Source: Tepidamorphus gemmatus (GTDB taxonomy: Bacteria; Pseudomonadota; Alphaproteobacteria; Rhizobiales; Tepidamorphaceae). Taken from it: DNA of 64,000 nt. Location: contig NZ_SMAK01000006.1 in NCBI RefSeq assembly GCF_004346195.1, positions 186,001-250,000 on the forward strand, written 5' to 3'. Position 1 is the first letter of the stretch. Every line of letters starts with the position of its first letter. The notes under the pieces are model-generated. The model did no database searches and was not told the origin of the DNA. It saw only the letters and a program-made list of their open reading frames with translations. This document shows, one piece after another, positions 1 through 64,000 of this stretch. The translations under genes and the position numbers were made by a program.

Positions 1-952
1 GCAGGCCGCGGACGGCAGCGCGCAACTGGCTGCGCCGTTCCTGCAACAGCCGCATCAGCCCGTTGACCAGCCGGCCGGCCCGGTCGGCGACCGCGGCCGC
101 AAGCTCGGCGCGCACCGGCAACGCCATCTCGGCCGCCGCTGTGGGGGTCGGCGCGCGGACGTCGGCGGCATGGTCGATGAGCGTCCAGTCGGTCTCGTGT
201 CCGACGGCGGAGACGAGCGGGATCGCGCTCTCGGCGGCGGCGCGCACGACGATCTCCTCGTTGAAGCACCACAGGTCCTCGAGGCTTCCACCGCCGCGCG
301 CGACGATCAGCACGTCCGGTCGCGGTATGTCGCCGTCACCCGTGAGGGCGTTGAAGCCACGGATGCCGGCGGCGATCTCCTCGGCCGCGCCCTCGCCCTG
401 GACCCTCACCGGCCAGACCAGCACGTGCACCGGGAAGCGGTCGGCGATCCGGTGCAGGATGTCGCGGATCACCGCCCCGGTGGGCGACGTCACGACGCCG
501 ACGACGCGCGGCAGATGGGGCAGGCGCTGCTTGCGGGCGGGATCGAACAGTCCCTCGGCGGCAAGCTTGCGGCGACGTTCCTCGAGCAGTGCCATCAGCG
601 CGCCGACGCCGGCCGGCTCGAGCTGCTCGATGACGAGCTGGTAGCTCGACCGCCCCGGATAGGTGGTCACCTTGCCGGTGGCGACGACCTCCATTCCCTC
701 CTCGGGCTTGAAGCGCAGGCGGGAGAACACGCCCTTCCAGATGATGGCGTCGATCCTGGCGCCCTCATCCTTGAGGGCGAAGTAGCAATGGCCGGAGGAA
801 TGCGGCCCCCGGTAGCCCGACACCTCGCCGCGCACCCGCACATAGGGGAACGCGTCCTCCATCGTGCGCTTCACGGCAAACGACAGTTCGGAGACCGTCA
901 GCTCCTGCAGATTGCCCTGCGCGGCGGCATGCTGTGCGGCGGTGTCGGCCAT
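1..952 (-). CDS. xseA: Exodeoxyribonuclease VII large subunit (3' end outside window)
   Basis: Catalytic large subunit of exonuclease VII, which with XseB degrades single-stranded DNA in repair. The 317 visible residues start [20 protein letters not shown]; an OB-fold nucleic-acid-binding domain (about residues 15-110, with [19 protein letters not shown]) is followed by the start of the catalytic domain, including [17 protein letters not shown] and [11 protein letters not shown]. The reading frame is open through the left edge, so the C-terminal coiled-coil region is missing. The ATG at 952 has an AGGAG only one base upstream, so initiation may differ slightly. It diverges from purD across about 130 bp. 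Family assignment is firm. Confidence 0.93.
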
Positions 953-1085
953 GCTCCTGTGTACGCTACCGGCGGCAACGGCGCGAGGGCGGAGTATGAT
1001 CTGCCCGCGTCTTTCCACAAAGGGTGACGATGGCTGCGACGCGTGCTAGTCGGAACGCTCCCGCAATGAGGTGGCACGAGGCCGG

Positions 1086-2363
1086 ATGAACGTCCTTCTG
1101 ATCGGATCGGGCGGGCGCGAGCACGCCCTCGCCTGGGCACTGTCGGCAAGCCCGATGCTGACGCGCCTGTTCGTGGCGCCCGGCAATGCCGGAATCGCCG
1201 AGATCGCCGAGTGCGTCGCGCTCGACGTGGCCGACCATGCAGCCGTGGCACGCTTCTGCAAGGCCAACGACATCCGCCTCGTGGTGGTCGGGCCGGAGGG
1301 GCCACTGGTCGCGGGCATCGTCGACGATCTCCTGGCCGCCGGCATCCGCACCTTCGGTCCGACGGCGGCGGCGGCACGGCTGGAGGGCTCCAAGGCCTTC
1401 ACCAAGGATCTGTGCGCCCGCCACGGCATCCCCACCGCCGCCTTTGGCGTCTTCACGGACTCCGAAACGGCAAAGGCCTTCGTGCGCACCCAGGGGGCGC
1501 CGATCGTCGTGAAGGCCGACGGACTCGCCGCCGGCAAGGGCGTGGTCGTTGCACAGACGGTCGCCGAGGCGGATGCTGCCATCGACGACATGCTCGGCGG
1601 CGGATTCGGGGCGGCCGGCGCCCGTATCGTCGTCGAGGAGTTCATGGAGGGGGAGGAGGCGAGCTTCTTCGCGCTGTGCGACGGACGCACCGCCCTGCCG
1701 CTCGCAACCGCCCAGGACCACAAGCGCGTCCATGACGGCGATACCGGACCGAACACCGGCGGCATGGGCGCCTATTCGCCGGCCCCGGTGATGAGCGAGG
1801 AGCTGATCCGCCGGACGATGGACGAGATCATCCGCCCGACGCTGAGGGCGATGCGGGCCGAGGGCTCGCCGTTCACCGGCATCCTCTACGCGGGACTGAT
1901 GATCACGGCGCGAGGGCCGCGCCTCGTCGAATACAATGTCCGCTTCGGCGACCCGGAGGCGCAGGTGCTGATGATGCGCCTCAAGGACGACCTGATGCTC
2001 TTGATCCTGGGCGCGCTCGACGGTGTGCTCGCCACGATGAGTGTGCGCTGGCGCCCCGAGTCGGCGCTGACCGTCGTGATGGCCGCGAAGGGCTATCCCG
2101 GCGCCTATCACAGGGGCTCGGTGATCCGCGGCGTCGAGGCGGCCGCCGCGCTGCCCGACGTCCAGGTGTTCCACGCCGGCACGCTGCGCGAAGGCGGCCT
2201 GCTGAAGGCCAATGGCGGACGGGTGCTGAACGTGACCGCGCTCGGCCGCGACGTGCAGGAGGCGAAGGCGCGGGCCTACGCGGCGGTCGACCTGATCGAC
2301 TGGCCGGAGGGCTTCTGCCGGCGCGACATCGGCTGGCGGGCGATCGCCCGGGAGAAGGCATGA
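1086..2363 (+). CDS. purD: Phosphoribosylamine--glycine ligase
   Basis: ATP-grasp ligase that joins glycine to 5-phosphoribosylamine, giving GAR, the second step of purine biosynthesis in the cytosol. The 425-residue product starts with the family signature [15 protein letters not shown]; the ATP-grasp part carries [13 protein letters not shown] and the PurD signature [15 protein letters not shown], then a C-terminal domain with [11 protein letters not shown]. The ATG at 1086 is chosen over an upstream in-frame start at 1071 because it matches the family N-terminus. The stop overlaps the next start (ATGA at 2360), so the downstream genes are probably cotranscribed and translationally coupled. 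Confidence 0.97.
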
Positions 2364-3280
2364 CCAGGGAGAAGGACATGGCCGATCTTGCCGACCTGTT
2401 CCCCGGCTTCGAGGCCCGCACGGTTGCAACATCGGGTGCGGACATATTCCTCAGGACCGGCGGCAGCGGGCCGCCGCTGCTGCTGGTGCATGGCTATCCG
2501 CAGACGCATGTCATGTGGCACAAGGTCGCGCCCGCCCTCGCGGCGCACTTCACGCTAGTGATCCCCGATCTGCGCGGCTACGGCTGGAGCTCGGTGCCGC
2601 GCTCCGACCCGGAGCACAGCGCCTATTCCAAGCGTACGATGGCCACCGACCTGATCGAGGTGATGGAGCGGCTCGGCCATGTCCGTTTCGACATCGCCGG
2701 GCATGACCGGGGCGGACGGGTCGCCTACCGGCTTGCGCTGGACCATCCCGGCCGCGTCGGGCGGATCGCCGTGCTCGACATCGTTCCGACCTACGAGATG
2801 TGGCACGGCTTCACGGTGAAGCTCGCGATGAAGGTCTATCACTGGCTGTTCCTGGCCCAGCCCGAACCGCTGCCGGAAATGCTGATCGCGAAGGCGCCGG
2901 TTGAGTATCTCGACTACACGCTGGCAAGCTGGACCAAGGCGAAGTCGCTCGCCGCGTTCGACCCGCGCGCGCTCGCCCACTACCGGGCGTTCTTCCAGGT
3001 CCCCGAGCGGATTCACGCCTGTTGCGAGGATTACCGCGCCGGCCAGACGGCGGATCTTGCCGCCGACGAGGCCGACGCGACCGCCGGACGGCGCATCCGC
3101 TCGCCGCTGCTGGCGCTGTGGGGCGGCGCCGGCATTCCCGGCGAGACCGACGGGCCACTCGACATCTGGCGCCGCTGGGGCACCGATGTGACCGGCATGG
3201 CGATCGACTCGGGTCACTTCGTCTGCGAGGAAAACCCGCAGGCGGCCGCTGCCGCGCTTCTCGACTTCCTCAGGACGTGA
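2360..3280 (+). CDS. Alpha/beta hydrolase, haloacetate (fluoroacetate) dehalogenase family
   Basis: Predicted to hydrolyse the carbon-halogen bond of haloacetates to give glycolate. 306 residues with [10 protein letters not shown] (44-53) as the oxyanion region and GHDRGGR (114-120) as the nucleophile elbow with Asp116. The residue set known for the Rhodopseudomonas fluoroacetate dehalogenase RPA1163 (D110, R111, R114, D134, H155, W156, Y219, H280) can be found here at a constant +6 offset: D116, R117, R120, D140, H161, W162, Y225, H286. The start overlaps the purD stop; an alternative ATG lies at 2378. Family membership and triad are seen in the sequence; the physiological substrate is inferred, and a related ester hydrolase remains possible. 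Confidence 0.82.
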
Positions 3281-3285
3281 CCTCG

Positions 3286-4377
3286 ATGACGGATGCCCCG
3301 CTCGACCGCCAAGCCGCCTTTTCCGGCACCAAGGAAGTCCCCGACGCGCTGCGGTTCGACGAGGCACGGCTGGCCAGATGGCTGGAGGAGGCGGTGCCCG
3401 GCTTCCGAGGCCCGCTGACAGCGCACCAGTTCAAGGGCGGCCAGTCGAACCCGACCTACCTGATCGAGGCAGCGTCGGGGAAATACGTCCTGCGCCGCAA
3501 GCCGCCGGGCCGACTGCTGCCGTCGGCACATGCGGTGGATCGGGAGTTCCGGGTGATCTCGGCACTCCACGATGCCGGCTTTCCGGTCGCCAGGCCGCTT
3601 GTGCTGTGCGACGACGACAGTGTCGCCGGTACCATGTTCTATCTCATGGACTTCGTCGAGGGACGCGTCTACTGGATGCCCGACCTGCCCGACTGCGACC
3701 GGGCCGAGCGGGCGGCGATCTATGACGCGATGAACGACACCATCGCGCGGCTGCACACGATCGACTACCAGGCGGCAGGACTGGCCGACTTCGGCAAACC
3801 CGCCGGCTACATCGCCCGGCAGATCAAGCGATGGTCGCAGCAGTATCTCGCCTCGCAGACGAGCGACATCGCCGAGATGGACCGGCTGATGGCGTGGCTG
3901 CCGGGCGCGGCACCGCCGGACGCCGGCGCCTCGATCGTCCATGGCGATTTCCGGCTCGACAACATGATCCTCGATCCCGTCGCACCGAAGGTGCTGGCCG
4001 TGCTCGACTGGGAGCTTGCCACGATCGGCGATCCGGTCGGCGACTTCACCTATCATCTGATGCAGTGGATCATGCCGCGCAACCGCGATGGCGCAGGAAC
4101 CGGCACTCTGGTCGATTTCGATCTCGAGGCGCTCGGCATCCCGACCCTGGAGCAGTACATCGCCCGCTACTGCGAGCGGACCGGCCGGACCGGCATTCCC
4201 GATATCGACTTCTACTTCGCCTACAACTTCTTCCGGCTGGCGGCGATCCTGCAGGGGATCGTCGGGCGGGTGCGCGATGGAACCGCCAGCAATGCGAACG
4301 CGGCGGCGATGGTGAGCCAGGTCCGGCCGCTGGCGGAGACCGCCTGGCGGTTCGCCGAGCGGGCGGGCGCGCGATGA
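3286..4377 (+). CDS. APH-family phosphotransferase (ACAD10/11-like kinase domain)
   Basis: 363-residue aminoglycoside-phosphotransferase-fold protein of the type fused to acyl-CoA dehydrogenases ACAD10/11 in animals. Visible are the nucleotide-binding strand (KYVLRRKPPG), the catalytic loop HGDFRLDN (H219-N226, catalytic Asp221) and the metal-binding Asp241 in LDWELATIGDP. Stand-alone bacterial homologues often sit with acyl-CoA or alpha/beta hydrolase genes, as here, and are thought to phosphorylate small hydroxylated compounds such as 4-hydroxy acyl groups rather than antibiotics. The start lies 5 bp after the dehalogenase stop, and the stop overlaps the patatin start. The substrate cannot be deduced from the sequence. 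Confidence 0.8.
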   Translation: MTDAPLDRQAAFSGTKEVPDALRFDEARLARWLEEAVPGFRGPLTAHQFKGGQSNPTYLIEAASGKYVLRRKPPGRLLPSAHAVDREFRVISALHDAGFPVARPLVLCDDDSVAGTMFYLMDFVEGRVYWMPDLPDCDRAERAAIYDAMNDTIARLHTIDYQAAGLADFGKPAGYIARQIKRWSQQYLASQTSDIAEMDRLMAWLPGAAPPDAGASIVHGDFRLDNMILDPVAPKVLAVLDWELATIGDPVGDFTYHLMQWIMPRNRDGAGTGTLVDFDLEALGIPTLEQYIARYCERTGRTGIPDIDFYFAYNFFRLAAILQGIVGRVRDGTASNANAAAMVSQVRPLAETAWRFAERAGAR

Positions 4378-5237
4378 CGCGTCATCCGCGCCACCCCGTC
4401 CGCCACGACGGGCCGCGTGTCGGCGTGGCGCTGGGTGGCGGTGGCGCGCGCGGGCTCGCCCACATCCCGATCCTGGAGGCATTCGACGAACTGGGGGTGA
4501 AGCCGGCCGCAATCGCCGGCACCTCGATCGGGGCGATCGTCGGGGCGGCCTATGCCTCCGGCATTCCGGCCGCGGCACTGCGGGACCATGTTCTCGCCGC
4601 CTTCCGCCATCGCGGCGAGGTGCTCGCGCGACTGTGGAAGCTGCGCTACGAGCGGTTCCGCGACATCCTCGCGCCGAGCATCGGCAATCCGGCGCAACTC
4701 AAGGCCGAGAGCCTGCTCGAGGCGTTCCTGCCCGAGGGTGTTGCCCGCGACTTCGCCATGCTCGAGATCCCGTTCACAGCGGTAGCGACCGACTTCTATG
4801 CCGGCAAGGCCGTCGGGATCACCAGCGGTCCGCTGCGTCCCGCGGTCGCGGCCTCGATGGCGATCCCGATGATGTTCCGCCCGGTGGTGATCGGTGACAA
4901 GGTGCTGATCGACGGCGGCGTGACCGATCCGCTGCCGTTCGGCCATGTGCGCAGGAACGTCGATGTGGTGGTGGCGGTGGACGTCATCAACCGACCCAAG
5001 GGCGCGGCACCCACGGTTCCGTCTCCCTACGAGGCGATCTTCGGCGCCACGCAGATCCTGATGCAGGCGGTGATCGCCGAACGACTGGCGCACGGACAGC
5101 CGGACGTGCTGATCCGGCCGAACATCAACGTGTTCCGCGTGCTCGACTTCCTCAAGGCGCGCGCCATCATCCGCGCCGCCGAACCGGCCAAGGACGAGAT
5201 GAAGCGGGCGCTGGAACAGGCGCTGAAGCGGTTCTGA
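4374..5237 (+). CDS. Patatin-like phospholipase family protein
   Basis: Predicted serine lipid acyl hydrolase of 287 residues (RssA/NTE type). All patatin elements are visible: glycine-rich oxyanion loop GGGGARGLAH near the N-terminus, nucleophile elbow GTSIGA (GxSxG), and the catalytic Asp in VLIDGGVTDPLP. No signal peptide or membrane segment is evident, so the protein is probably cytosolic. It is the last gene of the purD-led run and overlaps the phosphotransferase by 4 bp (ATGA). Lipid substrate is unknown. Confidence 0.85.
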   Translation: MTRHPRHPVRHDGPRVGVALGGGGARGLAHIPILEAFDELGVKPAAIAGTSIGAIVGAAYASGIPAAALRDHVLAAFRHRGEVLARLWKLRYERFRDILAPSIGNPAQLKAESLLEAFLPEGVARDFAMLEIPFTAVATDFYAGKAVGITSGPLRPAVAASMAIPMMFRPVVIGDKVLIDGGVTDPLPFGHVRRNVDVVVAVDVINRPKGAAPTVPSPYEAIFGATQILMQAVIAERLAHGQPDVLIRPNINVFRVLDFLKARAIIRAAEPAKDEMKRALEQALKRF

Positions 5238-5413
5238 GGAGACGTCGGCCAGACGCCGTTCGCCGTCACCCGTCAGCATCCCGGCCGAGCGAGCTGCGCG
5301 AGCGGTATCAGGACGCGGGAGCCGCTCCCCGATCCCCGTGCGATTGCGGGCGGCCGCAAGTGCGGCGCCCGGAACATCGGAACGCAGGCGGCGGCAGACC
5401 CCCGCCCCGGATC

Positions 5414-5917
5414 CTACCGGCAGTAGTGACGCCTGCCTTCATAGCCCATGAAGGTGCCGGTCGCCGGATCGAAGGATCGGTACTTGGATGCGCAATAGGC
5501 GTTCCAGTCCGGCGAACCGGGCACCAGCCCCACGCTCGTGTAGGCGATTCCCGACGGCGCTGGCAGCGACGGGTCATAGGGCGGCGCCGCATGGACCGGC
5601 GCCGGCGCATAGACCACGACCGGCGGCGGAGCGTAATAGACTGGCGGCGGTGCATAGTAGGTCGGCCGCGACAGCGCGCTGGCGATGATGGCGCCGGCTG
5701 CCAGCCCCGCCACACCGGCCGCAACGGCCGCTCCGGGATGGTAGCTGCGATAGCCATAGTAGCCGGGGTAATAGCCTGCGTACCAGCCACCGTGGTAGCC
5801 GCGGCCACGCCATCCCGCCTCGGCCGAGGCGGCCGCAAGCATCATCGCGCCGGTCGCCAGAACTGCAGCCAGAACGCCCGGAACCGCCAACCTTCGGACA
5901 GTCAGTTTCAGGAGCAT
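5414..5917 (-). CDS. BA14K family exported protein
   Basis: 167-residue small exported protein. The N-terminus has a signal peptide (hydrophobic stretch ending near ASAEA). It is followed by a Gly/Tyr-rich segment (GWRGRGYHGGWYAGYYPGYY), a short hydrophobic Ala/Gly helix and a Pro/Tyr-rich linker with repeated YYAPPPV units. The C-terminal 35 residues (WNAYCASKYRSFDPATG, GYEGRRHYC) match the BA14K lectin-like immunoreactive protein family known from Brucella and other Rhizobiales. The ATG at 5917 is preferred over a GTG at 5926 because GAGGG lies 8 bp upstream. Function in the envelope is undefined. It is monocistronic. Confidence 0.8.
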   Translation of the reverse strand: MLLKLTVRRLAVPGVLAAVLATGAMMLAAASAEAGWRGRGYHGGWYAGYYPGYYGYRSYHPGAAVAAGVAGLAAGAIIASALSRPTYYAPPPVYYAPPPVVVYAPAPVHAAPPYDPSLPAPSGIAYTSVGLVPGSPDWNAYCASKYRSFDPATGTFMGYEGRRHYCR

Positions 5918-6057
5918 CGCTCTCACCCTCGATCGACGCCGCCACTCGCCGCCCCGGTTGGCGATGATCGGCAGCCATTCGCCTACACCGCGTCTGTGGC
6001 AGGAACGCGGCCTGTCGCGCGGGAGTGGCAGGCAGAGGATGCAGGATCATTATTTCG

Positions 6058-6073
6058 ATTATTCTGGAAATAT
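6058..6073. promoter_or_regulatory. Operator-like imperfect palindrome upstream of arsR
   Basis: The 16 bp ATTATTCTGGAAATAT form an imperfect palindrome about 40 bp upstream of the regulator start. The same motif recurs as a perfect palindrome at 6518-6533, including the flanking bases TCGAT before and GG after. A possible -35 hexamer, TTGACA, lies directly downstream (6076-6081). The likely ligand is the ArsR protein encoded just downstream (autoregulation). Confidence 0.6.
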
Positions 6074-6112
6074 GGTTGACAGACATGTCTCGGTAGCGCA
6101 ATCATCGCCCGC

Positions 6113-6496
6113 ATGAAGGTTCACGATGTCGCCGCCCGCCTTGAGGCTCTGGGCAACCCGACTCGGCTCGAAATCGTCCGTGTGCTCGTGCGCACCGGAC
6201 ATCGGGGCCTGCCGGTCGGCCAGTTGCGAACCCGGCTCGACATTGCGGCCTCCACCCTGTCGCACCATCTGGCCAAGCTCGTCACCGTCGGGCTGGTCAG
6301 CCAGGAGCGACAGGGCACCACGCTGATCTGCAGAGCGGAGTTCGACACCCTGAAGGACACGGCCGACTACCTGATCGCGGAATGCTGCTCGGAAGAGACG
6401 ATCGCCGCGGCGACCGGCGAGGATACCTGCGGCGAGGGCGGCTGCTGCGGCCCGGACGGCTGCGTCGCGGTGGATTCGGCGTCGCAGGAGGGTTGA
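6113..6496 (+). CDS. ArsR-family winged-helix regulator with Cys-rich tail
   Basis: 127-residue ArsR/SmtB-type repressor. The winged HTH is clear (LEALGNPTRLEIVRVL, then DIAASTLSHHLAKLVTVGL as the recognition region). It lacks the classical ELCVCDL metal site; instead the C-terminus carries ECCSEE followed by CGEGGCCGPDGC, giving two vicinal Cys pairs able to bind a soft metal or trivalent arsenical. The next gene, 49 bp downstream, is an ArsP-type permease, and both genes are preceded by the same palindrome, so the protein probably represses itself and the permease. The inducer is inferred, not shown. Confidence 0.85.
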   Translation: MKVHDVAARLEALGNPTRLEIVRVLVRTGHRGLPVGQLRTRLDIAASTLSHHLAKLVTVGLVSQERQGTTLICRAEFDTLKDTADYLIAECCSEETIAAATGEDTCGEGGCCGPDGCVAVDSASQEG

Positions 6497-6517
6497 TGTC
6501 GCGGGTCAAATAATTCG

Positions 6518-6533
6518 ATATTTCCGGAAATAT
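6518..6533. promoter_or_regulatory. Perfect 16-bp palindrome between arsR and permease
   Basis: ATATTTCCGGAAATAT is a perfect palindrome lying 12 bp before the permease start and overlapping its 5' leader. It shares TCGAT, TT and GGAAATATGG with the site upstream of arsR, so both are probably bound by the same regulator. The placement suggests the permease has its own regulated promoter in addition to read-through. Confidence 0.65.
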
Positions 6534-6545
6534 GGAGATTTGCTG

Positions 6546-7571
6546 ATGTCCACTGCCCTCGCCCTGATCCGCAATGGCGCGGTGAGGATCGATCCGGCGG
6601 TTGCCGCGATCGTCGCAATCCTCATCGCCCTTGCCCTGATCGCGCCGCATCGGCTCCTGCCGTCGGTCGACTTCGCGCTCGGCAATCTCGTTGCGATCCT
6701 TCCCTATCTCGCCGTGTCGATCGGGCTCGCCGCCTATGCCTCGGCGTCCGGCGCCGACAATCTGATCGCAAGGGTCTTCGCGGGCCGCACCATGACGATG
6801 GTGGTGATGGCCGCGCTGATCGGCGCGGTGTCGCCGTTCTGCTCCTGTGGCGTGATCCCGCTGATCGCGGCCTTGCTGACCATGGGCGTGCCGCTCGCCC
6901 CGGTGATGGCATTCTGGCTCGCCTCGCCGATCATGGATCCCTCGATGTTCGCGCTGACGGCGGGAACGCTCGGCATGCAGTTCGCCGTCGCCAAGACGAT
7001 CGCCGCCTTCGGTATCGGGCTGTTCGGCGGCTTCGGCATGTGGGCGCTCTCCCGCCTGCCGGCCTTCGGCACTCCGCTTCGGGCGGGAATCGGCGACGGC
7101 GGCTGCGCGGGATCGCGCATCAGGTCGCCGAAGCCGGTCGTCTGGCGGTTCTGGCATGATCCGGCCCGCAGGGAGAAGTTCGTCCGGACCGCCCTGCAGA
7201 CGACGCTGTTCCTCGGCAAGTGGCTGGCGCTCGCCTTCCTGCTCGAGGCGCTGATGATCGCCTATATTCCGGCCGAGACGGTCGCCCGCGTGCTCGGCAG
7301 TGACGGAGTGCTGACGGTGCTGATGGCGACGCTGGTCGGTGTGCCGGCCTATCTCAACGGCTATGCCGCGCTGCCGCTGGTGTCCGGCCTGATCGGGCAG
7401 GGCATGGCGCCGGGCGTCGGCATGGCCTTTCTGGTCGCCGGTGGCGTCACCTCGATCCCGGCGGCGATCGCCGTCTTCGCGCTCGCCCGGCTGCCGGTGT
7501 TCCTCGCCTATGTCGGCTTCGCGCTGGCCGGCGCGCTGATCACCGGTCTCGTCTACGGCATGGTGGCATAG
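6546..7571 (+). CDS. ArsP-type (DUF318) permease
   Basis: 341-residue inner-membrane permease with about eight hydrophobic helices in two halves separated by a charged cytosolic loop around residues 180-215. The family motif SPFCSCGVIPL in the first half contains two Cys that in ArsP homologues take part in organoarsenical recognition; the second half has the matching GVPAYLNGYAALPL. ArsP exports trivalent methylated or aromatic arsenicals; other DUF318 members have unknown cargo. The ATG at 6546 follows GGAG with 8-bp spacing and is preferred to a TTG at 6540. Pairing with a Cys-rich ArsR supports metalloid efflux, but the substrate is inferred. Confidence 0.78.
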   Translation: MSTALALIRNGAVRIDPAVAAIVAILIALALIAPHRLLPSVDFALGNLVAILPYLAVSIGLAAYASASGADNLIARVFAGRTMTMVVMAALIGAVSPFCSCGVIPLIAALLTMGVPLAPVMAFWLASPIMDPSMFALTAGTLGMQFAVAKTIAAFGIGLFGGFGMWALSRLPAFGTPLRAGIGDGGCAGSRIRSPKPVVWRFWHDPARREKFVRTALQTTLFLGKWLALAFLLEALMIAYIPAETVARVLGSDGVLTVLMATLVGVPAYLNGYAALPLVSGLIGQGMAPGVGMAFLVAGGVTSIPAAIAVFALARLPVFLAYVGFALAGALITGLVYGMVA

Positions 7572-7719
7572 GCGCGGGGCAGGCCCCTCGGCGTTCCGCA
7601 CGTCGCAACAGCGGCGCCCCGGGATCGGGGGCTGGCCCTGAGCCTGGAAGTGCCACGATCCCGGCTGTTCGGCGATGCCGACGGCCGGGATGATAGGCGC
7701 GGTCGCTGACGACTGCGGA

Positions 7720-8169
7720 TTACCGCCGCGCGGCGAAGAAGTCCCTCAGCAATTCCGCCGACTCGCGCTCGGCGATACCGGGATAGACCTCCGGCCGATG
7801 GTGGCAGGTCGGCTGCCGGAAGAATTGCGGGCCATGCTCGACGCCGCCCATCTTCGGGTCGGCCGCGCCATAGTAGAGGCGGCGGAGCCGGGCAAACGAG
7901 ATCGCCGCCGCGCACATCGCGCAGGGTTCCAGAGTCACCCACAGGTCGCAGCCGGTCAGCCGCTCGCTGCCGAGCGCCGCCGCTGCATCGCGGATCACCA
8001 GCAGTTCGGCATGCGCAGTCGGGTCCTTCAATTCCAGCGTCCGGTTGCCCGCCCGGGCAACGATCCGTCCAGCCGACACGATCACCGCTCCGACAGGCAC
8101 CTCGCCGCGCGCCGCCGCCGCGCGGGCCTGCGCGAGCGCCTCGGCCATGAAGCTGACGCCGATCCCCAT
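7720..8169 (-). CDS. tadA: tRNA-specific adenosine-34 deaminase
   Basis: Zinc enzyme converting A34 to inosine in tRNA-Arg(ACG), needed for CGN decoding. 149 residues with the deaminase signature: HAE at 53-55 (zinc His53, catalytic Glu55) and PCAMC at 82-86 (zinc Cys83 and Cys86), plus the TadA C-terminal [11 protein letters not shown]. The ATG at 8169 is chosen because GGAGG lies 5 bp upstream; earlier in-frame starts lack a ribosome binding site and would add non-family sequence. It diverges from rluB with only 36 bp between start codons. Confidence 0.95.
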
Positions 8170-8193
8170 CTTATCCTCCGCCCGGCACTCTGC

Positions 8194-8199
8194 TATCAC
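8194..8199 (+). promoter_or_regulatory. Candidate -10 box for a leaderless rluB transcript
   Basis: TATCAC at 8194-8199 ends 6 bp before the rluB ATG, and a weak -35-like TTATCC sits 17 bp upstream (8171-8176). No Shine-Dalgarno sequence precedes the ATG. This arrangement fits transcription starting at or next to the A of the start codon. It is a pattern-based suggestion only. Confidence 0.35.
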
Positions 8200-8205
8200 G
8201 GCGCC

Positions 8206-9309
8206 ATGTCTGCCAGCTCCCGCACACCCTCACCCGCAGATGACGGCCGCGAGCGCATCGCCAAGCGTATCGCCCGTTCCGGCCTCTGCTCGCGCCGCGA
8301 CGCCGAGAGGCTGATCGCCGATGGCCGCGTTGCCGTCAACGGCAGGCGTCTCGCCACCCCCGCCGTCGATGTCGGCGAAGGGGATGCGATCACCGTCGAC
8401 GGCAAGCCGTTGCCCGAGGCCGAACCGACCCGGCTGTGGCTCTACCACAAGCCGAAGGGGCTGGTGACGACCAACCGCGACCCGCAGGGACGACCGACCA
8501 TCTTCGACAGGCTACCGCCGGATCTGCCGCGGGTCGTCACCGTCGGGCGGCTCGACATCAACACGGAGGGCCTGCTGCTGCTGACCAATGACGGCGGGCT
8601 GGCACGCGTCCTGGAGCTGCCGGCCACCGGCTGGCTGCGGCGCTACCGCGTGCGCGCCTGGGGCACGGTCGATCAGGACAGGCTCGACGGGCTGAAGGAA
8701 GGCGTCACCATCGACGGCATCCATTACGGCCCCGTCGAGGCGCTGCTCGACCGCAAGCAAGGGGAAAACACGTGGCTGACGGTGGCGCTGCGCGAGGGGA
8801 AGAACCGTGAGGTCAAGAAGATCCTCGAATCGCTGGGCCTCGTCGTGAACCGGCTGATCCGCATCTCGTTCGGACCGTTCATGCTGCGCGACATCCCGCC
8901 CGGCGGAGTGGAGGAGGTGAAGCCGCGCGTGCTGCGCGACCAGCTTGGCCGCAAGCTCGCCGCCGAAGCCAGGGTGCGGCTGCCCGAGCCCACCAGGGAG
9001 GCCGCGCCGAAACGCGGCGCCCGCCGTCCCGATCCGGCGACCCGGCCGGTGAGGGCGGCGGGCGGCCCGAAGCCCGGTGCCGACCCTGCAAGACCTGCCA
9101 AGGCGGACAAGCCGGCCAAGCCGCCAAGGCCGTCGAAGCCTGCGAAATCACCGCAACCGGGCGCGGCCGGCAAGCCGGCCGTTGCTGCCCCAGGGAAGAA
9201 GCGGAGGGCATCGGCCGAAGCGACGGCACGGACCGGCCGGCCGCCGCAGTCCTCCGCCCCGGCAAGACCGTCCCGCAAGCCAGATGCGCGTCATCGGCGG
9301 CCGGTTTAG
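8206..9309 (+). CDS. rluB: 23S rRNA pseudouridine synthase, RluB/RsuA family
   Basis: Isomerises a uridine to pseudouridine in 23S rRNA (position 2605 for RluB). 367 residues: S4 RNA-binding domain at about 18-65 ([20 protein letters not shown]), catalytic domain at about 78-260 with [17 protein letters not shown] (catalytic Asp117) and [14 protein letters not shown], then a roughly 110-residue Lys/Pro/Ala-rich low-complexity tail. Such basic tails are frequent in alphaproteobacterial members. The last 26 bp overlap rsmD in another frame. RluB is preferred to RsuA by length and tail; exact target is inferred. Confidence 0.88.
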
Positions 9310-9844
9310 GGGCCTCGGCCTCGCCGGGCCGAAGGGCGAGACGATCCGGCCGACCTCGGACCGGCTGCGCGAGGCCGTATTCAACATCCTCGCGCATGGC
9401 GAGGCGGAGGTGCTTGAGGGCGCCCGGGTGCTCGACCTGTGTGCGGGGACCGGGGCCATGGGCATCGAGGCGCTGTCACGTGGCGCCCGCTCGGCGCTGT
9501 TCGTCGATCTGTCGGCGGAGGCACGCGCGCTGATCCGCCGCAATCTCGAAGCGGCCGGCATCATGGGGCTTGCCCGCATTTCCAAGCGCGACGCCACGCA
9601 TCTCGGCCCGGCCGGCGCACAGGGCGGCTTCACCCTGGTCTTCCTCGATCCGCCCTACGGCAAGGGCATTGCGACAAAGGCCCTCGCCGGCCTGATCCGA
9701 GGCGGCTGGCTGGCGGAGGGGGCGCTGGTCGTCGTCGAGGAGGCGGCCGGCGCATTCGCCGAGCCGCCCGCCGGCTATCGCGTCATCGACCGCCGCAGCT
9801 ATGGCGACACCGAGGTTCACTTCCTGCGTTACGGACAATCATGA
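9284..9844 (+). CDS. rsmD: 16S rRNA (guanine966-N2)-methyltransferase
   Basis: 186-residue SAM-dependent methyltransferase acting on G966 of 16S rRNA during small-subunit assembly. The start [10 protein letters not shown] is diagnostic of RsmD; motif I is [19 protein letters not shown] and the catalytic motif is FLDPPYGKG. The ATG lies inside the 3' end of rluB, so the two are translationally coupled in an rRNA-modification operon, and the stop overlaps the next gene by 4 bp. Confidence 0.95.
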
Positions 9845-10545
9845 AGATCCTGATCGTCGAAAACTATCCGGGCACGCCGATCGGCATCGTCGGCGAGGCG
9901 CTGGCGGAGGCCGGCGCCGAAACCTCGCATGTTGTCGCCCACGCCGGCGAACCGCTGCCGGAGCATCCGGACGGCTTCGCCGGCATGGTGATGCTGGGCG
10001 GGGCGCAGAGCGCGCTCGACGACGACGACTATCCGCATCTGCCCGGTCTCGTGCGCCTCACCCGTGTGTTCGGCGATGCCGGCAAGGCAGTCCTCGGCAT
10101 CTGCCTTGGCGCGCAGATCATCGCGCGCGCCTATGGCGGCGAGAACATCCTGTCGCGGCCGGTCGAGTTCGGCTACCGGCCGGTCTCGCCGCTGCCCGAG
10201 GCGGCTGCCGATCCGGTGCTGTCCGCCCTCGCCGAGCCAACGCCCACCTTTCACTGGCACCAGGATACCGTCACACTGCCCCCCGGCGCGGTGCGCCTCG
10301 CGGAAAGCGAGATGACGCCGATCCAGGCTTTTCGGATCGGCAGGAAGGTCTACGCGGTGCAGTTCCACTTCGAGGCGTCCGGTCGGATCGTCTCGGACTG
10401 GTCGGTCAGCTTCGCCGGTCACATCGCCGCCCACACGCCGGACTGGCCACAGCGGGTTGCCGCCGAAGTCGCCGCCCATGCGTCTGCCGCCGACGCGCTG
10501 GGGCGGGAGCTTGCCCGACGCTGGGTGCGCCTGGCAATGGAATAG
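9841..10545 (+). CDS. Class I glutamine amidotransferase-like protein
   Basis: 234-residue stand-alone GATase1-domain protein of the GMP-synthase-like type. Nucleophile Cys88 sits in GICLGAQ, an FHWHQD segment follows, and the catalytic His/Glu are in VQFHFEAS. There is no synthetase domain, so it may be a gamma-glutamyl hydrolase or peptidase-like enzyme, or the glutaminase partner of an unknown synthetase. It overlaps rsmD (ATGA), which is a positional rather than a known functional link. Confidence 0.8.
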   Translation: MKILIVENYPGTPIGIVGEALAEAGAETSHVVAHAGEPLPEHPDGFAGMVMLGGAQSALDDDDYPHLPGLVRLTRVFGDAGKAVLGICLGAQIIARAYGGENILSRPVEFGYRPVSPLPEAAADPVLSALAEPTPTFHWHQDTVTLPPGAVRLAESEMTPIQAFRIGRKVYAVQFHFEASGRIVSDWSVSFAGHIAAHTPDWPQRVAAEVAAHASAADALGRELARRWVRLAME

Positions 10546-10599
10546 GGCAAGGCGGGAAACGGCGCCGCAGGCCCGGGCATGACGTCAGAGGGATGACAC

Positions 10600-10617
10600 G
10601 GACAGCCGAGCCTGTCC
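10600..10617. terminator. Small hairpin between convergent genes
   Basis: GGACAG and CTGTCC form a 6-bp stem around a 6-base loop between the amidotransferase stop and the convergent MORN-like gene. There is no U-run on either side, so it is only a weak terminator candidate. Confidence 0.25.
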
Positions 10618-10854
10618 CTACCCCCGGTCAGCCTTGTACCGCTTCATGCGAGTCACCTTGTAGACCTTGCCGGCCTTGTCGTAGGTCGTCCACTCGCCGA
10701 CCTGCTCGCCGTTTTCGAAGGTGCCGGAGCGCATGATGGTGCCGTCCTTGCGGAACCATTCCCAGTAACCGGTCGCAACGCCGTCGAGCTTCTGGCCCTT
10801 CGCCCAGACGCTGCCGTCCTTGTGGTATTCGGTGTAGGGCTCCGGCTTCGGCAT
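10618..10854 (-). CDS. Small MORN/YwqK-like repeat protein
   Basis: 78-residue protein built of three YwqK/MORN-like beta-hairpin repeats: YTEYHKDGSVWAKGQKLDG, YWEWFRKDGTIMRSGTFENG and WTTYDKAGKVYKVTRMK. Homologues are often annotated as antitoxin-like YwqK-family proteins, but no toxin is encoded next to it. A good AGGAGAGG ribosome site precedes the ATG. It lies 13 bp downstream of mutL on the same strand and is probably cotranscribed. Function unknown. Confidence 0.7.
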   Translation of the reverse strand: MPKPEPYTEYHKDGSVWAKGQKLDGVATGYWEWFRKDGTIMRSGTFENGEQVGEWTTYDKAGKVYKVTRMKRYKADRG

Positions 10855-10867
10855 CGCGCCTCTCCTG

Positions 10868-12652
10868 TCATCTCCGCCCGAACAGTCGCTCGATGTCTGC
10901 GAGCTTCAGCTCAACGAAGGTCGGGCGGCCATGGTTGCACTGGCCGGAACCCGGCGTCGCCTCCATCTCGCGCAGGAGCGCGTTCATCTCCTCGGGCTTG
11001 AGGCGCCTCCCCGCACGCACGCTGCCGTGGCAGGCCATGGTGGCGGCGATCGCCTCCAGCCGGTCCGCGAGCCTCGTCGACGCACCGATCTCGGCGAGAT
11101 CGTCGGCAAGGTCGGCAACGAGACCGCGGACATCGAAATCGCCGAGTATCGCCGGCGTCGCGGTGACCGCGACCGCCCCCGGGCCAAAGGCTTCGAGTTC
11201 GAGACCGAGTTCGGCGAGTTCACCGGCACGCTCGACAAGGCGGGCAGCGTCAGCCGGCGGCAGGTCGATCACCTCCGGGATCAGCAGGCCCTGGCGCGCC
11301 ACCCCGGCTTCGGCGATCGCCCGCTTCAGACGTTCGTAGACCAGCCGCTCATGGGCGGCGTGCTGATCGACGATGACGATTCCGTCGTTGGTCTGGGCAA
11401 CGATGTAGGTCTCGTGCAGCTGCGCGCGCGCAGCGCCGAGCGGATGCGCGACGGCCTCCTCGGCCGGCGCGGCCGCGCCGAGCGCCTCGGCTGCAGGCGC
11501 GGCGCGGCGGTCGAAAGCGGCGGCGGGTTCGGCAAAGCCGGCGGCAAGCGCGGTCGAGACAGCATGGGCGGACGCACCGTGCAGCGCAGCGGGGCGCGCG
11601 ACGGATCCGCCGCGCAGGCTCGACAGGGCGACGGCGGCGCGGGCCGGCGCGGCGACCGGACCGGCGCCGGCGAGCGCGGCGCGCAGCGCGCCGATCACCA
11701 GCGAGCGCACCAGGCCAGCATCGCGGAAGCGCACCTCGGCCTTGGCCGGGTGAACGTTGACATCGACGTCACGCGGATCGAGCACGAGGAACAGCGCCGC
11801 CGCCGGCCAGCGGTCGCGTGCCATTAGGTCGCCGTAGCCCGCCCTCACCGCACCGATCAGCGCCCGGTCCTTCACCGGGCGGCCGTTGACGAACAGGTAG
11901 AGATGGCGGGATGTCGGCCGGGTCCAGTTCGGATGGCCGGCAAGCCCTTCGATGCGGGCGCCGCCCCGCTCCGCCGCCAGCGGCGTGGCATTGGCGCGGA
12001 ACTCGTCGCCCAGCACATCGGCGATGCGTCGGGTCAGGCCGTCCGCCCCGTCAACGGGTGGAAGCGACAGCACGTTGCGTTCGCCGGCGGTCAGCGAGAA
12101 GCCGATCCCCGGATGTGCCAGCGCCAGGCGGCGCACGACATCGACGACCGCCTGGATCTCCGCCGTCTCCGACTTGACGAAACGCAGCCGGGCCGGCGTC
12201 GCGTAGAACAGGTCGGCGACCTCGACCCGGGTGCCGCGCCCAAGCGCGGCGGGCATCGGCCCGCTGCGGACCCCGCCCTCAACCGCCACGCGGCTCGCAT
12301 GGGGATCGGCAGCCGAACGGCTGACGATCGACAGGCGCGCCACCGCGCCGATCGAGGGCAGGGCCTCGCCGCGAAAGCCGAGCGTACGGATGTCGACGAG
12401 ATCGCCGTCGGGCAGTTTCGAGGTTGCATGGCGCTCGACCGCCAGCATCAGATCCTCGGGCGACATGCCGCAGCCGTCGTCCACCACCCGGATCAGCCGG
12501 CGGCCGCCGCCCTCGACAACCACGTCGATGCGCGATGCGCCGGCATCGATGGCGTTCTCGACCAGCTCCTTGACCACGCTCGCCGGCCGCTCCACCACCT
12601 CGCCGGCGGCAATGCGGTCGACGATGGCATCGGGAAGGCGGCGGACGGGCAT
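10868..12652 (-). CDS. mutL: DNA mismatch repair protein MutL
   Basis: 594-residue MutL that couples MutS mismatch recognition to strand incision. The N-terminal GHKL ATPase shows [30 protein letters not shown] and GFRGEAL in order; the S5-like transducer domain (about 205-330) has HPAKAEVRF; an Ala-rich linker (about 330-400) leads to the C-terminal dimerisation domain with DQHAAHERL. The segment [15 protein letters not shown] and CNHGRP near the end resemble C-terminal endonuclease-type MutL elements. No ribosome binding site is obvious at the start. Confidence 0.96.
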
Positions 12653-12793
12653 GGGCGGAGCGATTTCGTCTGGCGATTCGGCCGGCTCGGCAGGTCCATA
12701 GTGTCCCGCATCTGCCCCGCCGCGTCACCCCGGACGGCCGCAAGGCCGCTACAGCCTCGGACGGGCCGGACCTTGCCGGACCACACATCCCGT

Positions 12794-12813
12794 TCCCGGC
12801 GCTCGGGCCGGGA
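12794..12813 (-). terminator. GC-rich hairpin downstream of pgi
   Basis: TCCCGGC and GCCGGGA pair perfectly around a 6-base loop in the 185-bp gap between the pgi stop and the mutL start. No U-run follows, so it may be a weak terminator or a stabilising hairpin. The 10-mer GCCGGGATGA here recurs in the intergenic stretch at 7684-7693. Confidence 0.3.
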
Positions 12814-12837
12814 TGACGCGCGGGGAATGGCGCTGCG

Positions 12838-14154
12838 TCACATCTCCTCGAGATAGGTCCTGGCCAGCACCTTGCCTTCCTCGACGGCAGGCTGGTCGAA
12901 GGCGTCAACCCCGAGCAGATGGGCCGCGATGATCGTCTCGAGCATGAACTGCATCATCAGCGCGCCGATCGTCTCGGCATCAATGGTGCCGGCGTTGATC
13001 ACCCGAACAGGGCGGCCATTGCGGGCGAGCGTCTCGACGGTAGCGCGCTGCTGGCTCGCCACCAGATCGCCGACGGTGCGGCCAGCGAATTCGGGCTGAC
13101 CAGCCTCGGCGGCGAGCGCCGCGTCGATGCGCGGGCCGGCATCGGCGCACTCGGTGGTGATCACCGTGAACAGCTTGTCGACCGGACCGTCGAGATAGAG
13201 CTGCAGCTGGCTGTGCTGATCGACCGGACCGATCGCGGCGACCGGGGTCATGCCGCGCCCCTGCTTGCCGAGGCTCTCCGACCAAAGCTGCACCCACCAG
13301 CGGGTAAACCGCTCGAGCCGGTCGCCATAGGCGAACATCACGTCGATCGGCAGGCGGCGTTCGGCAAAGGCGACCGACAGTGCCGCACCGACGGCAGCGG
13401 GTACCTCGGCGGCTGCCGCGTGGTCGAGAACCGGCTGCAGCACCCGCTGCGCGCCGCGGCGCACCGCGGCGATGTCGAGGCCGCGGATCGCCGCGGGGAT
13501 CAGCCCGACATTGGTCAGCGCGGCGAAGCGGCCGCCGACGCCCGGGTCGTGATCGAGGAAGCGGATGCCATAGGGTTCGAGCAGCTTGCGCAGCTTGTTG
13601 AGGCGGCCGGAGACCAGCGGCTCGCTGAGCCCGAGCATATGGGCGCCGATCCGGTCGGCTAGCCCGCGCTCCTCGAATGCCGAGATCACCGCCATTGCCT
13701 GCATCAGCGTCTCGCCGGTGCTGCCCGACTTGGAGATGGCGATCACCCGGGTCGTCTCCAGCGGCAGCGCGGCGAGACCGGACTGCAGGCTGAGCGGGTC
13801 GAGATTGTCGAGGAAATGCAGGCGCGGCCGGCCGGACAGGTCACCGAGCACCGGCAGCCGCCAGCCGGCAACCTGGGCCAGCGCCTGGCCGCCGAGACTC
13901 GATCCGCCGGTGCCGAGCACCAGCACGTCGGTCGCGCCGTCGGCCAGCCACGCGGCCGCCTCGGTGATTTCCGGCAGATCGTCGTCGCGGCCCGGCAGCG
14001 CCAGCAGCGGCAGGGCGCCGGTATCATACGCCTCACGCAACCAGACGAGGCCCGGCTCGGTGCGTTTGAGAACAGTGTCGAACTCGGCCCGATCCAGGCC
14101 GTTGGCGCCGACCTCGGTATCGAAGCAGGTGTCGATGATCTGTTTCAGCGGCAT
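12838..14154 (-). CDS. pgi: Glucose-6-phosphate isomerase
   Basis: Interconverts glucose-6-phosphate and fructose-6-phosphate. 438 residues, the shorter form of the family, with two SIS folds: VLGTGGSSLGGQALAQ in the first, the phosphate-binding ISKSGSTGET, the signature GPVDQHSQLQLYLDGP, and the C-terminal catalytic Lys in AVEEGK. AGAGGA 8 bp upstream supports the ATG at 14154. It sits downstream of the M16 peptidase pair with a 114-bp gap, so it may have its own promoter. Confidence 0.95.
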   Translation of the reverse strand: MPLKQIIDTCFDTEVGANGLDRAEFDTVLKRTEPGLVWLREAYDTGALPLLALPGRDDDLPEITEAAAWLADGATDVLVLGTGGSSLGGQALAQVAGWRLPVLGDLSGRPRLHFLDNLDPLSLQSGLAALPLETTRVIAISKSGSTGETLMQAMAVISAFEERGLADRIGAHMLGLSEPLVSGRLNKLRKLLEPYGIRFLDHDPGVGGRFAALTNVGLIPAAIRGLDIAAVRRGAQRVLQPVLDHAAAAEVPAAVGAALSVAFAERRLPIDVMFAYGDRLERFTRWWVQLWSESLGKQGRGMTPVAAIGPVDQHSQLQLYLDGPVDKLFTVITTECADAGPRIDAALAAEAGQPEFAGRTVGDLVASQQRATVETLARNGRPVRVINAGTIDAETIGALMMQFMLETIIAAHLLGVDAFDQPAVEEGKVLARTYLEEM

Positions 14155-14268
14155 GTCCCCATCCTCTGGACCGATCGCGACGCGCCGATGCCGTTGCGGC
14201 GCAGATCACCTTTAGGGCATGGGCGGCACCGCGGCTAGGCTCCCCGGGGGCAGACGGGCCTGCCTGGT

Positions 14269-15633
14269 TCAGCCGCCGCCGGCCGGCGCCGCCAGACCGT
14301 CCGGGCGCCCGACCAGGGTGACATACAGGCCGCCCTCGCCGAGCAGACGGCGTGCCGCCCGGCGGGCATCCTCAATACCGACCGCGTCGATCAGATCGTT
14401 GCGGATGTTGATGTAGTCGATGCCGAGACCGTCGCGCTGGATCTCGACGAGCTGGCGCGCGATCTTCGAGGAAGTGTCGAAGCGCAGCGGATAGGAGCCC
14501 TTCAGATAGCGCTTGGCCTTGTCGAGCTCCTCCTCGCTCGGTCCCTCCGTCGCCATCCGCGCGAGCTCGGCACGAATGATGTCGAGCGATTCGGCGGCGC
14601 GGTCGTTGCGGGTCGCTGCGCCGCCAACGAACAGGGCGGAATGCTTCAGCGGGTAGAGATAGCTGTAGACCGAATAGGACAGGCCGCGCTTCTCGCGCAC
14701 CTCCTGGTAGAGGCGCGAGGAGAAGGCGCCGCCGCCGAGGATGTGGTTGACGACGAAGGCCGCCATGAAGTCCGCATCGTCCCGCTTCAGGCCCGGCCCG
14801 CCGAAACGGATAATGGTCTGCGGGATCTCCATCTCGACGATCTCGGTGAGATCGCCATCGGGCAGCGCCGCCTCCGGTACCGGATCGAGGCGTGCCTGTT
14901 GCGTCAGCGCGCCGAACACCTCGTCGAGCAGCGGCGCCAGTCGCTCGGCGTCGATGTCGCCGACCACGGCGATCTTCAGCGTGTCGCGCGCGAACACCCG
15001 CTCGCGATAGGCGCGCAGGTCGTCGGCGGTAATACGCGCCACCGAGTCGAGCGTCCCCTTGACCGGCCGGCCGTAGGGATGATACTCCCCGAACACCAGC
15101 TGCGACCAGCGCCGCCCGGCAACCGCATCGGGATCCTGCAACTCGCGGCGCAGGCTCGCCAGCACCTGGGCGCGCATGCGGGTCACGGCATCCTCGTCGA
15201 AACGCGGCTCGTTGATGGCCAGCCTGAGCAGATCCACCGCCGCGTCGAGATTCTCGGTGAGAGTGCGCAACTCCCCATAGAAGGCGTCGCGGTCCGCATC
15301 GAAGGACATCTCGATCGCCAGGGTCTCCAGCCGCTCCTGGAATTCGGCGGCACGGATCTCGCCGGCGCCCTCGTCGAGCAGGCTGCTCAGCAGGTTGGCG
15401 AGACCGGGCTTGTCGGCGGGATCCTGGGCGGCGCCCCCGTCGAAGGCAAACTGCATGCTGACCAGCGGTACTGCCGGCTCGGAGACGAGCCAGGCCTCGA
15501 TGCCACCGGGCGAGACGACCCGCTGGATGTCGACGGCGCCGGCAGGGGCAAGGGCTGCTGTGTTCAGGGAGACGGCCATGGCAAGTGCGGCGAGTACCGG
15601 GGTTGCGGACAGGTGTCCGGTGAACAGGGTCAT
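14269..15633 (-). CDS. M16-family peptidase-like protein, non-catalytic partner
   Basis: 454-residue exported M16 protein with an N-terminal signal peptide (ending near APAGA). It has the two M16 half-domains, including the C-terminal signature YQEVREKRGLSYSVYSY, but the zinc-binding HxxEH motif is absent: the equivalent region reads KPGLANLLSSLLDEGAG. It is therefore the inactive subunit expected to pair with the catalytic M16 protein encoded 28 bp upstream. AGAGGAG 8 bp before the ATG at 15633 decides the start; a longer in-frame extension would overlap the upstream gene. The pair is probably periplasmic. Confidence 0.88.
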   Translation of the reverse strand: MTLFTGHLSATPVLAALAMAVSLNTAALAPAGAVDIQRVVSPGGIEAWLVSEPAVPLVSMQFAFDGGAAQDPADKPGLANLLSSLLDEGAGEIRAAEFQERLETLAIEMSFDADRDAFYGELRTLTENLDAAVDLLRLAINEPRFDEDAVTRMRAQVLASLRRELQDPDAVAGRRWSQLVFGEYHPYGRPVKGTLDSVARITADDLRAYRERVFARDTLKIAVVGDIDAERLAPLLDEVFGALTQQARLDPVPEAALPDGDLTEIVEMEIPQTIIRFGGPGLKRDDADFMAAFVVNHILGGGAFSSRLYQEVREKRGLSYSVYSYLYPLKHSALFVGGAATRNDRAAESLDIIRAELARMATEGPSEEELDKAKRYLKGSYPLRFDTSSKIARQLVEIQRDGLGIDYINIRNDLIDAVGIEDARRAARRLLGEGGLYVTLVGRPDGLAAPAGGG

Positions 15634-15661
15634 CTGTCGATCTCCTCTGGCGGGCCGGTGA

Positions 15662-17050
15662 TCAGGACCGGTCGGCGGGAGCCTTTGCCTCCTCGCGCGG
15701 CGCGGCGCGCAGATAGCCCGTGACCGAACGCTCCGGGACCAGGTACTTGCGGGCCACCGCCAGAACGTCGTCGGCGGTGACGGCGCGTATGCGGTCCGGC
15801 CATCCGGCAACATCCTCCACGGTGCCACCGGTGGTCAGCGCCGTGCCGTAGATGCGCGCCAGCGTCGACTGGCTGTCCTGAGCGTAGACCGCTTCGGCGA
15901 TCAGTGCGTTCTTGACGCGGGTCAGTTCGGAGTCGGGGATCGTGCCGGCGACCAGTTCAGCAATGGTGGCGTCGACCGCCCGTCCCAGATCCTCAAGCGA
16001 GGTGTCGGGATTGGGCACGGCGTAGACCATCAGCCGGGTATCGTCGAGCGCCGAGCCCTGATACCAGCCCCCGGCCGAGGCGGCAGCGCCGTTGGCGACG
16101 ACCAGCGCACGGTAGAGGCGGCTGTTGGCGCCGTTGCCGAGGATGGCGGACAGCACGTCGAGTGCCTCGGCCTCGCCGGGCGCGGCGGTGTTGTAGCTGG
16201 GGACCAGCCAGGCGCGCCGAAACTGCTCCTGGTCGACGCGGGGGCTCGACAGGCTGACCTCGCGCGGGGCGAGCGGTTCCGGCTCGCGCGGCCGCACCCG
16301 CTCGCCGACCTCGGCGCGCGGGGCGATCGTCCCGTAGGTCTCCTCGGCCAGAGCGCGGACCTCCTGAGGGGAGACGTCGCCGGCCACGATCAGCACCGCG
16401 TTGTTGGGGGTGTAGAATCGCGCGTAATGGGCCAGCGCATCCTCACGCGTCAGCCCCTCGACCTCGTGGCGCCATCCGATGATCGGCCGGCCATAGGGGC
16501 TGTTGGTGAAGAGCGCCGCGTCCATCGCCTCGCCAAGCTGTGCCGACGGGCTGTTCTCGACGCGGCTGCTGCGCTCCTCGAGAATCACCAGACGCTCGGA
16601 CTCGACGTCCTCCGGGGCAAGCACGAGGCCCGTCATGCGGTCCGCCTCGTAGCGCATCACGGTGCCCAGATGCTCTCGGGCGACACGCTGGAAATAGGCG
16701 GTATAGTCGGACGCGGTGAAGGCGTTCTCCTGACCGCCGATATCGGCAACGACCCTGGAGAACTCGCCAGCCGGATGCGCCTCTGTGCCCTTGAACATCA
16801 GATGCTCGAGGAAATGGGCGATCCCGGACTTGCCAGGCGGCTCGTCGGCGGACCCGACCTTGTACCAGACCATGTGGGTCACGACGGGTACGCGATGATC
16901 CTCGATCACCACGACTTCCAGTCCGTTGTCGAGGGTAAACGTCGTCACGGCATCCTCGCTGCCCGCTGCGGCCGGGGTGAGTGCGGGAAGATGAAGCAGG
17001 CCGGCGACCAGAACCGGCAGAACGAGGCGCCGGGGCGCTGACAGTTGCAT
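15662..17050 (-). CDS. M16-family zinc metallopeptidase, catalytic subunit
   Basis: 462-residue exported insulinase/processing-peptidase-like protease. The signal peptide spans about residues 1-29 and the zinc-binding active site HFLEH is at 79-83, followed by the downstream Glu region (VILEERSSRVENSP). ATG 17050 has AGAGGGA just upstream and is preferred to a GTG at 17074. It forms a two-gene unit with the non-catalytic partner; such pairs form clam-shell heterodimers that degrade periplasmic peptides. Position downstream of lspA and a lipoprotein suggests an envelope-maintenance operon. Confidence 0.93.
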   Translation of the reverse strand: MQLSAPRRLVLPVLVAGLLHLPALTPAAAGSEDAVTTFTLDNGLEVVVIEDHRVPVVTHMVWYKVGSADEPPGKSGIAHFLEHLMFKGTEAHPAGEFSRVVADIGGQENAFTASDYTAYFQRVAREHLGTVMRYEADRMTGLVLAPEDVESERLVILEERSSRVENSPSAQLGEAMDAALFTNSPYGRPIIGWRHEVEGLTREDALAHYARFYTPNNAVLIVAGDVSPQEVRALAEETYGTIAPRAEVGERVRPREPEPLAPREVSLSSPRVDQEQFRRAWLVPSYNTAAPGEAEALDVLSAILGNGANSRLYRALVVANGAAASAGGWYQGSALDDTRLMVYAVPNPDTSLEDLGRAVDATIAELVAGTIPDSELTRVKNALIAEAVYAQDSQSTLARIYGTALTTGGTVEDVAGWPDRIRAVTADDVLAVARKYLVPERSVTGYLRAAPREEAKAPADRS

Positions 17051-17197
17051 GGGGTCCCTCTTGGCAGTCGGCACTCGTGGCGCAGCCCTGGTGCGGCCGC
17101 ACCGGCGGCATGAGTCACGATATAGATGGGCGCCCCGCCCGGTGCCACACCCCTGTCCGGGACGTGATCACCAGCTCGACACTCGACCCGTACGTCG

Positions 17198-17857
17198 TCA
17201 ACTCCTACCGAACAGGCGCGAGAAGAAGCCCTTCTTCTCCTCGACCGGTGCGGCACCTTCGACTGGCGGCGCCGGCGTCCGGTACCCCGGCGGCGGCTCG
17301 GTCAGCGAGGTACGGGGCGGCTCGGAACGCAGCGCGGTGGGATCGCTGCGACGGTCCAGAAGCTCGCGCGAGCTCACCACCTTGTCTTCCTCGCGCCGTA
17401 CCCGCTCGGGCGTGCCCAGGCCCGCGCCGTTCTGCCGACCATACTGGCGGCCCCAGGCATCCAGATCCTCGGGCGACATTGGCTTGGAGGCCCACTGCAC
17501 GTCGGATGGCTTCTCCTTCTGCGCTGCCCGGCGGAGCTCGGCCATCTCGCGCCGTGCGCGGACGTCCGGATCGTCGGGCCAGTCCGCACCGAAATCGGCT
17601 GACGGCTCCTGTGGCGTCGGCAGGAATTGCGCCTCGGCGCTCGGCGGCATCACCAGCGGCGAGCGCGGGCCATACTCGATTTCCTCTTCGTTGGGGTCGG
17701 TGCGCAAGCCGAGCATCACCATCGGATCGCCGAGCATGTCCTCGACAGGATCGGAGAAGCCGCTGTTGCCGCTCGAACAGGCAGCGACCAGACCGCCCAG
17801 GGCACAGGCCGCAACCGCGGTCCGCACCGTCGCAACCATCCCCCGCTCGTAACGCAT
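17198..17857 (-). CDS. Lipoprotein, DUF3035/BamF-like
   Basis: 219-residue predicted outer-membrane lipoprotein: a short signal peptide ends in the lipobox LVAAC with Cys27 as the acylated residue. The rest is low-complexity and Pro/Glu/Arg-rich with MLGLRTDPNEEEIEYGPRSP, and the C-terminus is FFSRLFGRS. Architecture and location between lspA and M16 genes match the alphaproteobacterial DUF3035 group, one member of which (BamF) is a BAM-complex lipoprotein in Caulobacter. The family call is by resemblance and is moderately sure. Confidence 0.65.
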   Translation of the reverse strand: MRYERGMVATVRTAVAACALGGLVAACSSGNSGFSDPVEDMLGDPMVMLGLRTDPNEEEIEYGPRSPLVMPPSAEAQFLPTPQEPSADFGADWPDDPDVRARREMAELRRAAQKEKPSDVQWASKPMSPEDLDAWGRQYGRQNGAGLGTPERVRREEDKVVSSRELLDRRSDPTALRSEPPRTSLTEPPPGYRTPAPPVEGAAPVEEKKGFFSRLFGRS

Positions 17858-17961
17858 CAGCGTCCTGTCCCCGTGTCCCGACTGGCGGCCCGACGCCAGC
17901 GCAATAACGACACGTCCTCTAGCGCTTCCACAAAGATCCCAACCCAGCTTCCACTCAGCCG

Positions 17962-18474
17962 CTAGTCGGGCTTTGGGGCTCTTTTGTGGCTGTTGGTGAG
18001 GGAGTCATACAGAAGCCCGACGACTCCCGCAACAATCGCCATGTCGGCGATGTTGAAGACGTACCATGACCAGCCGAACGCATGCAGGTGGAAGAAATCC
18101 GCGACCGCTCCGTAGATCACGCGATCGACGCCGTTGCCGATCGCGCCACCGATCACCAGCGCGATCGACACAGCGGTCAGACGGTAGTGCACGCGGGCGA
18201 GCCATAGCCACAGCAGGATCGCCGCGACGAAGTTGATCCCGGCGAGCAGGACGAGACCGAACGCGGTGTCCTGCTGGAACAGGCCGTAGCTCACCCCCCG
18301 GTTCCACACCATCACGAGGTCGAAGAACGGCGTCACCTCGACGCGGCCACGCAAGCCGATGGCGAAAACATCGAGCAGATACCACTTGCTCGCCCGATCG
18401 ACGAGGAAGACGGCAAGCGCGATGAGGCCGCCGAACAGGCTGAACCGCCCCCAAAGGTGCGAAGCGACCGTCAT
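17962..18474 (-). CDS. lspA: Lipoprotein signal peptidase
   Basis: Signal peptidase II, an inner-membrane aspartyl protease that removes the signal peptide from diacylglyceryl-prolipoproteins. 170 residues with four hydrophobic helices; conserved boxes are NRGVSYGLF, GNGVDRVIYGAVADFF and FNIADMAI, giving the catalytic dyad Asp126 and Asp144. It lies 60 bp downstream of ileS, the classic ileS-lspA order, and directly upstream of a lipoprotein gene that would be its substrate. Confidence 0.96.
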   Translation of the reverse strand: MTVASHLWGRFSLFGGLIALAVFLVDRASKWYLLDVFAIGLRGRVEVTPFFDLVMVWNRGVSYGLFQQDTAFGLVLLAGINFVAAILLWLWLARVHYRLTAVSIALVIGGAIGNGVDRVIYGAVADFFHLHAFGWSWYVFNIADMAIVAGVVGLLYDSLTNSHKRAPKPD

Positions 18475-18534
18475 CGGCGTTGCCGGACCGACACGGACGC
18501 CCCGCCCGTGCGCCGGACGGCAACCGTCACCGCC

Positions 18535-21471
18535 CTACTCCGCCGCGGCACGGGCGGCCTCGAACTCGCGCATGGCAGCGGCATCGCGCAGCGAGAGATC
18601 GGGCCAGTCAGGATCGGTACCGACCTCGGGCAGGATGCGCCAGGACCGGGCACACTTGCGGCCCTCGGCGCGTCGCGGCACCACGGCGACCCCGGGCACC
18701 TCGTCGAGCCGGTAGGCCTCGACGGGTCCGGCTCCTCGCCTCAACGTCGCCTGGCTGGTGATCGAGATCTCCGCCAGATCCACGTCGGCGACCGCCGTGA
18801 ACAGCGCGTCGTCATCGACGTACACGTCGGGCGCAGCCTCCAGGCTCGCGCCGATCCGCTTTGCCGCCCGTTCCACCTCGAGTGCGCCGGTGATGACACG
18901 GCGGACCCGCCGGATCCGGCGCCACTTGTCGGCGAGGGCCTCATCATACCAGCCATCAGGCGTGTCCGGCGCGGTCTCGAAGTGAACCGAACCCGTCTCC
19001 GAAGGGAAGCGCGACAGCCACGCCTCCTCCATTGTGAAGGGCAGCATCGGCGCGAACCAGACGATCAGCCGCCGGAACACGCGGTCGAGAACGGTCAGGC
19101 AGGCCCGTCGCCGGACGCTGGAAGCCGGATCGCAGTAGAGCGCATCCTTGCGGATGTCGAAATAGAAGGCGGACAGGTCAACCGCCGCGAAGTTCAGCAG
19201 CGCGTGGGTGATGCGCTTGTAGTCGTAGTCGCGATAGGCGCGCCTGACCAGCCGGTCAAGCTCGGCGAGCCGGTGCAGGATGTAGCGTTCCAGCTCCGGC
19301 ATCTCGGCCTCCGCGACGTCAACGCCGTCATAGTGGGCGAGCGAGCCGAGCAGCCAGCGGATGGTGTTGCGGAGCTTGCGGTAGGATTCGACGTTGGTCT
19401 TGAGGATCTCGGGCCCGATCCGGAGGTCCTCGGCATAGTCGGAGGAGACCACCCACAGCCTCAGGATGTCGGCGCCCGACTGCTTGATGACGTCCTGGGG
19501 CGTGACGACGTTGCCGAGCGACTTCGACATCTTGCGCCCCTCCTCGTCCATGACGAAGCCATGGGTGATGACGGCGTCATAGGGGGCGCGGCCGCGGGTG
19601 CCGCAGGATTCGAGCAGCGAGGAGTGGAACCAGCCGCGGTGCTGGTCGGAGCCCTCGAGATAGACGTCGGCCGGCCATTTCAGGTCGGGACGCACCTCCA
19701 GCACGAAGGCATGGGTCGAGCCGGAATCGAACCACACGTCGAGGATGTCGCCGACCTGCTCCCACTCGGCCGGATCCTCGACCAGGCCGGACAGGAAGCG
19801 CTCGCGGGCGCCCTCGGCGAACCAGGCGTCGGCGCCCTCCGCCTCGAACGCCGCCCCGATGCGCTCGATCAGCGCCTCGGACTGGGCGAAGCCGGCGCCC
19901 GGGATCACCTCGCCCGTGTCACGATGCACGAAGACGGTGATCGGCACACCCCACGCGCGCTGGCGCGAAATCACCCAGTCCGGGCGCTGCTCGATCATGC
20001 CGCTGAGGCGGTTCTTGCCGGATTCCGGAACGAAGCGGGTCGCAGCGATGGCCCTCAGCGCCTTGGCGCGCAGGCCGTCCTCGCCCCTGTCGTCCTCCAT
20101 CGAGATGAACCATTGCGGCGTGTTGCGGAAGATCACCGGCTTCTTGGAGCGCCAGGAATGCGGGTACTGGTGCTTCAGCCGTCCGCGCGCCACCATCATC
20201 CCGGCCGCTGCCAGCGCGTCGATCACGGCCTGATTGGCATCGCCCTTGTCGCCCTTGTCGGTGATGACGCGGCGTCCCTCCAGACCGGGCGCGTCCCGGG
20301 TAAAGTAGCCGTCGGCATCGACGGTGTAGGGGATCGCCGGGTCGATGCCGCGGCTCTCGAGCAGCGCCTTGTGTGCCGTCCAGACCTCGAAGTCCTCGAC
20401 GCCATGGCCGGGCGCGGTGTGGACGAAGCCGGTGCCGGTCTCGTCGGTGACGTGCTCGCCGGGCAACAGCGGCACATCAAACCCGTAGCCGCCCGCCAGC
20501 CCTTTCAGCGGGTGGGCACAGACGATTTCCGGCAGTTCACCGTAATCGAGGTCGCGGACACGCTCGTAGCGCTCGACCTTGGCGGCCGCGAACACCTCGG
20601 CCGCCAGGCGATCGGCCAGGATGTAGCATTCGCCGACCGCGGCCCAGTTGCCGGCGGGGGCCTCGGTGATCCGGTAGAGTCCGTACTCGACGCGCGGATG
20701 GAACGAGATCGCGCGGTTGCCGGGGATGGTCCAAGGTGTGGTGGTCCAGATCACCACGAACGCCTTCCCGGCTTCGGGGCCGGCGGCGATCGGGAACTTC
20801 ACCCAGATCATGTCGGAGGTGTGGTCCTGATACTCGACCTCGGCCTCGGCCAGCGCGGTCTTCTCGACGACCGACCACATCACCGGCTTGGAGCCGCGGT
20901 AGAGCGAGCCGTTCATCGCGAACTTCATCAGCTCGCGGGCGATCTGCGCCTCGGCGGCGAAGTTCATCGTGGTATAGGGGTTCTGCCAGTCACCCTCGAC
21001 CCCGAGCCGGCGGAACTCCTCGCGCTGCACGTTGATCCAGTGCTCGGCGAACTGCCGGCATTCCTTGCGGAATTCGATGATCGGCACGTCGTCCTTGTTC
21101 TTGCCGCGGGCGCGGTACTGCTCCTCGATCTTCCATTCGATCGGCAGGCCGTGGCAGTCCCAGCCGGGCACGTAGTTGGAATCGTAGCCGAGCATCTGCA
21201 TCGAGCGGGTGACGACATCCTTCAGGATCTTGTTCAGCCCGGTGCCGATGTGGATGTTGCCGTTGGCATAGGGCGGGCCGTCATGCAGGACGAACTTCTC
21301 GCGCCCCTTCGCCGCCTCGCGCAGCCGGGCATACATGCCGAGCCGGTCCCAGCGGGCGATGAGCTCCGGCTCCCGCTGCGGCAGGCCGGCGCGCATCGGG
21401 AAATCGGTCTTCGGCAGGAAAAGCGTCTCGGAATAGTCGCGCTTCTGAGCGGAATCGGAACCGTGTGTCAT
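18535..21471 (-). CDS. ileS: Isoleucine--tRNA ligase
   Basis: 978-residue class I aminoacyl-tRNA synthetase charging tRNA-Ile. Landmarks in order: [14 protein letters not shown] (HIGH signature as HIGT, residues 74-77), the CP1 editing domain with [26 protein letters not shown], and an anticodon-binding helical domain. The C-terminus ends in a short acidic tail without the zinc knuckle of the E. coli enzyme. It is upstream of lspA. The Thr in place of the last His of HIGH is tolerated in other class I enzymes. Confidence 0.97.
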
Positions 21472-21676
21472 GGGCTTCCAGGCGGTTTGAGCATGCTGGC
21501 GGCAAGGATCGGCAGTCCCGGCCCCGGGCCTTCGCGGAACCGCAGTTCCGCCTCAGGCCGGAACCGGGCCGGTAATTCGCCGCGGCACTCCCGCGCGAGC
21601 GGGACGGCTGTCGAGGACGCGTCGCATGGGGCGCCTTCTAGCAGGCATGGCGGGTTCGATAAAGCGCGGCGGCGCC

Positions 21677-22633
21677 TCACGGCTTCAGCGTCGTGCGTCC
21701 GGAAATCGCGCCGACCGTGCCGACGCGGCGTTCGCGCATCCACAGATAGAGGCCGGAGCCGATGATCACCGCCACGCCGACCCAGGTCCAGACACCGGGC
21801 ACCTCGTCAAACACCAGATAGCCGATCGTCGCCGAGCCGACGATCTCCAGATAGCCGATCGGCGCCAGCACCGAGGCCGGTGCCCGCGTGCAGGCGAGAA
21901 TGATCAGCAGGTGTCCGGCCGTCGAGATCAAGCCGACGATGGCAAGGAACAGCCATTGCCGGCCGTCCGGCATGGCCGGCGCGAACAGCGCCACGTCGAA
22001 CCAGGCGGCGAGCGCCATCAGCAGCCCGAGGAACAGCGAGGCGGACAGGCCGGTGAAGAAGTGCATCGACATCGCCGGCGCGCTGCCGACCAGGCGACGG
22101 GTGACGATGAAATAGCCCGAGAACATGATGGCGCAGAGCACCGGCAACAGCGCCGCCGGCGAGAACTCCGCGCTGCCCGGGCGGATGACGATGAGCGCGC
22201 CGATGAGCCCGACGACAACCGCCACCCAGCGGCGCGGACCGACATGCTCGCCGAGCACGAGCGCCGAGATGGCGGTGACGATCAGCGGCCAGACGAAGAC
22301 GGTGGCGAGCGCCGTCGCCAGCGGCATCCGGATGATCGCCGCCACGTAGGCGACGTTGGAGCCGCCGATCAGGATGCCGCGCAGGACATGCAGTCCGAGC
22401 GGCCGCGGCAGGACATGCGCGGCGCCGAGCCAGAAGACGACGACCGGCAGCGTGTAGAGAGCCTGGAAGGCGAATCGTCCCCAGGCGATCTGGAGCGGGT
22501 TGAGGCTTGCGCCGAGCTCCTTCGAGAAGGCATCCATCACCGGCAGCAGCATGGTCGCCGAGGCCATGATCAGCATGCCGGAGACGATGTCGCGTTCGCT
22601 GGCTGCCGCAGCCGTGGCCGAGCGCAATGCCAT
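21677..22633 (-). CDS. EamA/DMT-superfamily transporter
   Basis: 318-residue inner-membrane protein with ten predicted helices arranged as two EamA repeats (about 20-150 and 165-300). Recognisable family segments are LQIAWGRFAFQALYTLPVVVF in the first repeat and APIGYLEIVGSATIGYLVFDE in the second. Likely a metabolite exporter; the substrate is unknown. It lies 3 bp downstream of ribF, so it is probably cotranscribed with it. Confidence 0.85.
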   Translation of the reverse strand: MALRSATAAAASERDIVSGMLIMASATMLLPVMDAFSKELGASLNPLQIAWGRFAFQALYTLPVVVFWLGAAHVLPRPLGLHVLRGILIGGSNVAYVAAIIRMPLATALATVFVWPLIVTAISALVLGEHVGPRRWVAVVVGLIGALIVIRPGSAEFSPAALLPVLCAIMFSGYFIVTRRLVGSAPAMSMHFFTGLSASLFLGLLMALAAWFDVALFAPAMPDGRQWLFLAIVGLISTAGHLLIILACTRAPASVLAPIGYLEIVGSATIGYLVFDEVPGVWTWVGVAVIIGSGLYLWMRERRVGTVGAISGRTTLKP

Positions 22634-22636
22634 CGC

Positions 22637-23629
22637 TCAGCCGGAGACCCGGGCCGCCGCGGAAACCGCTACCTCGCCAGCGGCGGCGTCGGCTTCGGCC
22701 AGCATCCGCCGCGCGATACGGGCATCCTCGTGCATCCGCGCGATCAGGTCTTCGACGCTGGCGAAGCGGGCCTCCGGTCGGATGAAGCCGACGAACTCGA
22801 CCTCGACCGTCTTCCCGTAGAGATCGGTCGCAACATCGAACAGGAAGGTCTCGAGCAGTGCCGCGCCGTTGTCGAACTGCGGCCGCCGGCCATAGCTCGC
22901 GACGCCGTCATGGGTGGCGCCGCCGACACGCATGCGGACCGCGTAGATGCCGTGCCGAAGGCCGCAGTCGGCCGGCAGGCGCATGTTCGCCGTCGGGAAG
23001 CCGAGCTCGCGGCCGCGCTTCTCGCCGTGCACGATCTCGCCGCGCACGAACCAGCGATAGCCCAGGATTGCCGCCGCCTCCTCGACCCGGCCCTCCGCCA
23101 GCGCCGCTCGCGCGGCGCTGGACGAGAACCCGGCCTCACCATCGCCGGCCTTCTCGACGACCACCACGTCGAACCCGCGCTTGCGGCCGAGCGCGACCAG
23201 CATCTGCGGCGAGCCCGCGCGGCCCTTGCCGAAGTGGAAGTCGAAGCCGACCACGACCACCGCCGCATCGAGCCGGGCGACCAGGATATCGTCGACGAAC
23301 GCCTCCGGCGAGGTGGCGGCGAGCGCCGCGTCGAAGGTGATCTCCACCATCGCATCGAGACCGAGCGCCGCGATCAGCTCGGCCTTGGCATCGGCGGGCG
23401 TCAGGCGGAACAGCGGCTCGTCCGGGCGGAAGAAGCTGCGCGGATGCGGCTCGAACGTCACGGCCAGTGCTGGCGCACCGCGCGCGCGGGCGATTTGCAG
23501 CGCCTGGCCGAGAACGGCGCGGTGGCCGCGGTGGACGCCGTCGAAATTGCCGATCGCCACGACCCCGCGGCGCAGCCTTTCAGGAAACTCCTGGGCGTCG
23601 GTGATGTGGGCGAACTGGCTCTCGGTCAT
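22637..23629 (-). CDS. ribF: Bifunctional riboflavin kinase/FAD synthetase
   Basis: 330-residue enzyme making FMN and FAD from riboflavin. The N-terminal nucleotidyltransferase shows GNFDGVHRGHRAVL, FEPHPRSFF and GFDFHFGKGRAG; the C-terminal flavokinase has GEKRGRELGFPTANMRLP and GVASYGRRPQFDNG with DLYGKTVEVEFVGFIR. It sits between a MaoC-like gene and an EamA transporter in the run leading to ileS, an arrangement common in alphaproteobacteria (ribF near ileS-lspA). Confidence 0.97.
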   Translation of the reverse strand: MTESQFAHITDAQEFPERLRRGVVAIGNFDGVHRGHRAVLGQALQIARARGAPALAVTFEPHPRSFFRPDEPLFRLTPADAKAELIAALGLDAMVEITFDAALAATSPEAFVDDILVARLDAAVVVVGFDFHFGKGRAGSPQMLVALGRKRGFDVVVVEKAGDGEAGFSSSAARAALAEGRVEEAAAILGYRWFVRGEIVHGEKRGRELGFPTANMRLPADCGLRHGIYAVRMRVGGATHDGVASYGRRPQFDNGAALLETFLFDVATDLYGKTVEVEFVGFIRPEARFASVEDLIARMHEDARIARRMLAEADAAAGEVAVSAAARVSG

Positions 23630-23658
23630 CTGCTGCCGATTTCGTCGCGGCGCCGGGT

Positions 23659-24099
23659 TCAGCCGGCGCGTGAGGGAACCAGCACCACCGCCTCGCCGTC
23701 AAGGACGGTCTTGGCATCGACGCTGCATTCACAATTGAGGCGCGCGCGCCGCTTCTGCGGGTCGAGTTCGGCGACCTCGACGCGGGCGACGACGACGTCG
23801 CCGATGCGCACCGGCGCGCGGAAATTGATGGTCTGCGAGACGTAGATGGCGCCGGGTCCGGGCAGCCGGGTGCCGAGCACCGCGGAGATCAGGCTTGCCG
23901 TATAGAGCCCATGCGCGATGCGCTCGCGAAACGGCGTGCGCGCGGCAAAGTGGTCGCTGAGATGGACCGGATTGTTGTCGCCCGACAGCTTGGCGAAGCC
24001 GACGACATCGTCGGCCATCACGGTCCGCATGAGTGTCTCGCTCATGCCGACGGACAGATCCTCGAAATGGTAGCCGAAGCCGGTCTGCGGTGGCCGCAT
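23659..24099 (-). CDS. MaoC-like (R)-specific hydratase
   Basis: 146-residue single hot-dog protein of the MaoC hydratase family. The hydratase-2 motif with catalytic Asp/His is present (AKLSGDNNPVHLSDHFA), followed by RIAHGLYTASLISAVLGTRLPGPG. Predicted to hydrate trans-2-enoyl-CoA esters. ATG 24099 is preceded by AGGGGAAGG and is preferred to an ATG at 24120. It is the first gene of the minus-strand run leading into ribF, 29 bp away. Confidence 0.85.
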   Translation of the reverse strand: MRPPQTGFGYHFEDLSVGMSETLMRTVMADDVVGFAKLSGDNNPVHLSDHFAARTPFRERIAHGLYTASLISAVLGTRLPGPGAIYVSQTINFRAPVRIGDVVVARVEVAELDPQKRRARLNCECSVDAKTVLDGEAVVLVPSRAG

Positions 24100-24328
24100 G
24101 CACCTTCCCCTGTCAGACATCCGCGCCTGGCCGATTGCCTATCCGATGTCGCTCGACCCCGCCAGAGCGACGATCGGTTAACCACGCGGCCGACTCCGCC
24201 TCCGGTTTAACCGTCTCTTCAGCCGGCAAGGGTAGCGTGCCACAGCATCAATGGACGGGAAGACCTGCGGCGAATCCGGGGGATCGAACCCGCCTGACAG
24301 GTCAGGTCGAGAAGATTGGAGCGCTAGA

Positions 24329-24712
24329 ATGGCGATCGATACGAGCATGCCGATCCTCGTCGTCGACGACTACAAGACGATGATCCGGATCATCCGGAAC
24401 CTGCTCAAGCAGCTCGGCTTCAACGAGGTGGACGAGGCGACGGACGGCACCGAGGCGCTGCAGAAGCTGCGCGCAAAGAAATACGGTCTCATCATCTCCG
24501 ACTGGAACATGGAGCCGATGACCGGCTACGAGCTGTTGCGGCACGTGCGCAGCGACGAGCGTCTGTGCCAGACGCCGTTCATCATGGTCACCGCCGAATC
24601 GAAGACCGAGAACGTGATCGCGGCCAAGAAGGCGGGCGTGAACAACTACATCGTCAAGCCGTTCAACGCGGCCACGCTGAAGAGCAAGATCGACGCGGTC
24701 TTTGGTCAGTAG
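24329..24712 (+). CDS. cheY: Chemotaxis response regulator CheY
   Basis: 127-residue single-domain receiver. All CheY residues are visible: acidic pair Asp13-Asp14, phosphoacceptor Asp58 in IISDWNMEP, Thr88 in MVTAES and Lys110 in YIVKPF. The sequence SDWNM and KTENVIAAKKAGVNNYIVKPF is typical of flagellar-motor-binding CheY. A GGAG lies upstream of the ATG at 24329. It forms a unit with cheZ 73 bp downstream; no flagellar or other che genes lie in the window. Confidence 0.93.
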   Translation: MAIDTSMPILVVDDYKTMIRIIRNLLKQLGFNEVDEATDGTEALQKLRAKKYGLIISDWNMEPMTGYELLRHVRSDERLCQTPFIMVTAESKTENVIAAKKAGVNNYIVKPFNAATLKSKIDAVFGQ

Positions 24713-24785
24713 GACCGATATCGGCCAGACGACGACGGGACTTGCGGTCCCGCCAATGCGCTGCCTGCCAACGGGGGAAAATCCG

Positions 24786-25430
24786 ATGCCCAGGAAACCA
24801 TCGCGCGCGAACCAGATCTCGCGCGTCCTGGAGGAAGTGCGTACGGGCGCCGATGGCGACCTCTCGTTCCGCGAGATCCTGTCGCTGGCGCAGGTGATGT
24901 CGCGCTCGCTGTCGAGCGTCTACCGGGCAATCGACAAGACGGTCTACAGGGAATTCACCGAGATCGCCTCCTACATCGAGACGATGAAGAACGACATTGC
25001 GGGCCTGCAGGCCAACGATCTCAAGCAGCTGCACCTTCCGACCGCCGGCCGCGAGCTCGACGCGGTGGTCACGGCGACCGAGGAGGCGACCAACACGATC
25101 ATGGAATGCGCCGAGGCGATCATGAACGCCGACAGCAGCGATCCGGCCGCCTACCGGGATTTCGTCAACGAGCAGGTGCTGAAGATCTTCGAGGCCTGCT
25201 CCTTCCAGGACATCACCGGCCAGCGGATCAGCAAGGTCGTCGAGACGCTGAACATGATCGACGAGCGGGTCAGCCGGTTCGCGCAGAAGATGCGGATCGA
25301 GGACCTGGAGGGTCCGCTGACGGAAGAGGAAGCCAGCCGCGCCGAGCGCAAGAAGCGCCTGTTGCTGGACGGGCCGTCGGCCCCCGGCGAGGGCATCAAC
25401 CAGGACGAGGTCGACTCGCTGTTCTCGTGA
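24786..25430 (+). CDS. cheZ: CheY-P phosphatase CheZ
   Basis: 214-residue, largely alpha-helical CheZ that dephosphorylates CheY-P. The catalytic segment CSFQDITGQRISKVVE contains Gln141, equivalent to the catalytic Gln of E. coli CheZ, within a long helical hairpin; a flexible linker leads to the C-terminal CheY-binding peptide NQDEVDSLFS. The order cheY-cheZ supports the pairing. It converges with the HAD gene with 6 bp between stops. Confidence 0.92.
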   Translation: MPRKPSRANQISRVLEEVRTGADGDLSFREILSLAQVMSRSLSSVYRAIDKTVYREFTEIASYIETMKNDIAGLQANDLKQLHLPTAGRELDAVVTATEEATNTIMECAEAIMNADSSDPAAYRDFVNEQVLKIFEACSFQDITGQRISKVVETLNMIDERVSRFAQKMRIEDLEGPLTEEEASRAERKKRLLLDGPSAPGEGINQDEVDSLFS

Positions 25431-25436
25431 GGCGCC

Positions 25437-26330
25437 TCACCAGGCCAGCCTGGACATCACCGCGCGCGGCGCCAGACCGGCTGCGCGCAGAGAGGCGCCG
25501 AGCCGATCCATATCGGGCGCCTCACCGCCGCCATACTCGCCAGCGTGGATGCCGGAGGCGATGAACAGCGCATCGAGTCCCATCGCGGCGGCGCCGGCCA
25601 GATCGGTTCGCAGACTGTCGCCGATGGCAAGGATCCGGCGCCGGTCGACGGGCCGTCCCGCCGCCGTTTCCAGCATGGCGATCGAGCTCTCGTAGATCGG
25701 CGGATGCGGTTTGCCGGCCCATGTCACCCGTCCGCCGATCCGGCTGTAGGCCTCGCCGAGGGCGCCGGCGCAGTAGAGCAGGCGATCGCCGCGTTCGACG
25801 ACGATGTCCGGATTGGCGCAGATCATCTCGATGTCGCGCGCGGCGAGCTCTGCGAGCAGCCCGGCATAATCCTCCGGTGTCTCGACCTCGTCGTCCAAGA
25901 GACCAGTGTTGACGAGGATGTCTGCCTGATCGGGTCCGACCAGCGCCACGTCGAGGCCGTCGAAGATCGCCCGGTCGCGGTCCGGCCCGAGATGGAACAC
26001 CAGTCGCGCAGCATGCCTCACCAGAATGTCCCGGGTAAGGTCGCCGGAGGACAGGATGCCGTCATAGGCCTCGCGCGACACCCCCAGCGCATCGAGCATC
26101 GGTACCACCGACCGGCCGGGCCGCGGAGCATTGGTGATCAGCACCACGCGGCCGCCGTTCCGCCGGAACCGCACCAGCGCGTCGCAGGCCTCGGGCGTGG
26201 CACGGACTCCGTTGTGGACAACGCCCCAGATGTCGCACAGCACGCCATCATAGTCGCCGGCAATGTCGCCGAATCGTGCGAGAAGCAGCGGCCGCGCTGC
26301 CGCTCCGTCAGGGACAGCGATTCCGGTCAT
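25437..26330 (-). CDS. HAD-superfamily IIA hydrolase, TIGR01459 type
   Basis: 297-residue NagD-like HAD phosphatase. Motif I is YDGVLCDIWGVVHNG (nucleophile and acid Asp), motif II is the Thr of LITNAPRPG, and motifs III/IV appear in WAGKPHPPIYE and ILAIGDSLRTDLAGA. This alphaproteobacterial subgroup has no established substrate. Its ATG overlaps the stop of the upstream EAL-domain gene by 4 bp, indicating translational coupling and a possible functional link. Confidence 0.87.
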   Translation of the reverse strand: MTGIAVPDGAAARPLLLARFGDIAGDYDGVLCDIWGVVHNGVRATPEACDALVRFRRNGGRVVLITNAPRPGRSVVPMLDALGVSREAYDGILSSGDLTRDILVRHAARLVFHLGPDRDRAIFDGLDVALVGPDQADILVNTGLLDDEVETPEDYAGLLAELAARDIEMICANPDIVVERGDRLLYCAGALGEAYSRIGGRVTWAGKPHPPIYESSIAMLETAAGRPVDRRRILAIGDSLRTDLAGAAAMGLDALFIASGIHAGEYGGGEAPDMDRLGASLRAAGLAPRAVMSRLAW

Positions 26331-27796
26331 TCGATGGGGGCCGGACGCGGGGCGGGCCTGACGGTTGCGTCGCGGCGGACGGCGAGCGCCGCGGTCCCCG
26401 TCTGCGCCGACCTGACAGCCGCCTCGCGCGGCTCGCGCGCAGGACGCGCCTGTTCGGGCGCATCGGCGCGGATGACGTCCGACCTGATCGGGCGCGGCGG
26501 CGAGAACAGGCGCCCCTGGCCGTAGGCGGCATCGTAGTCGAGCAGGTCCACGACCTGCGCCTCCGATTCGACCCGGGTGACGATCAGCTGGATGCCATAG
26601 CGCTGCAACAGCCGGGCCAGATCGGCAGCATGGATGTTGGCGCCGGAAGCCGGCGGCGGGTTGATCAGGAGATCGGCGTCGACCTTGACGAAACTGACCT
26701 TGCGGTCGGCAAGCCGGGCGCAGTCGAGGTCGAGCCGCCGCACATTGTCCACCGACAGCCGGAAGCCGAGATCGACCAGGGCCTCCAGATTGGCCTGCTC
26801 GATCGGACCGAGCCCGTCGAACTCGGCCTGAGACAATTCGAAGATGACCGATTCGGCGAGACCGCGATTGTCGCCGATGAAGTCGACGAATTGCTGGAAG
26901 AACTCGGCATCGGCGAGCGTCTGCGCCGAGATGTTGCAGAAGATCCCGACATCCTTGCTCTTCAGCGCCATGCGCCGGATGATCCGGACGCAACGGAACA
27001 GCATGATGCTGTCGACCACCGGCATCACGCCGGCCTGTCTGGCAAGCGGAACGAAGTCGGCGCCGTCGGCCAGGCCGCCGGTTTCCAAACGCAGGCGACC
27101 CAGCGCCTCATAGAAGGCGATACGGCGCTGCGGAAGGGTGACGATGGGCTGCAGGAATACCTCGACGCCGTCCTGGTCCACCGCCTTTCGGACGAGCGCC
27201 ATGGCATCGGTCTCGGACATGCCTGCGAACGGGCCGTCTGGCGCCACCAGGGGCGGCTCCGCTGCGACTCGCGCAGCCATCTCCGTCGCTGACTGCGGTG
27301 CCGCCTCGTGAACCGGGGCGCGGACGGGGGGCGCCGGCCGTTCCAGCGCGGCGACGGTATCGCCCAGGTCGCGAACCAGCGACTCGAGCACGACGACATC
27401 GGCCGACAGCCCCGTCAGGCGGACATCCACCGCCTCCTCGACACGCTGCTGGACGTCGGCCTCGAACGCACCGACCCGCTCGCGCAGGCGAATCACCTCG
27501 CGCTCGAGCGAGAGGGCGAGGCGTGCCATTTCCTGAAGCTCTGCCTCGACCGCGCTGCGCTCGCGCGCCCGTGCGGAGAAGAACTCGGCGAGCACCATGA
27601 GCAGCAGCGCGCCGAAGCCGAGCCAGCCAGCCTCGGCAATCGTCAGTCCGGCCCGCAGATAGAGCAGGCCGGCGAGCGACACCGAGATCAGTACCATGCA
27701 GGCGGCGACGAACCATGGCGAGGCGGAGGGAAGCACCGACCTCACCGCCGTCACCCCGCGAACGGGCCTCGAATCTGCTGCGGATGGAGTAGCCAT
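26327..27796 (-). CDS. Membrane protein with degenerate EAL domain
   Basis: 489 residues: two N-terminal membrane helices (about 30-75), a coiled-coil segment (about 80-160), a low-complexity linker, an EAL domain (about 200-430) and a Pro/Arg/Ala-rich tail. EAL motifs retained are YEALGRL, NISAQ, FELSQ, FVKVD, VESEAQ and YGQGRLF, but the DDFG metal loop reads VDNVR, so the second Asp is lost. It may be a poor or inactive c-di-GMP phosphodiesterase that acts as a sensor. ATG 27796 is preferred to a TTG at 27823; neither has a clear ribosome site. Coupled to the HAD gene. Confidence 0.82.
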   Translation of the reverse strand: MATPSAADSRPVRGVTAVRSVLPSASPWFVAACMVLISVSLAGLLYLRAGLTIAEAGWLGFGALLLMVLAEFFSARARERSAVEAELQEMARLALSLEREVIRLRERVGAFEADVQQRVEEAVDVRLTGLSADVVVLESLVRDLGDTVAALERPAPPVRAPVHEAAPQSATEMAARVAAEPPLVAPDGPFAGMSETDAMALVRKAVDQDGVEVFLQPIVTLPQRRIAFYEALGRLRLETGGLADGADFVPLARQAGVMPVVDSIMLFRCVRIIRRMALKSKDVGIFCNISAQTLADAEFFQQFVDFIGDNRGLAESVIFELSQAEFDGLGPIEQANLEALVDLGFRLSVDNVRRLDLDCARLADRKVSFVKVDADLLINPPPASGANIHAADLARLLQRYGIQLIVTRVESEAQVVDLLDYDAAYGQGRLFSPPRPIRSDVIRADAPEQARPAREPREAAVRSAQTGTAALAVRRDATVRPAPRPAPIE

Positions 27797-27841
27797 GCGG
27801 GCGATACTAGGTGATTCTCGCAACCGAAAGGGAGTTTCGCA

Positions 27842-28444
27842 TCAGCAGCCGGCCCGGCCGGTCGCCCGGAACTGGAGGGTGAGCCGACCTGCCTTCATGA
27901 CGGTGATGGTACTCGAACGAACCGGAATCTCGCCGGGCGAGACCTGCTCGCCGTAGCTCGCCTCGACAGCGACCGTCACCGTCTGATCCGTCGAGACGAA
28001 TACCTGGCGCGGATACTGCCCGAATTCCATGGGATCGCCATCGGCCTGACTGCGGTCGAACTCGACAAGCGCCCCGTCGATGACCATCGCTGCGGCCATG
28101 GTCCCGCCGCCTTCGGGTCCGGCGTCGATGAACACGGCACCATATTCGCCCTCGCGCGACAGCCACATGCCGCAGCCGGTCGGAAACGGCAGGGCATCCG
28201 GATCGAGGATGCCCACCGTCGGATGTTCGCCGGCCTGGCCGGTCGCGGCGGGCGCTGCCCCCACCGCAGGCGCCGGCGGCTCACCGCCGACGCGGGAGGT
28301 GTCCTTAACCGGCTGCGGGTCGGCTGGCGCCAGCACCTGAGGCATCTCGATCTCGAGCTCCTCGAGCGTCTCCGGCATCACCCAGAGATAGGCGACCGAC
28401 GCCGCGAAGGCGACGGCCAGCAGCACCGTCAACGCGCGCCTCAT
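27842..28444 (-). CDS. Uncharacterised anchored/exported protein
   Basis: 200-residue protein I do not recognise. One N-terminal hydrophobic segment (ALTVLLAVAFAASVAYLWV) acts as signal peptide or anchor; an acidic/Pro-Ala-rich linker (about 25-85) leads to a beta-rich C-terminal domain from GCGMWLSREGEYGAVFIDAG to the end, with two Cys, one in this segment and one as the last residue (RAGC), that could pair. The domain suggests a periplasmic beta-sandwich. It lies between the aminotransferase and the EAL gene on the same strand. No function is proposed. Confidence 0.6.
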   Translation of the reverse strand: MRRALTVLLAVAFAASVAYLWVMPETLEELEIEMPQVLAPADPQPVKDTSRVGGEPPAPAVGAAPAATGQAGEHPTVGILDPDALPFPTGCGMWLSREGEYGAVFIDAGPEGGGTMAAAMVIDGALVEFDRSQADGDPMEFGQYPRQVFVSTDQTVTVAVEASYGEQVSPGEIPVRSSTITVMKAGRLTLQFRATGRAGC

Positions 28445-28478
28445 CGACGGCGGCTCACGGCCTCGACCAGAGCCTGCA

Positions 28479-29828
28479 TCAGTCGAGCCCGTCGAGGAGC
28501 TTGCCGAGCCTGTCGAACAGACTGCCGATCTCGGCCGTTCCGATGGTCAAGGGCGGCGACAGTGCAATGGTGTCGCCGGTGATGCGGATCATCACGTCAT
28601 GGTCGTGGAAAGCCCGGTCCATCGCGTCGTAGGCGCGCGCACCGGGGGAGCCGGGACGGGGATCGAGGTCGATCGCCGCCACCAGTCCGATGGTGCGGAT
28701 ATCGGCAACGTTGCGCCGGCCCTTCAGGCTCATCGCAGCATCCGCCCATTCCCCCTCCATCGCCCTCGCCCGTTCGAACAGGCCCTCGTCGCGGTAGAGG
28801 TCGAGCGTTGCCAGCCCGGCGGCGACGGCGATCGGGTGGGCCGAATAGGTGTAGCCGTGGAACAGCTCGATGACGTGCTCGGGCCCGTTCATGAAGGCGT
28901 CATAGATATGCTTGCGGACGATGACGCCGCCCATCGGCACGGTGCCGCTGGTGACGCCCTTGGCAAAGGTGATCATGTCCGGCACGACGCCGTAACGCTC
29001 GGCCGCCGTACCGAAGCCGAGCCGGCCGAAGGCGGTGATCACCTCGTCGAAGACCAGAAGGATGTCGTGCTTGTCGCAGATTTCGCGCAGCCTCTTCAGA
29101 TAGCCCTTCGGCGGCGGCAGCACGCCGGTCGAGCCGGCCATCGGCTCGACGATGACGGCGGCGATGGTCGAGGCGTCGTGCAGGGCGACGATCCGTTCGA
29201 GCTCGTCGGCAAGATGGCCGCCCCACTCCGGCTCGCCGCGGCTGAACGCCTGCTCGGCGCGATTGTAGGTATGGGGCAGATGATCGACACCGGTCAGCAG
29301 GCCGCCGAAGAACTTGCGGTTGTTGACGATGCCGCCGACCGAAATGCCGCCGAAGCCGACGCCGTGATAGCCGCGCTCGCGGCCGATCAGCCGAGTCTTG
29401 GAGCCCTTGCCCTTCACGTTCCAGTAGGCAAGCGCGATCTTGAGCGCCGAATCGACCGCTTCGGACCCCGAATTGGCGAAGAACACATGGTCGAGGTCGG
29501 CCGGGGCCATCATTGCCAGCCGGTTCGACAGCTTGAACGCCTTGGGGTGGGCGAACTGGAAGGAGGGAGCGTAGTCAAGCTCGGCCGCCTGCTTCTGGAT
29601 CGCCTCGACGATCGGCTTGCGTGCATGGCCGGCGTTGCAGCACCACAGTCCGGCGGTCGCGTCCAGCACGGCGCGGCCATCCGGCGTGAAATAGTGGAGG
29701 TCCTTCGCCCGGGCGATCATCCGCGGGCGCTTCTTGAAGGCCCGGTTGGGCGTGAAGGGCAGCCAGAATGCCGCGAGATCGTTCGGCGACAGTTCGTCCA
29801 CAGGATCGATCTGGTGCGCGACGGACAT
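28479..29828 (-). CDS. Class III omega-amino acid:pyruvate aminotransferase
   Basis: 449-residue PLP-dependent aminotransferase, fold type I class III. Markers: WLPFTPNRAFKKRPRM at the N-terminus, FANSGSEAVDSALKIA, RERGYHGVGFGGISVGG, LLVFDEVITAFGRLG and PLP-binding Lys290 in TFAKGVTSG. The N-terminus and HGYTYSAHPIA match beta-alanine/omega-amino acid:pyruvate transaminases. AGAAGGAGA 7 bp before the ATG supports the start. It diverges from a sigma-54 activator, which could regulate it, although no -24/-12 promoter was recognised. Donor specificity is inferred. Confidence 0.9.
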   Translation of the reverse strand: MSVAHQIDPVDELSPNDLAAFWLPFTPNRAFKKRPRMIARAKDLHYFTPDGRAVLDATAGLWCCNAGHARKPIVEAIQKQAAELDYAPSFQFAHPKAFKLSNRLAMMAPADLDHVFFANSGSEAVDSALKIALAYWNVKGKGSKTRLIGRERGYHGVGFGGISVGGIVNNRKFFGGLLTGVDHLPHTYNRAEQAFSRGEPEWGGHLADELERIVALHDASTIAAVIVEPMAGSTGVLPPPKGYLKRLREICDKHDILLVFDEVITAFGRLGFGTAAERYGVVPDMITFAKGVTSGTVPMGGVIVRKHIYDAFMNGPEHVIELFHGYTYSAHPIAVAAGLATLDLYRDEGLFERARAMEGEWADAAMSLKGRRNVADIRTIGLVAAIDLDPRPGSPGARAYDAMDRAFHDHDVMIRITGDTIALSPPLTIGTAEIGSLFDRLGKLLDGLD

Positions 29829-30011
29829 GATTGGTCTCCTTCTGGTGCTTGGTGTCCGGGCGGCCGGCGCGCGGATGCTAGCAGAGGCGGACAGCCGGCG
29901 GAACCACCCGGGGGAGCGGCGCGCGCAACCGTTTCTTTACCCTACCCGATCATGAATGTGGCCAGACGAAGGCATCCCGGACAGCGGGCAGAGAAGGGGG
30001 TTCGAGCTGGA

Positions 30012-31415
30012 ATGGCGTCGGCCGATGTCGCTCATTGCAGTGCCAGGATACTCGTGGTCGACCGGGACGGGGCCTTCCGACGCTTCGTCCGCGCGCAGGC
30101 GAACGGCCATGCCGGCCTCGACGCCGAGGTCGTCGAGGCCGAGACTTGGCGGGATGTGCGGCGACACGACGCATCAGAGGCGCCGGATGCCATCCTGCTG
30201 GCGATCGATGCGGACGGATCGGGCCTGCCCGACATCGCCGAGGCAGCCGCTGTCGCTCCGGTGATCGCGGTCAGCGCGGCCGGTTCGCTCAACCTCGCCG
30301 TCGCCGCGATGCGGGGAGGCGCGAGCGACTTCCTCCTGAAGCCGGTCCGCTGGGACAATCTGCGCGATGCGATTGCCCGCGTCCGCCGCCGCAACGTGAA
30401 AGCCCGCGCGCGCAAGAGTGCAATCGCCCCCGATTTCGACCGCTTCATCGGCCGCTCGGCGGTGATGCGCGATGTCTTCGAGCTGATCAGCCGCATGGCG
30501 CCGTCGCGCGCGCCGGTGTTCATTACCGGGGAGAGCGGCACCGGCAAGGAGCTCACCGCAGAGGCGATCCATGCCCGATCTGGCCGGACCGGCGCCTTCG
30601 TCGCGATCAACTGTGCAGCGATCCCGCGCGATCTGATCGAAAGCGAAATCTTCGGCCATGTGCGTGGCGCCTTCACCGGAGCGCAGGACGACCGCGCCGG
30701 CGCGGCGGAACTGGCCCATGGCGGGACGCTGTTCCTCGACGAGATCTGCGAGATGGATCCCGGCCTGCAGACGAAGCTGCTACGCTTCATCCAGACCGGA
30801 ACGATCCGTCGCATCGGCGATACGCGCACCCGCCACGTCGATGTCCGATTTGTCTGCGCCACGAACCGAGACCCGGCACGGGAGGTGGAGGCGGGCCGGT
30901 TCCGGGCCGATCTGTATTACCGGCTCAATGTCCTTCCGGTGACGCTGCCGCCGCTGCGCGAGCGCAGCGAGGATGTGCTGCCGCTCGCGGACGCCTTCCT
31001 GGCCATGTTCTCGGCCGAGGAAGGTCGGGCATTCACCGGCTACGAGCCAGCCGCACGGGCATTGCTGATGAGCTATGACTGGCCCGGCAATGTCCGCCAG
31101 CTCGAAAACGTGATTCGTCGTGTGGTCGTCATGAACGATGGCGAGAAAATCACGGCGGCAATGCTGGCCCTGGCACTCGCCACGCATGGTGGCCACCAGG
31201 CTCGGGCTGGCGCGCATTCCGCGGCCACTGCGGCTGCAACGGCTCATCGGCCGGCGACGATCGAGCCGCTGTGGGTCCAGGAGCGGCGCATCATCGAGGC
31301 GGCGCTCGAGGCCTTCCAGGGCAATGTCGGCCAGGCTGCGGCTGCACTCGGCATCAGCCCGTCGACGATCTACCGCAAGAAGCAGAGCTGGCCGACCGCC
31401 GGCGCGGCCGCCTGA
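30012..31415 (+). CDS. NtrC-type sigma-54-dependent activator
   Basis: 467 residues: N-terminal receiver (about 11-125), AAA+ domain (about 140-380) with Walker A GESGTGKE (about 173), sigma-54 contact loop GAFTGA (219-224), Walker B GGTLFLDEI and the arginine-finger region, then a C-terminal FIS-type HTH (VGQAAAALGISPSTIYRKK). The receiver is unusual: the acidic pair is Asp17-Arg18, and Asp66 is the only plausible phosphoacceptor after a shortened alpha-3; Ser88 and Lys110 are present. No cognate kinase is adjacent. The start at 30012 is uncertain; 29952 is also in frame. Overall layout resembles LuxO-like regulators. Confidence 0.88.
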   Translation: MASADVAHCSARILVVDRDGAFRRFVRAQANGHAGLDAEVVEAETWRDVRRHDASEAPDAILLAIDADGSGLPDIAEAAAVAPVIAVSAAGSLNLAVAAMRGGASDFLLKPVRWDNLRDAIARVRRRNVKARARKSAIAPDFDRFIGRSAVMRDVFELISRMAPSRAPVFITGESGTGKELTAEAIHARSGRTGAFVAINCAAIPRDLIESEIFGHVRGAFTGAQDDRAGAAELAHGGTLFLDEICEMDPGLQTKLLRFIQTGTIRRIGDTRTRHVDVRFVCATNRDPAREVEAGRFRADLYYRLNVLPVTLPPLRERSEDVLPLADAFLAMFSAEEGRAFTGYEPAARALLMSYDWPGNVRQLENVIRRVVVMNDGEKITAAMLALALATHGGHQARAGAHSAATAAATAHRPATIEPLWVQERRIIEAALEAFQGNVGQAAAALGISPSTIYRKKQSWPTAGAAA

Positions 31416-31534
31416 GGCCGGGGGTGACTGCACCGGACCGCGCGCTGCGATGCTTGCCGCGGCGGGCGCCGATGCTCCAATATGACGAGCGGATGCGGCG
31501 CACGTGCGGCCGGTGCGCCCTGGGGGACAACTGA

Positions 31535-32125
31535 ATGGCGGGTGTTGCGCGGAGCCTTGCTGCCGGACTGGCGGCATCATCACTGATGACGGCCGTACTG
31601 ATGACGTCCGAGCTTCGCGCCGACAGTCTGTCGGACATCGCCGCGGCGGCCGAAGCGGCGGTTGCCGAGGGCCGGACCCTCGACGCGGTCGCGCTGGGCG
31701 ATCGCTTCGCCGCAGCGGTATGGGATGCAAGCCCGCTGGCGGTGCGCAAGGCGGTTCTCGTCGACAGCGAACCAGCGGCCTTTGGCGCGGACACCCCGCG
31801 CTCCGACAATCTCTTCAGGATGGACGAGGAGATCCATCTCTATGTCGAGCCGGTCGCCTTCGGCTGGAAGCAGACGGCGCAGGGCTGGGAAACCGATTTC
31901 GTCGCAGACGTGCGCATCGCCGACACCAGCGGCCGGATCATCGCCGCGCACAAGTCGTTCGCCGAGTTCCGGATCGCATCGCCGCAGCCGACGCGCGAGG
32001 TGTTCCTCGCCATGACCTATGTGTTCGGAGGGCTCGGACCGGGCGACTACGTCGTCACGACCACGTTGCACGACCGTATCAAGGGCGATGCGGTCGCCTT
32101 CCCGACGTCGATCGGCATCCGCTGA
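31535..32125 (+). CDS. Uncharacterised exported protein
   Basis: 196-residue protein with a signal peptide (hydrophobic segment to about residue 25, likely cleavage near ELRA). The mature part has an Ala-rich helix (LSDIAAAAEAAVAEGRTLDAV by composition) and then a beta-rich domain containing EIHLYVEPVAFGWKQ, FVADVRIAD and LGPGDYVVTTTLHD, suggesting a periplasmic beta-sandwich. I do not assign a function. It converges with the DUF427 gene with 13 bp between the stops. Confidence 0.6.
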   Translation: MAGVARSLAAGLAASSLMTAVLMTSELRADSLSDIAAAAEAAVAEGRTLDAVALGDRFAAAVWDASPLAVRKAVLVDSEPAAFGADTPRSDNLFRMDEEIHLYVEPVAFGWKQTAQGWETDFVADVRIADTSGRIIAAHKSFAEFRIASPQPTREVFLAMTYVFGGLGPGDYVVTTTLHDRIKGDAVAFPTSIGIR

Positions 32126-32138
32126 TACCACCGGCTGA

Positions 32139-32501
32139 TCAGACCTCGCCCAGCATGATCGTGGCGCGGTCGGGATCGAAGGCGAGATGTCCGGCGATGA
32201 CCGCGACGACCGGCTGGGGCTCGACATAGCTCCACGCAGCATCCGCCCCAAGTTCGCCGACCAGCGGTATCGAATAGTGGCTGGCCAGGCCCTTGTATGG
32301 GCAGCTGGTGGTCCGGCCCGACGCCTCCAGCAGATGCATCGCGACGTCCTCGCGCGGCAGATAATAGACCGGCACGCAACCGGCCTCGTCCAGCACCAGG
32401 GCTCGATCGGAACTGGCAACCGCCTCGCCGGCGAGGACGACGGTGACGCGGATACCGGCCGGCGCAATCGTGATCGGATGGTTGCGATCGGGGATATGCA
32501 C
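32139..32501 (-). CDS. DUF427 domain-containing protein
   Basis: 120-residue small protein of the DUF427 (NTP_transf_9-like) family: HPITIAPAGIRVTVVLAGE, LVLDEAGCVPVYYLPREDV, CPYKGLASHYSI and a C-terminal FDPDRATI. The GTG at 32501 is chosen because GGAGG lies 9 bp upstream and because the product then begins VHIPDRNHPITI, matching the family; the longer ATG form from 32642 would add non-family sequence. Biochemical role is unknown. Confidence 0.8.
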   Translation of the reverse strand: MHIPDRNHPITIAPAGIRVTVVLAGEAVASSDRALVLDEAGCVPVYYLPREDVAMHLLEASGRTTSCPYKGLASHYSIPLVGELGADAAWSYVEPQPVVAVIAGHLAFDPDRATIMLGEV

Positions 32502-32622
32502 GTTGCGTGGCCTCCCTGTCGTTCGAGACCCCCTGCCCGGTTGCGGCGACAGCCCGACAGCGCCAGAGGATCCAGAGGATACAGGCGCGCCGTGCGCCGC
32601 ACAAATCCCGCAAGTGGCGGTT

Positions 32623-33816
32623 TCAGGGGCGTTGCCGCTCAAGCCGGCGCAGCGAGTCGCGGATCGGCGGCATCGCTGCCGCGAGCAGGGTCAGCAGGGC
32701 GTACGCGACCGCGATGGACAGCGGCAGGCCGGTACCGCCGAAACGCTCCATCGCCGCGCCGGCAGCGACCGGTCCGAGCATCGAGCCGATCCCCCACATG
32801 ATGCCGAAGGCGGAATTGGCGGCAACCAGGCGGCTGCCAGTCAGGTACTGGCCGATCAGGGTGACGGCGATGGTGTAGACGCCGAAGCCGATCGCGCCCC
32901 AGAAGAACAGGAACACGTGGGTGAGCGGGTGCGACAGGCTGAACTGCGGCAGCAGCAGAGCGCCGGCGCAGGCGAGCGCCGACAGCAGCCCCAGCAGCAG
33001 CCGTCGGCTCATGCGGTCGGCGAGCCAGCCGATCGGAAACTGAAGGACGATGTTGCCGGCCACCAGCACGGCAAGCGACAGCGCCGCGCCCGAGCCGGTC
33101 AGCTCGCGCCCGACTCCGTACACCACCCAAAGCGCCAAGACCGCCCCATCGAAGAAGGAGAAGGTGGCGACCGCCATCAGCAGCACCGGGATTGCCGCCA
33201 CGACGCGGGGATATTCGGAGAACGGCGCCTTCTCCGTCGGCGCCTGCGCCGCCTTCAGGCGCAGGACCGGCAGACCGAGCAGCAGGAACAGGACCGCTAC
33301 CGTGCCGAAGCCGCGCAGACCTTCGTAGCCGATGAGCGGCACCAGCAGCGGGCCGATCGCGAACATCGCGGAGATCACCGTCGTGTAGATTCCGATGATG
33401 CGGCCGCGCACCGCATCGGGGGCGAGCACGTTGATCCAGACCTCGCAGGTGACGAACAGCACGTTGGCGCCGCACCCGAGCAGGAAGCGCAGCACGAACC
33501 AGGCCTCCAGCCGGTCAGTGACGCCAAGCAGCGCGATCGTCGCGGCGGTCGCAGTGAGCGAGACCGTGACCAGCCGCCAGGCACCGAACCGGTGTGTCAT
33601 CGCCGGCAGCAGCAGCGCGCTGGCCAGCACGCCGAACCCCTGTACCGCCGCGAGCACGCCGATTACGGTCTCCGACAGCCCACGCGCCTGCATGGTCAGC
33701 GCGATGGCGGGATAGGCATAACCCATCGACAGCGCGAAGGCGCCGATCACCGCCAGCACCGCGGCGAGATCGAGATGGCGAAGCTCCGTGACCGGTGCGG
33801 ATCGGGCGGGTTGCAT
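32623..33816 (-). CDS. Major facilitator superfamily transporter
   Basis: 397-residue MFS permease with twelve predicted helices. Loop 2-3 carries the MFS-like PAMTHRFGAWR, the central loop is short and charged (RLKAAQAPTEKAPF), and loop 8-9 has GWLADRMSRRLLL. It resembles the YcaD/UMF family of bacterial MFS proteins (GRIIGIYTT, ANSAFGIMWGIGSMLGP). Probably an efflux or uptake carrier of unknown substrate. ATG 33816 gives the family-like N-terminus; an in-frame start at 33897 would add 27 residues. Confidence 0.87.
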   Translation of the reverse strand: MQPARSAPVTELRHLDLAAVLAVIGAFALSMGYAYPAIALTMQARGLSETVIGVLAAVQGFGVLASALLLPAMTHRFGAWRLVTVSLTATAATIALLGVTDRLEAWFVLRFLLGCGANVLFVTCEVWINVLAPDAVRGRIIGIYTTVISAMFAIGPLLVPLIGYEGLRGFGTVAVLFLLLGLPVLRLKAAQAPTEKAPFSEYPRVVAAIPVLLMAVATFSFFDGAVLALWVVYGVGRELTGSGAALSLAVLVAGNIVLQFPIGWLADRMSRRLLLGLLSALACAGALLLPQFSLSHPLTHVFLFFWGAIGFGVYTIAVTLIGQYLTGSRLVAANSAFGIMWGIGSMLGPVAAGAAMERFGGTGLPLSIAVAYALLTLLAAAMPPIRDSLRRLERQRP

Positions 33817-33980
33817 GGCAGCTGGTTGTCGGCGATTCTGGCCGTGGTGTCGTGCGGACCCGCGATACGCCGGCACCGCCGATCGTGCAATCGGCAAGCA
33901 TGGCTGCCGCTGCGGCCCGGATCGGCAGCCGGAGAGTCCGATGACACACCTTCCGCAATGCGGGCCGCAGAGGACGCGAT

Positions 33981-34304
33981 GTGTTCATGATCATCGAAAT
34001 CGTCAGCTTCCGCCTGCCGGAGGGAACGACTCAGGAGGATGTGCTCGCCGATGCCCGTGCGGTCGTGGCGCAGTGGCAGTCCGACCCGGATCTGATCCGC
34101 AAGCACTTCGCGCGCGCCGAGGACGGCTCGCATGCCGGCATCTATATCTGGCCGTCCCGCGAGGCGGCGCAGCGCGCGCATGATGCCGACTGGATCGCCC
34201 GATTCCAGGCGCGCACGGGCACCGTGCCGAGCTTCAGCTATTTCGACGTCTTCATGCTGATCGACAACGAGGCCGGCACGGTCCGCGAGTTCCCGATCGA
34301 CTGA
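33981..34304 (+). CDS. Small dimeric alpha-beta barrel-like protein
   Basis: 107-residue cytosolic protein with alternating strand/helix pattern (MIIEIVSFRLPEG, then helix EDVLADARAVVAQWQ, then GIYIWPSREAAQRAH, then SFSYFDVFMLID), reminiscent of the ABM/ydhR monooxygenase-like fold. A GTG at 33981 has AGAGGA 6 bp upstream; ATG 33987 is an alternative. It diverges from the MFS gene. No catalytic function can be assigned from the sequence. Confidence 0.62.
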   Translation: MFMIIEIVSFRLPEGTTQEDVLADARAVVAQWQSDPDLIRKHFARAEDGSHAGIYIWPSREAAQRAHDADWIARFQARTGTVPSFSYFDVFMLIDNEAGTVREFPID

Positions 34305-34411
34305 TGATCGACTCCCCACGTCCGCAGGCGGCCGCGGGCACCCATGCGCCGCCGCCATAGGAGCGCATCGGCGGGCGTGCTATGGCCGTCCGACGATGTG
34401 AGGACATGCCC

Positions 34412-35326
34412 ATGGCCGACGCGGCGGGACGCAGCGCCGTAGTGGAGACGTTCGCGCGCCCGGCGCTGGTCGTGGCGCTGTCCATCGCCGTGCTGTCGTC
34501 GATGGACGCGCTGATCAAGAGCTTCGGGCCGCAGGTCGCGATCCTGCAGCTGGTCTGGCTGCGCTATGCGGCCGGCGCGGCGTTCGGACTCGTCATCTAT
34601 CTCGCCACCGGCCCGCACCGGATCACCCGGCGGTCGCTGACGGCGAACGGACTGCGGGCGCTGGTGATGCTGGTGGCGGCAGGCTCGTTCTTCTACGCCA
34701 TCACCCGGATGCCGCTGGTCGAGGCGGTGACGCTGAGCTTCACCGCGCCGATCTTCATGGTGCTGATTGCCCGTCTCGTGCTCGGCGAGCCGATCACGCG
34801 ACGCGCACTCCTGGCGGTCGCGATCGGCTTTGCCGGCGTCATCGTCGTGGTCTGGGGCGGCGGCAGCACCGACAGCGGCCTGACACCGGACGGTACGGCT
34901 GCGGCACTTCTCTCGGCGCTGGCCTATGCCTTCGGCATCATCCTGCTGCGCAAGCATTCCGCCCACGACGCGATTCCCGTTCTGGTGTTCCTCCAGGCGG
35001 CGCTGTCGGTCCTCGTCATGACGCCGGTCGGCATCGCCACCTGGACGCCGGTGCCGCTCGACGACTGGATGAAATATGTCGTCATCGGCTTCCTCGGGAC
35101 GGTCGGTCACCTGCTGATGGCGTGGGGCTTCTCGCGGGCGCCGGCCGGCGAACTGGCACCGATCGAATACACCAATCTCCTGTGGGCGAGCCTGTTCGGG
35201 CTCGTCTTCTTCCACGAGACCCCGGCGCTGACGACCTATGCCGGGGCCGCGCTGATCGTAATCGCCTGCTTCACGGCGAGCCGGCGCAACCGCCTGCCGC
35301 GACGGCTGACCGATGCATCGCCATAG
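34412..35326 (+). CDS. EamA/DMT-superfamily transporter
   Basis: 304-residue inner-membrane protein with ten predicted helices in two EamA repeats; landmarks are MDALIKSFGPQVAILQLVWLRY, VEAVTLSFTAPIFMVLIARLVLGE and APIEYTNLLWASLFGLVFFHE. It resembles RhaT/YdcZ-like metabolite exporters; the substrate is unknown. ATG 34412 follows GAGGA by 7 bp. It lies upstream of groES with a separate promoter between them, so no operon with groES is expected. Confidence 0.85.
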   Translation: MADAAGRSAVVETFARPALVVALSIAVLSSMDALIKSFGPQVAILQLVWLRYAAGAAFGLVIYLATGPHRITRRSLTANGLRALVMLVAAGSFFYAITRMPLVEAVTLSFTAPIFMVLIARLVLGEPITRRALLAVAIGFAGVIVVVWGGGSTDSGLTPDGTAAALLSALAYAFGIILLRKHSAHDAIPVLVFLQAALSVLVMTPVGIATWTPVPLDDWMKYVVIGFLGTVGHLLMAWGFSRAPAGELAPIEYTNLLWASLFGLVFFHETPALTTYAGAALIVIACFTASRRNRLPRRLTDASP

Positions 35327-35370
35327 CCGGTTCGCAGCCAACCCGACCGTCGGCCGTCACATTCCGGCTT

Positions 35371-35400
35371 CTTGACAAGGCCCGAGCGGGTCCCTATCTC
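35371..35400 (+). promoter_or_regulatory. Heat-shock (RpoH-type) promoter of groESL
   Basis: CTTGACA at 35371-35377 and CCTATCTC at 35393-35400, with the hexamers 17 bp apart, match both a sigma-70 -35 (TTGACA) and the alphaproteobacterial sigma-32 pattern CTTG...CCTATNT. It lies immediately upstream of the CIRCE element, so the transcript would begin within or next to the operator. Confidence 0.7.
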
Positions 35401-35409
35401 GTCCGCGAC

Positions 35410-35440
35410 TGTTAGCACTCATCGCATGAGAGTGCTAACA
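35410..35440. promoter_or_regulatory. CIRCE operator (HrcA binding site)
   Basis: TTAGCACTC (35412-35420) and GAGTGCTAA (35430-35438) are separated by exactly 9 bp, the canonical CIRCE inverted repeat, extended by one matching base pair on each side. It lies 67 bp before the groES start and indicates repression by HrcA in addition to the heat-shock promoter. hrcA is not in the window. Confidence 0.95.
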
Positions 35441-35507
35441 GACCCCGGAGTTCCCTCTGAACCGATAAAGCCCCGCGATGGGCCTTCAACTGGAGGAGCC
35501 TAGTTCC

Positions 35508-35822
35508 ATGCACTTCCGTCCCCTGCACGACCGCGTGCTCGTGAAGCGCCTCGATGAGGAAGAGAAGACCGCGGGCGGGATCATCATCCCGGACACCGCC
35601 AAGGAGAAGCCGAGCCAGGGCGAAGTCATCGCCGTGGGCCCCGGTGCCCGTGACGAAGACGGCAAGCGGATCGAGATGGACATCAAGGTCGGCGACCGCA
35701 TCCTGTTCGGCAAGTGGTCGGGCACCGAGGTGAAGATCGATGGTCAGGAGTACCTGATCATGAAGGAATCCGACATCATGGGTGTGATCGACCAGAAGGA
35801 GACCAAGAAGAAGGCTGCGTGA
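35508..35822 (+). CDS. groES: Co-chaperonin GroES
   Basis: 104-residue heptameric lid of the GroEL chaperonin. The N-terminus [19 protein letters not shown], the mobile loop [19 protein letters not shown] and the C-terminal [18 protein letters not shown] region (here [18 protein letters not shown]) are diagnostic. GGAGGAG upstream of ATG 35508 is a strong ribosome site; an upstream in-frame start would add ten residues not seen in the family. Controlled by the CIRCE element and heat-shock promoter in front, and followed 56 bp later by groEL. Confidence 0.98.
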
Positions 35823-35872
35823 TCCTTTCGGATCGGCGCGGTTTTTCTTTTCTGGCCCCAAACGAAGGATAG

Positions 35873-37516
<1,644 letters not shown>

Positions 37517-37541
37517 GAACGTCCGACCCGACGTCATGTTC

Positions 37542-37570
37542 GAGGCCCGGGAGCAATCCCGGGCCTCTTT
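37542..37570 (+). terminator. Rho-independent terminator of groESL
   Basis: An 11-bp perfect stem (GAGGCCCGGGA paired with TCCCGGGCCTC) around the tetraloop GCAA, followed by TTT and further Ts, starts 25 bp after the groEL stop. It is the clearest intrinsic terminator in the window. Confidence 0.9.
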
Positions 37571-37864
37571 CGTTTCGCTGACGGCAACTGCCGTCCGATG
37601 CCACCCGATCCCCTTGTCTTCCTGACCATGGGAGGCGCGCCCGGCAGCCGCTCCAGCCTCCTCGCCTGCATCCGGCCGGCATCATCGGTGGCACCCCGAC
37701 GTTCGATGGGCTACGCAACTCCCGGCTGGCGGGAACCGATCCGGTCGTCGCCGTGTAGCCGCCGCCCGCTGCCACTTGCGCGCGATCGCCAACACTGGTT
37801 GTATGCCGTTGGGGCATGCTCGGCATGGGGATGGCTTGTGGCGTCGGCGAGGCCGCGTCGATGC
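37571..37864. other. Intergenic stretch between groEL terminator and bcsS
   Basis: Together with the terminator about 350 bp lie between groEL and the assumed bcsS start. The stretch is open in the bcsS frame back to 37598, but that extension looks like low-complexity non-coding translation. I see no second promoter, RNA gene or repeat in it. If the true bcsS start is upstream, part of this stretch encodes its signal peptide. Confidence 0.4.
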
Positions 37865-38578
37865 ATGAACGTTGCGGCCGGAGCGGTCGTCGCGGCGATG
37901 GTTCCGATCCAGGTCGATTCTGCCGACCCGGCTGCGCCGCTGCTGGCCAAACCTCCTCGCTGGCACCTGTTCTTCGGCTTCGACGGCGCTGAGGAATCGC
38001 TGTTCGGCCACGACGGACTGGTGTGGGCACCAGCCGGACACCTGCACGAGACGGGCTGGCGGCTCAGGGCAGGCAGCAGCGCCGGCGTTCACACCTACCG
38101 GTCGGCAGGCCGCCGATTCACGGGCGAGCTCTACACGCTCGAACTGCTTGGCGGATTTCAGTGGCTCACCCCCGTTTCCGGCTTCGCCGTCTATGCAGGG
38201 CCAGTCGTGCAGGACGCCAGCTCCGATCCGCGCGATCCGGACAGACCCCGGCAGGGAACCCGTTTCGGCGCCAAACTGAAGCTCGAAGGATGGTACCGGC
38301 CGGCGGACGGCGTCTATTTCAACCTGTCCGGTCAGTATGCCAGCGCGGCGCAAACCTATGCCATCCGCTTCGCGCCGACCTTGGAGATCGCCGCGCGCTG
38401 GGCACTGGAGCCGGAAGTCGCCGCCTTCGGCGAACCCGGCCATGACGCCCGGCGGGCCGGACTGATCGTCGAATTTCGTCTCTCCGAGCGCTGGCGACTG
38501 CGCGCCGGCGGCGGCTGGCGCACCGATTCCGACGAGGACGGCTCGTACGCCACCGTGGAGATGAAGATCTGGCGGTGA
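37865..38578 (+). CDS. bcsS: Cellulose biosynthesis protein BcsS-like
   Basis: About 237 residues of predicted exported beta-barrel-like protein. Alternating strands rich in aromatics and glycine are visible, e.g. WHLFFGFDGAEESLFG, ETGWRLRAGSSAGVHTYRS, LLGGFQWLTPVSGFAVYAGP and a C-terminal RLRAGGGWRTDSDEDGSYA ending in an aromatic-basic IWR. This matches the BcsS family known from alphaproteobacterial cellulose loci. No bcsA or bcsB is nearby, so its context here is orphan. The start is uncertain; ATG 37865 gives a short hydrophobic signal-like segment. Confidence 0.6.
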   Translation: MNVAAGAVVAAMVPIQVDSADPAAPLLAKPPRWHLFFGFDGAEESLFGHDGLVWAPAGHLHETGWRLRAGSSAGVHTYRSAGRRFTGELYTLELLGGFQWLTPVSGFAVYAGPVVQDASSDPRDPDRPRQGTRFGAKLKLEGWYRPADGVYFNLSGQYASAAQTYAIRFAPTLEIAARWALEPEVAAFGEPGHDARRAGLIVEFRLSERWRLRAGGGWRTDSDEDGSYATVEMKIWR

Positions 38579-38604
38579 TCCACCCGTCTTGCGACCATGC
38601 AGGA

Positions 38605-39609
38605 TCACTCGGTTCGGGCGCGGCGACTGCCCGACGCGGCTCGCAGCCGCCCGATGACCCGATCGTAGAGGGGATTGTCGGCCAGAAACACGTAGTCGAG
38701 GACTGAGACGGTCACGGTTCGGGCGCCGCTGTCGCGCAACCGGTCGACAAGTCCATAGAGACGGTCGACCGACACATGCAGCACCAGCGGCGCGGACTTC
38801 TCAACCCCGAACGGCGCGACGCAGTCGAAGCGGCTGCGCAGCTCCTCGAACACCTTGCGTGCATCGCCTTCGACCGCCGCCCGCACCTCGCGCATGGTCC
38901 GTGCCCGTTCCTCGGCAGCAATCCGGTCGAGCAGCGTGCGCAGTGCGACCAGCGTGGAGTCGTGCCAGGCGGCGCCCAGCGCAGCGACGAGATTGGCCTG
39001 GCTCTCCAGGATCACGCCGTCGTCGAGCACCTTGAGGGCATTCGCCGCGAGCGTCGCGCCGGTCGTGGTGATGTCGACGATCAGGTCGGCGGTGCCGGAG
39101 GCGGGGGCACCCTCGGTGGCGCCGGCGCTCTCGACGATCAGGTAGTCGCCGACCGAATGCTCCGCAAAGAAGCGGCGGGTAAGATTGACGTACTTCGTCG
39201 CGACCCGCAGCCGACGGCCGTGGCGGGCGTGGAAGCCCTGCGCAACATCGTCGAGATCGGCCATGCTGCGCACGTCGATCCACATCTGCGGCACCGCGAC
39301 GACGACGTTTGCCGCGCCGAAGCCGAGCGGCGTGACGAGTTCGACGCGACTGTCCGCATCGGCGATCATCTCGCGCACCAGATCCTCGCCGGTGATGCCG
39401 AGATGAACATTGCCGGCCGCCAGTTCACGGGTAATCTCGGACGCGGAAAGGAACAGCACCTCGACCCCGTCGATCCCGGCGATGGTGCCCCGGTAGTCGC
39501 GCGCGCCACGGCTGCGCACCAGATCGAGGCCGGCGCGGGCGAAGAAGCGATCGGCATTTTCCTGCAGCCGCCCCTTCGAGGGGACGGCGATCAGCAACGG
39601 TGCGCTCAT
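38605..39609 (-). CDS. hisG: ATP phosphoribosyltransferase catalytic subunit
   Basis: First enzyme of histidine biosynthesis, joining ATP and PRPP. 334 residues starting [19 protein letters not shown]; the catalytic half includes [19 protein letters not shown] and the PRPP loop [16 protein letters not shown]. The C-terminal part ([27 protein letters not shown]) looks like the regulatory ACT-like domain of long-form HisG, although the regulatory subunit gene hisZ is also present and overlaps by 4 bp upstream. The long length with HisZ is known in some Rhizobiales. Confidence 0.94.
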
Positions 39610-40766
39610 GCCCGCCCTCCCCCGGTCAGGCGGTCGATCCAGATGGCGCAGCCGACGGCAGGCACCGGCTCCGGTGCTCCGAGCAGCGACAGCAGCCGGT
39701 CGTAGCGGCCGCCGCCGACGAGCTGACCGGCTGACCGGCGGGCCGGATCGAACACCTCGAAGACGAAGCCGGTATAGTAGTCGAGGCGCCGGCCGAAATC
39801 GGCTGCAAAGGTGATCGATTCGAGCGGCACGCCACGCTCGGCCATGGTCAGCAGGCGGCGGGCGAAGGCAACGAGATCCTGCTCGACATCCAACCCGGCG
39901 CTGTCGGCGATCTCGGTGAAGCGCTTGAGCGCCTCTTCCGGGCCACCCCGGACGGAGGCAACCTGGAGCAGCAGGTCGCGCGCGGCAGGCTCCAGACCGC
40001 CATCACTGGCGAGCTGCGCCTGCTCCATCAGACGCTCGGCGATCTCCGCGGCGCTGCGGCCGCCGATCGACGCGATCCCGGCGACCGCGACCATCTCCTC
40101 GACCGCGGCGCGGGCGGCCCCGGGATCCGCTTTCGCAAGCGCGGTCAGGAAGCCACGGTCGGCGGTCGCCGCCGGCGGACGGCCACGCAGCATCTCGGCC
40201 GGGCCGCCCGGACGCCCGAATGATCCGCGCAGCCGGCGCGGCCAAGGTTCGGGCAAACCGAGTGCAGCGACGAAGGCCATGAACAGGCCCGGATCACCGA
40301 GCCGGACCTCTGGCGCGGCGAGCCCGAAGCAGGCAAGGCTGCGCAGCGACAACGCGACGATGTCGGCGTCGGCTGCGTCCCTGTCCGCATCGCCGTAGAG
40401 TTCGATTCCCGCCTGGAGGAATTCGCCGGGCGCCTGCTGCTGGGGACGATGGCGGAAGACCGGCCCGAAATAGCAGTAGCCTGCCCGGCTGCCGGCCCGC
40501 GGACCGGCCAGATGGTCAAGACTGACCGGAATCGTGTAGTCGGGCCTGAGGCACAACTCGCGTCCGCCGGGATCCTGGACCAGATAGAGCCGGCGCCGGA
40601 TATCCTCGCCCGACAAATCGAGGAAGATCGATGCCGGCTGCAGGATCGCCGGCTCGGCCCGCACCAGCCCCTGTTCGGCGAACAGTGCCAGCAGGCGCGC
40701 GACCGATGGCGCAAGGCCGTCCGCCCTCCGATCGCCTGCCGTGTCGATCCCCGTCATCCCGACCAT
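39606..40766 (-). CDS. hisZ: ATP phosphoribosyltransferase regulatory subunit
   Basis: 386-residue HisRS-paralogue required by HisG. Class II synthetase-like core motifs are seen: [15 protein letters not shown] (motif 2 region with [29 protein letters not shown]) and the motif-3-like [14 protein letters not shown]. Residues needed for histidyl-tRNA charging, and an anticodon-binding domain, are lacking. Start ATG 40766 or 40757; no clear ribosome site. The stop overlaps the hisG start (ATGA), giving a two-gene hisZ-hisG unit without hisS. Confidence 0.93.
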
Positions 40767-40916
40767 CCGTCATTTCGACCGTCCGTCCCCGAGCCCGACC
40801 GCAGCAGGCGCGGCCTGTGCGGCGTGCGCCGCCCGTGCATAGCCGCGCCTGTTTAGCAGCCGACGCTGCAGGCTGCCATGCCGGAATGCCCGAAGCGCGC
40901 CGCCGGCTCGCCCGGC

Positions 40917-42050
40917 TCAGTAGGCCGCCTCGATCAGCGCGGTGACAGCGGCCCGGTCGAGCGGGCGCGGATTGGTCGGCCCCGAATGGTCGGCGAGCGC
41001 GCCATCGATCACCGGCGGGATCGCCTGGCGCGGAAGCCCCATCTGCGACAGCGATCGAGGCATGCCGATCTCGCGGTTGAGGCCATCGAACCAGGCGGCG
41101 AGATCGGTGCCTGCGGCCAGCCCCATCGCCGCGCGCATCGCCTCGTACTTGGCGCCCGCAGCCGCCTCGTTGAAGCGCAGCACGTGCGGCAGCAGCACCG
41201 CGTTCAGCGTGCCATGGTGGAGCGAGGGCTCCTCAAGCCCGCCGAGCGGATGGGAAATCGCGTGAATCGCGCCAAGCCCCTTCTGGAAGGTGAGGCCGCC
41301 ATGCAGGGCAGCGATCATCATCTCGCGCCGCGCCTCCTTGTCCGAGCCGTCTGCGACGGCGCGGCGCAGATGGCGGACGGCGCGTCCCAGACCGTCGAGC
41401 GCGATGGCGTCGGCAGGCGGGTTGAACTTCGGCGACAGGAAGGTCTCGACACAGTGGCTGATCGCATCCATGCCGGTCGCGGCGGTGAGGCCGGGCGGCA
41501 GGCCATAGGTCAGCTCCGGATCGCACACCGCCCGCTTCGGGAACAGATGCGGCGAGATGAAGCCGAGCTTGCGGCCGTCATCGAGGGTGATCAGCGCAGC
41601 GCGCCCGACCTCCGAACCGGTGCCAGCCGTCGTCGGTATGGCGATCACCGGGGCGACGGCGGCGGTGATCCGCGGCACGCCGCCAAGGATCGCCGCGTAG
41701 GATTCGAAGGCACCGTCATGGGTTGCCATCAGCGCCACGGCCTTGGCGAGGTCGATCGGCGAGCCACCGCCGACCGCGACGATGCCGTCGGCTCCGCACG
41801 CCCGGTACAGCTCGAGCGCCTTGCGCGCCGCCCGCTCGGTCGGATTCGACGGCGTGTCGTCGAACACCCCCGCTATGCGGTCCTGCGACATCGCGTCCGT
41901 CACGCGCTCGACCAGGCCCGCACCGACGACGCCCTTGTCGGCCACGATCAGCGCGCGCCGGATTCCCAGCTGGTCGAGATCCTCGCCGATCTCGGCAACG
42001 CAGCCCTCGCCGAAGCGGATGGTGGTGAGATAGGTGATCAGTGAAGACAT
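40917..42050 (-). CDS. Iron-containing alcohol dehydrogenase
   Basis: 377-residue group III (Fe-type) NAD(P)-dependent dehydrogenase. The nucleotide-binding part has GVVGAGLVERV and VGGGSPIDLAKAVAL; metal-binding His residues lie in GMDAISHCVETFLSP and GAIHAISHPLGG. Substrates in the family range from ethanol and 1,3-propanediol to gamma-hydroxybutyrate. ATG 42050 follows GGAG by 5 bp and starts the conserved MSSLITYLTTIRFGEG. It is downstream of the LldD-type oxidase on the same strand (196 bp gap), suggesting a shared catabolic theme. Confidence 0.9.
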   Translation of the reverse strand: MSSLITYLTTIRFGEGCVAEIGEDLDQLGIRRALIVADKGVVGAGLVERVTDAMSQDRIAGVFDDTPSNPTERAARKALELYRACGADGIVAVGGGSPIDLAKAVALMATHDGAFESYAAILGGVPRITAAVAPVIAIPTTAGTGSEVGRAALITLDDGRKLGFISPHLFPKRAVCDPELTYGLPPGLTAATGMDAISHCVETFLSPKFNPPADAIALDGLGRAVRHLRRAVADGSDKEARREMMIAALHGGLTFQKGLGAIHAISHPLGGLEEPSLHHGTLNAVLLPHVLRFNEAAAGAKYEAMRAAMGLAAGTDLAAWFDGLNREIGMPRSLSQMGLPRQAIPPVIDGALADHSGPTNPRPLDRAAVTALIEAAY

Positions 42051-42246
42051 TCGGGCTCCGTCCGATGCTGTCGCCGGTCGCGCCGGCGTTCGTTCGAGGC
42101 GGCGGATAGTCGACGAGAGGGCGGGCATTGTCCACCTTCCCGGCAGCCGCGAATGCAGAACACCGTACGTGGCATGGAGAGCGTGCCTGGCGAAATCCTC
42201 CCGGACCGTCCTCGAGCGGTGCTCCCGGATCGGGGCGGATCCCCGC

Positions 42247-43398
42247 TCAGTCCTGCCGGCCTTCGTGGTAGAGGTTCGTCCGGCTCAGATCGGCGACGCG
42301 GCGCTCGCCGCAAAGCGCCATGGTGATGTCCAGCTCCTTGCGGATGATGTCGAGGGCCAAGCTGACCCCGGGCCCGCCCATGGCGGCAAGACCGTAGATG
42401 TAGGCGCGACCGATGTGGACGCCCTTCGCGCCCAGACAGAGGGCCTTCAGCACGTCCTGACCGGAGCGCACACCGCCGTCCATGTGGATCTCGATGCGAT
42501 CGCCGACCGCATCGACGATCTCCGGCAGCACCGAGATCGAGGACGGTGCACCGTCGAGCTGTCGGCCGCCATGGTTGGAGACGCTGATCGCATCGGCGCC
42601 GGTGTCGAGCGCCCTGCGCGCATCCTCCACGTCGAGAATGCCCTTGAGGATCAGCGGGCCGCCCCAACGCTGCTTGACCCACTCGATGTCCTTCCAGCTC
42701 AGCCGCGGATCGAACTGCTGGCTGGTCCAGGAGGACAGCGAGGAGAGGTCGTCGACACCCTTGGCGTGGCCGACGATGTTGCCGAAGGTTCGGTTCCTCG
42801 TGCGCAGCATCCTGAGGCACCAGCCCGGCCTGGTGGCCATCTGCCAGAGATGCTTGGGCGTGAACTTCGGCGGTGTCGACAGGCCGTTGCGGATGTCGTT
42901 GTGGCGCTGGCCGAGAATCTGCAGGTCGAGCGTCAGGACCAGCGCCGAGCAGCCGGCCGCCTTGGCGCGGTCGATGAGGCTGCCGACGAAATCACGGTCG
43001 CGCATGACGTAGAGCTGGAACCAGAACGGCGTCGTGGTGGCAGCGGCCACGGTTTCGATCGAGCAGATGCTCATCGTCGACAACGTATAGGGTACGCCGG
43101 CCGCCGCCGCGGCCCGCGCCGCCGCGATCTCACCGTCGGGATACTGCATGCCGGTCAGCCCGACCGGGGCCAGCACCACCGGCATCGAGACCCGCTGCCC
43201 GACGAGCGTCGTCTCGAGCGAGCGATCCGACATGTCGACGGCAACGCGCTGGCGCAACTTGATCCTGGCGAAATCTTCGGAATTGGCGCGGTAGGTGCTT
43301 TCCGTCCAGGCGCCGGAATTCGCGTAGTCGAAGAACATCTTGGGGACACGGCGGCGCGCCAGTCGCTCCAGGTCCCGGATCTCGCAGACGACCGCCAT
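42247..43398 (-). CDS. FMN-dependent alpha-hydroxy acid dehydrogenase (LldD-like)
   Basis: 383-residue member of the L-lactate dehydrogenase/glycolate oxidase family, oxidising 2-hydroxy acids to 2-oxo acids at the inner face of the membrane. TIM-barrel signatures: FFDYANSGAWTE, APVGLTGMQYPDGE, FQLYVMRDRDF, ILKGILDVEDA and the catalytic SNHGGRQLDG (base His276), then HMDGGVRSGQDVLKALCLGA. GGAGGA 8 bp before ATG 43398 supports the start. It diverges from a TakP-like TRAP operon, hinting that the imported substrate is a hydroxy or keto acid. L-lactate is the most likely substrate but mandelate-type activity is not excluded. Confidence 0.9.
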   Translation of the reverse strand: MAVVCEIRDLERLARRRVPKMFFDYANSGAWTESTYRANSEDFARIKLRQRVAVDMSDRSLETTLVGQRVSMPVVLAPVGLTGMQYPDGEIAAARAAAAAGVPYTLSTMSICSIETVAAATTTPFWFQLYVMRDRDFVGSLIDRAKAAGCSALVLTLDLQILGQRHNDIRNGLSTPPKFTPKHLWQMATRPGWCLRMLRTRNRTFGNIVGHAKGVDDLSSLSSWTSQQFDPRLSWKDIEWVKQRWGGPLILKGILDVEDARRALDTGADAISVSNHGGRQLDGAPSSISVLPEIVDAVGDRIEIHMDGGVRSGQDVLKALCLGAKGVHIGRAYIYGLAAMGGPGVSLALDIIRKELDITMALCGERRVADLSRTNLYHEGRQD

Positions 43399-43749
43399 GC
43401 CTGTCTTCCTCCCATGCGTCTGGCCTGCCGAGCCGCGCCGACCCGGCGGTTCTTGATACAGGGACGATGCCCCGGCTGTGAAGATGCGATGCCCCGGATG
43501 GCTGGCTGGCCGGCTGTGCACAGCAACCTTTCCCGGCCGGAACAAGTCCATTGCGACGATTTAGGTTGCCTCCGGCCGCGGGCTTCGGCTCAATGTAACA
43601 ATAACCTCGGCATGAACCCGCTGAAACGGCAGAATGATGGGTTCGGGGAGATCCGGCGCGCGCCGGTTGGTGCCGGCGAGATGCGATCCGGACATATTCC
43701 GACGGTTCGCGACATCGTTGCGGATCCGAGCAACAACAGGGAGGGTTGG
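43399..43749. promoter_or_regulatory. Divergent control region between lldD-like gene and TRAP operon 1
   Basis: This 351-bp gene-free stretch must hold promoters for both directions. It contains a 14-bp perfect palindrome CCGGCGCGCGCCGG at 43653-43666 about 85 bp before the TRAP binding-protein start, and two copies of GATGCCCCGG near 43466 and 43489. No confident -35/-10 pair or regulator gene was identified, so the controlling protein is unknown. Confidence 0.45.
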
Positions 43750-44904
43750 ATGATGACTCGCATCACGGCAGAAACCAGGGCTGACGCGCCGAAGAGCACC
43801 AGCCGCCGCCGCTTCCTCGCCGGCGCAGCGACCGTGGCCGGCGGTGCGGCTGCGACCGTGGCGATGCCGAACGTTTCGCGCGCGCAGACGATCACGCTGA
43901 AGATGCAGTCCTCGTGGACGGCGTCGGACATCTTCCAGGAAATGGCCCAGCAGTATGTCGACCGCGTCGAGCAGATGTCCGGCGGGCGGCTCAAGATCGA
44001 TCTTCTGCCGGCTGGCGCCGTGGTCGGCGCGTTCCAGGTCCAGGACGCCTGCCACGACGGCATCCTCGACTGCGCCCACACCGTGACGGTGTACTGGTAT
44101 GGGAAGAACAAGGCCGCCTCGCTGTTCGGAACCGGCCCGATCTTCGGCGGCAATGCCCAGCACATGCTGGCGTGGATCTATGCCGGCGGCGGACAGGAAC
44201 TCTATGACGAGCTGATCCAGGACATTCTCGGCCTCAATCTGGTCGGTTTCTTCGCCACACCGATGCCGACCCAGCCGCTCGGCTGGTTCAAGACCGAGAT
44301 CAAGTCCGTCGACGAGCTGAAGGGCCTGAAGTACCGCACGGTCGGCCTCGCCGCGGACCTGTTCCAGGAGATGGGCGTGTCGGTGACCCAGCTTCCCGGC
44401 GGCGAGATCGTGCCGGCGATGGAGCGCGGCGTCATCGACGCGTTCGAGTTCAACAATCCGACCTCGGACAGCCGGTTTGGCGCGCAGGACGTTGCCAAGA
44501 ACTACATGCTCGGCTCGTTCCACCAGGCCAACGAGTTCTTCGAGATCATCTTCAACAAGGATCGCTTCGATTCGCTGCCGGAGGACCTGCAGGCGATCCT
44601 GAAGTACGGCGTCGAGGCCGCGAACACCGCCAACTACGCGCTGGCGATGGACAACTACTCGGCCGACCTTCAGAAGCTGATCGACATGGGCGTCAACGTG
44701 GTGCGCACGCCGCAGTCGATCATGGAGGCCCAGATGGAAGCCTGGGACAAGCTGCTGCCGGGCCTCGAGGCGGACCCCTTCTTCAAGCGGGTGGTGGAGA
44801 GCCAGAAGGCATGGGTGGAACGGGTCGCCTACTACGACCTGATGAATGCCGCCGACTTCAAGATGGCCTACAAGCACCACTTCCCGGGCCGCATCACGTT
44901 CTGA
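43750..44904 (+). CDS. TRAP transporter solute-binding protein, TakP/lactate-like
   Basis: 384-residue periplasmic DctP-type receptor. The N-terminus has a twin-arginine motif SRRRFLAG (residues 18-25), so export is probably via Tat, followed by cleavage near VSRA. Conserved TRAP features are LPAGAVVGAFQVQDAC, HTVTVYWYGKNKAA, the carboxylate-binding Arg in LKGLKYRTVGLAAD, and PGGEIVPAMERGVIDAFEF. These match the TakP/mannitol-chloroaromatic subgroup, whose members bind 2-oxo acids or lactate. It opens a five-gene operon with dctQ, dctM, an amidase and a 55-aa protein. Confidence 0.92.
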   Translation: MMTRITAETRADAPKSTSRRRFLAGAATVAGGAAATVAMPNVSRAQTITLKMQSSWTASDIFQEMAQQYVDRVEQMSGGRLKIDLLPAGAVVGAFQVQDACHDGILDCAHTVTVYWYGKNKAASLFGTGPIFGGNAQHMLAWIYAGGGQELYDELIQDILGLNLVGFFATPMPTQPLGWFKTEIKSVDELKGLKYRTVGLAADLFQEMGVSVTQLPGGEIVPAMERGVIDAFEFNNPTSDSRFGAQDVAKNYMLGSFHQANEFFEIIFNKDRFDSLPEDLQAILKYGVEAANTANYALAMDNYSADLQKLIDMGVNVVRTPQSIMEAQMEAWDKLLPGLEADPFFKRVVESQKAWVERVAYYDLMNAADFKMAYKHHFPGRITF

Positions 44905-44934
44905 GCGGGACGGCAATTGGCTGATGCCGCACAG

Positions 44935-44958
44935 GGGGCGGCGCTCATGCGCCGCCCC
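44935..44958 (+). other. Intercistronic hairpin after TRAP binding-protein gene 1
   Basis: GGGGCGGCGC and GCGCCGCCCC pair over 10 bp around the tetraloop TCAT, 30 bp after the binding-protein stop and 200 bp before dctQ. There is no U-run, so it is more likely an mRNA-stabilising or partial-attenuation element that keeps the receptor in excess over the permease. A similar hairpin follows the second TRAP receptor gene. Confidence 0.7.
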
Positions 44959-45156
44959 GTCGATTGAGCAGACGATGCGTCGGCGCGGCAGCGGCGGGCA
45001 ACGTCGCGACACCGGCTCTCGAGTGTGGACGGGCGGGCATATCCGGGCGTCCGGGCCGGGCTTACAATGGCGGCGACAGCGGCGCCTGGTGACCCCTGGG
45101 CAGCATCCTGGGCCATCGGACGACGCCGTGTCGCGGGAGGGAGCGGCCGTTCGAGG

Positions 45157-45795
45157 ATGGTTCAGGCGATCCTGTTGATCGACAAGATCTCCGCATGGTT
45201 CGGCAAGGGCTTTGCCTGGCTGATCATGGTGATGACGCTCGGTGTCGGTTACGAGGTCTTCGTCCGATACTTGCTGCGCAGCCCCACGCCCTGGGCCTAT
45301 GATGTCAATTACATCTGCTACGGCGCCCTGTTCATGATGGGCGGGGCGTACACGCTGTCGCGCGACGGCCATGTGCGCGGCGACTTCCTGTATCGGCTCT
45401 GGAAGCCGCGCACGCAGGCGACGGTGGAGTTCATCCTGTATTTCCTGTTCTTCTTTCCCGGCGTAATCGCGCTGGTGGTGGCCGGATGGAAATATGCCGG
45501 TCGCTCCTGGCGGTTCCTGGAGGTATCGAGCTTCAGCCCGGCCGGCATCCCCATCTTCCAGTTCAAGACCATCATCGTGGCCGCGGGCGTGCTGCTGTTC
45601 CTGCAAGGCATCGCCCAGATCATGCGCTGCCTCGTGTGCATGCGCACAGGCGCCTGGCCACGTCACCTCGAGGATGTCGAGGAACTCGAGAAGCTGCTCC
45701 TGGACGAGGAACATCGCGAGGCGCTGCTGCACGGTGACGAGGCGGTGGACATCGTCCGTCCGGAGGGCGACCAGACGACCGGAGGCACGCGCTGA
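45157..45795 (+). CDS. TRAP transporter small permease (DctQ)
   Basis: 212-residue four-helix small membrane subunit. Hallmarks: WLIMVMTLGVGYEVFVRYLL in helix 1-2, AYDVNYICYGALFMMGGAYTLSRDGHVRGD in the central region, and an acidic cytosolic C-terminus (LEDVEELEKLLLDEE). It connects the receptor to DctM. ATG 45157 was chosen because the residues before it are non-hydrophobic Arg/Gly-rich translation. Stop and dctM start overlap (TGATG). Confidence 0.9.
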   Translation: MVQAILLIDKISAWFGKGFAWLIMVMTLGVGYEVFVRYLLRSPTPWAYDVNYICYGALFMMGGAYTLSRDGHVRGDFLYRLWKPRTQATVEFILYFLFFFPGVIALVVAGWKYAGRSWRFLEVSSFSPAGIPIFQFKTIIVAAGVLLFLQGIAQIMRCLVCMRTGAWPRHLEDVEELEKLLLDEEHREALLHGDEAVDIVRPEGDQTTGGTR

Positions 45796-47216
45796 TGAGC
45801 GATCCCTATGTCGCGGTGATGATGCTGGGGATCTTCATCCTCGTCATCCTGCTCGGCTTTCCCATCGCCTTCACGCTGATGGCGATGGGTGTCGGCTTCG
45901 GCTACTACGCCTACCATGACGCCGAACGCCTGCAGTTCATCATGCGGCGACTCGCCGGCGAGGACCCCAGCGCGCTCGACAGCTTCCTCGCGTGGGTCAG
46001 CGCACTGATCAACAACCGCATCTTCGATCTGCTCGTCAACCAGACCTACTCGGTCATGCAGAACGACGTGCTGACCGCGGTGCCGCTGTTCCTGTTCATG
46101 GGCTATGTCGTCGAGCGGGCCAATATCGTGTCCCGCCTGTTCGAATCCCTCAACATCGCCGCCCGACGTCTGCCCGGCTCGATGGCGATCGCAGCGCTCG
46201 TCACCTGCGCGCTGTTCGCCACGGCCACGGGAATCGTCGGTGCCGTGGTGACGCTGATGGGACTGCTGGCGCTACCGGCGATGCTGAAGGCGCGTTACGA
46301 TACGAGCTACGCGGCCGGCGTGATCTGCGCCGGAGGCTGCCTCGGCATCCTGATCCCGCCCTCGATCATGCTGATCGTCTACGCGGCGACGTCCGGCGTC
46401 TCGATCGTCAAGCTCTATGCCGGTGCGCTCCTGCCCGGCTTCCTGCTCGCCGGCCTCTACATCGTCTACGTGACCGCACGGGCGATGCTCAATCCGAGCC
46501 TCGCCCCCAAGCCGCGCGAGGAGGACATCGGCACGGTCAGCGGGACGCAGGTCGCGATGATGCTGGTCACCTCCTTCGTGCCGCTGGCCGCCCTCATCCT
46601 GTCGGTGCTCGGGGCGATCCTGTTCGGCCTCGCCACGCCGTCGGAGGCTGCCGCAGTGGGGGCGCTCGGCGGGCTGCTGCTGGCTGCGATCTATCGCTCG
46701 CTGACCTGGGATCGTCTGAAGGAATCGGTCTATCTGACCGTGCGCACCTCGGCGATGGTCTGCTGGCTGTTCGTCGGTTCGTGGACCTTTTCCTCGGTGT
46801 TCTCCTATCTCGGCGGCGAGAAGCTGATCGAGGAGTTCGTGCTGGGCCTGGAGCTGTCGCCGCTCATGTTCCTGATCCTGGCACAGGTGATCATCTTCGC
46901 GCTCGGCTGGCCGCTGGAATGGAGCGAGATCATCATCATCTTCGTACCGATCTTCCTGCCGCTGCTACCGCATTTCGGCATCGATCCGCTGTTCTTCGGC
47001 ATCCTGATCGCGCTCAACCTGCAGACGTCGTTCCTGACGCCACCGATGGCGATGTCGGCCTACTATCTGAAGGGCATCGCGCCGCCGCAGGTGCAGCTGA
47101 TGCAGATCTTCGCGGGCGTAATGCCCTATCTCGGCATGATCCTGCTGGCGATGGTGATCCTCTACGTCTTTCCGCAGATCGCCCTGGGCCTGCCGGAGTA
47201 TTTCTATGGTCGCTAG
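45795..47216 (+). CDS. TRAP transporter large permease (DctM)
   Basis: 473-residue large permease that carries out sodium-coupled translocation, with about twelve helices plus re-entrant hairpins. Signatures are PLFLFMGYVVERANI, GTATGIVGAVVTLMGLLALP-like LFATATGIVGAVVTLMGL, GGCLGILIPPSIMLIVYA and LQTSFLTPPMAMSAYYLKG. The insert around residues 40-85 (AGEDPSALDSFLAWVSAL) is longer than in minimal DctM proteins and typical of the TakP-associated subgroup. The last 11 bp overlap the amidase gene. Confidence 0.94.
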   Translation: MSDPYVAVMMLGIFILVILLGFPIAFTLMAMGVGFGYYAYHDAERLQFIMRRLAGEDPSALDSFLAWVSALINNRIFDLLVNQTYSVMQNDVLTAVPLFLFMGYVVERANIVSRLFESLNIAARRLPGSMAIAALVTCALFATATGIVGAVVTLMGLLALPAMLKARYDTSYAAGVICAGGCLGILIPPSIMLIVYAATSGVSIVKLYAGALLPGFLLAGLYIVYVTARAMLNPSLAPKPREEDIGTVSGTQVAMMLVTSFVPLAALILSVLGAILFGLATPSEAAAVGALGGLLLAAIYRSLTWDRLKESVYLTVRTSAMVCWLFVGSWTFSSVFSYLGGEKLIEEFVLGLELSPLMFLILAQVIIFALGWPLEWSEIIIIFVPIFLPLLPHFGIDPLFFGILIALNLQTSFLTPPMAMSAYYLKGIAPPQVQLMQIFAGVMPYLGMILLAMVILYVFPQIALGLPEYFYGR

Positions 47217-48573
47217 CAGCGCCAGACGGCGGGCCGATCCCGGCATGACCGCACTCGGCGTGGCCGAGACGGCCCGCCTCGTCAGCAACGGCGAGGCGAA
47301 GGCCGAGGACGTCACCCGCGCCTATCTCGACCGTATCGCAGAGGTCGATGCGGAGGTCGGCGCCTGGGCGCATGTCGACGCCGACTACGCCTTGGAGCAG
47401 GCCCGCGCGCTCGACCGGCGCCGTGCGGCGGGGCGGCCGCTCGGGCCGTTGCACGGGGTGCCGATCGGCATCAAGGACATCATCGACGCCGCCGGTCTCC
47501 CCTGCGAGCGCGGCACGCCGATCGAGGCCGGTCGGCGGCCGACACGGGATGCGACGGCAGTGGCACGGCTGCGGGAGGCCGGCGCCGTCATCCTCGGCAA
47601 GACGGTGACCACCGAACTCGCCGTCTACACGCCCGGCAATACGCGCAATCCGCGCGATCTCGCACGAACCCCGGGCGGCTCCTCCTCGGGCTCGGCCGCC
47701 GCTGTCGCGGCATGCATGGTGCCTGGCGCGCTCGGCACGCAGACCAACGGCTCGGTGATCCGCCCGGCCTCGTACTGCGGCATCGTCGGCTACAAGCCAA
47801 GCCGCGGGCTGGTGTCGCGCAGCGGGGTGCTGACCCAGTCGCCACTGTTCGATACGGTCGGCACCATGGCGCGATCCATCGAGGATGTGGCCCTGATCGG
47901 CGATGCGATCGCCGGTTACGACCCCGCCGACGAGGCGATGCGGCCGTCCGGACCGCCGCGGCTCGCCGAAATCGCCACCAGCCCCGTACCGGTGAAGCCG
48001 CAGCTCGCCATCGTGCGCACGCCGGTGTGGGAGCGTGCCGAACCCGATCTCGTCGAGGCCTTCGCGGAACTGGCAGACATCCTCGGCGCGCAAGCCGACA
48101 GCTTCGATCTTCCCGAGCCGTTCGACCGGGCGCTGGAGCTGCACCGGACCGTTCTCCACGCCGACATCGCCCGCAGTTTCGCCCGCTATTGGGAAAGCGG
48201 CCGCGACCGGCTGAGCGAGCGTCTGCAGGCCATCATCGAGGACGGTCGGACGATCCGCGCGGTCGACTACATTCTCGCCAACGATTGGGTGCGTGTCCTC
48301 AATGCCGGCCTCGAACAGATCTTCGAGCGCTATGACGCCATCGTGACGCCGGCGACGACCGGCCAGGCGCCGGCCTCGCTGGAAACGACCGGCGATCCGG
48401 CCTTCTGCACCACCTGGACCTATTGCGGCCTCCCGGCGGTGACCGTGCCGCTGCTGGCAGGCAGTGACGGCATGCCGATCGGTGTCCAGCTTGTCGGGCG
48501 ACACGGCCAGGACGGCCGGCTGCTGCGGACGGCACGCTGGCTCAGCGAGCGTGTGGCGGAGGAAACGCGATGA
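47206..48573 (+). CDS. Amidase signature family enzyme
   Basis: 455-residue amidase with the Ser-cisSer-Lys triad: Lys90 in GIKDII, cis-Ser159 in GGSSSGSAAAVA and nucleophile Ser183 in TQTNGSVIRPASYCG. Soluble, no signal peptide. It overlaps the dctM stop by 11 bp and its own stop overlaps the next small gene, so it is an integral part of the TRAP operon. This suggests that the imported carboxylate carries an amide that is hydrolysed in the cytosol. It is not GatA: there is no gatB/gatC and the C-terminus differs. Exact substrate unknown. Confidence 0.9.
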   Translation: MVASSARRRADPGMTALGVAETARLVSNGEAKAEDVTRAYLDRIAEVDAEVGAWAHVDADYALEQARALDRRRAAGRPLGPLHGVPIGIKDIIDAAGLPCERGTPIEAGRRPTRDATAVARLREAGAVILGKTVTTELAVYTPGNTRNPRDLARTPGGSSSGSAAAVAACMVPGALGTQTNGSVIRPASYCGIVGYKPSRGLVSRSGVLTQSPLFDTVGTMARSIEDVALIGDAIAGYDPADEAMRPSGPPRLAEIATSPVPVKPQLAIVRTPVWERAEPDLVEAFAELADILGAQADSFDLPEPFDRALELHRTVLHADIARSFARYWESGRDRLSERLQAIIEDGRTIRAVDYILANDWVRVLNAGLEQIFERYDAIVTPATTGQAPASLETTGDPAFCTTWTYCGLPAVTVPLLAGSDGMPIGVQLVGRHGQDGRLLRTARWLSERVAEETR

Positions 48574-48737
48574 TCAGCGACCGTATCCTGGCTGTTCTCA
48601 CCCTCGCCCTGGTCGCCGCCTTCCTCGGCGTCCTGCTGGTGTTCGTGCGGCGGCTCGATCTCGGACTCGTGCTGGTGGCGGTCGTCATGATGATCGCCTA
48701 TGACTTCTACCGACAGCTCGGGCGCCCGCGCGCCTGA
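48570..48737 (+). CDS. 55-residue two-helix membrane protein
   Basis: A 55-codon reading frame that overlaps the amidase stop by 4 bp (ATGA), with the product beginning MISDRILAVLTLALVAAFLG and ending FYRQLGRPRA. Two hydrophobic helices (about 6-26 and 31-46) are separated by a short basic loop RRLDLG. Translational coupling to the amidase and a GGAGG about 10 bp upstream support that it is a real gene. I do not recognise a family; a small accessory subunit of the TRAP permease is one possibility. Confidence 0.68.
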   Translation: MISDRILAVLTLALVAAFLGVLLVFVRRLDLGLVLVAVVMMIAYDFYRQLGRPRA

Positions 48738-48749
48738 GGCGTGTTCCGC

Positions 48750-48797
48750 GTTCCCTGCCCAGACCGCGCTTCCTGCCCAGATGCTTCCTGCCCAGAT
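48750..48797. repeat. Triple direct repeat upstream of TRAP operon 2
   Basis: GCTTCCTGCCCAGAT occurs twice in perfect head-to-tail copies (48768-48782 and 48783-48797), preceded by a third copy with three mismatches (48750-48764, GTTCCCTGCCCAGAC). The array lies 167-214 bp before the second TRAP receptor gene, between the two operons. A 15-bp period places copies about one and a half helical turns apart. It could be a regulator array or simple slippage-derived repeat. Confidence 0.75.
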
Positions 48798-48963
48798 AAT
48801 GTGCGGCAACCTGCCGTCTCCGCGGCTGCGCCGCCGAAATAAATGGCTGGCAAAGGCCGTCTGCTTCGGTCTAGTTTGACGGACACGCGCATGAAGCGCG
48901 ACGCGGACAAAGAACGCCGCGACCGGGCAATTGCGCGGTACTTCCAGGGAGGGAATGCATCCG

Positions 48964-49992
48964 ATGAAAAGACTTATTGCGTCTTCCGTGCTGGCCGTAT
49001 CCGTCGGCCTGTGCGGCGCGGCCCAGGCTGAAACCTGGAACATGCAGTCGACCTATCCGGGCTCGCTGACCCAGCTGGGCACGCTCGGCAAGCGCATTGC
49101 CGAGCAGGTTACCCTCGTCACTGATGGCAAGGTCGAACTCGTCTTCCAGGAGCCCGGCGCGCTGGTACCCGCCCTCGAGGTGTTCGACGCGGTCGCTTCT
49201 GGCGCCGTCGAGGCCGGCTGGTCGACACCCGGCTACTGGGCGGGCAAGGTGCCGTCGCTGCAGCTGTTCGCAGCCGTCCCCTTCGGTCCGCAGGCGGGCG
49301 AATATCTCGCCTGGATCAAGTTCGGCGGCGGCAAGGAACTGTTCGAGGAGATCTACCACAAGTACGGCATTCACGGCATCCACTGTGGCATCATCGCGCC
49401 GGAAGCCTCGGGCTGGTTCAAGAAGGAGATCAATTCGCCCGCCGACCTGCAGGGCCTGAAGATGCGGTTCTTCGGGCTCGGCGCCAAGGTCATGGAAAAG
49501 ATGGGCGTCTCGACGCAGCTCCTGGCCGGCGGTGACATCTTCCCGGCGCTGGAACTCGGCACCATCGACGCGACCGAGTTCTCGATGCCGGCAATCGACC
49601 TCAATCTGGGCTTCTATCAGGTCGCCAAGTACTACTACTTCCCGGGATGGCATCAGCAGTCGACCCTGTTCGACCTGATGATCAACCTCGACCTGTGGGA
49701 AAGCCTCGACGAGGTGACGAAGGCGCAGATCGAGGCGGTGTGCGACGCCGGCATCACCTATGGTCTGGCCGAAGGCGAGGCCATCCAGTTCGCCGCGCTC
49801 GAGGAGCTCGAATCCAAGGGCGTGAACATCCGCCAATGGTCGCCCGAGATGCTGGCGGCGTTGGAGGCGGCCTGGGACGAGGTGATCGCAGAACAGGTTG
49901 CCGCCGATGCCGACTTCGCGCGAGCCTGGGAATCCCTCTCCGCGTTCCGCGACCGCTACAAGCGCTGGAAGGAACTCGGCTACCTGAACTAG
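48964..49992 (+). CDS. TRAP transporter solute-binding protein 2
   Basis: 342-residue periplasmic receptor with a Sec signal peptide (MKRLIASSVLAVSVGLCGAAQA). Conserved TRAP blocks: ALVPALEVFDAVASGAVEAGWS, WFKKEINSPADLQGLKMRFFGLGA (carboxylate Arg), LLAGGDIFPALELGTIDATEFS. It belongs to the same broad subgroup as the first receptor but is clearly divergent and uses Sec rather than Tat. ATG 48964 follows an AGGGAGGG site at good spacing; an ATG at 48955 is too close to it. First gene of a three-gene TRAP operon. Confidence 0.92.
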   Translation: MKRLIASSVLAVSVGLCGAAQAETWNMQSTYPGSLTQLGTLGKRIAEQVTLVTDGKVELVFQEPGALVPALEVFDAVASGAVEAGWSTPGYWAGKVPSLQLFAAVPFGPQAGEYLAWIKFGGGKELFEEIYHKYGIHGIHCGIIAPEASGWFKKEINSPADLQGLKMRFFGLGAKVMEKMGVSTQLLAGGDIFPALELGTIDATEFSMPAIDLNLGFYQVAKYYYFPGWHQQSTLFDLMINLDLWESLDEVTKAQIEAVCDAGITYGLAEGEAIQFAALEELESKGVNIRQWSPEMLAALEAAWDEVIAEQVAADADFARAWESLSAFRDRYKRWKELGYLN

Positions 49993-50008
49993 TCGGCCGT
50001 CCGTCGGC

Positions 50009-50037
50009 AGCACGGTCCCGGCCGCCGGGACCGTGCT
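50009..50037 (+). other. Intercistronic hairpin after TRAP binding-protein gene 2
   Basis: A 13-bp perfect stem (AGCACGGTCCCGG paired with CCGGGACCGTGCT) closes a CCG triloop, 17 bp after the receptor stop. No U-run follows. It sits in the same place as the hairpin in the first TRAP operon and overlaps a GTG at 50033 that could otherwise start dctQ, arguing for the ATG at 50066. Confidence 0.75.
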
Positions 50038-50065
50038 CCCCGTCCTGATCGCACAGGTCATCGAC

Positions 50066-51076
50066 ATGGGTACGTTGAGCGCCGTGGTCGCCGTCCTGTC
50101 GGCGTTCGCCGTGGTGATGGCGCCATTTGGTCTGCACTGGATCGCATTGGTCGTCGGATTCCTCGCGCTGTTCGGCGCGGCCCTTTGGGGCAGCCGCCCG
50201 GGCTACTTCCTCACCGCGGCCGCGCTGATGGCAGTATCGGCGCCAGTCGACGACGCCTTCGAGATGACGCGCGCCGAGACGACCGCGCTGCGCCGGGCGG
50301 TGGACGCTGGCGAGCCGGGCGCGGCCACCATTCTGGCCGTGCACGATGTCACCGCGCCGATCGCCGGCTACCTGATCGTTGCCTGTCTGCTGCTCGTGGC
50401 GCTGGCCGTCCGTGTCGCCGTGCGGCGCGCACCGGATGGTGGATGGCACAAGTTCCTCGCGGAAAGTGACGCACTCGGCGCGCTGACCGTGAACATCGGC
50501 AAGGCGGCATCGTTCCTGTACGTGCCGATGATCATCATCATCATCTATGACGTCACCCAGCGTAAGATGCTGGATTTCTGGCCCGCCTTCTCGCAGACCG
50601 AATGGTATCGGATCTTCTCCTCGACCAAGCTGCAGGAGGCCGAATGGCACCTGCACGCCATCCTGTTCGTGATGTGCTTCGGCTTTGCCTATATCCGTGA
50701 CGCGCATGTGCGTATCGAACTGGTCCGCGACCGGCTGGAGCCACGTGCCCGGGTGTGGATCGAACTCATCGGCTGCTGCTTCTTCCTGGTCGCCTACTGC
50801 TACGTCGTCATGCGCTACGGCTACGACTTCGCCCAGAAGTCCTACGAGATCATGGAGGGCTCCTCGGCGCAGACCGGGCTGCCACTGCGCTTCCTCATCA
50901 AGGGCTTCCTGCCGCTCGGCTTTCTCGTGCTGGCGCTCGCAGGCGTCTCGGTGGCGGTGAAATGCCTGGTCTACCTGTTCGGACCGGCGTGCCTGCGTCA
51001 GAAGGCCGGCTATTACGCCGGCACCCACCATGCCGACGTGCCGCAGGACCTGCGGCCGGCGCAGACCGATCGCTGA
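50066..51076 (+). CDS. TRAP transporter small permease with N-terminal extension
   Basis: 336-residue DctQ-type subunit, much longer than the usual 160-220. The N-terminal part (about 1-125) has three hydrophobic helices around a charged, probably external loop (DDAFEMTRAETTALRRAVDAGEPG by region); the DctQ core follows (from about 135: LTVNIGKAASFLYVPMIIIIIY, then HAILFVMCFGFAYIRDAHVRIE, then QKSYEIMEGSSAQTGLPLRF). The start is uncertain (50066 or GTG 50033). The extension resembles that of large DctQ proteins in TakP-type systems; its role is unknown. Confidence 0.85.
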   Translation: MGTLSAVVAVLSAFAVVMAPFGLHWIALVVGFLALFGAALWGSRPGYFLTAAALMAVSAPVDDAFEMTRAETTALRRAVDAGEPGAATILAVHDVTAPIAGYLIVACLLLVALAVRVAVRRAPDGGWHKFLAESDALGALTVNIGKAASFLYVPMIIIIIYDVTQRKMLDFWPAFSQTEWYRIFSSTKLQEAEWHLHAILFVMCFGFAYIRDAHVRIELVRDRLEPRARVWIELIGCCFFLVAYCYVVMRYGYDFAQKSYEIMEGSSAQTGLPLRFLIKGFLPLGFLVLALAGVSVAVKCLVYLFGPACLRQKAGYYAGTHHADVPQDLRPAQTDR

Positions 51077-51091
51077 GGCTGGGCCACGACC

Positions 51092-52474
51092 ATGGCAATG
51101 TTCGTCGAGCTTCTGCCGTTGTGGATGTTCGTCGCGCTGGCGGTGCTGCTGTTCACCGGCTATCCGGTAGCCTTCATCCTCGGCGGTGTCGGCCTCGCCT
51201 TTGCGCTGATCGGCGATCTGTTCGGCGTGTTCCGGCTCCAGCAGCTCGCCCTCATTCCGCTGCGGATCTACGGCGGGACGATGGAAAGTCCGGTGCTGGT
51301 CGCCATACCCATGTTCATCTTCATGGGGACGATGCTGGAGAAGTCAGGCGTCGCACGCGACCTGTTGCAGGCGCTGCAGGTTCTGCTGCGGCGCGTGCCC
51401 GGCGGCCTGGCGCTGTCGGTGACGCTGATGGGCACCATCATGGCCGCGACCACCGGCATCATCGGCGCCTCGGTGGTGATGATGACGCTGCTGGCACTGC
51501 CGGTGATGCTCGAGCGGCGCTACAACATGCCGCTTGCCACCGGCACGATCGCCGCATCGGGCACGCTCGGGATCCTGATCCCGCCCTCGATCATGCTGGT
51601 CATCATGGCCGACCTGCTGTCGGTTCCCGTCGGCACCGTGTTCGTCGGCGCGATCGTGCCCGGCCTGCTGCTGTCGCTTCTCTACGCGGGCTACATCTGG
51701 ACACTCTGCCATTTGAAGCCCGACCTCGCGCCGCCGCTGCCCGACGACATCGGACCCACGACGCGCGGCGAATTCTGGGCGATGATACTGCGCAGCTTCG
51801 TCCCGCCGATCGCACTGATCGTCCTCGTGCTTGGCTCGATCTTCGCGGGCTTCGCCACGCCGACCGAGGCGGCCGGCGTCGGCGCCGGCGGCTCGGTCCT
51901 GCTCGCGGCGATCAACCGCCAGCTGTCCTGGAAGGTGTTCGTCGAGGTCTGCCAGCGCTCGGCGCTGACCGGCGGCATGCTGTTCGGCATCTTCGTCGGC
52001 GCCACCGCCTTCTCCTTCGTGTTCCGCACACTGGGCGGCGAGCATCTGATCGTCGATTTCATCAAGGCGACCGGCGTCGGGCCGTGGAGCATCCTGCTGG
52101 TGCTGATGCTGATGATCTTCCTGCTCGGCTTCTTCTTCGACTGGATCGAGATCACCCTGATCGTGCTGCCGGTGTTCGCGCCGATCATCGGCCTGCTCGA
52201 TTTCGGCGATCACGTCGGGACATGGGAGGGAGTGGCGAAGGCCAACATCATCTGGTTCCTGGTGCTGGCGGCGGTGAACCTGCAGACCTCGTTCCTGACG
52301 CCGCCCTTCGGATTCGCGCTGTTCTACATGAAGGGCGTCGCGCCGCCCGGCGTCACGATCCAGCAGATCTACCGGGGCATCATTCCGTTCGTCACGCTGC
52401 AGGTGGTCGGCCTTGCCCTGTGTATCGCCTTTCCCGCGCTCGTGCTCTGGCTGCCGAGCATGCTGCTGCGCTGA
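51092..52474 (+). CDS. TRAP transporter large permease (DctM) 2
   Basis: 460-residue DctM with about twelve helices. Signatures include YPVAFILGGVGLAFALIGDL, IPMFIFMGTMLEKSGVARDLL, TTGIIGASVVMMTLLALPVML, GTLGILIPPSIMLVIMADLL and LQTSFLTPPFGFALFYMKG. Completes the second TRAP system, 15 bp after dctQ. A candidate terminator follows the stop. Confidence 0.94.
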   Translation: MAMFVELLPLWMFVALAVLLFTGYPVAFILGGVGLAFALIGDLFGVFRLQQLALIPLRIYGGTMESPVLVAIPMFIFMGTMLEKSGVARDLLQALQVLLRRVPGGLALSVTLMGTIMAATTGIIGASVVMMTLLALPVMLERRYNMPLATGTIAASGTLGILIPPSIMLVIMADLLSVPVGTVFVGAIVPGLLLSLLYAGYIWTLCHLKPDLAPPLPDDIGPTTRGEFWAMILRSFVPPIALIVLVLGSIFAGFATPTEAAGVGAGGSVLLAAINRQLSWKVFVEVCQRSALTGGMLFGIFVGATAFSFVFRTLGGEHLIVDFIKATGVGPWSILLVLMLMIFLLGFFFDWIEITLIVLPVFAPIIGLLDFGDHVGTWEGVAKANIIWFLVLAAVNLQTSFLTPPFGFALFYMKGVAPPGVTIQQIYRGIIPFVTLQVVGLALCIAFPALVLWLPSMLLR

Positions 52475-52488
52475 ACGCTTGCCGTTGG

Positions 52489-52520
52489 GGACCGGTCGCA
52501 CGATAGTGCCGGTCCGTTTT
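52489..52520 (+). terminator. Candidate terminator after TRAP operon 2
   Basis: GGACCGG and CCGGTCC form a 7-bp stem, with an inner CAC/GTG pairing in the 13-base loop, followed by TTTT after one base. It lies 14 bp after the dctM stop. The ribosome site AGGAGCG of the DUF3422 gene begins right after the T-run. Confidence 0.65.
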
Positions 52521-52534
52521 AGGAGCGCAGCGAC

Positions 52535-53884
52535 ATGAGAGATGGCGGATCGACCGCAACGGGAGTGGACGACGCAGCTGCCGGCGGCGCCGCTGCGCAG
52601 GCGGCCAGGCAGCCGGCTGCCGGATTCGAGCCGCACCGGCACAGGGACGCCGCGGTCGGCGAGGTGCACACGCGACCGTTCCGTCCGGTGGAGCCGCCGC
52701 GCGTGCTGCATCACATGGCGTTCGAATCGCGCTTCGACGACGGCAGCGCCTACGAATCGCTCGCCCGCTTCTGTCGCGCGCACGGCGCGCTGCCGCCAGA
52801 TCCGGCCGCGCGACATCATATTGTCGCGCTTGGTGGCGCCGAGCTGCGCTGGGAGCTCCACACCGAGTTCACGACCATGACGCTGTCGGTTGCCCCTCCG
52901 CCAGGCGACCCCTTCGCAGCCCCAAACATCGCCTCGCTCGCTGCCTTCCTGCCGAAGGCGCCCGGTCCGCTGATCGTGGCGACGCGGCTCGCGCTGATCC
53001 ACGCGGGCGAAGATGTTCCGGACCTCGGCATGTTCGACCCGGCGAGTCTGAGCGCCTCCGAGGTCGACGGCGGCGCGGCCATCGTCGCCACCGACTTCAG
53101 GCCGGACGCTTCCGGCTTTACCCGCATTCTCGTCGCCAGCCGCGACCTGTCCCCCGGTCGGGCCGGGGCCCTCGTGCAGCGCCTGCTCGAGATCGAGACC
53201 TACCGGACGCTGACCCTGCTCGGACTGCCCGAGGCGCGCCGTCTCGGACCGGTTCTCGACACAATCGAAGCGGAGCTCACCGGGCTGATCCGCCAGATGC
53301 GGACCGAGGCAGGTTTCGACTCGAGCCGCGAGCTGCTGGCGCGGCTGATCGACCTGGCCGCGGGCATCGAAGCGGAGGCGGCGGCGGCCTCCTACCGGTT
53401 CGGGGCGACGCGGGCCTACTGGGAGATCGTCGAGCAGCGCATACTGTCGATCCGCGAGGAGCGGGTGCAGGGCTTCGGAACGCTCGAAAGCTTCCTTGCC
53501 CGGCGCATCAAGCCGGCGCTGAGAACCTGCGAGACCGTCGAAGGCCGGCTCGACGATCTCGCGCAGAAGCTCGCCCGCACCTCGAACCTGCTGCGCACGC
53601 GGGTCGATATCGAGCTCGAAAGCCAGAACCGCGACCTGCTCGACTCCATGAACCGGCGTGCCCGCCAGCAATTGCGGCTGCAGCAGACGGTCGAGGGCCT
53701 CTCGGTGGCGGCCGTCAGCTACTATGTCGTCGGTCTGGTCGGCTATCTGGCGAAGGGCGGCGAGACGATACTGGGCCTGCCCTTCGATCCCACCGTCGCC
53801 ACGGCGGCCGCGGTCCCGGTCTCGGTGCTGGTGGTGTGGCTCGTGGTCCGGCGCATCCGGCGCGGACATCGCGAGGGGGATTGA
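52535..53884 (+). CDS. DUF3422 family membrane protein
   Basis: 449-residue DUF3422 protein. The family N-terminal motif VHTRPFRPVEPPRVLHHM is followed by RWELHTEFTTMTL; a long helical/coiled-coil middle (about 250-385) leads to two C-terminal membrane helices (about 395-435: LSVAAVSYYVVGLVGYLAKG and AAAVPVSVLVVWLVV) and a basic tail. Predicted to be anchored in the inner membrane with the large domain in the cytosol. Function is unknown. It converges with the MarR gene with 15 bp between. Confidence 0.85.
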   Translation: MRDGGSTATGVDDAAAGGAAAQAARQPAAGFEPHRHRDAAVGEVHTRPFRPVEPPRVLHHMAFESRFDDGSAYESLARFCRAHGALPPDPAARHHIVALGGAELRWELHTEFTTMTLSVAPPPGDPFAAPNIASLAAFLPKAPGPLIVATRLALIHAGEDVPDLGMFDPASLSASEVDGGAAIVATDFRPDASGFTRILVASRDLSPGRAGALVQRLLEIETYRTLTLLGLPEARRLGPVLDTIEAELTGLIRQMRTEAGFDSSRELLARLIDLAAGIEAEAAAASYRFGATRAYWEIVEQRILSIREERVQGFGTLESFLARRIKPALRTCETVEGRLDDLAQKLARTSNLLRTRVDIELESQNRDLLDSMNRRARQQLRLQQTVEGLSVAAVSYYVVGLVGYLAKGGETILGLPFDPTVATAAAVPVSVLVVWLVVRRIRRGHREGD

Positions 53885-53899
53885 GGCTCCTCGCCGCCG

Positions 53900-54427
53900 T
53901 CAGTCCCGGACTTCGTCCTGCCCCGCCGCCTCCATCAGCGTCGCCACCATCTCGAACGAGGTGACGATCGTCTGCCGCGTTTCGGGCGTCAGTGCGGCGA
54001 AGGCAGCCGTGAAGGCTTCGCGCATGACCGGCGGCGCGCTGGAGAGCACCGCACGGCCGGATTCGGTCAGGCGGGGATGCACGATCCGGCGGTCGCGCAG
54101 GCTGCGGTCGCGGACCACGAGACCGCGCGGTTCCAGATTGTCGAGGATGGTCGTCACGGTCGCCTGGCTGAGACTCGCATGCGCAGCAATCGTCCGCGTG
54201 GTGACCTCGCCGAGATCACGGATCGCCAACAGCACGACGAGCTGCGGCAGCGTCAGTCCACTCTGTCGCGCCACGCGCTTGGAATGGATGTCGACGGCGC
54301 GGATGATGCGCCGGATGGCGCGCAACACGTCCTGCGCCTCGCTGGGATCGCAGGAGGCGTGCGCGCCCGCAACCAGGGGAATGGTCAGCTCGGCAGGATC
54401 AGTGGGGCCGGAAGGATCGGTGGTCAC
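53900..54427 (-). CDS. MarR-family regulator of the NAGGN operon
   Basis: 175-residue winged-helix regulator: dimerisation helices flank the HTH (LTLPQLVVLLAIRDLGEVTTRTIAAHASLSQATVTTILDNLEPRGLV by region) and the wing has DRSLRDRRIVHPRLTESG. It diverges from the N-acetylglutaminylglutamine amide operon, an arrangement typical of that osmoadaptation locus in alphaproteobacteria, so it most likely controls it. Palindromic sites lie in the shared 150-bp promoter region. Confidence 0.88.
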   Translation of the reverse strand: MTTDPSGPTDPAELTIPLVAGAHASCDPSEAQDVLRAIRRIIRAVDIHSKRVARQSGLTLPQLVVLLAIRDLGEVTTRTIAAHASLSQATVTTILDNLEPRGLVVRDRSLRDRRIVHPRLTESGRAVLSSAPPVMREAFTAAFAALTPETRQTIVTSFEMVATLMEAAGQDEVRD

Positions 54428-54447
54428 GCTCGGTTATCCTGCTTTGA

Positions 54448-54480
54448 TTTGACCTCAAAACATTTGTCCTGTAAACAAAT
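54448..54480 (+). promoter_or_regulatory. Promoter and MarR operator of the NAGGN operon
   Basis: TTGACC (54449-54454) and TAAACA (54472-54477) are 17 bp apart and could be -35 and -10 boxes for the osmolyte operon. They are overlapped by two inverted repeats: TTTGA-CC-TCAAA (54448-54459) and ATTTGT-N7-ACAAAT (54462-54480). Such overlap fits repression by the divergent MarR protein. The stretch is AT-rich against the local background. Confidence 0.55.
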
Positions 54481-54577
54481 AGGCAACCCAGCCCGCCCCT
54501 CGTGCGTTGACGCAGCGCCCGGACGCGGTGTCGTCCGCGGGGCTCCATTCATTACCACGGAGTTTCACCACAAGATC

Positions 54578-56353
54578 ATGTGCGGTTTCTGCGGAGAAGT
54601 GCGATTCGACGGCTCGCATGCGGATGCGGCTGCGATGGCCCGAATGACCGAGGCGCTGGCGCCGCGCGGCCCCGATGGCGCCGGCCTGCTGTTGCGCGAC
54701 CGGGTGGGCCTCGGCCACCGCCGCCTGACCATCATCGACCTGTCGGCGCGCGCCGAGCAGCCGATGGTCGACGCCGATCTGGGCCTCTCCATAGCCTTCA
54801 ACGGCTGCATATACAACTACCCGCAGCTGCGGGACGATCTGCAGGCGATGGGCTACCGCTTCTTCTCGACCGGCGACACCGAGGTGATCCTCAAGGCCTG
54901 GCACGCCTGGGGGATGGACTGCGTCGACCGCTTTCATGGCATGTTCGCCTTCGCGATCCACGAGCGCGACAGCGGCCGGCTGATCCTCGGCCGCGACCGC
55001 TTCGGCATCAAGCCGCTTTATCTGGCCGAGAGCGCTGGCCGACTGCGCTTCGCCTCGACCCTGCCGGCGCTGCTGGCCGCCGGCGACGTCGACACCTCGA
55101 TCGATCCGGTCGCCCTGCACACCTACATGACGTTCCATGCCGTGGTACCGCCGCCGCGCACCATCCTCAACGGGGTGCGCAAGCTGCCGCCCGCGACGAT
55201 CCGCATCGTCGAACCCGACGGCCGCAGCAACGACCGCGTCTACTGGGCGCCGGAATTCGACCGAACCGCCGACGAGATCGCGATGCCCGCCGAGCTGTGG
55301 CGCGAGCAGGTCGGTGCGGCGCTGCGCCAGGCTGTCGAACGGCGCATGGTCGCGGATGTGCCGGTCGGCGTGCTGTTGTCGGGCGGCGTCGATTCGAGCC
55401 TCGTGGTGGCGCTGCTCGCCGAGGCCGGCCAGACTGGCCTCAAAACCTTCTCGATCGGCTTCGAGGAGGCGTTCGGCGAGAAAGGCGACGAGTTCGTCTA
55501 TTCCGACATGGTCGCCGAGCACTACGGCACCGATCACACCAAGATCTTCGTTGCGTCCGAGCGGCTGATGGATGCGCTACCCGGCACCATCGAGGCGATG
55601 TCGGAGCCGATGGTGTCCTATGACACTGTGGGCTTCTACCTGCTCAGCCAGGAGGTGTCGAAGCACATCAAGGTGGTGCAGAGCGGCCAGGGCGCCGACG
55701 AGGTATTCGGCGGCTATCACTGGTACCCGCCGCTGGCGGAGTCGAACGACATCGTCGACGACTATGCCCGACACTTCTTCGATCGCGACGACGCGACTCT
55801 GCGCCGGCAGGTGAACCCCGCTGCCCTGTGCGGAACGGATGCGAGCCGCGAGCTGGTGGCCGACCACTTCGCCAGATCCGGCGCCGGCACGCCGCTTGAC
55901 CGGGCGCTCAGGCTCGACGCCACCGTCATGCTGGTCGACGATCCGGTGAAGCGGGTCGACAACATGACGATGGCCTGGGGGCTGGAGGCCCGTGTCCCGT
56001 TCCTCGACCATGAACTGGTGGAACTCGCCGCCCGGGTGCCGGGCAGCCTCAAGCTCAAGGACGGCGGCAAGGGCATTCTCAAGGATGTTGCGCGCCAGGT
56101 GCTGCCGGCCGCAGTGATCGACCGGCCGAAGGGCTATTTCCCGGTTCCGGCGCTGAAATACATCCAGGGACCATATCTCGAAATGGTGCGCGACGTGCTG
56201 CACAGCCGTGCCGCACGCGAACGCAATCTGTTCCAGCAGCCGTATCTCGACGCGCTGCTGGACGATCCCGCCGCGCATATCACTCCACTGCGCGGCTCGG
56301 AGCTGTGGCAGGTGGCGCTGCTCGAGATGTGGCTGCAGAGCCATGTGGGATGA
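54578..56353 (+). CDS. asnO: N-acetylglutaminylglutamine amidotransferase
   Basis: 591-residue AsnB-like enzyme of the NAGGN osmolyte pathway, amidating N-acetylglutaminylglutamine. The class II GATase domain starts at Cys2 (MCGFCGEVRFDG) and runs to about 215, with LGHRRLTIIDLS and FNGCIYNY; the synthetase domain has the PP-loop VLLSGGVDSSLVVALLAE and SGQGADEVFGGY. The ATG at 54578 is fixed by the need for Cys at position 2. Followed 21 bp later by the synthetase gene. Pathway assignment rests on the characteristic three-gene neighbourhood. Confidence 0.92.
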   Translation: MCGFCGEVRFDGSHADAAAMARMTEALAPRGPDGAGLLLRDRVGLGHRRLTIIDLSARAEQPMVDADLGLSIAFNGCIYNYPQLRDDLQAMGYRFFSTGDTEVILKAWHAWGMDCVDRFHGMFAFAIHERDSGRLILGRDRFGIKPLYLAESAGRLRFASTLPALLAAGDVDTSIDPVALHTYMTFHAVVPPPRTILNGVRKLPPATIRIVEPDGRSNDRVYWAPEFDRTADEIAMPAELWREQVGAALRQAVERRMVADVPVGVLLSGGVDSSLVVALLAEAGQTGLKTFSIGFEEAFGEKGDEFVYSDMVAEHYGTDHTKIFVASERLMDALPGTIEAMSEPMVSYDTVGFYLLSQEVSKHIKVVQSGQGADEVFGGYHWYPPLAESNDIVDDYARHFFDRDDATLRRQVNPAALCGTDASRELVADHFARSGAGTPLDRALRLDATVMLVDDPVKRVDNMTMAWGLEARVPFLDHELVELAARVPGSLKLKDGGKGILKDVARQVLPAAVIDRPKGYFPVPALKYIQGPYLEMVRDVLHSRAARERNLFQQPYLDALLDDPAAHITPLRGSELWQVALLEMWLQSHVG

Positions 56354-56374
56354 CCTTTCCGCACGGAGGCAAGC

Positions 56375-58177
56375 ATGACGATGGCCATATCCCCGCGCCG
56401 ATCCCGAGACGCCTACACCCACCGCCTCAGGCGGATGCGCGATCAGGGCCTGAAGCCGCCGATCCACGATCCGGGGACCGACTCCGCGCCCGACCGTCCG
56501 CGCAACGTCGCGGTCTCCTGCGGCTGGGGGCGGCTGCTGTTCGGCCAGACCTTCGATGACCCTGCCGAGCTCGCCGAGGCAATGCGCGCCGAGACGCCGG
56601 AGCGCCGCGACATCGCGTTCTACGTGCGCGACCCGCATGTCGTCCTGGCCGCCGCGCCGCACGAACTCTTCCTCGATCCCTCGCATACCTACCGGCTCGA
56701 TCTCGCCACGTATCGCGGCGCCCGGCGCAAGCCGCACGGCTTCGTCGTACGGCGGATGTCGTCGGCCGACGACGCCGACGCGGTGAACCGCATCTACGTG
56801 TCGCGCGGCATGGTGCCGGTGGCGCCGGACTACTTCTGGTCGCGTCGCGACAGCCGGGCGATCACCGTGTTCGTCGCCGAGGACGAGGCGACGGGATCGG
56901 TGGTGGGCACGGTGATGGGCGTCGATCACGGCCGGGCCTTCGGCGATCCGGAGCACGGCTCGTCGCTGTGGTGCCTCGCCGTCGATCCGCAGGCACCGCA
57001 GCCGGGCATCGGCGAGGCGCTGGTTCGCCGGCTCGCCGAGCACATGACGGCCCGCGGGGCCGCCTGGATGGACCTCTCGGTACTGCACGACAACGCCCAG
57101 GCGATCGCACTGTACGAGAAGCTCGGTTTCGTGCGGGTGCCGTTCTTCGCAGTCAAGCGCAAGAACCAGATCAACGAGAGGCTGTTCGCAGGCCCTCCCC
57201 CCGAGGCGGACCTCAATCCCTATGCGCGGCTGATCGTCGACGAGGCGCGCCGGCGCGGCATCGACGTCGAGATCACCGACGCGGCCGGCGGCTTCTTCCG
57301 GCTGTCCTATGGCGGCCGCTCGATCCACTGCCGCGAATCGCTGAGCGAGCTGACCAGCGGCGTCGCCGTGCAGATCTGCGACGACAAGGCGGTCACCCGG
57401 CGCGTGGTCGCGCGGGCTGGCGTCGCGGTTCCCGCGCAATGCGAGGCGGACGACCCGGCGGCGGTGGCAGCCTTCCTCGCCGAGCACGGCTGCGTCGTCG
57501 TCAAGCCGGCCCGCGGCGAACAGGGTCGCGGCATCGCCGTCGGCCTGACCGACCTTGCCGAGGTCGAAACGGCGATCGTCCGGGCCCGCGAGATCTGCGA
57601 CCGGGTGCTGGTGGAACAATATGTCGAGGGCGAGGACCTGCGGCTCGTGGTGATCGACTACCGGGTCGTCGCCGCCGCGATCCGCAAGCCGGCGCGCATC
57701 GTCGGAGACGGCGAGAGCACGGTGCGGAAACTGATCGAGGCGCAGAGCCGGCGGCGCGCGGCCGCGACCGGCGGGGAATCAAGGATCCCGCTCGATGGCG
57801 AGACCGAGCGCTGCATCGGTCTCGCCGGCTTCGGCCTCGACGACGTGCCACCGGAGGGGCTCGAAGTGCGCGTTCGGCGCACCGCCAACCTGCACACCGG
57901 CGGCACCATCCACGACGTCACCGACCACGTGCACCCGGTGCTGATCGAGGCGGCGGTCCGGGCGGCGCGCGCGATCGACATCCCGGTAACCGGAATCGAC
58001 CTGATGGTGAAGAGCCCATGCGAGGCCGACTACGTGTTCGTCGAGGCGAACGAACGGCCCGGGCTCGCCAACCACGAACCGCAGCCGACCGCCGAGCGGT
58101 TCGTCGACCTCCTGTTCCCGCTATCGATCCCGACGGCGATGCGGACCGCCCGGCAGAGCGTGGCGCAGCCGGCATGA
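56375..58177 (+). CDS. ngg: N-acetylglutaminylglutamine synthetase
   Basis: 600-residue fusion of a GNAT acetyltransferase domain (about 120-280, with SLWCLAVDPQAPQPGIGEALVRRL and DNAQAIALYEKLGF) and an ATP-grasp ligase domain (about 300-590, with VVVKPARGEQGRGIAVG, VLVEQYVEGEDLRLVVID and DLMVKSP). The first acetylates and the second ligates glutamine units to make the dipeptide, which AsnO then amidates. The domain fusion is the hallmark of the NAGGN system. Its stop overlaps the next start by 4 bp. Confidence 0.93.
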   Translation: MTMAISPRRSRDAYTHRLRRMRDQGLKPPIHDPGTDSAPDRPRNVAVSCGWGRLLFGQTFDDPAELAEAMRAETPERRDIAFYVRDPHVVLAAAPHELFLDPSHTYRLDLATYRGARRKPHGFVVRRMSSADDADAVNRIYVSRGMVPVAPDYFWSRRDSRAITVFVAEDEATGSVVGTVMGVDHGRAFGDPEHGSSLWCLAVDPQAPQPGIGEALVRRLAEHMTARGAAWMDLSVLHDNAQAIALYEKLGFVRVPFFAVKRKNQINERLFAGPPPEADLNPYARLIVDEARRRGIDVEITDAAGGFFRLSYGGRSIHCRESLSELTSGVAVQICDDKAVTRRVVARAGVAVPAQCEADDPAAVAAFLAEHGCVVVKPARGEQGRGIAVGLTDLAEVETAIVRAREICDRVLVEQYVEGEDLRLVVIDYRVVAAAIRKPARIVGDGESTVRKLIEAQSRRRAAATGGESRIPLDGETERCIGLAGFGLDDVPPEGLEVRVRRTANLHTGGTIHDVTDHVHPVLIEAAVRAARAIDIPVTGIDLMVKSPCEADYVFVEANERPGLANHEPQPTAERFVDLLFPLSIPTAMRTARQSVAQPA

Positions 58178-59334
58178 CGCGTCTAAGGATCGACACCGAT
58201 TATCTGGCCAGGACGCTCCGCGAGCTCCTCGCCTGCCCCAGTCCGACCGGCTTCACCGACAATGTCGTGCGACTGTGCGGCAAGGAGCTCGACCGGCTCG
58301 GCATCGACTTCGAATTGACCCGGCGCGGCGCGATCCGTGCCTTCACCCAGGGCCGCAGGGAGCATCCCGCCCGGGCGATCATCTCCCATCTCGACACGCT
58401 CGGTGCCCAGGTCAAGCTGATCAAGGACAACGGTCGGCTGGAACTCGTGCCGATCGGTCACTGGTCGGCCCGGTTCGCCGAAGGGGCGCGCTGCACGATC
58501 TACTCGGAGAGCGGCGCCTATCGCGGTTCGATCCTGCCGCTGAAGGCGTCGGGCCATACCTACGGCGACGAGGTGGACAGCCTGCCGGTGGGCTGGCCCC
58601 ATGTGGAGCTGCGCGTCGATGCCTTCGCCCGTTCCGCCGAGGAGATTGGCCGGCTAGGCATCGATGTCGGCGACATCGTCGCCATAGACCCCGAGACCGA
58701 GTTCCTCGACAACGGCTTCATCGTCTCCAGGCATCTCGACGACAAGGCAGGGGTCGCCGTCATGCTGGCGGCGCTGGAAGCGATCCGACGCGAGAAGGCG
58801 AAGCTGCCGGTCGATGCCTACTGGCTGTTCACCATCGCCGAGGAGGTCGGTGTCGGCGCGTCCGGCGTGCTGCCGCCGCACATCGCCGCAATGGTCGCGG
58901 TGGACAACGGCACCACGGCACCGGGCCAGAACTCGAACGAGTTCGGCGTCACCATCGCGATGGCCGATCAGACCGGGCCGTTCGACTGGCACCTCACCCG
59001 CAAGCTGGTCGGGCTGTGCCGGGACCACGAAATCCGCTTCCAGAAGGACGTGTTCCGGCACTACCGCTCGGACTCGGCCTCGGCGATCGAGGCCGGCCAT
59101 GACGTGCGGACGGCCCTCGTCACCTTCGGCGTTGACGCCAGCCATGGCTACGAGCGCATCCACATGCATGCGCTGCGATCGCTGGCGGAACTGATCTCGG
59201 TCTATGTGCAGAGCCCCGTCGACATCCCGCGCGATGCCGAGGAGTTCGGGTCGCTGCGAGGCTTTACCCGCCAGCCCACGGCAGAGGCCGATCAGGATCT
59301 GACCGGAGACGCCGAGCTTCGCGATCCCGGCTGA
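58174..59334 (+). CDS. M42-family metallopeptidase of the NAGGN operon
   Basis: 386-residue cytosolic metallo-aminopeptidase-like protein, the third member of the NAGGN osmoprotectant cluster. Metal ligands appear in order: His72 in ISHLDT, the bridging Asp in SRHLDDKAG, Glu pair in TIAEEVGVGA, Asp in VAVDNGT and His in ERIHMHAL. It may hydrolyse the dipeptide osmolyte when osmotic stress ends, but this has not been deduced from sequence. Overlaps ngg (ATGA). Confidence 0.9.
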   Translation: MTRLRIDTDYLARTLRELLACPSPTGFTDNVVRLCGKELDRLGIDFELTRRGAIRAFTQGRREHPARAIISHLDTLGAQVKLIKDNGRLELVPIGHWSARFAEGARCTIYSESGAYRGSILPLKASGHTYGDEVDSLPVGWPHVELRVDAFARSAEEIGRLGIDVGDIVAIDPETEFLDNGFIVSRHLDDKAGVAVMLAALEAIRREKAKLPVDAYWLFTIAEEVGVGASGVLPPHIAAMVAVDNGTTAPGQNSNEFGVTIAMADQTGPFDWHLTRKLVGLCRDHEIRFQKDVFRHYRSDSASAIEAGHDVRTALVTFGVDASHGYERIHMHALRSLAELISVYVQSPVDIPRDAEEFGSLRGFTRQPTAEADQDLTGDAELRDPG

Positions 59335-59386
59335 CAGGCCGTGACCGACTGCGCCTGCTGCGCGAGGCCGTCCCGGCGCTGGACGG

Positions 59387-59857
59387 CTATTTCAGGATCT
59401 TCGATTCCGACGGATCGTCGAAATTGAGCGTCGCCAGATAGGCGATCAGGTCGGCGCGCTGACTGGGATCGCGCAGGCCCGCAAAGGCCATCCGGTTGCC
59501 GCGCATCGCCGCGCGCGCATCCGCCAGGAAGGCGTCCAGCAGCTCGATCGTCCACACCTTCCCATCGGCTCCCGCCGAGGCCATGGCCGGTGAGTAGCGG
59601 AAACCGGAGCGGCTGCCGATGCGGCGGCCGACGATGTTGTTGAGGATCGGGCCGACCGCATTGCGCGCCCCACTGCCAATCTGGTGGCAGGCCGCGCATA
59701 CCCGGAACAGTTCCTCGCCCCGGTCCGCACTGGACTGCGCGCGCGCTTCGCCCTCTGCAAGCCCGATTGCGGTGAGCGCGGTCAGGACCAGACCAGCCAC
59801 CCAGATCGCCACACGTGCCAGCCGATTCATGCCGCGAACCGCCCGCTTCAGCGCCAT
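59387..59857 (-). CDS. Exported class I cytochrome c
   Basis: 156 residues: signal peptide or anchor (AIWVAGLVLTALTAIGLAEG, cleaved near ARA), then a monohaem cytochrome c with CAACH as the haem-binding motif, GPILNNIVGRRIGSRSGFRYS typical of cytochrome c2/c550-like proteins, a MRGNRMAFAGLRD segment supplying the distal Met, and a C-terminal helix DLIAYLATL. Start may be 59857 or 59830. It lies 34 bp downstream of the LysR gene on the same strand. It could accept electrons from one of the nearby flavin oxidases. Confidence 0.9.
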   Translation of the reverse strand: MALKRAVRGMNRLARVAIWVAGLVLTALTAIGLAEGEARAQSSADRGEELFRVCAACHQIGSGARNAVGPILNNIVGRRIGSRSGFRYSPAMASAGADGKVWTIELLDAFLADARAAMRGNRMAFAGLRDPSQRADLIAYLATLNFDDPSESKILK

Positions 59858-59891
59858 TCTCGCACCCGACGCAACACTACGGACCGGCACG

Positions 59892-60830
59892 TCAGGCCGC
59901 AACCTCGCCATCCTGCCTGAGACCCAGTGCCAGTCCCTTGTCCCAGTAAGGTTCGGGTCCGTAGAGATCGGCGAGGAAATCGATGAAGACCCGGACCTTG
60001 GCCGGCAGGAAGCGGCGGCTAGGATAGACGGCATAAACCGCGACACGGCGCGATTCCCGATATTGCGGCAGCACGATCTCGAGCTGGCCACTCTTGAGCG
60101 CCGGACCGACATCCCAGGTCGAACGCAGCGCGATGCCGAGACCGGCGATCACCGTCTCGCGCACCACCTCGCTGGAATTGGTCTGCAGCTTGCCCGCCAC
60201 GCGGATTGCCGTCGGCCCTTCCGGCCCCTCGAGCTGCCAGAGGTCCTGATGCGAGGCGAACAGGCAGTTGTGGTGGGCGAGATCGGCAAGGCTCCGGGGT
60301 CTGCCAGCCCGCGCCAGATAGGCGGGCGAGGCGCAGATGACCCGGTGGTTGGGCGCGAGCCGGCGCGCGATCAGACTCGAATTCTCCAGAGCCGCGATCC
60401 GGATTGCCAGATCGAATCCTTCGCCGACGATATCGACGAAGGTGTCGGACAGCATCAGATTGAGGGTAAGATCAGGATACTGTTCGAGGAAGCGGCCGAG
60501 ATAGGGGGCGATGTGCATGCGGGCGAAGGACGTGGGCGCGGTGACGCGCAACGTGCCGCGCGGCGACTCGTTGCGGCGGGCGACGAATGCCTCGGCCTCC
60601 TCGATCGAGGCGAGGATGGCGATCACCCGCTCATAGTAGCCCTGTCCCTCCTCGGTCAGCGCGATCTGGCGCGTCGTGCGCTGCAACAGACGCGATCCCA
60701 ACCGCTCCTCGAGACGGCGGATCCGCTTGGAGATGACGGCCGGCGATAGTCCCATCTCGCGGCCGGCAGCCGACATGCTGCCGGCCGTGACGACATGCGC
60801 GAAGATCTCCATGTCAGTCAGCTCGGTCAT
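59892..60830 (-). CDS. LysR-family transcriptional regulator
   Basis: 312-residue LTTR. The N-terminal HTH (MEIFAHVVTAGSMSAAGREMGLSPAVISKRIRRLEERLGSRLL by region) is of the CrgA-like type that starts METLTDM-like (here MTELTDME); the effector domain spans about 95-300, ending in PSRRFLPAKVRVFIDFL. It diverges from glcDEF and probably regulates it and itself through the palindrome just upstream. The effector could be glycolate or another hydroxy acid. Confidence 0.93.
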   Translation of the reverse strand: MTELTDMEIFAHVVTAGSMSAAGREMGLSPAVISKRIRRLEERLGSRLLQRTTRQIALTEEGQGYYERVIAILASIEEAEAFVARRNESPRGTLRVTAPTSFARMHIAPYLGRFLEQYPDLTLNLMLSDTFVDIVGEGFDLAIRIAALENSSLIARRLAPNHRVICASPAYLARAGRPRSLADLAHHNCLFASHQDLWQLEGPEGPTAIRVAGKLQTNSSEVVRETVIAGLGIALRSTWDVGPALKSGQLEIVLPQYRESRRVAVYAVYPSRRFLPAKVRVFIDFLADLYGPEPYWDKGLALGLRQDGEVAA

Positions 60831-60848
60831 GCGCGCTATCCCACCGCA

Positions 60849-60865
60849 GTTTCCATGATGGAAAC
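60849..60865. promoter_or_regulatory. LysR-type operator: perfect 17-bp palindrome
   Basis: GTTTCCATGATGGAAAC is a perfect inverted repeat (8-bp arms around a central G) and contains the T-N11-A LTTR box (TTCCATGATGGAA). It starts 19 bp upstream of the lysR ATG in the 229-bp gap to glcD. This favours autoregulation; effect on glcD is possible. A TTGACT at 60874-60879 may be a -35 box for the glc direction. Confidence 0.75.
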
Positions 60866-61059
60866 AATCCTTGTTGACTTTATGCCTTGTGAGTAAGTCA
60901 GGCGATGGCAAACTAGGTCAAGATCGCACGGGCTCCGACCGGCGACGTGCAACATTTGTTCTCGTTGCGAACGAAGCGGACGCGCCGGCGAGGCGCCGGG
61001 ATCACCCCCTTCACGGGAAGAGACCCGACGGGCGAGGAGATCCGGCGCGGGAGGAGACA

Positions 61060-62508
61060 ATGTCGAGCGTGGCTCAGCCGGCCCCCGACCCGGCCATCCT
61101 GGAACGTCGCGCGGAGATCGTCCGCGGCCTCGCGGCAATCGTCGGCGAGCGCTGGACGATCGCCGACGAGGATGAATTGCGTGCCTACGAGACCGATGCG
61201 CTGACCGCCTACCGGCAGGTGCCGCTCGCCGTCGCGCTGCCGGCGACGACGGACGAGGTGAGCCGCATCCTCGCCTTCCTCAACAGAGCAGGGGTCAAGG
61301 TGGTCGGTCGCGGCGCCGGCACCTCGCTGGCCGGCGGGGCGCTGCCACTCGCCGATTCGGTCGTCGTCGGCCTGTCGCGCATGAACCGCGTTCTTGCACT
61401 CGACACCGCCAACCGTACCATCCGGGTCGAGGCCGGCATCACCAACCTCGCCGTTTCGCAGGCGGTCGATCATCTCGGCTTCTTCTACGCGCCGGATCCC
61501 TCGAGCCAGCTCGCCTGCACCATCGGCGGCAATGTCGGCATGAATTCCGGCGGCGCCCACTGCCTCAAATACGGCGTCACCACCAACAACCTGCTCGGTC
61601 TCACCGTGGTGCTGATGGACGGCACGGTGATCGAGCTCGGCGGCGAGCATCTCGACAGTCCGGGCTACGACATTCTCGGCCTGATGACCGGTTCGGAAGG
61701 CCAGCTCGGCCTCGTGACCGAGGCGACGCTGCGCATCCTGCCGAAGGCCGAGGGCGCTCGGCCAGTCCTGTTCGGCTTCAACTCGAGCGAGGATGCGGGC
61801 GCCTGCGTCGCCGCGACGCTGGCGCGCGGCATCCTTCCGGTCGCCATCGAGTTCATGGACCGGCCGGCGATCCGCATCTGCGAGGAGTTCGCCCATGCCG
61901 GCTATCCGCTCGACGTCGAGGCGATGCTGATCGTCGAGGTCGAAGGCTCGCCGGAGGAGATTTCCGACCAGCTCGAGCGCATCGTCGCGGTGGCGCGCGA
62001 GACCGGCGCGGTGCATGTGCGCGAGGCGCGGACGGCTGCCGAGGCGGCGGCCATCTGGAAGGGCCGCAAGTCGGCATTCGGCGCGATGGGCCGCATTTCC
62101 GACTACATGTGCATGGACGGCACCATCCCGACCGGCCGCCTGCCGGAAGTCTTGACCCGCATCGCGGCGATCTGCGCGGGCTACGGGCTCGGAGTCGCCA
62201 ACATCTTCCACGCCGGCGACGGCAACCTGCACCCGCTCGTGCTGTATGACGTCAACGATCCCGAGCAGCTCGCCAAGGCCGAGGCGTGCGGTGCCGACAT
62301 CCTGCGCCTGTGCGTCGAGGTCGGCGGCTGCCTGACCGGCGAACACGGGGTCGGGATTGAGAAGCGCGACCTGATGCGCGCGCAGTTCGATCAGGTCGAC
62401 CTGGACCAGCAGATGGCGCTGAAATCGGTGTTCGATCCGGCCTGGCTGCTCAATCCCGCCAAGGTGTTTCCGCTCGACGGCCGGCCCGCACCGGCAAGGG
62501 CCGCGTGA
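61060..62508 (+). CDS. glcD: Glycolate oxidase subunit GlcD
   Basis: 482-residue FAD-linked oxidoreductase of the vanillyl-alcohol-oxidase fold, the catalytic subunit of GlcDEF glycolate dehydrogenase. FAD-domain signatures: VVGRGAGTSLAGGALP, GGNVGMNSGGAHCLKYG and LMTGSEGQLGLVTEATLRI; the C-terminal part shows NIFHAGDGNLHPL and GGCLTGEHGVGIEKRD, diagnostic of the family. A GGAGGAG site sits 4 bp before the ATG. glcE starts inside the stop (GTGA). Confidence 0.96.
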   Translation: MSSVAQPAPDPAILERRAEIVRGLAAIVGERWTIADEDELRAYETDALTAYRQVPLAVALPATTDEVSRILAFLNRAGVKVVGRGAGTSLAGGALPLADSVVVGLSRMNRVLALDTANRTIRVEAGITNLAVSQAVDHLGFFYAPDPSSQLACTIGGNVGMNSGGAHCLKYGVTTNNLLGLTVVLMDGTVIELGGEHLDSPGYDILGLMTGSEGQLGLVTEATLRILPKAEGARPVLFGFNSSEDAGACVAATLARGILPVAIEFMDRPAIRICEEFAHAGYPLDVEAMLIVEVEGSPEEISDQLERIVAVARETGAVHVREARTAAEAAAIWKGRKSAFGAMGRISDYMCMDGTIPTGRLPEVLTRIAAICAGYGLGVANIFHAGDGNLHPLVLYDVNDPEQLAKAEACGADILRLCVEVGGCLTGEHGVGIEKRDLMRAQFDQVDLDQQMALKSVFDPAWLLNPAKVFPLDGRPAPARAA

Positions 62509-63701
62509 GCGTTCCGATGCCGGACTTCCGCCCGGATGACGAGGCATCGGTTGCCGAGACGGTACGCGCCGCGCGGATCGACGGACCGCTGGAGATCACC
62601 GGCGGCGCAACCAAGCGCGGCCTCGGCCGTCCGACGCAGACCGCGGCAACGCTGTCGCTCGACCGACTCAGCGGCATCACGCTCTACGAGCCGGCGGAAC
62701 TGGTGATCAGCGCGAAGGCCGGTACACCGCTTGCCGAGCTGGAGTCGACGCTTGCGGCCGGCGGCCAGCGCCTCGCCTTCGATCCGCCACGCCTGACCGC
62801 GCTGTGGGAGGGCGATCCGGCCCGTGCCTCGATCGGCGCGGTGGTCGCGGCCAACCTCGCCGGCCCCCGTCGCATCCATGCCGGGGCGGCGCGGGATTCA
62901 CTGATCGGTGTGCGCCTCGTCAACGGTCGCGGTGAGATCGTCAAGAACGGCGGCCGGGTGATGAAGAACGTCACCGGCTACGATCTGGTGAAGCTCATGG
63001 CGGGGGCCTTCGGCACGCTCGGTGTGCTGACCGAGGTGACCTTCAAGGTGCTGCCCAGCCCAGAAACCGAGGCAACGCTGATCTTCTCAGGCCTGTCGGA
63101 GGCCGACGCGGTCGCCTGCCTCTCCGCGGGGCTCGGCAGTCCGTGGGAGGTGACCGGCGCGGCGCACCTTCCCGGCTGGGCCGGCAGTCCGGCCGAGACT
63201 CTCCTCCGACTCGAGGGCTTCGAGGCGCAGATGACCTACCGGGCGGGCGCGCTGGCCGCCCATCTGGTCGCGCACGGCGTGCCGGACGTGCTGCGCGGCG
63301 AGGCGAGCGCGGCCCGCTGGCGGGAGGTCGGCGAGCTCGCGCCGCTCGGCGACGTCTCGGCCCTGGCCGTCTGGAAGATCTCGACCCGGCCTGCCTCCGG
63401 ACCGTCGGTGGCCGCAGCGCTGCGCCGGGCCGGCGTCTCCCGCCTGTTCCTCGACTGGGGCGGGGGCCTGATCTGGGCGGCGTGCGAGCCTGCCGGCGAC
63501 GCGCAGGCCGGACCGATCCGCGCCGCACTCGCCGCGCATGGCGGCCACGCCACCCTGATGAAGGCGCCGGACGAGATACGGGCCGCGGCGGAGGTCTTCC
63601 ATCCCCTGCCCACCCCGGTGATGGAGTTGACCCGGAAGATCAAGGACGCCTTCGACCCGGCGCGGGTGCTGAATCCGGGGCGGATGTACGCGGGGGTCTG
63701 A
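62505..63701 (+). CDS. glcE: Glycolate oxidase subunit GlcE
   Basis: 398-residue second FAD-binding subunit. The shorter FAD domain has LEITGGATKRGLGRPTQT, LAFDPPRL, GAVVAANLAGPRRIHAGAARD and the GlcE-typical KNGGRVMKNVTGYDLVKLMAGAFGTLG; the C-terminus ends FDPARVLNPGRMY. GTG 62505 overlaps the glcD stop; an ATG at 62517 is possible. Downstream glcF begins 7 bp after the stop. Confidence 0.95.
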   Translation: MSVPMPDFRPDDEASVAETVRAARIDGPLEITGGATKRGLGRPTQTAATLSLDRLSGITLYEPAELVISAKAGTPLAELESTLAAGGQRLAFDPPRLTALWEGDPARASIGAVVAANLAGPRRIHAGAARDSLIGVRLVNGRGEIVKNGGRVMKNVTGYDLVKLMAGAFGTLGVLTEVTFKVLPSPETEATLIFSGLSEADAVACLSAGLGSPWEVTGAAHLPGWAGSPAETLLRLEGFEAQMTYRAGALAAHLVAHGVPDVLRGEASAARWREVGELAPLGDVSALAVWKISTRPASGPSVAAALRRAGVSRLFLDWGGGLIWAACEPAGDAQAGPIRAALAAHGGHATLMKAPDEIRAAAEVFHPLPTPVMELTRKIKDAFDPARVLNPGRMYAGV

Positions 63702-63708
63702 GGCGCAG

Positions 63709-64000
63709 ATGCAGACCAACTTCACACCCGCCCAGCTTGCCGATCCGCACATGGCGGCCTCGGAGAAGATCCTGAGGAGCTGCGTACATTGCGGGTTCTG
63801 CACGGCGACCTGTCCGACCTATCTCGAACTTGGCGACGAGCTCGACAGCCCGCGCGGGCGCATCTACCTGATCAAGGACATGCTGGAGGGCGGCAAGCCG
63901 GCCTCGGAACAGGTCGTGAAGCACATAGACCGATGCCTGTCCTGTCTGTCCTGCATGACCACCTGCCCCTCGGGCGTGCACTACATGCATCTGGTCGATC
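63709..64000 (+). CDS. glcF: Glycolate oxidase iron-sulfur subunit GlcF (cut by right edge)
   Basis: First 97 residues of the iron-sulfur subunit that passes electrons from GlcD/GlcE to the quinone pool at the membrane. Two ferredoxin-type clusters are visible: CVHCGFCTATCP and CLSCLSCMTTCP. The two CCG domains expected downstream lie beyond the window. The start at 63709 follows the glcE stop by 7 bp. Confidence 0.94.
   Translation, partial: MQTNFTPAQLADPHMAASEKILRSCVHCGFCTATCPTYLELGDELDSPRGRIYLIKDMLEGGKPASEQVVKHIDRCLSCLSCMTTCPSGVHYMHLVD

Follow-up and report, generated by a model that had tools for sequence, protein, structure and literature searches.

A small two-helix membrane protein genetically linked to a TakP-type TRAP transporter and its companion amidase as a putative accessory component

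By definition, a TRAP transporter has three parts, namely a solute receptor (DctP), a small permease subunit (DctQ) and a large permease subunit (DctM). Small membrane proteins that modulate transporters have been described elsewhere, among them KdpF, AcrZ and MgtS, and we know of no such protein in any TRAP system. The combination of an amidase with an LldD-type dehydrogenase also has a described precedent, since the mandelamide-mandelate degradation pathway of Pseudomonas contains the amidase MdlY and the LldD-type dehydrogenase MdlB; to our knowledge it includes neither a TRAP transporter nor the small membrane protein described here, termed SMP. The closest solved relative of the amidase in our locus is malonamidase E2 of Bradyrhizobium japonicum. 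With regard to substrate, the TRAP system TarPQM of Rhodopseudomonas palustris has a receptor that binds aromatic carboxylates (PMC3610893). In a literature search of open-licence papers we found neither SMP nor an operon joining a TRAP system to an amidase described.

The window analysed here is a 64,000-nucleotide stretch of Tepidamorphus gemmatus DNA. A sequence-only reading had placed two DctPQM systems in tandem on one strand of it, and every gene was found at its place and on its strand. Both systems carry the full set of three components (PF03480, PF04290 and PF06808, each twice and above cutoff). The first system, TRAP1, begins on the + strand with the TakP-type receptor DctP1 (43753..44904, with an alternative ATG at 43750; PF03480, E=5e-37), which has a twin-arginine signal (TIGR01409) and whose closest solved chains are 4yzz, 4yic, 7ug8 and 2hzk. 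The 212-aa small subunit DctQ1 (45157..45795, +; PF04290, E=1e-22) and the large subunit DctM1 (45795..47216, +; PF06808, E=7e-77) follow. The gene for an amidase-signature hydrolase (47206..48573, +; PF01425, E=4e-93) overlaps DctM1 by 11 bp, and the junction between the amidase and the 55-aa SMP (48570..48737, +), a new element, reads ATGA, both as previously noted. TRAP2 lies behind on the same strand and consists of the receptor DctP2 (48964..49992, +; PF03480, E=2e-43; top solved match TakP, 2hzk), the small subunit DctQ2 (50033..51076, +; PF04290 at residues 166-309) and the large subunit DctM2 (51092..52474, +; PF06808, E=4e-66), accompanied by a DUF3422 protein (52535..53884, +; PF11902, E=1e-150). 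DctQ2 has an N-terminal extension of about 160 aa, and a Pfam search with its first 156 aa gave no match. Two divergent genes on the - strand, with start codons chosen as the likely ones (the ranges searched were offset from these by 6 bp), encode an LldD-type FMN 2-hydroxyacid dehydrogenase (42247..43398; PF01070, E=3e-143) and an Fe-ADH (40917..42050; PF00465). The LldD-type protein fails the L-lactate dehydrogenase model NF033901 (398.8 bits vs a cutoff of 550) and passes the broader NF008398 subfamily (445.9 bits vs 376). The Fe-ADH passes NF058672 (560.9 bits vs a cutoff of 500) and would thus be 4-hydroxybutyrate-dehydrogenase-like. No promoter-like sites were found at the locus, and the number of terminator-like sites (3) is close to the shuffle mean of 2.0.

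Conservation was surveyed in 385 genomes of the class Alphaproteobacteria, where 33 DctM1 matches of at least 537 bits were taken as TRAP1 permease orthologues, the next match scoring 360 bits. Of these 33 permeases, 29 have SMP no more than 3 kb away and 26 have the amidase within that distance, whereas neither gene was found at any of the 26 next-best DctM places tested. The set of TRAP1, amidase and SMP is therefore not a chance arrangement; for SMP and TRAP1 the linkage gives a genome-level Fisher P of 1.7e-33 with genomes treated as independent. The proposal that the amidase and the 55-aa gene are conserved with TRAP genes thus withstood the neighbourhood comparison, and the unit is a real one in Alpha-, Beta- and Gammaproteobacteria. 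When loci were scored for SMP, three at contig ends (L059, L067 and L136) were set aside and two duplicates (L132 = L054, L121 = L040) were dropped. The twin arrangement in the same order is rarer. Of 79 further TRAP1 loci, it was seen only in L120, of the same family, and L231, of another family in the same class; many of the 79 end too early to judge. The TRAP-amidase pairing is kept from SAR11 to soil bacteria, which suggests that some carboxylate is taken up by an uncharted route. On comparative grounds, TRAP1 probably represents a TakP-type TRAP subfamily with SMP as an accessory fourth component, either subunit or regulator, in which the amidase would be dispensable and from which TRAP2 would be separate.

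What the amidase contributes has been explained by a different model. The sequence-only reading proposed that TRAP1 imports an amide-bearing carboxylate, that the amidase frees a 2-hydroxy acid from it and that the LldD-type enzyme and Fe-ADH oxidise this acid; we regard the model as possible but doubtful. The frequent presence of the amidase beside TRAP1 is in its favor, as is the character of the enzyme. Its PF01425 score (313.5 bits) and its Lys-cisSer-Ser triad (K90, S159 and S183) place it in the amidase signature family, and its top solved match is malonamidase E2 (1ock, E=5e-62). The arginine at residue 158 of E2, which aligns with R186, is the carboxylate binder of that enzyme. All 121 aligned rows carry the triad and R186, two loci being represented twice among them (L132 = L054 and L121 = L040). 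R186 was considered as a sign of TRAP-linked specificity and rejected, since it is present in all rows, linked or not, and its invariance in amidases without TRAP1 also speaks against the amide model. The neighbouring enzymes give a divided answer. 2-Hydroxyacid dehydrogenases adjoin TRAP1 in 22 of 79 loci, as compared with none of 71 control amidase loci, all of which come from L040-L159, are SAR116-rich and were judged by self-set score limits. LldD and Fe-ADH, however, have no general linkage to TRAP1: the view that they form one general set with both TRAP systems was not borne out, because no TRAP1 locus other than those of the window and L120 has both as neighbours, with LldD found additionally in two SAR11 loci. 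TRAP2 elsewhere adjoins lactate/glycolate oxidation genes and DUF3422, with the DUF3422 gene 3' of TRAP2 also in L248-L251 and L253, and looks like a separate lactate/glycolate importer. The receptor pocket also stands against the amide model. Ten of 15 DctP1 pocket positions are invariant and identical in systems with and without the amidase, which argues against an amide defining the bound ligand.

By sequence comparison, DctP1 and DctP2 both fall in the 2-oxo/2-hydroxy-acid branch of receptors (TakP, lactate), in agreement with their earlier assignment to carboxylate uptake. DctP1 keeps four of the five residues of the TakP set Tyr100, Gln156, Arg177, Glu214 and Glu240, with Gln in place of Glu240. 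Throughout 73 of 73 DctP1 sequences E240Q, P243E and V245F are fixed and the equivalents of TakP Y100, Q156, R177 and E214 are kept; several pocket positions hold aromatic residues or residues larger than in TakP. Together with the recurring 2-hydroxyacid dehydrogenases, the receptor residues suggest a 2-hydroxy/2-oxo or aromatic carboxylate as the TRAP1 substrate. Pantothenate, oxamate and N-lactoyl amino acids were considered as possible candidates. No common catabolic partner was seen in the amidase-less loci L192-L195 and L239-L241, with ORF starts read by eye. TRAP1 as an importer of aromatic, protocatechuate-like acids, with the hydroxyacid enzymes as side associations, is a reading that we consider unlikely though credible. 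The aromatic or larger pocket residues are consistent with it, and the genes pRL120498-500 of R. leguminosarum 3841 are highly induced by protocatechuate (PMC3333776). By our mapping, pRL120498-500 is very probably the TRAP1 of locus L256. The induction comes from a single microarray replicate, however, and SAR11 loci pair TRAP1 with LldD, GlcD and 2-hydroxyacid dehydrogenase genes.

The 55-aa protein had been regarded as a companion of the amidase, and it could act as a membrane anchor or chaperone holding the amidase at the transporter so that an imported amide is cut on entry. The gene indeed lies directly 3' of the amidase in most loci, and in the class sample SMP is found at 27 of 27 TRAP1-adjacent amidases. 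Only 3 of 26 other amidases, unpaired with a TRAP1 permease match, have it (P=4e-12); of these three, one is in a genome whose permease is listed as a fragment only (G371) and two are in a genome where the contig starts inside DctM1 (G085). The order DctP-DctQ-DctM-SMP without an amidase is found in L192, L194 and L195 (lineage f186) and in L239-L241 (lineage f23), and both lineages are nested among amidase-bearing rows of the permease tree. SMP also occurs without an amidase in Rhizobium johnstonii 3841 (RL_RS35395) and R. leguminosarum WSM1689, and in L124 and L129 it is positioned between DctM1 and the amidase. The relative L040 lacks the TRAP1 genes; its amidase frame is open and its SMP carries a frameshift, which could be an error, as L040 is a metagenome assembly. 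On the permease tree SMP needs 2 changes and the amidase 4; this tree was built quickly, its deep branches are weak, and some of its rows are short and some branches long. Since SMP is kept in amidase-less loci and is rare at TRAP1-less amidases, it follows TRAP1 rather than the amidase, its genetic linkage to the permease being independent of the latter. An amidase partner was for the same reasons rejected as first choice, and we hold the anchor or chaperone role to be improbable.

The association of SMP with TRAP1 has exceptions. TRAP1 stands with neither SMP nor amidase in G262, G354 and G431 (one genus), in G095 and on an Indioceanicola plasmid (L259); L065 and L123 have TRAP1, the amidase and room for SMP, yet no SMP; and more distant TRAP1 operons without SMP are found in L056, L058 and L204-L206. 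The transporter can therefore work without SMP, unless SMP is encoded elsewhere or lies beyond the reach of the profile. SMP is on the opposite strand in L196, L197 and L198, and in L193 it stands beside an amidase fragment and a dehydrogenase, with no TRAP1 within the 14.5 kb read.

SMP of the window is predicted to form a helical hairpin (pLDDT 91) and matches no family in Pfam or NCBIfam. Searches with 40 members gave scattered weak matches, the commonest being DUF2244 (3 members, best E 8e-4), and family names from these databases were rejected, as none was consistent across members. No fusion of SMP to another component was seen in 731 frames with any profile match. The dN/dS of SMP is 0.07-0.61 in 16 of 17 pairs and undefined in one, indicative of purifying selection, and is higher than the DctM1 value in each of the 15 pairs for which both exist. 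It is very improbable that the ORF is no gene at all or a passenger that plays no part in transport: it is short and fast evolving and some TRAP1 operons do without it, but the hydrophobic hairpin recurs in Alpha-, Beta- and Gammaproteobacteria under purifying selection, and 2 of the 3 named plasmid records where the profile detects it list it as a CDS.

SMP as a fourth TRAP component remains the reading we prefer: it travels with the importer across many bacteria even without the amidase and is therefore probably an unrecognised part of it. SMP would lie next to DctQ1-DctM1 in the inner membrane, where it would stabilise or regulate the permease. DctP1, whose TakP-like Arg/Gln/Glu site is present, would bind a carboxylate and pass it to the permease. 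The amidase would be a frequent but non-essential cytoplasmic addition, hydrolysing an amide akin to the acid taken up, neighbouring 2-hydroxyacid dehydrogenases may oxidise the product, and TRAP2 would act behind TRAP1 as a separate lactate/glycolate-type importer. More tentatively, and leaning slightly against it, we consider that a single TRAP branch, spanning Alpha-, Beta- and Gammaproteobacteria with SAR11 among them, may be four-part, with a conserved helical-hairpin subunit of 50-80 aa in the DctQM membrane complex that is needed for uptake or tunes it. The tie between SMP and TRAP1 appears as gene linkage, which differs from physical binding. If SMP is a subunit, the reconstitution and assay of that branch would change, and SMP would be another small protein acting on transporters. 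The TRAP operon of R. johnstonii 3841, whose DctP gene is RL_RS35410, has SMP and no amidase, and the roles of transporter and amidase are therefore separable there.

As compared with known systems, TRAP1 shares the DctP, DctQ and DctM components with TakPQM (TakP of Rhodobacter sphaeroides; lactate receptor TTHA0766). Both window receptors are closest to TakP, keto-acid and lactate chains; the carboxylate arginine is kept, as is part of the cation site, but TRAP1 differs from TakPQM in its conserved extra two-helix gene, in the usual presence of an amidase and in the three substitutions fixed in DctP1. The comparison of TRAP1 with TarPQM is one of function, as a TRAP system with a possible aromatic-carboxylate receptor. 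The amidase keeps the Lys-cisSer-Ser triad and the residue-158 arginine of malonamidase E2; it is, however, a relative only, malonamidase-like by sequence, and sits in a TRAP operon. The window and the mandelamide pathway have in common a hydrolase of the amidase family and a dehydrogenase of the LldD family, whose substrates in Pseudomonas are a 2-hydroxy acid and the corresponding amide, whereas the LldD-type protein of the window scores best as an L-lactate dehydrogenase. SMP itself resembles KdpF, AcrZ and MgtS in being short and hydrophobic and, putatively, in partnering a larger permease.

The gene set and order that a sequence-only reading had proposed for the window were confirmed by open reading frames and by Pfam and NCBIfam profiles: DctP1-DctQ1-DctM1, here called TRAP1, an amidase and a 55-residue two-helix membrane protein (SMP, 48570..48737, forward strand) are followed by a second system, DctP2-DctQ2-DctM2 (TRAP2). 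The 11-bp overlap between DctM1 and the amidase and the ATGA common to the amidase stop and the SMP start are likewise present. Since the 3.8-Mb genome is rich in TRAP receptors, with 27 DctP matches, the presence of two TRAP systems per se is unsurprising; the surprising feature is the conservation around TRAP1. The last 45 or so residues of DctQ1 (45649-45792) form an acidic tail, a possible docking site.

The 55-aa gene is the real discovery: its product is a small membrane protein that is conserved and linked to a single TRAP subfamily. Its newness is judged against Pfam and NCBIfam, neither of which has a fitting family, and against what was surveyed of the open-licence literature. AlphaFold2 run on the SMP alignment A1 places helices at residues 2-26 and 29-51 with a mean pLDDT of 91. 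The dN/dS of SMP was 0.07-0.61 in 16 of 17 pairs, not all of them independent, and undefined in one; it exceeded that of DctM1 in all 15 pairs having both values. The named loci belong to Alpha-, Beta- and Gammaproteobacteria, including SAR11, and no fusion of SMP to another system component was seen among profile matches in the reading frames of the loci. From the linkage, we infer that SMP is a TRAP subunit.

Amidase relatives were gathered from 61 genomes, the window's own included, and from genome contigs (best 80 of 486 loci), and the best were read together with their flanking DNA. A TRAP1-type DctM lay directly 5' of the amidase in 47 of 121 cases, a count that includes the window and takes L054/L132 twice. 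A profile built from 33 small two-segment ORFs 3' of these amidases, run on all reading frames of the loci, detected SMP at 40 of the 47 TRAP1-amidase loci, again with the window. The misses were three loci at contig ends (L059, L067 and L136) and L056, L058, L065 and L123. SMP stands between DctM1 and the amidase in L124 and L129, and an extra gene intervenes in L049. At amidase loci lacking TRAP1, the profile scored better than E = 2 only in L044, whose contig begins inside the amidase, and in L040/L121.

Because these loci had been selected by amidase, a survey independent of it was made in 385 genomes of the class, with separate searches for A1 (40 rows), for the amidase at E up to 1e-95 and for DctM1 at E up to 1e-90. 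DctM1 gave 33 matches of at least 537 bits, set off by a clean gap from the next at 360 bits; a 353-bit fragment in G371, with 75% identity, is also an orthologue. SMP lay within 3 kb of 29 of the 33 orthologues, on the same strand in 27, and the amidase within 3 kb of 26. The other 26 DctM places among the matches listed had neither within 3 kb. Seen from the amidase, SMP occurred at all 27 of the 53 places that adjoin TRAP1 and at 3 of the remaining 26, once in G371 and twice in G085, where a contig begins inside DctM1. Six of 35 SMP genomes lacked a paired permease match: these two, G176, with an amidase fragment and a dehydrogenase beside SMP (L193), and G212, G100 and G182, with weak SMP matches (E 2e-4 to 1e-3) and no system component nearby. 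A phylum sample of 398 genomes yielded SMP in 20; 12 of these were new and their loci were read, with TRAP1 in 11 and the last (L237) beginning inside the amidase.

SMP follows the transporter. Two lineages, f186 (L192, L194, L195) and f23 (L239-L241), keep DctP1-DctQ1-DctM1-SMP without the amidase, and both are nested among amidase-bearing rows of the permease tree, inside a 21-row group with an SH-aLRT of 95. On this tree the distribution of SMP takes 2 changes to explain, that of the amidase 4. DctM1 was also searched on plasmids in PLSDB, where 13 records match; four of them were examined. On pRL12 of Rhizobium johnstonii 3841, DctP-DctQ-DctM (RL_RS35410, 35405, 35400) are followed by SMP, a 60-aa hypothetical protein (RL_RS35395), without amidase. 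WSM1689 is arranged likewise, its SMP frame missing from the incomplete PLSDB gene table; a Qingshengfaniella plasmid has DctP-DctQ-DctM-amidase-SMP, and an Indioceanicola plasmid DctP-DctQ-DctM alone. In a Tepidamorphus metagenome (L040, 6307-13276) the stretch from LldD to the amidase lacks the TRAP1 genes; the amidase frame is open and SMP is frameshifted, split over two frames. Both genes are present in 65 of the 80 TRAP1 rows that have a long permease (the window among them), SMP alone in 6, the amidase alone in 2 and neither gene in 4; the remaining 3 stop short of where SMP would lie. Speaking against a strict need of TRAP1 for SMP, both genes are absent from L232-L235, the remaining four TRAP1 operons in the class sample, and L065 and L123 have the amidase without SMP. 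At L196 (4066-7000) and L197 (767-3647) a tandem amidase pair lies 3' of TRAP1, with SMP between the two on the opposite strand. A TRAP of another kind, without SMP, is found at L068 and L070-L080 (many of them labelled SAR116): there a related amidase adjoins a DctP on the opposite strand and a long permease of DctM type.

TRAP2 is best read, from its neighbours, as a lactate/glycolate-type importer. Among eight loci of relatives read, profiles mark LutB, a LutA-like protein and a GntR regulator in L250, an LUD-domain and a GlcD-like protein in L249, GlcF in L251, and GlcD also in L248, L250, L251 and L253; an LldD-like protein in L252 is below the model's cutoff. A DUF3422 gene may be part of lactate/glycolate uptake, since it is found 3' of the TRAP2 permease in the window (52535-53884) and in the five relatives tested (L248-L251, L253). 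Of the loci read, only three (the window, L120 and L231) have TRAP2 3' of TRAP1, and L040 retains TRAP2 without TRAP1. In L231 (3438-12611), which comes from a different family, the twin order includes a D-2-hydroxyacid dehydrogenase gene that separates SMP from TRAP2. DctQ2 carries an extra N-terminal stretch of about 160 aa (50033-50500), which includes hydrophobic segments and matches nothing in Pfam; TRAP2 DctQ ORFs are of similar length in L248, L250, L251 and L253, and not in L249.

The amidase often accompanies TRAP1. A D-2-hydroxyacid dehydrogenase lies no more than 6 kb from TRAP1 at 21 of 79 loci, a GlcD type at 4 and an LldD type at 3 (any of these, 22/79), and at none of 71 control amidase loci; the window, additional to the 79, has LldD and Fe-ADH genes beside TRAP1. 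In R. leguminosarum 3841, a published study reports high induction of pRL120498-500 by protocatechuate, in one array replicate, and a relative colonisation index of 0.72 for a pRL120500 mutant in the pea rhizosphere (PMC3333776). These genes would correspond to the pRL12 operon described here, because its DctP is the 493rd gene of pRL12 by tag arithmetic and there is just one further DctP match, at 433 kb. Receptor residues, neighbouring dehydrogenases and protocatechuate induction thus make 2-hydroxy/2-oxo acids or hydroxy-aromatic acids candidate substrates of TRAP1.

The nearest relatives of DctP1 and DctP2 are TakP of Rhodobacter sphaeroides and keto-acid and lactate receptors. For TakP, PMC1839085 names Tyr100, Gln156, Arg177, Glu214, Trp215 (main chain) and Glu240. 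Tyr100, Gln156, Arg177 and Glu214 are kept in 73 of 73 DctP1 sequences, and three replacements relative to TakP, Glu240 to Gln, Pro243 to Glu and Val245 to Phe, are each equally constant; the pocket is invariant at 10 of 15 positions and variable at five. Because these residues are kept whether the amidase is present or not, all TRAP1 systems probably share one core ligand, and the amide that had been suggested is probably not its defining feature.
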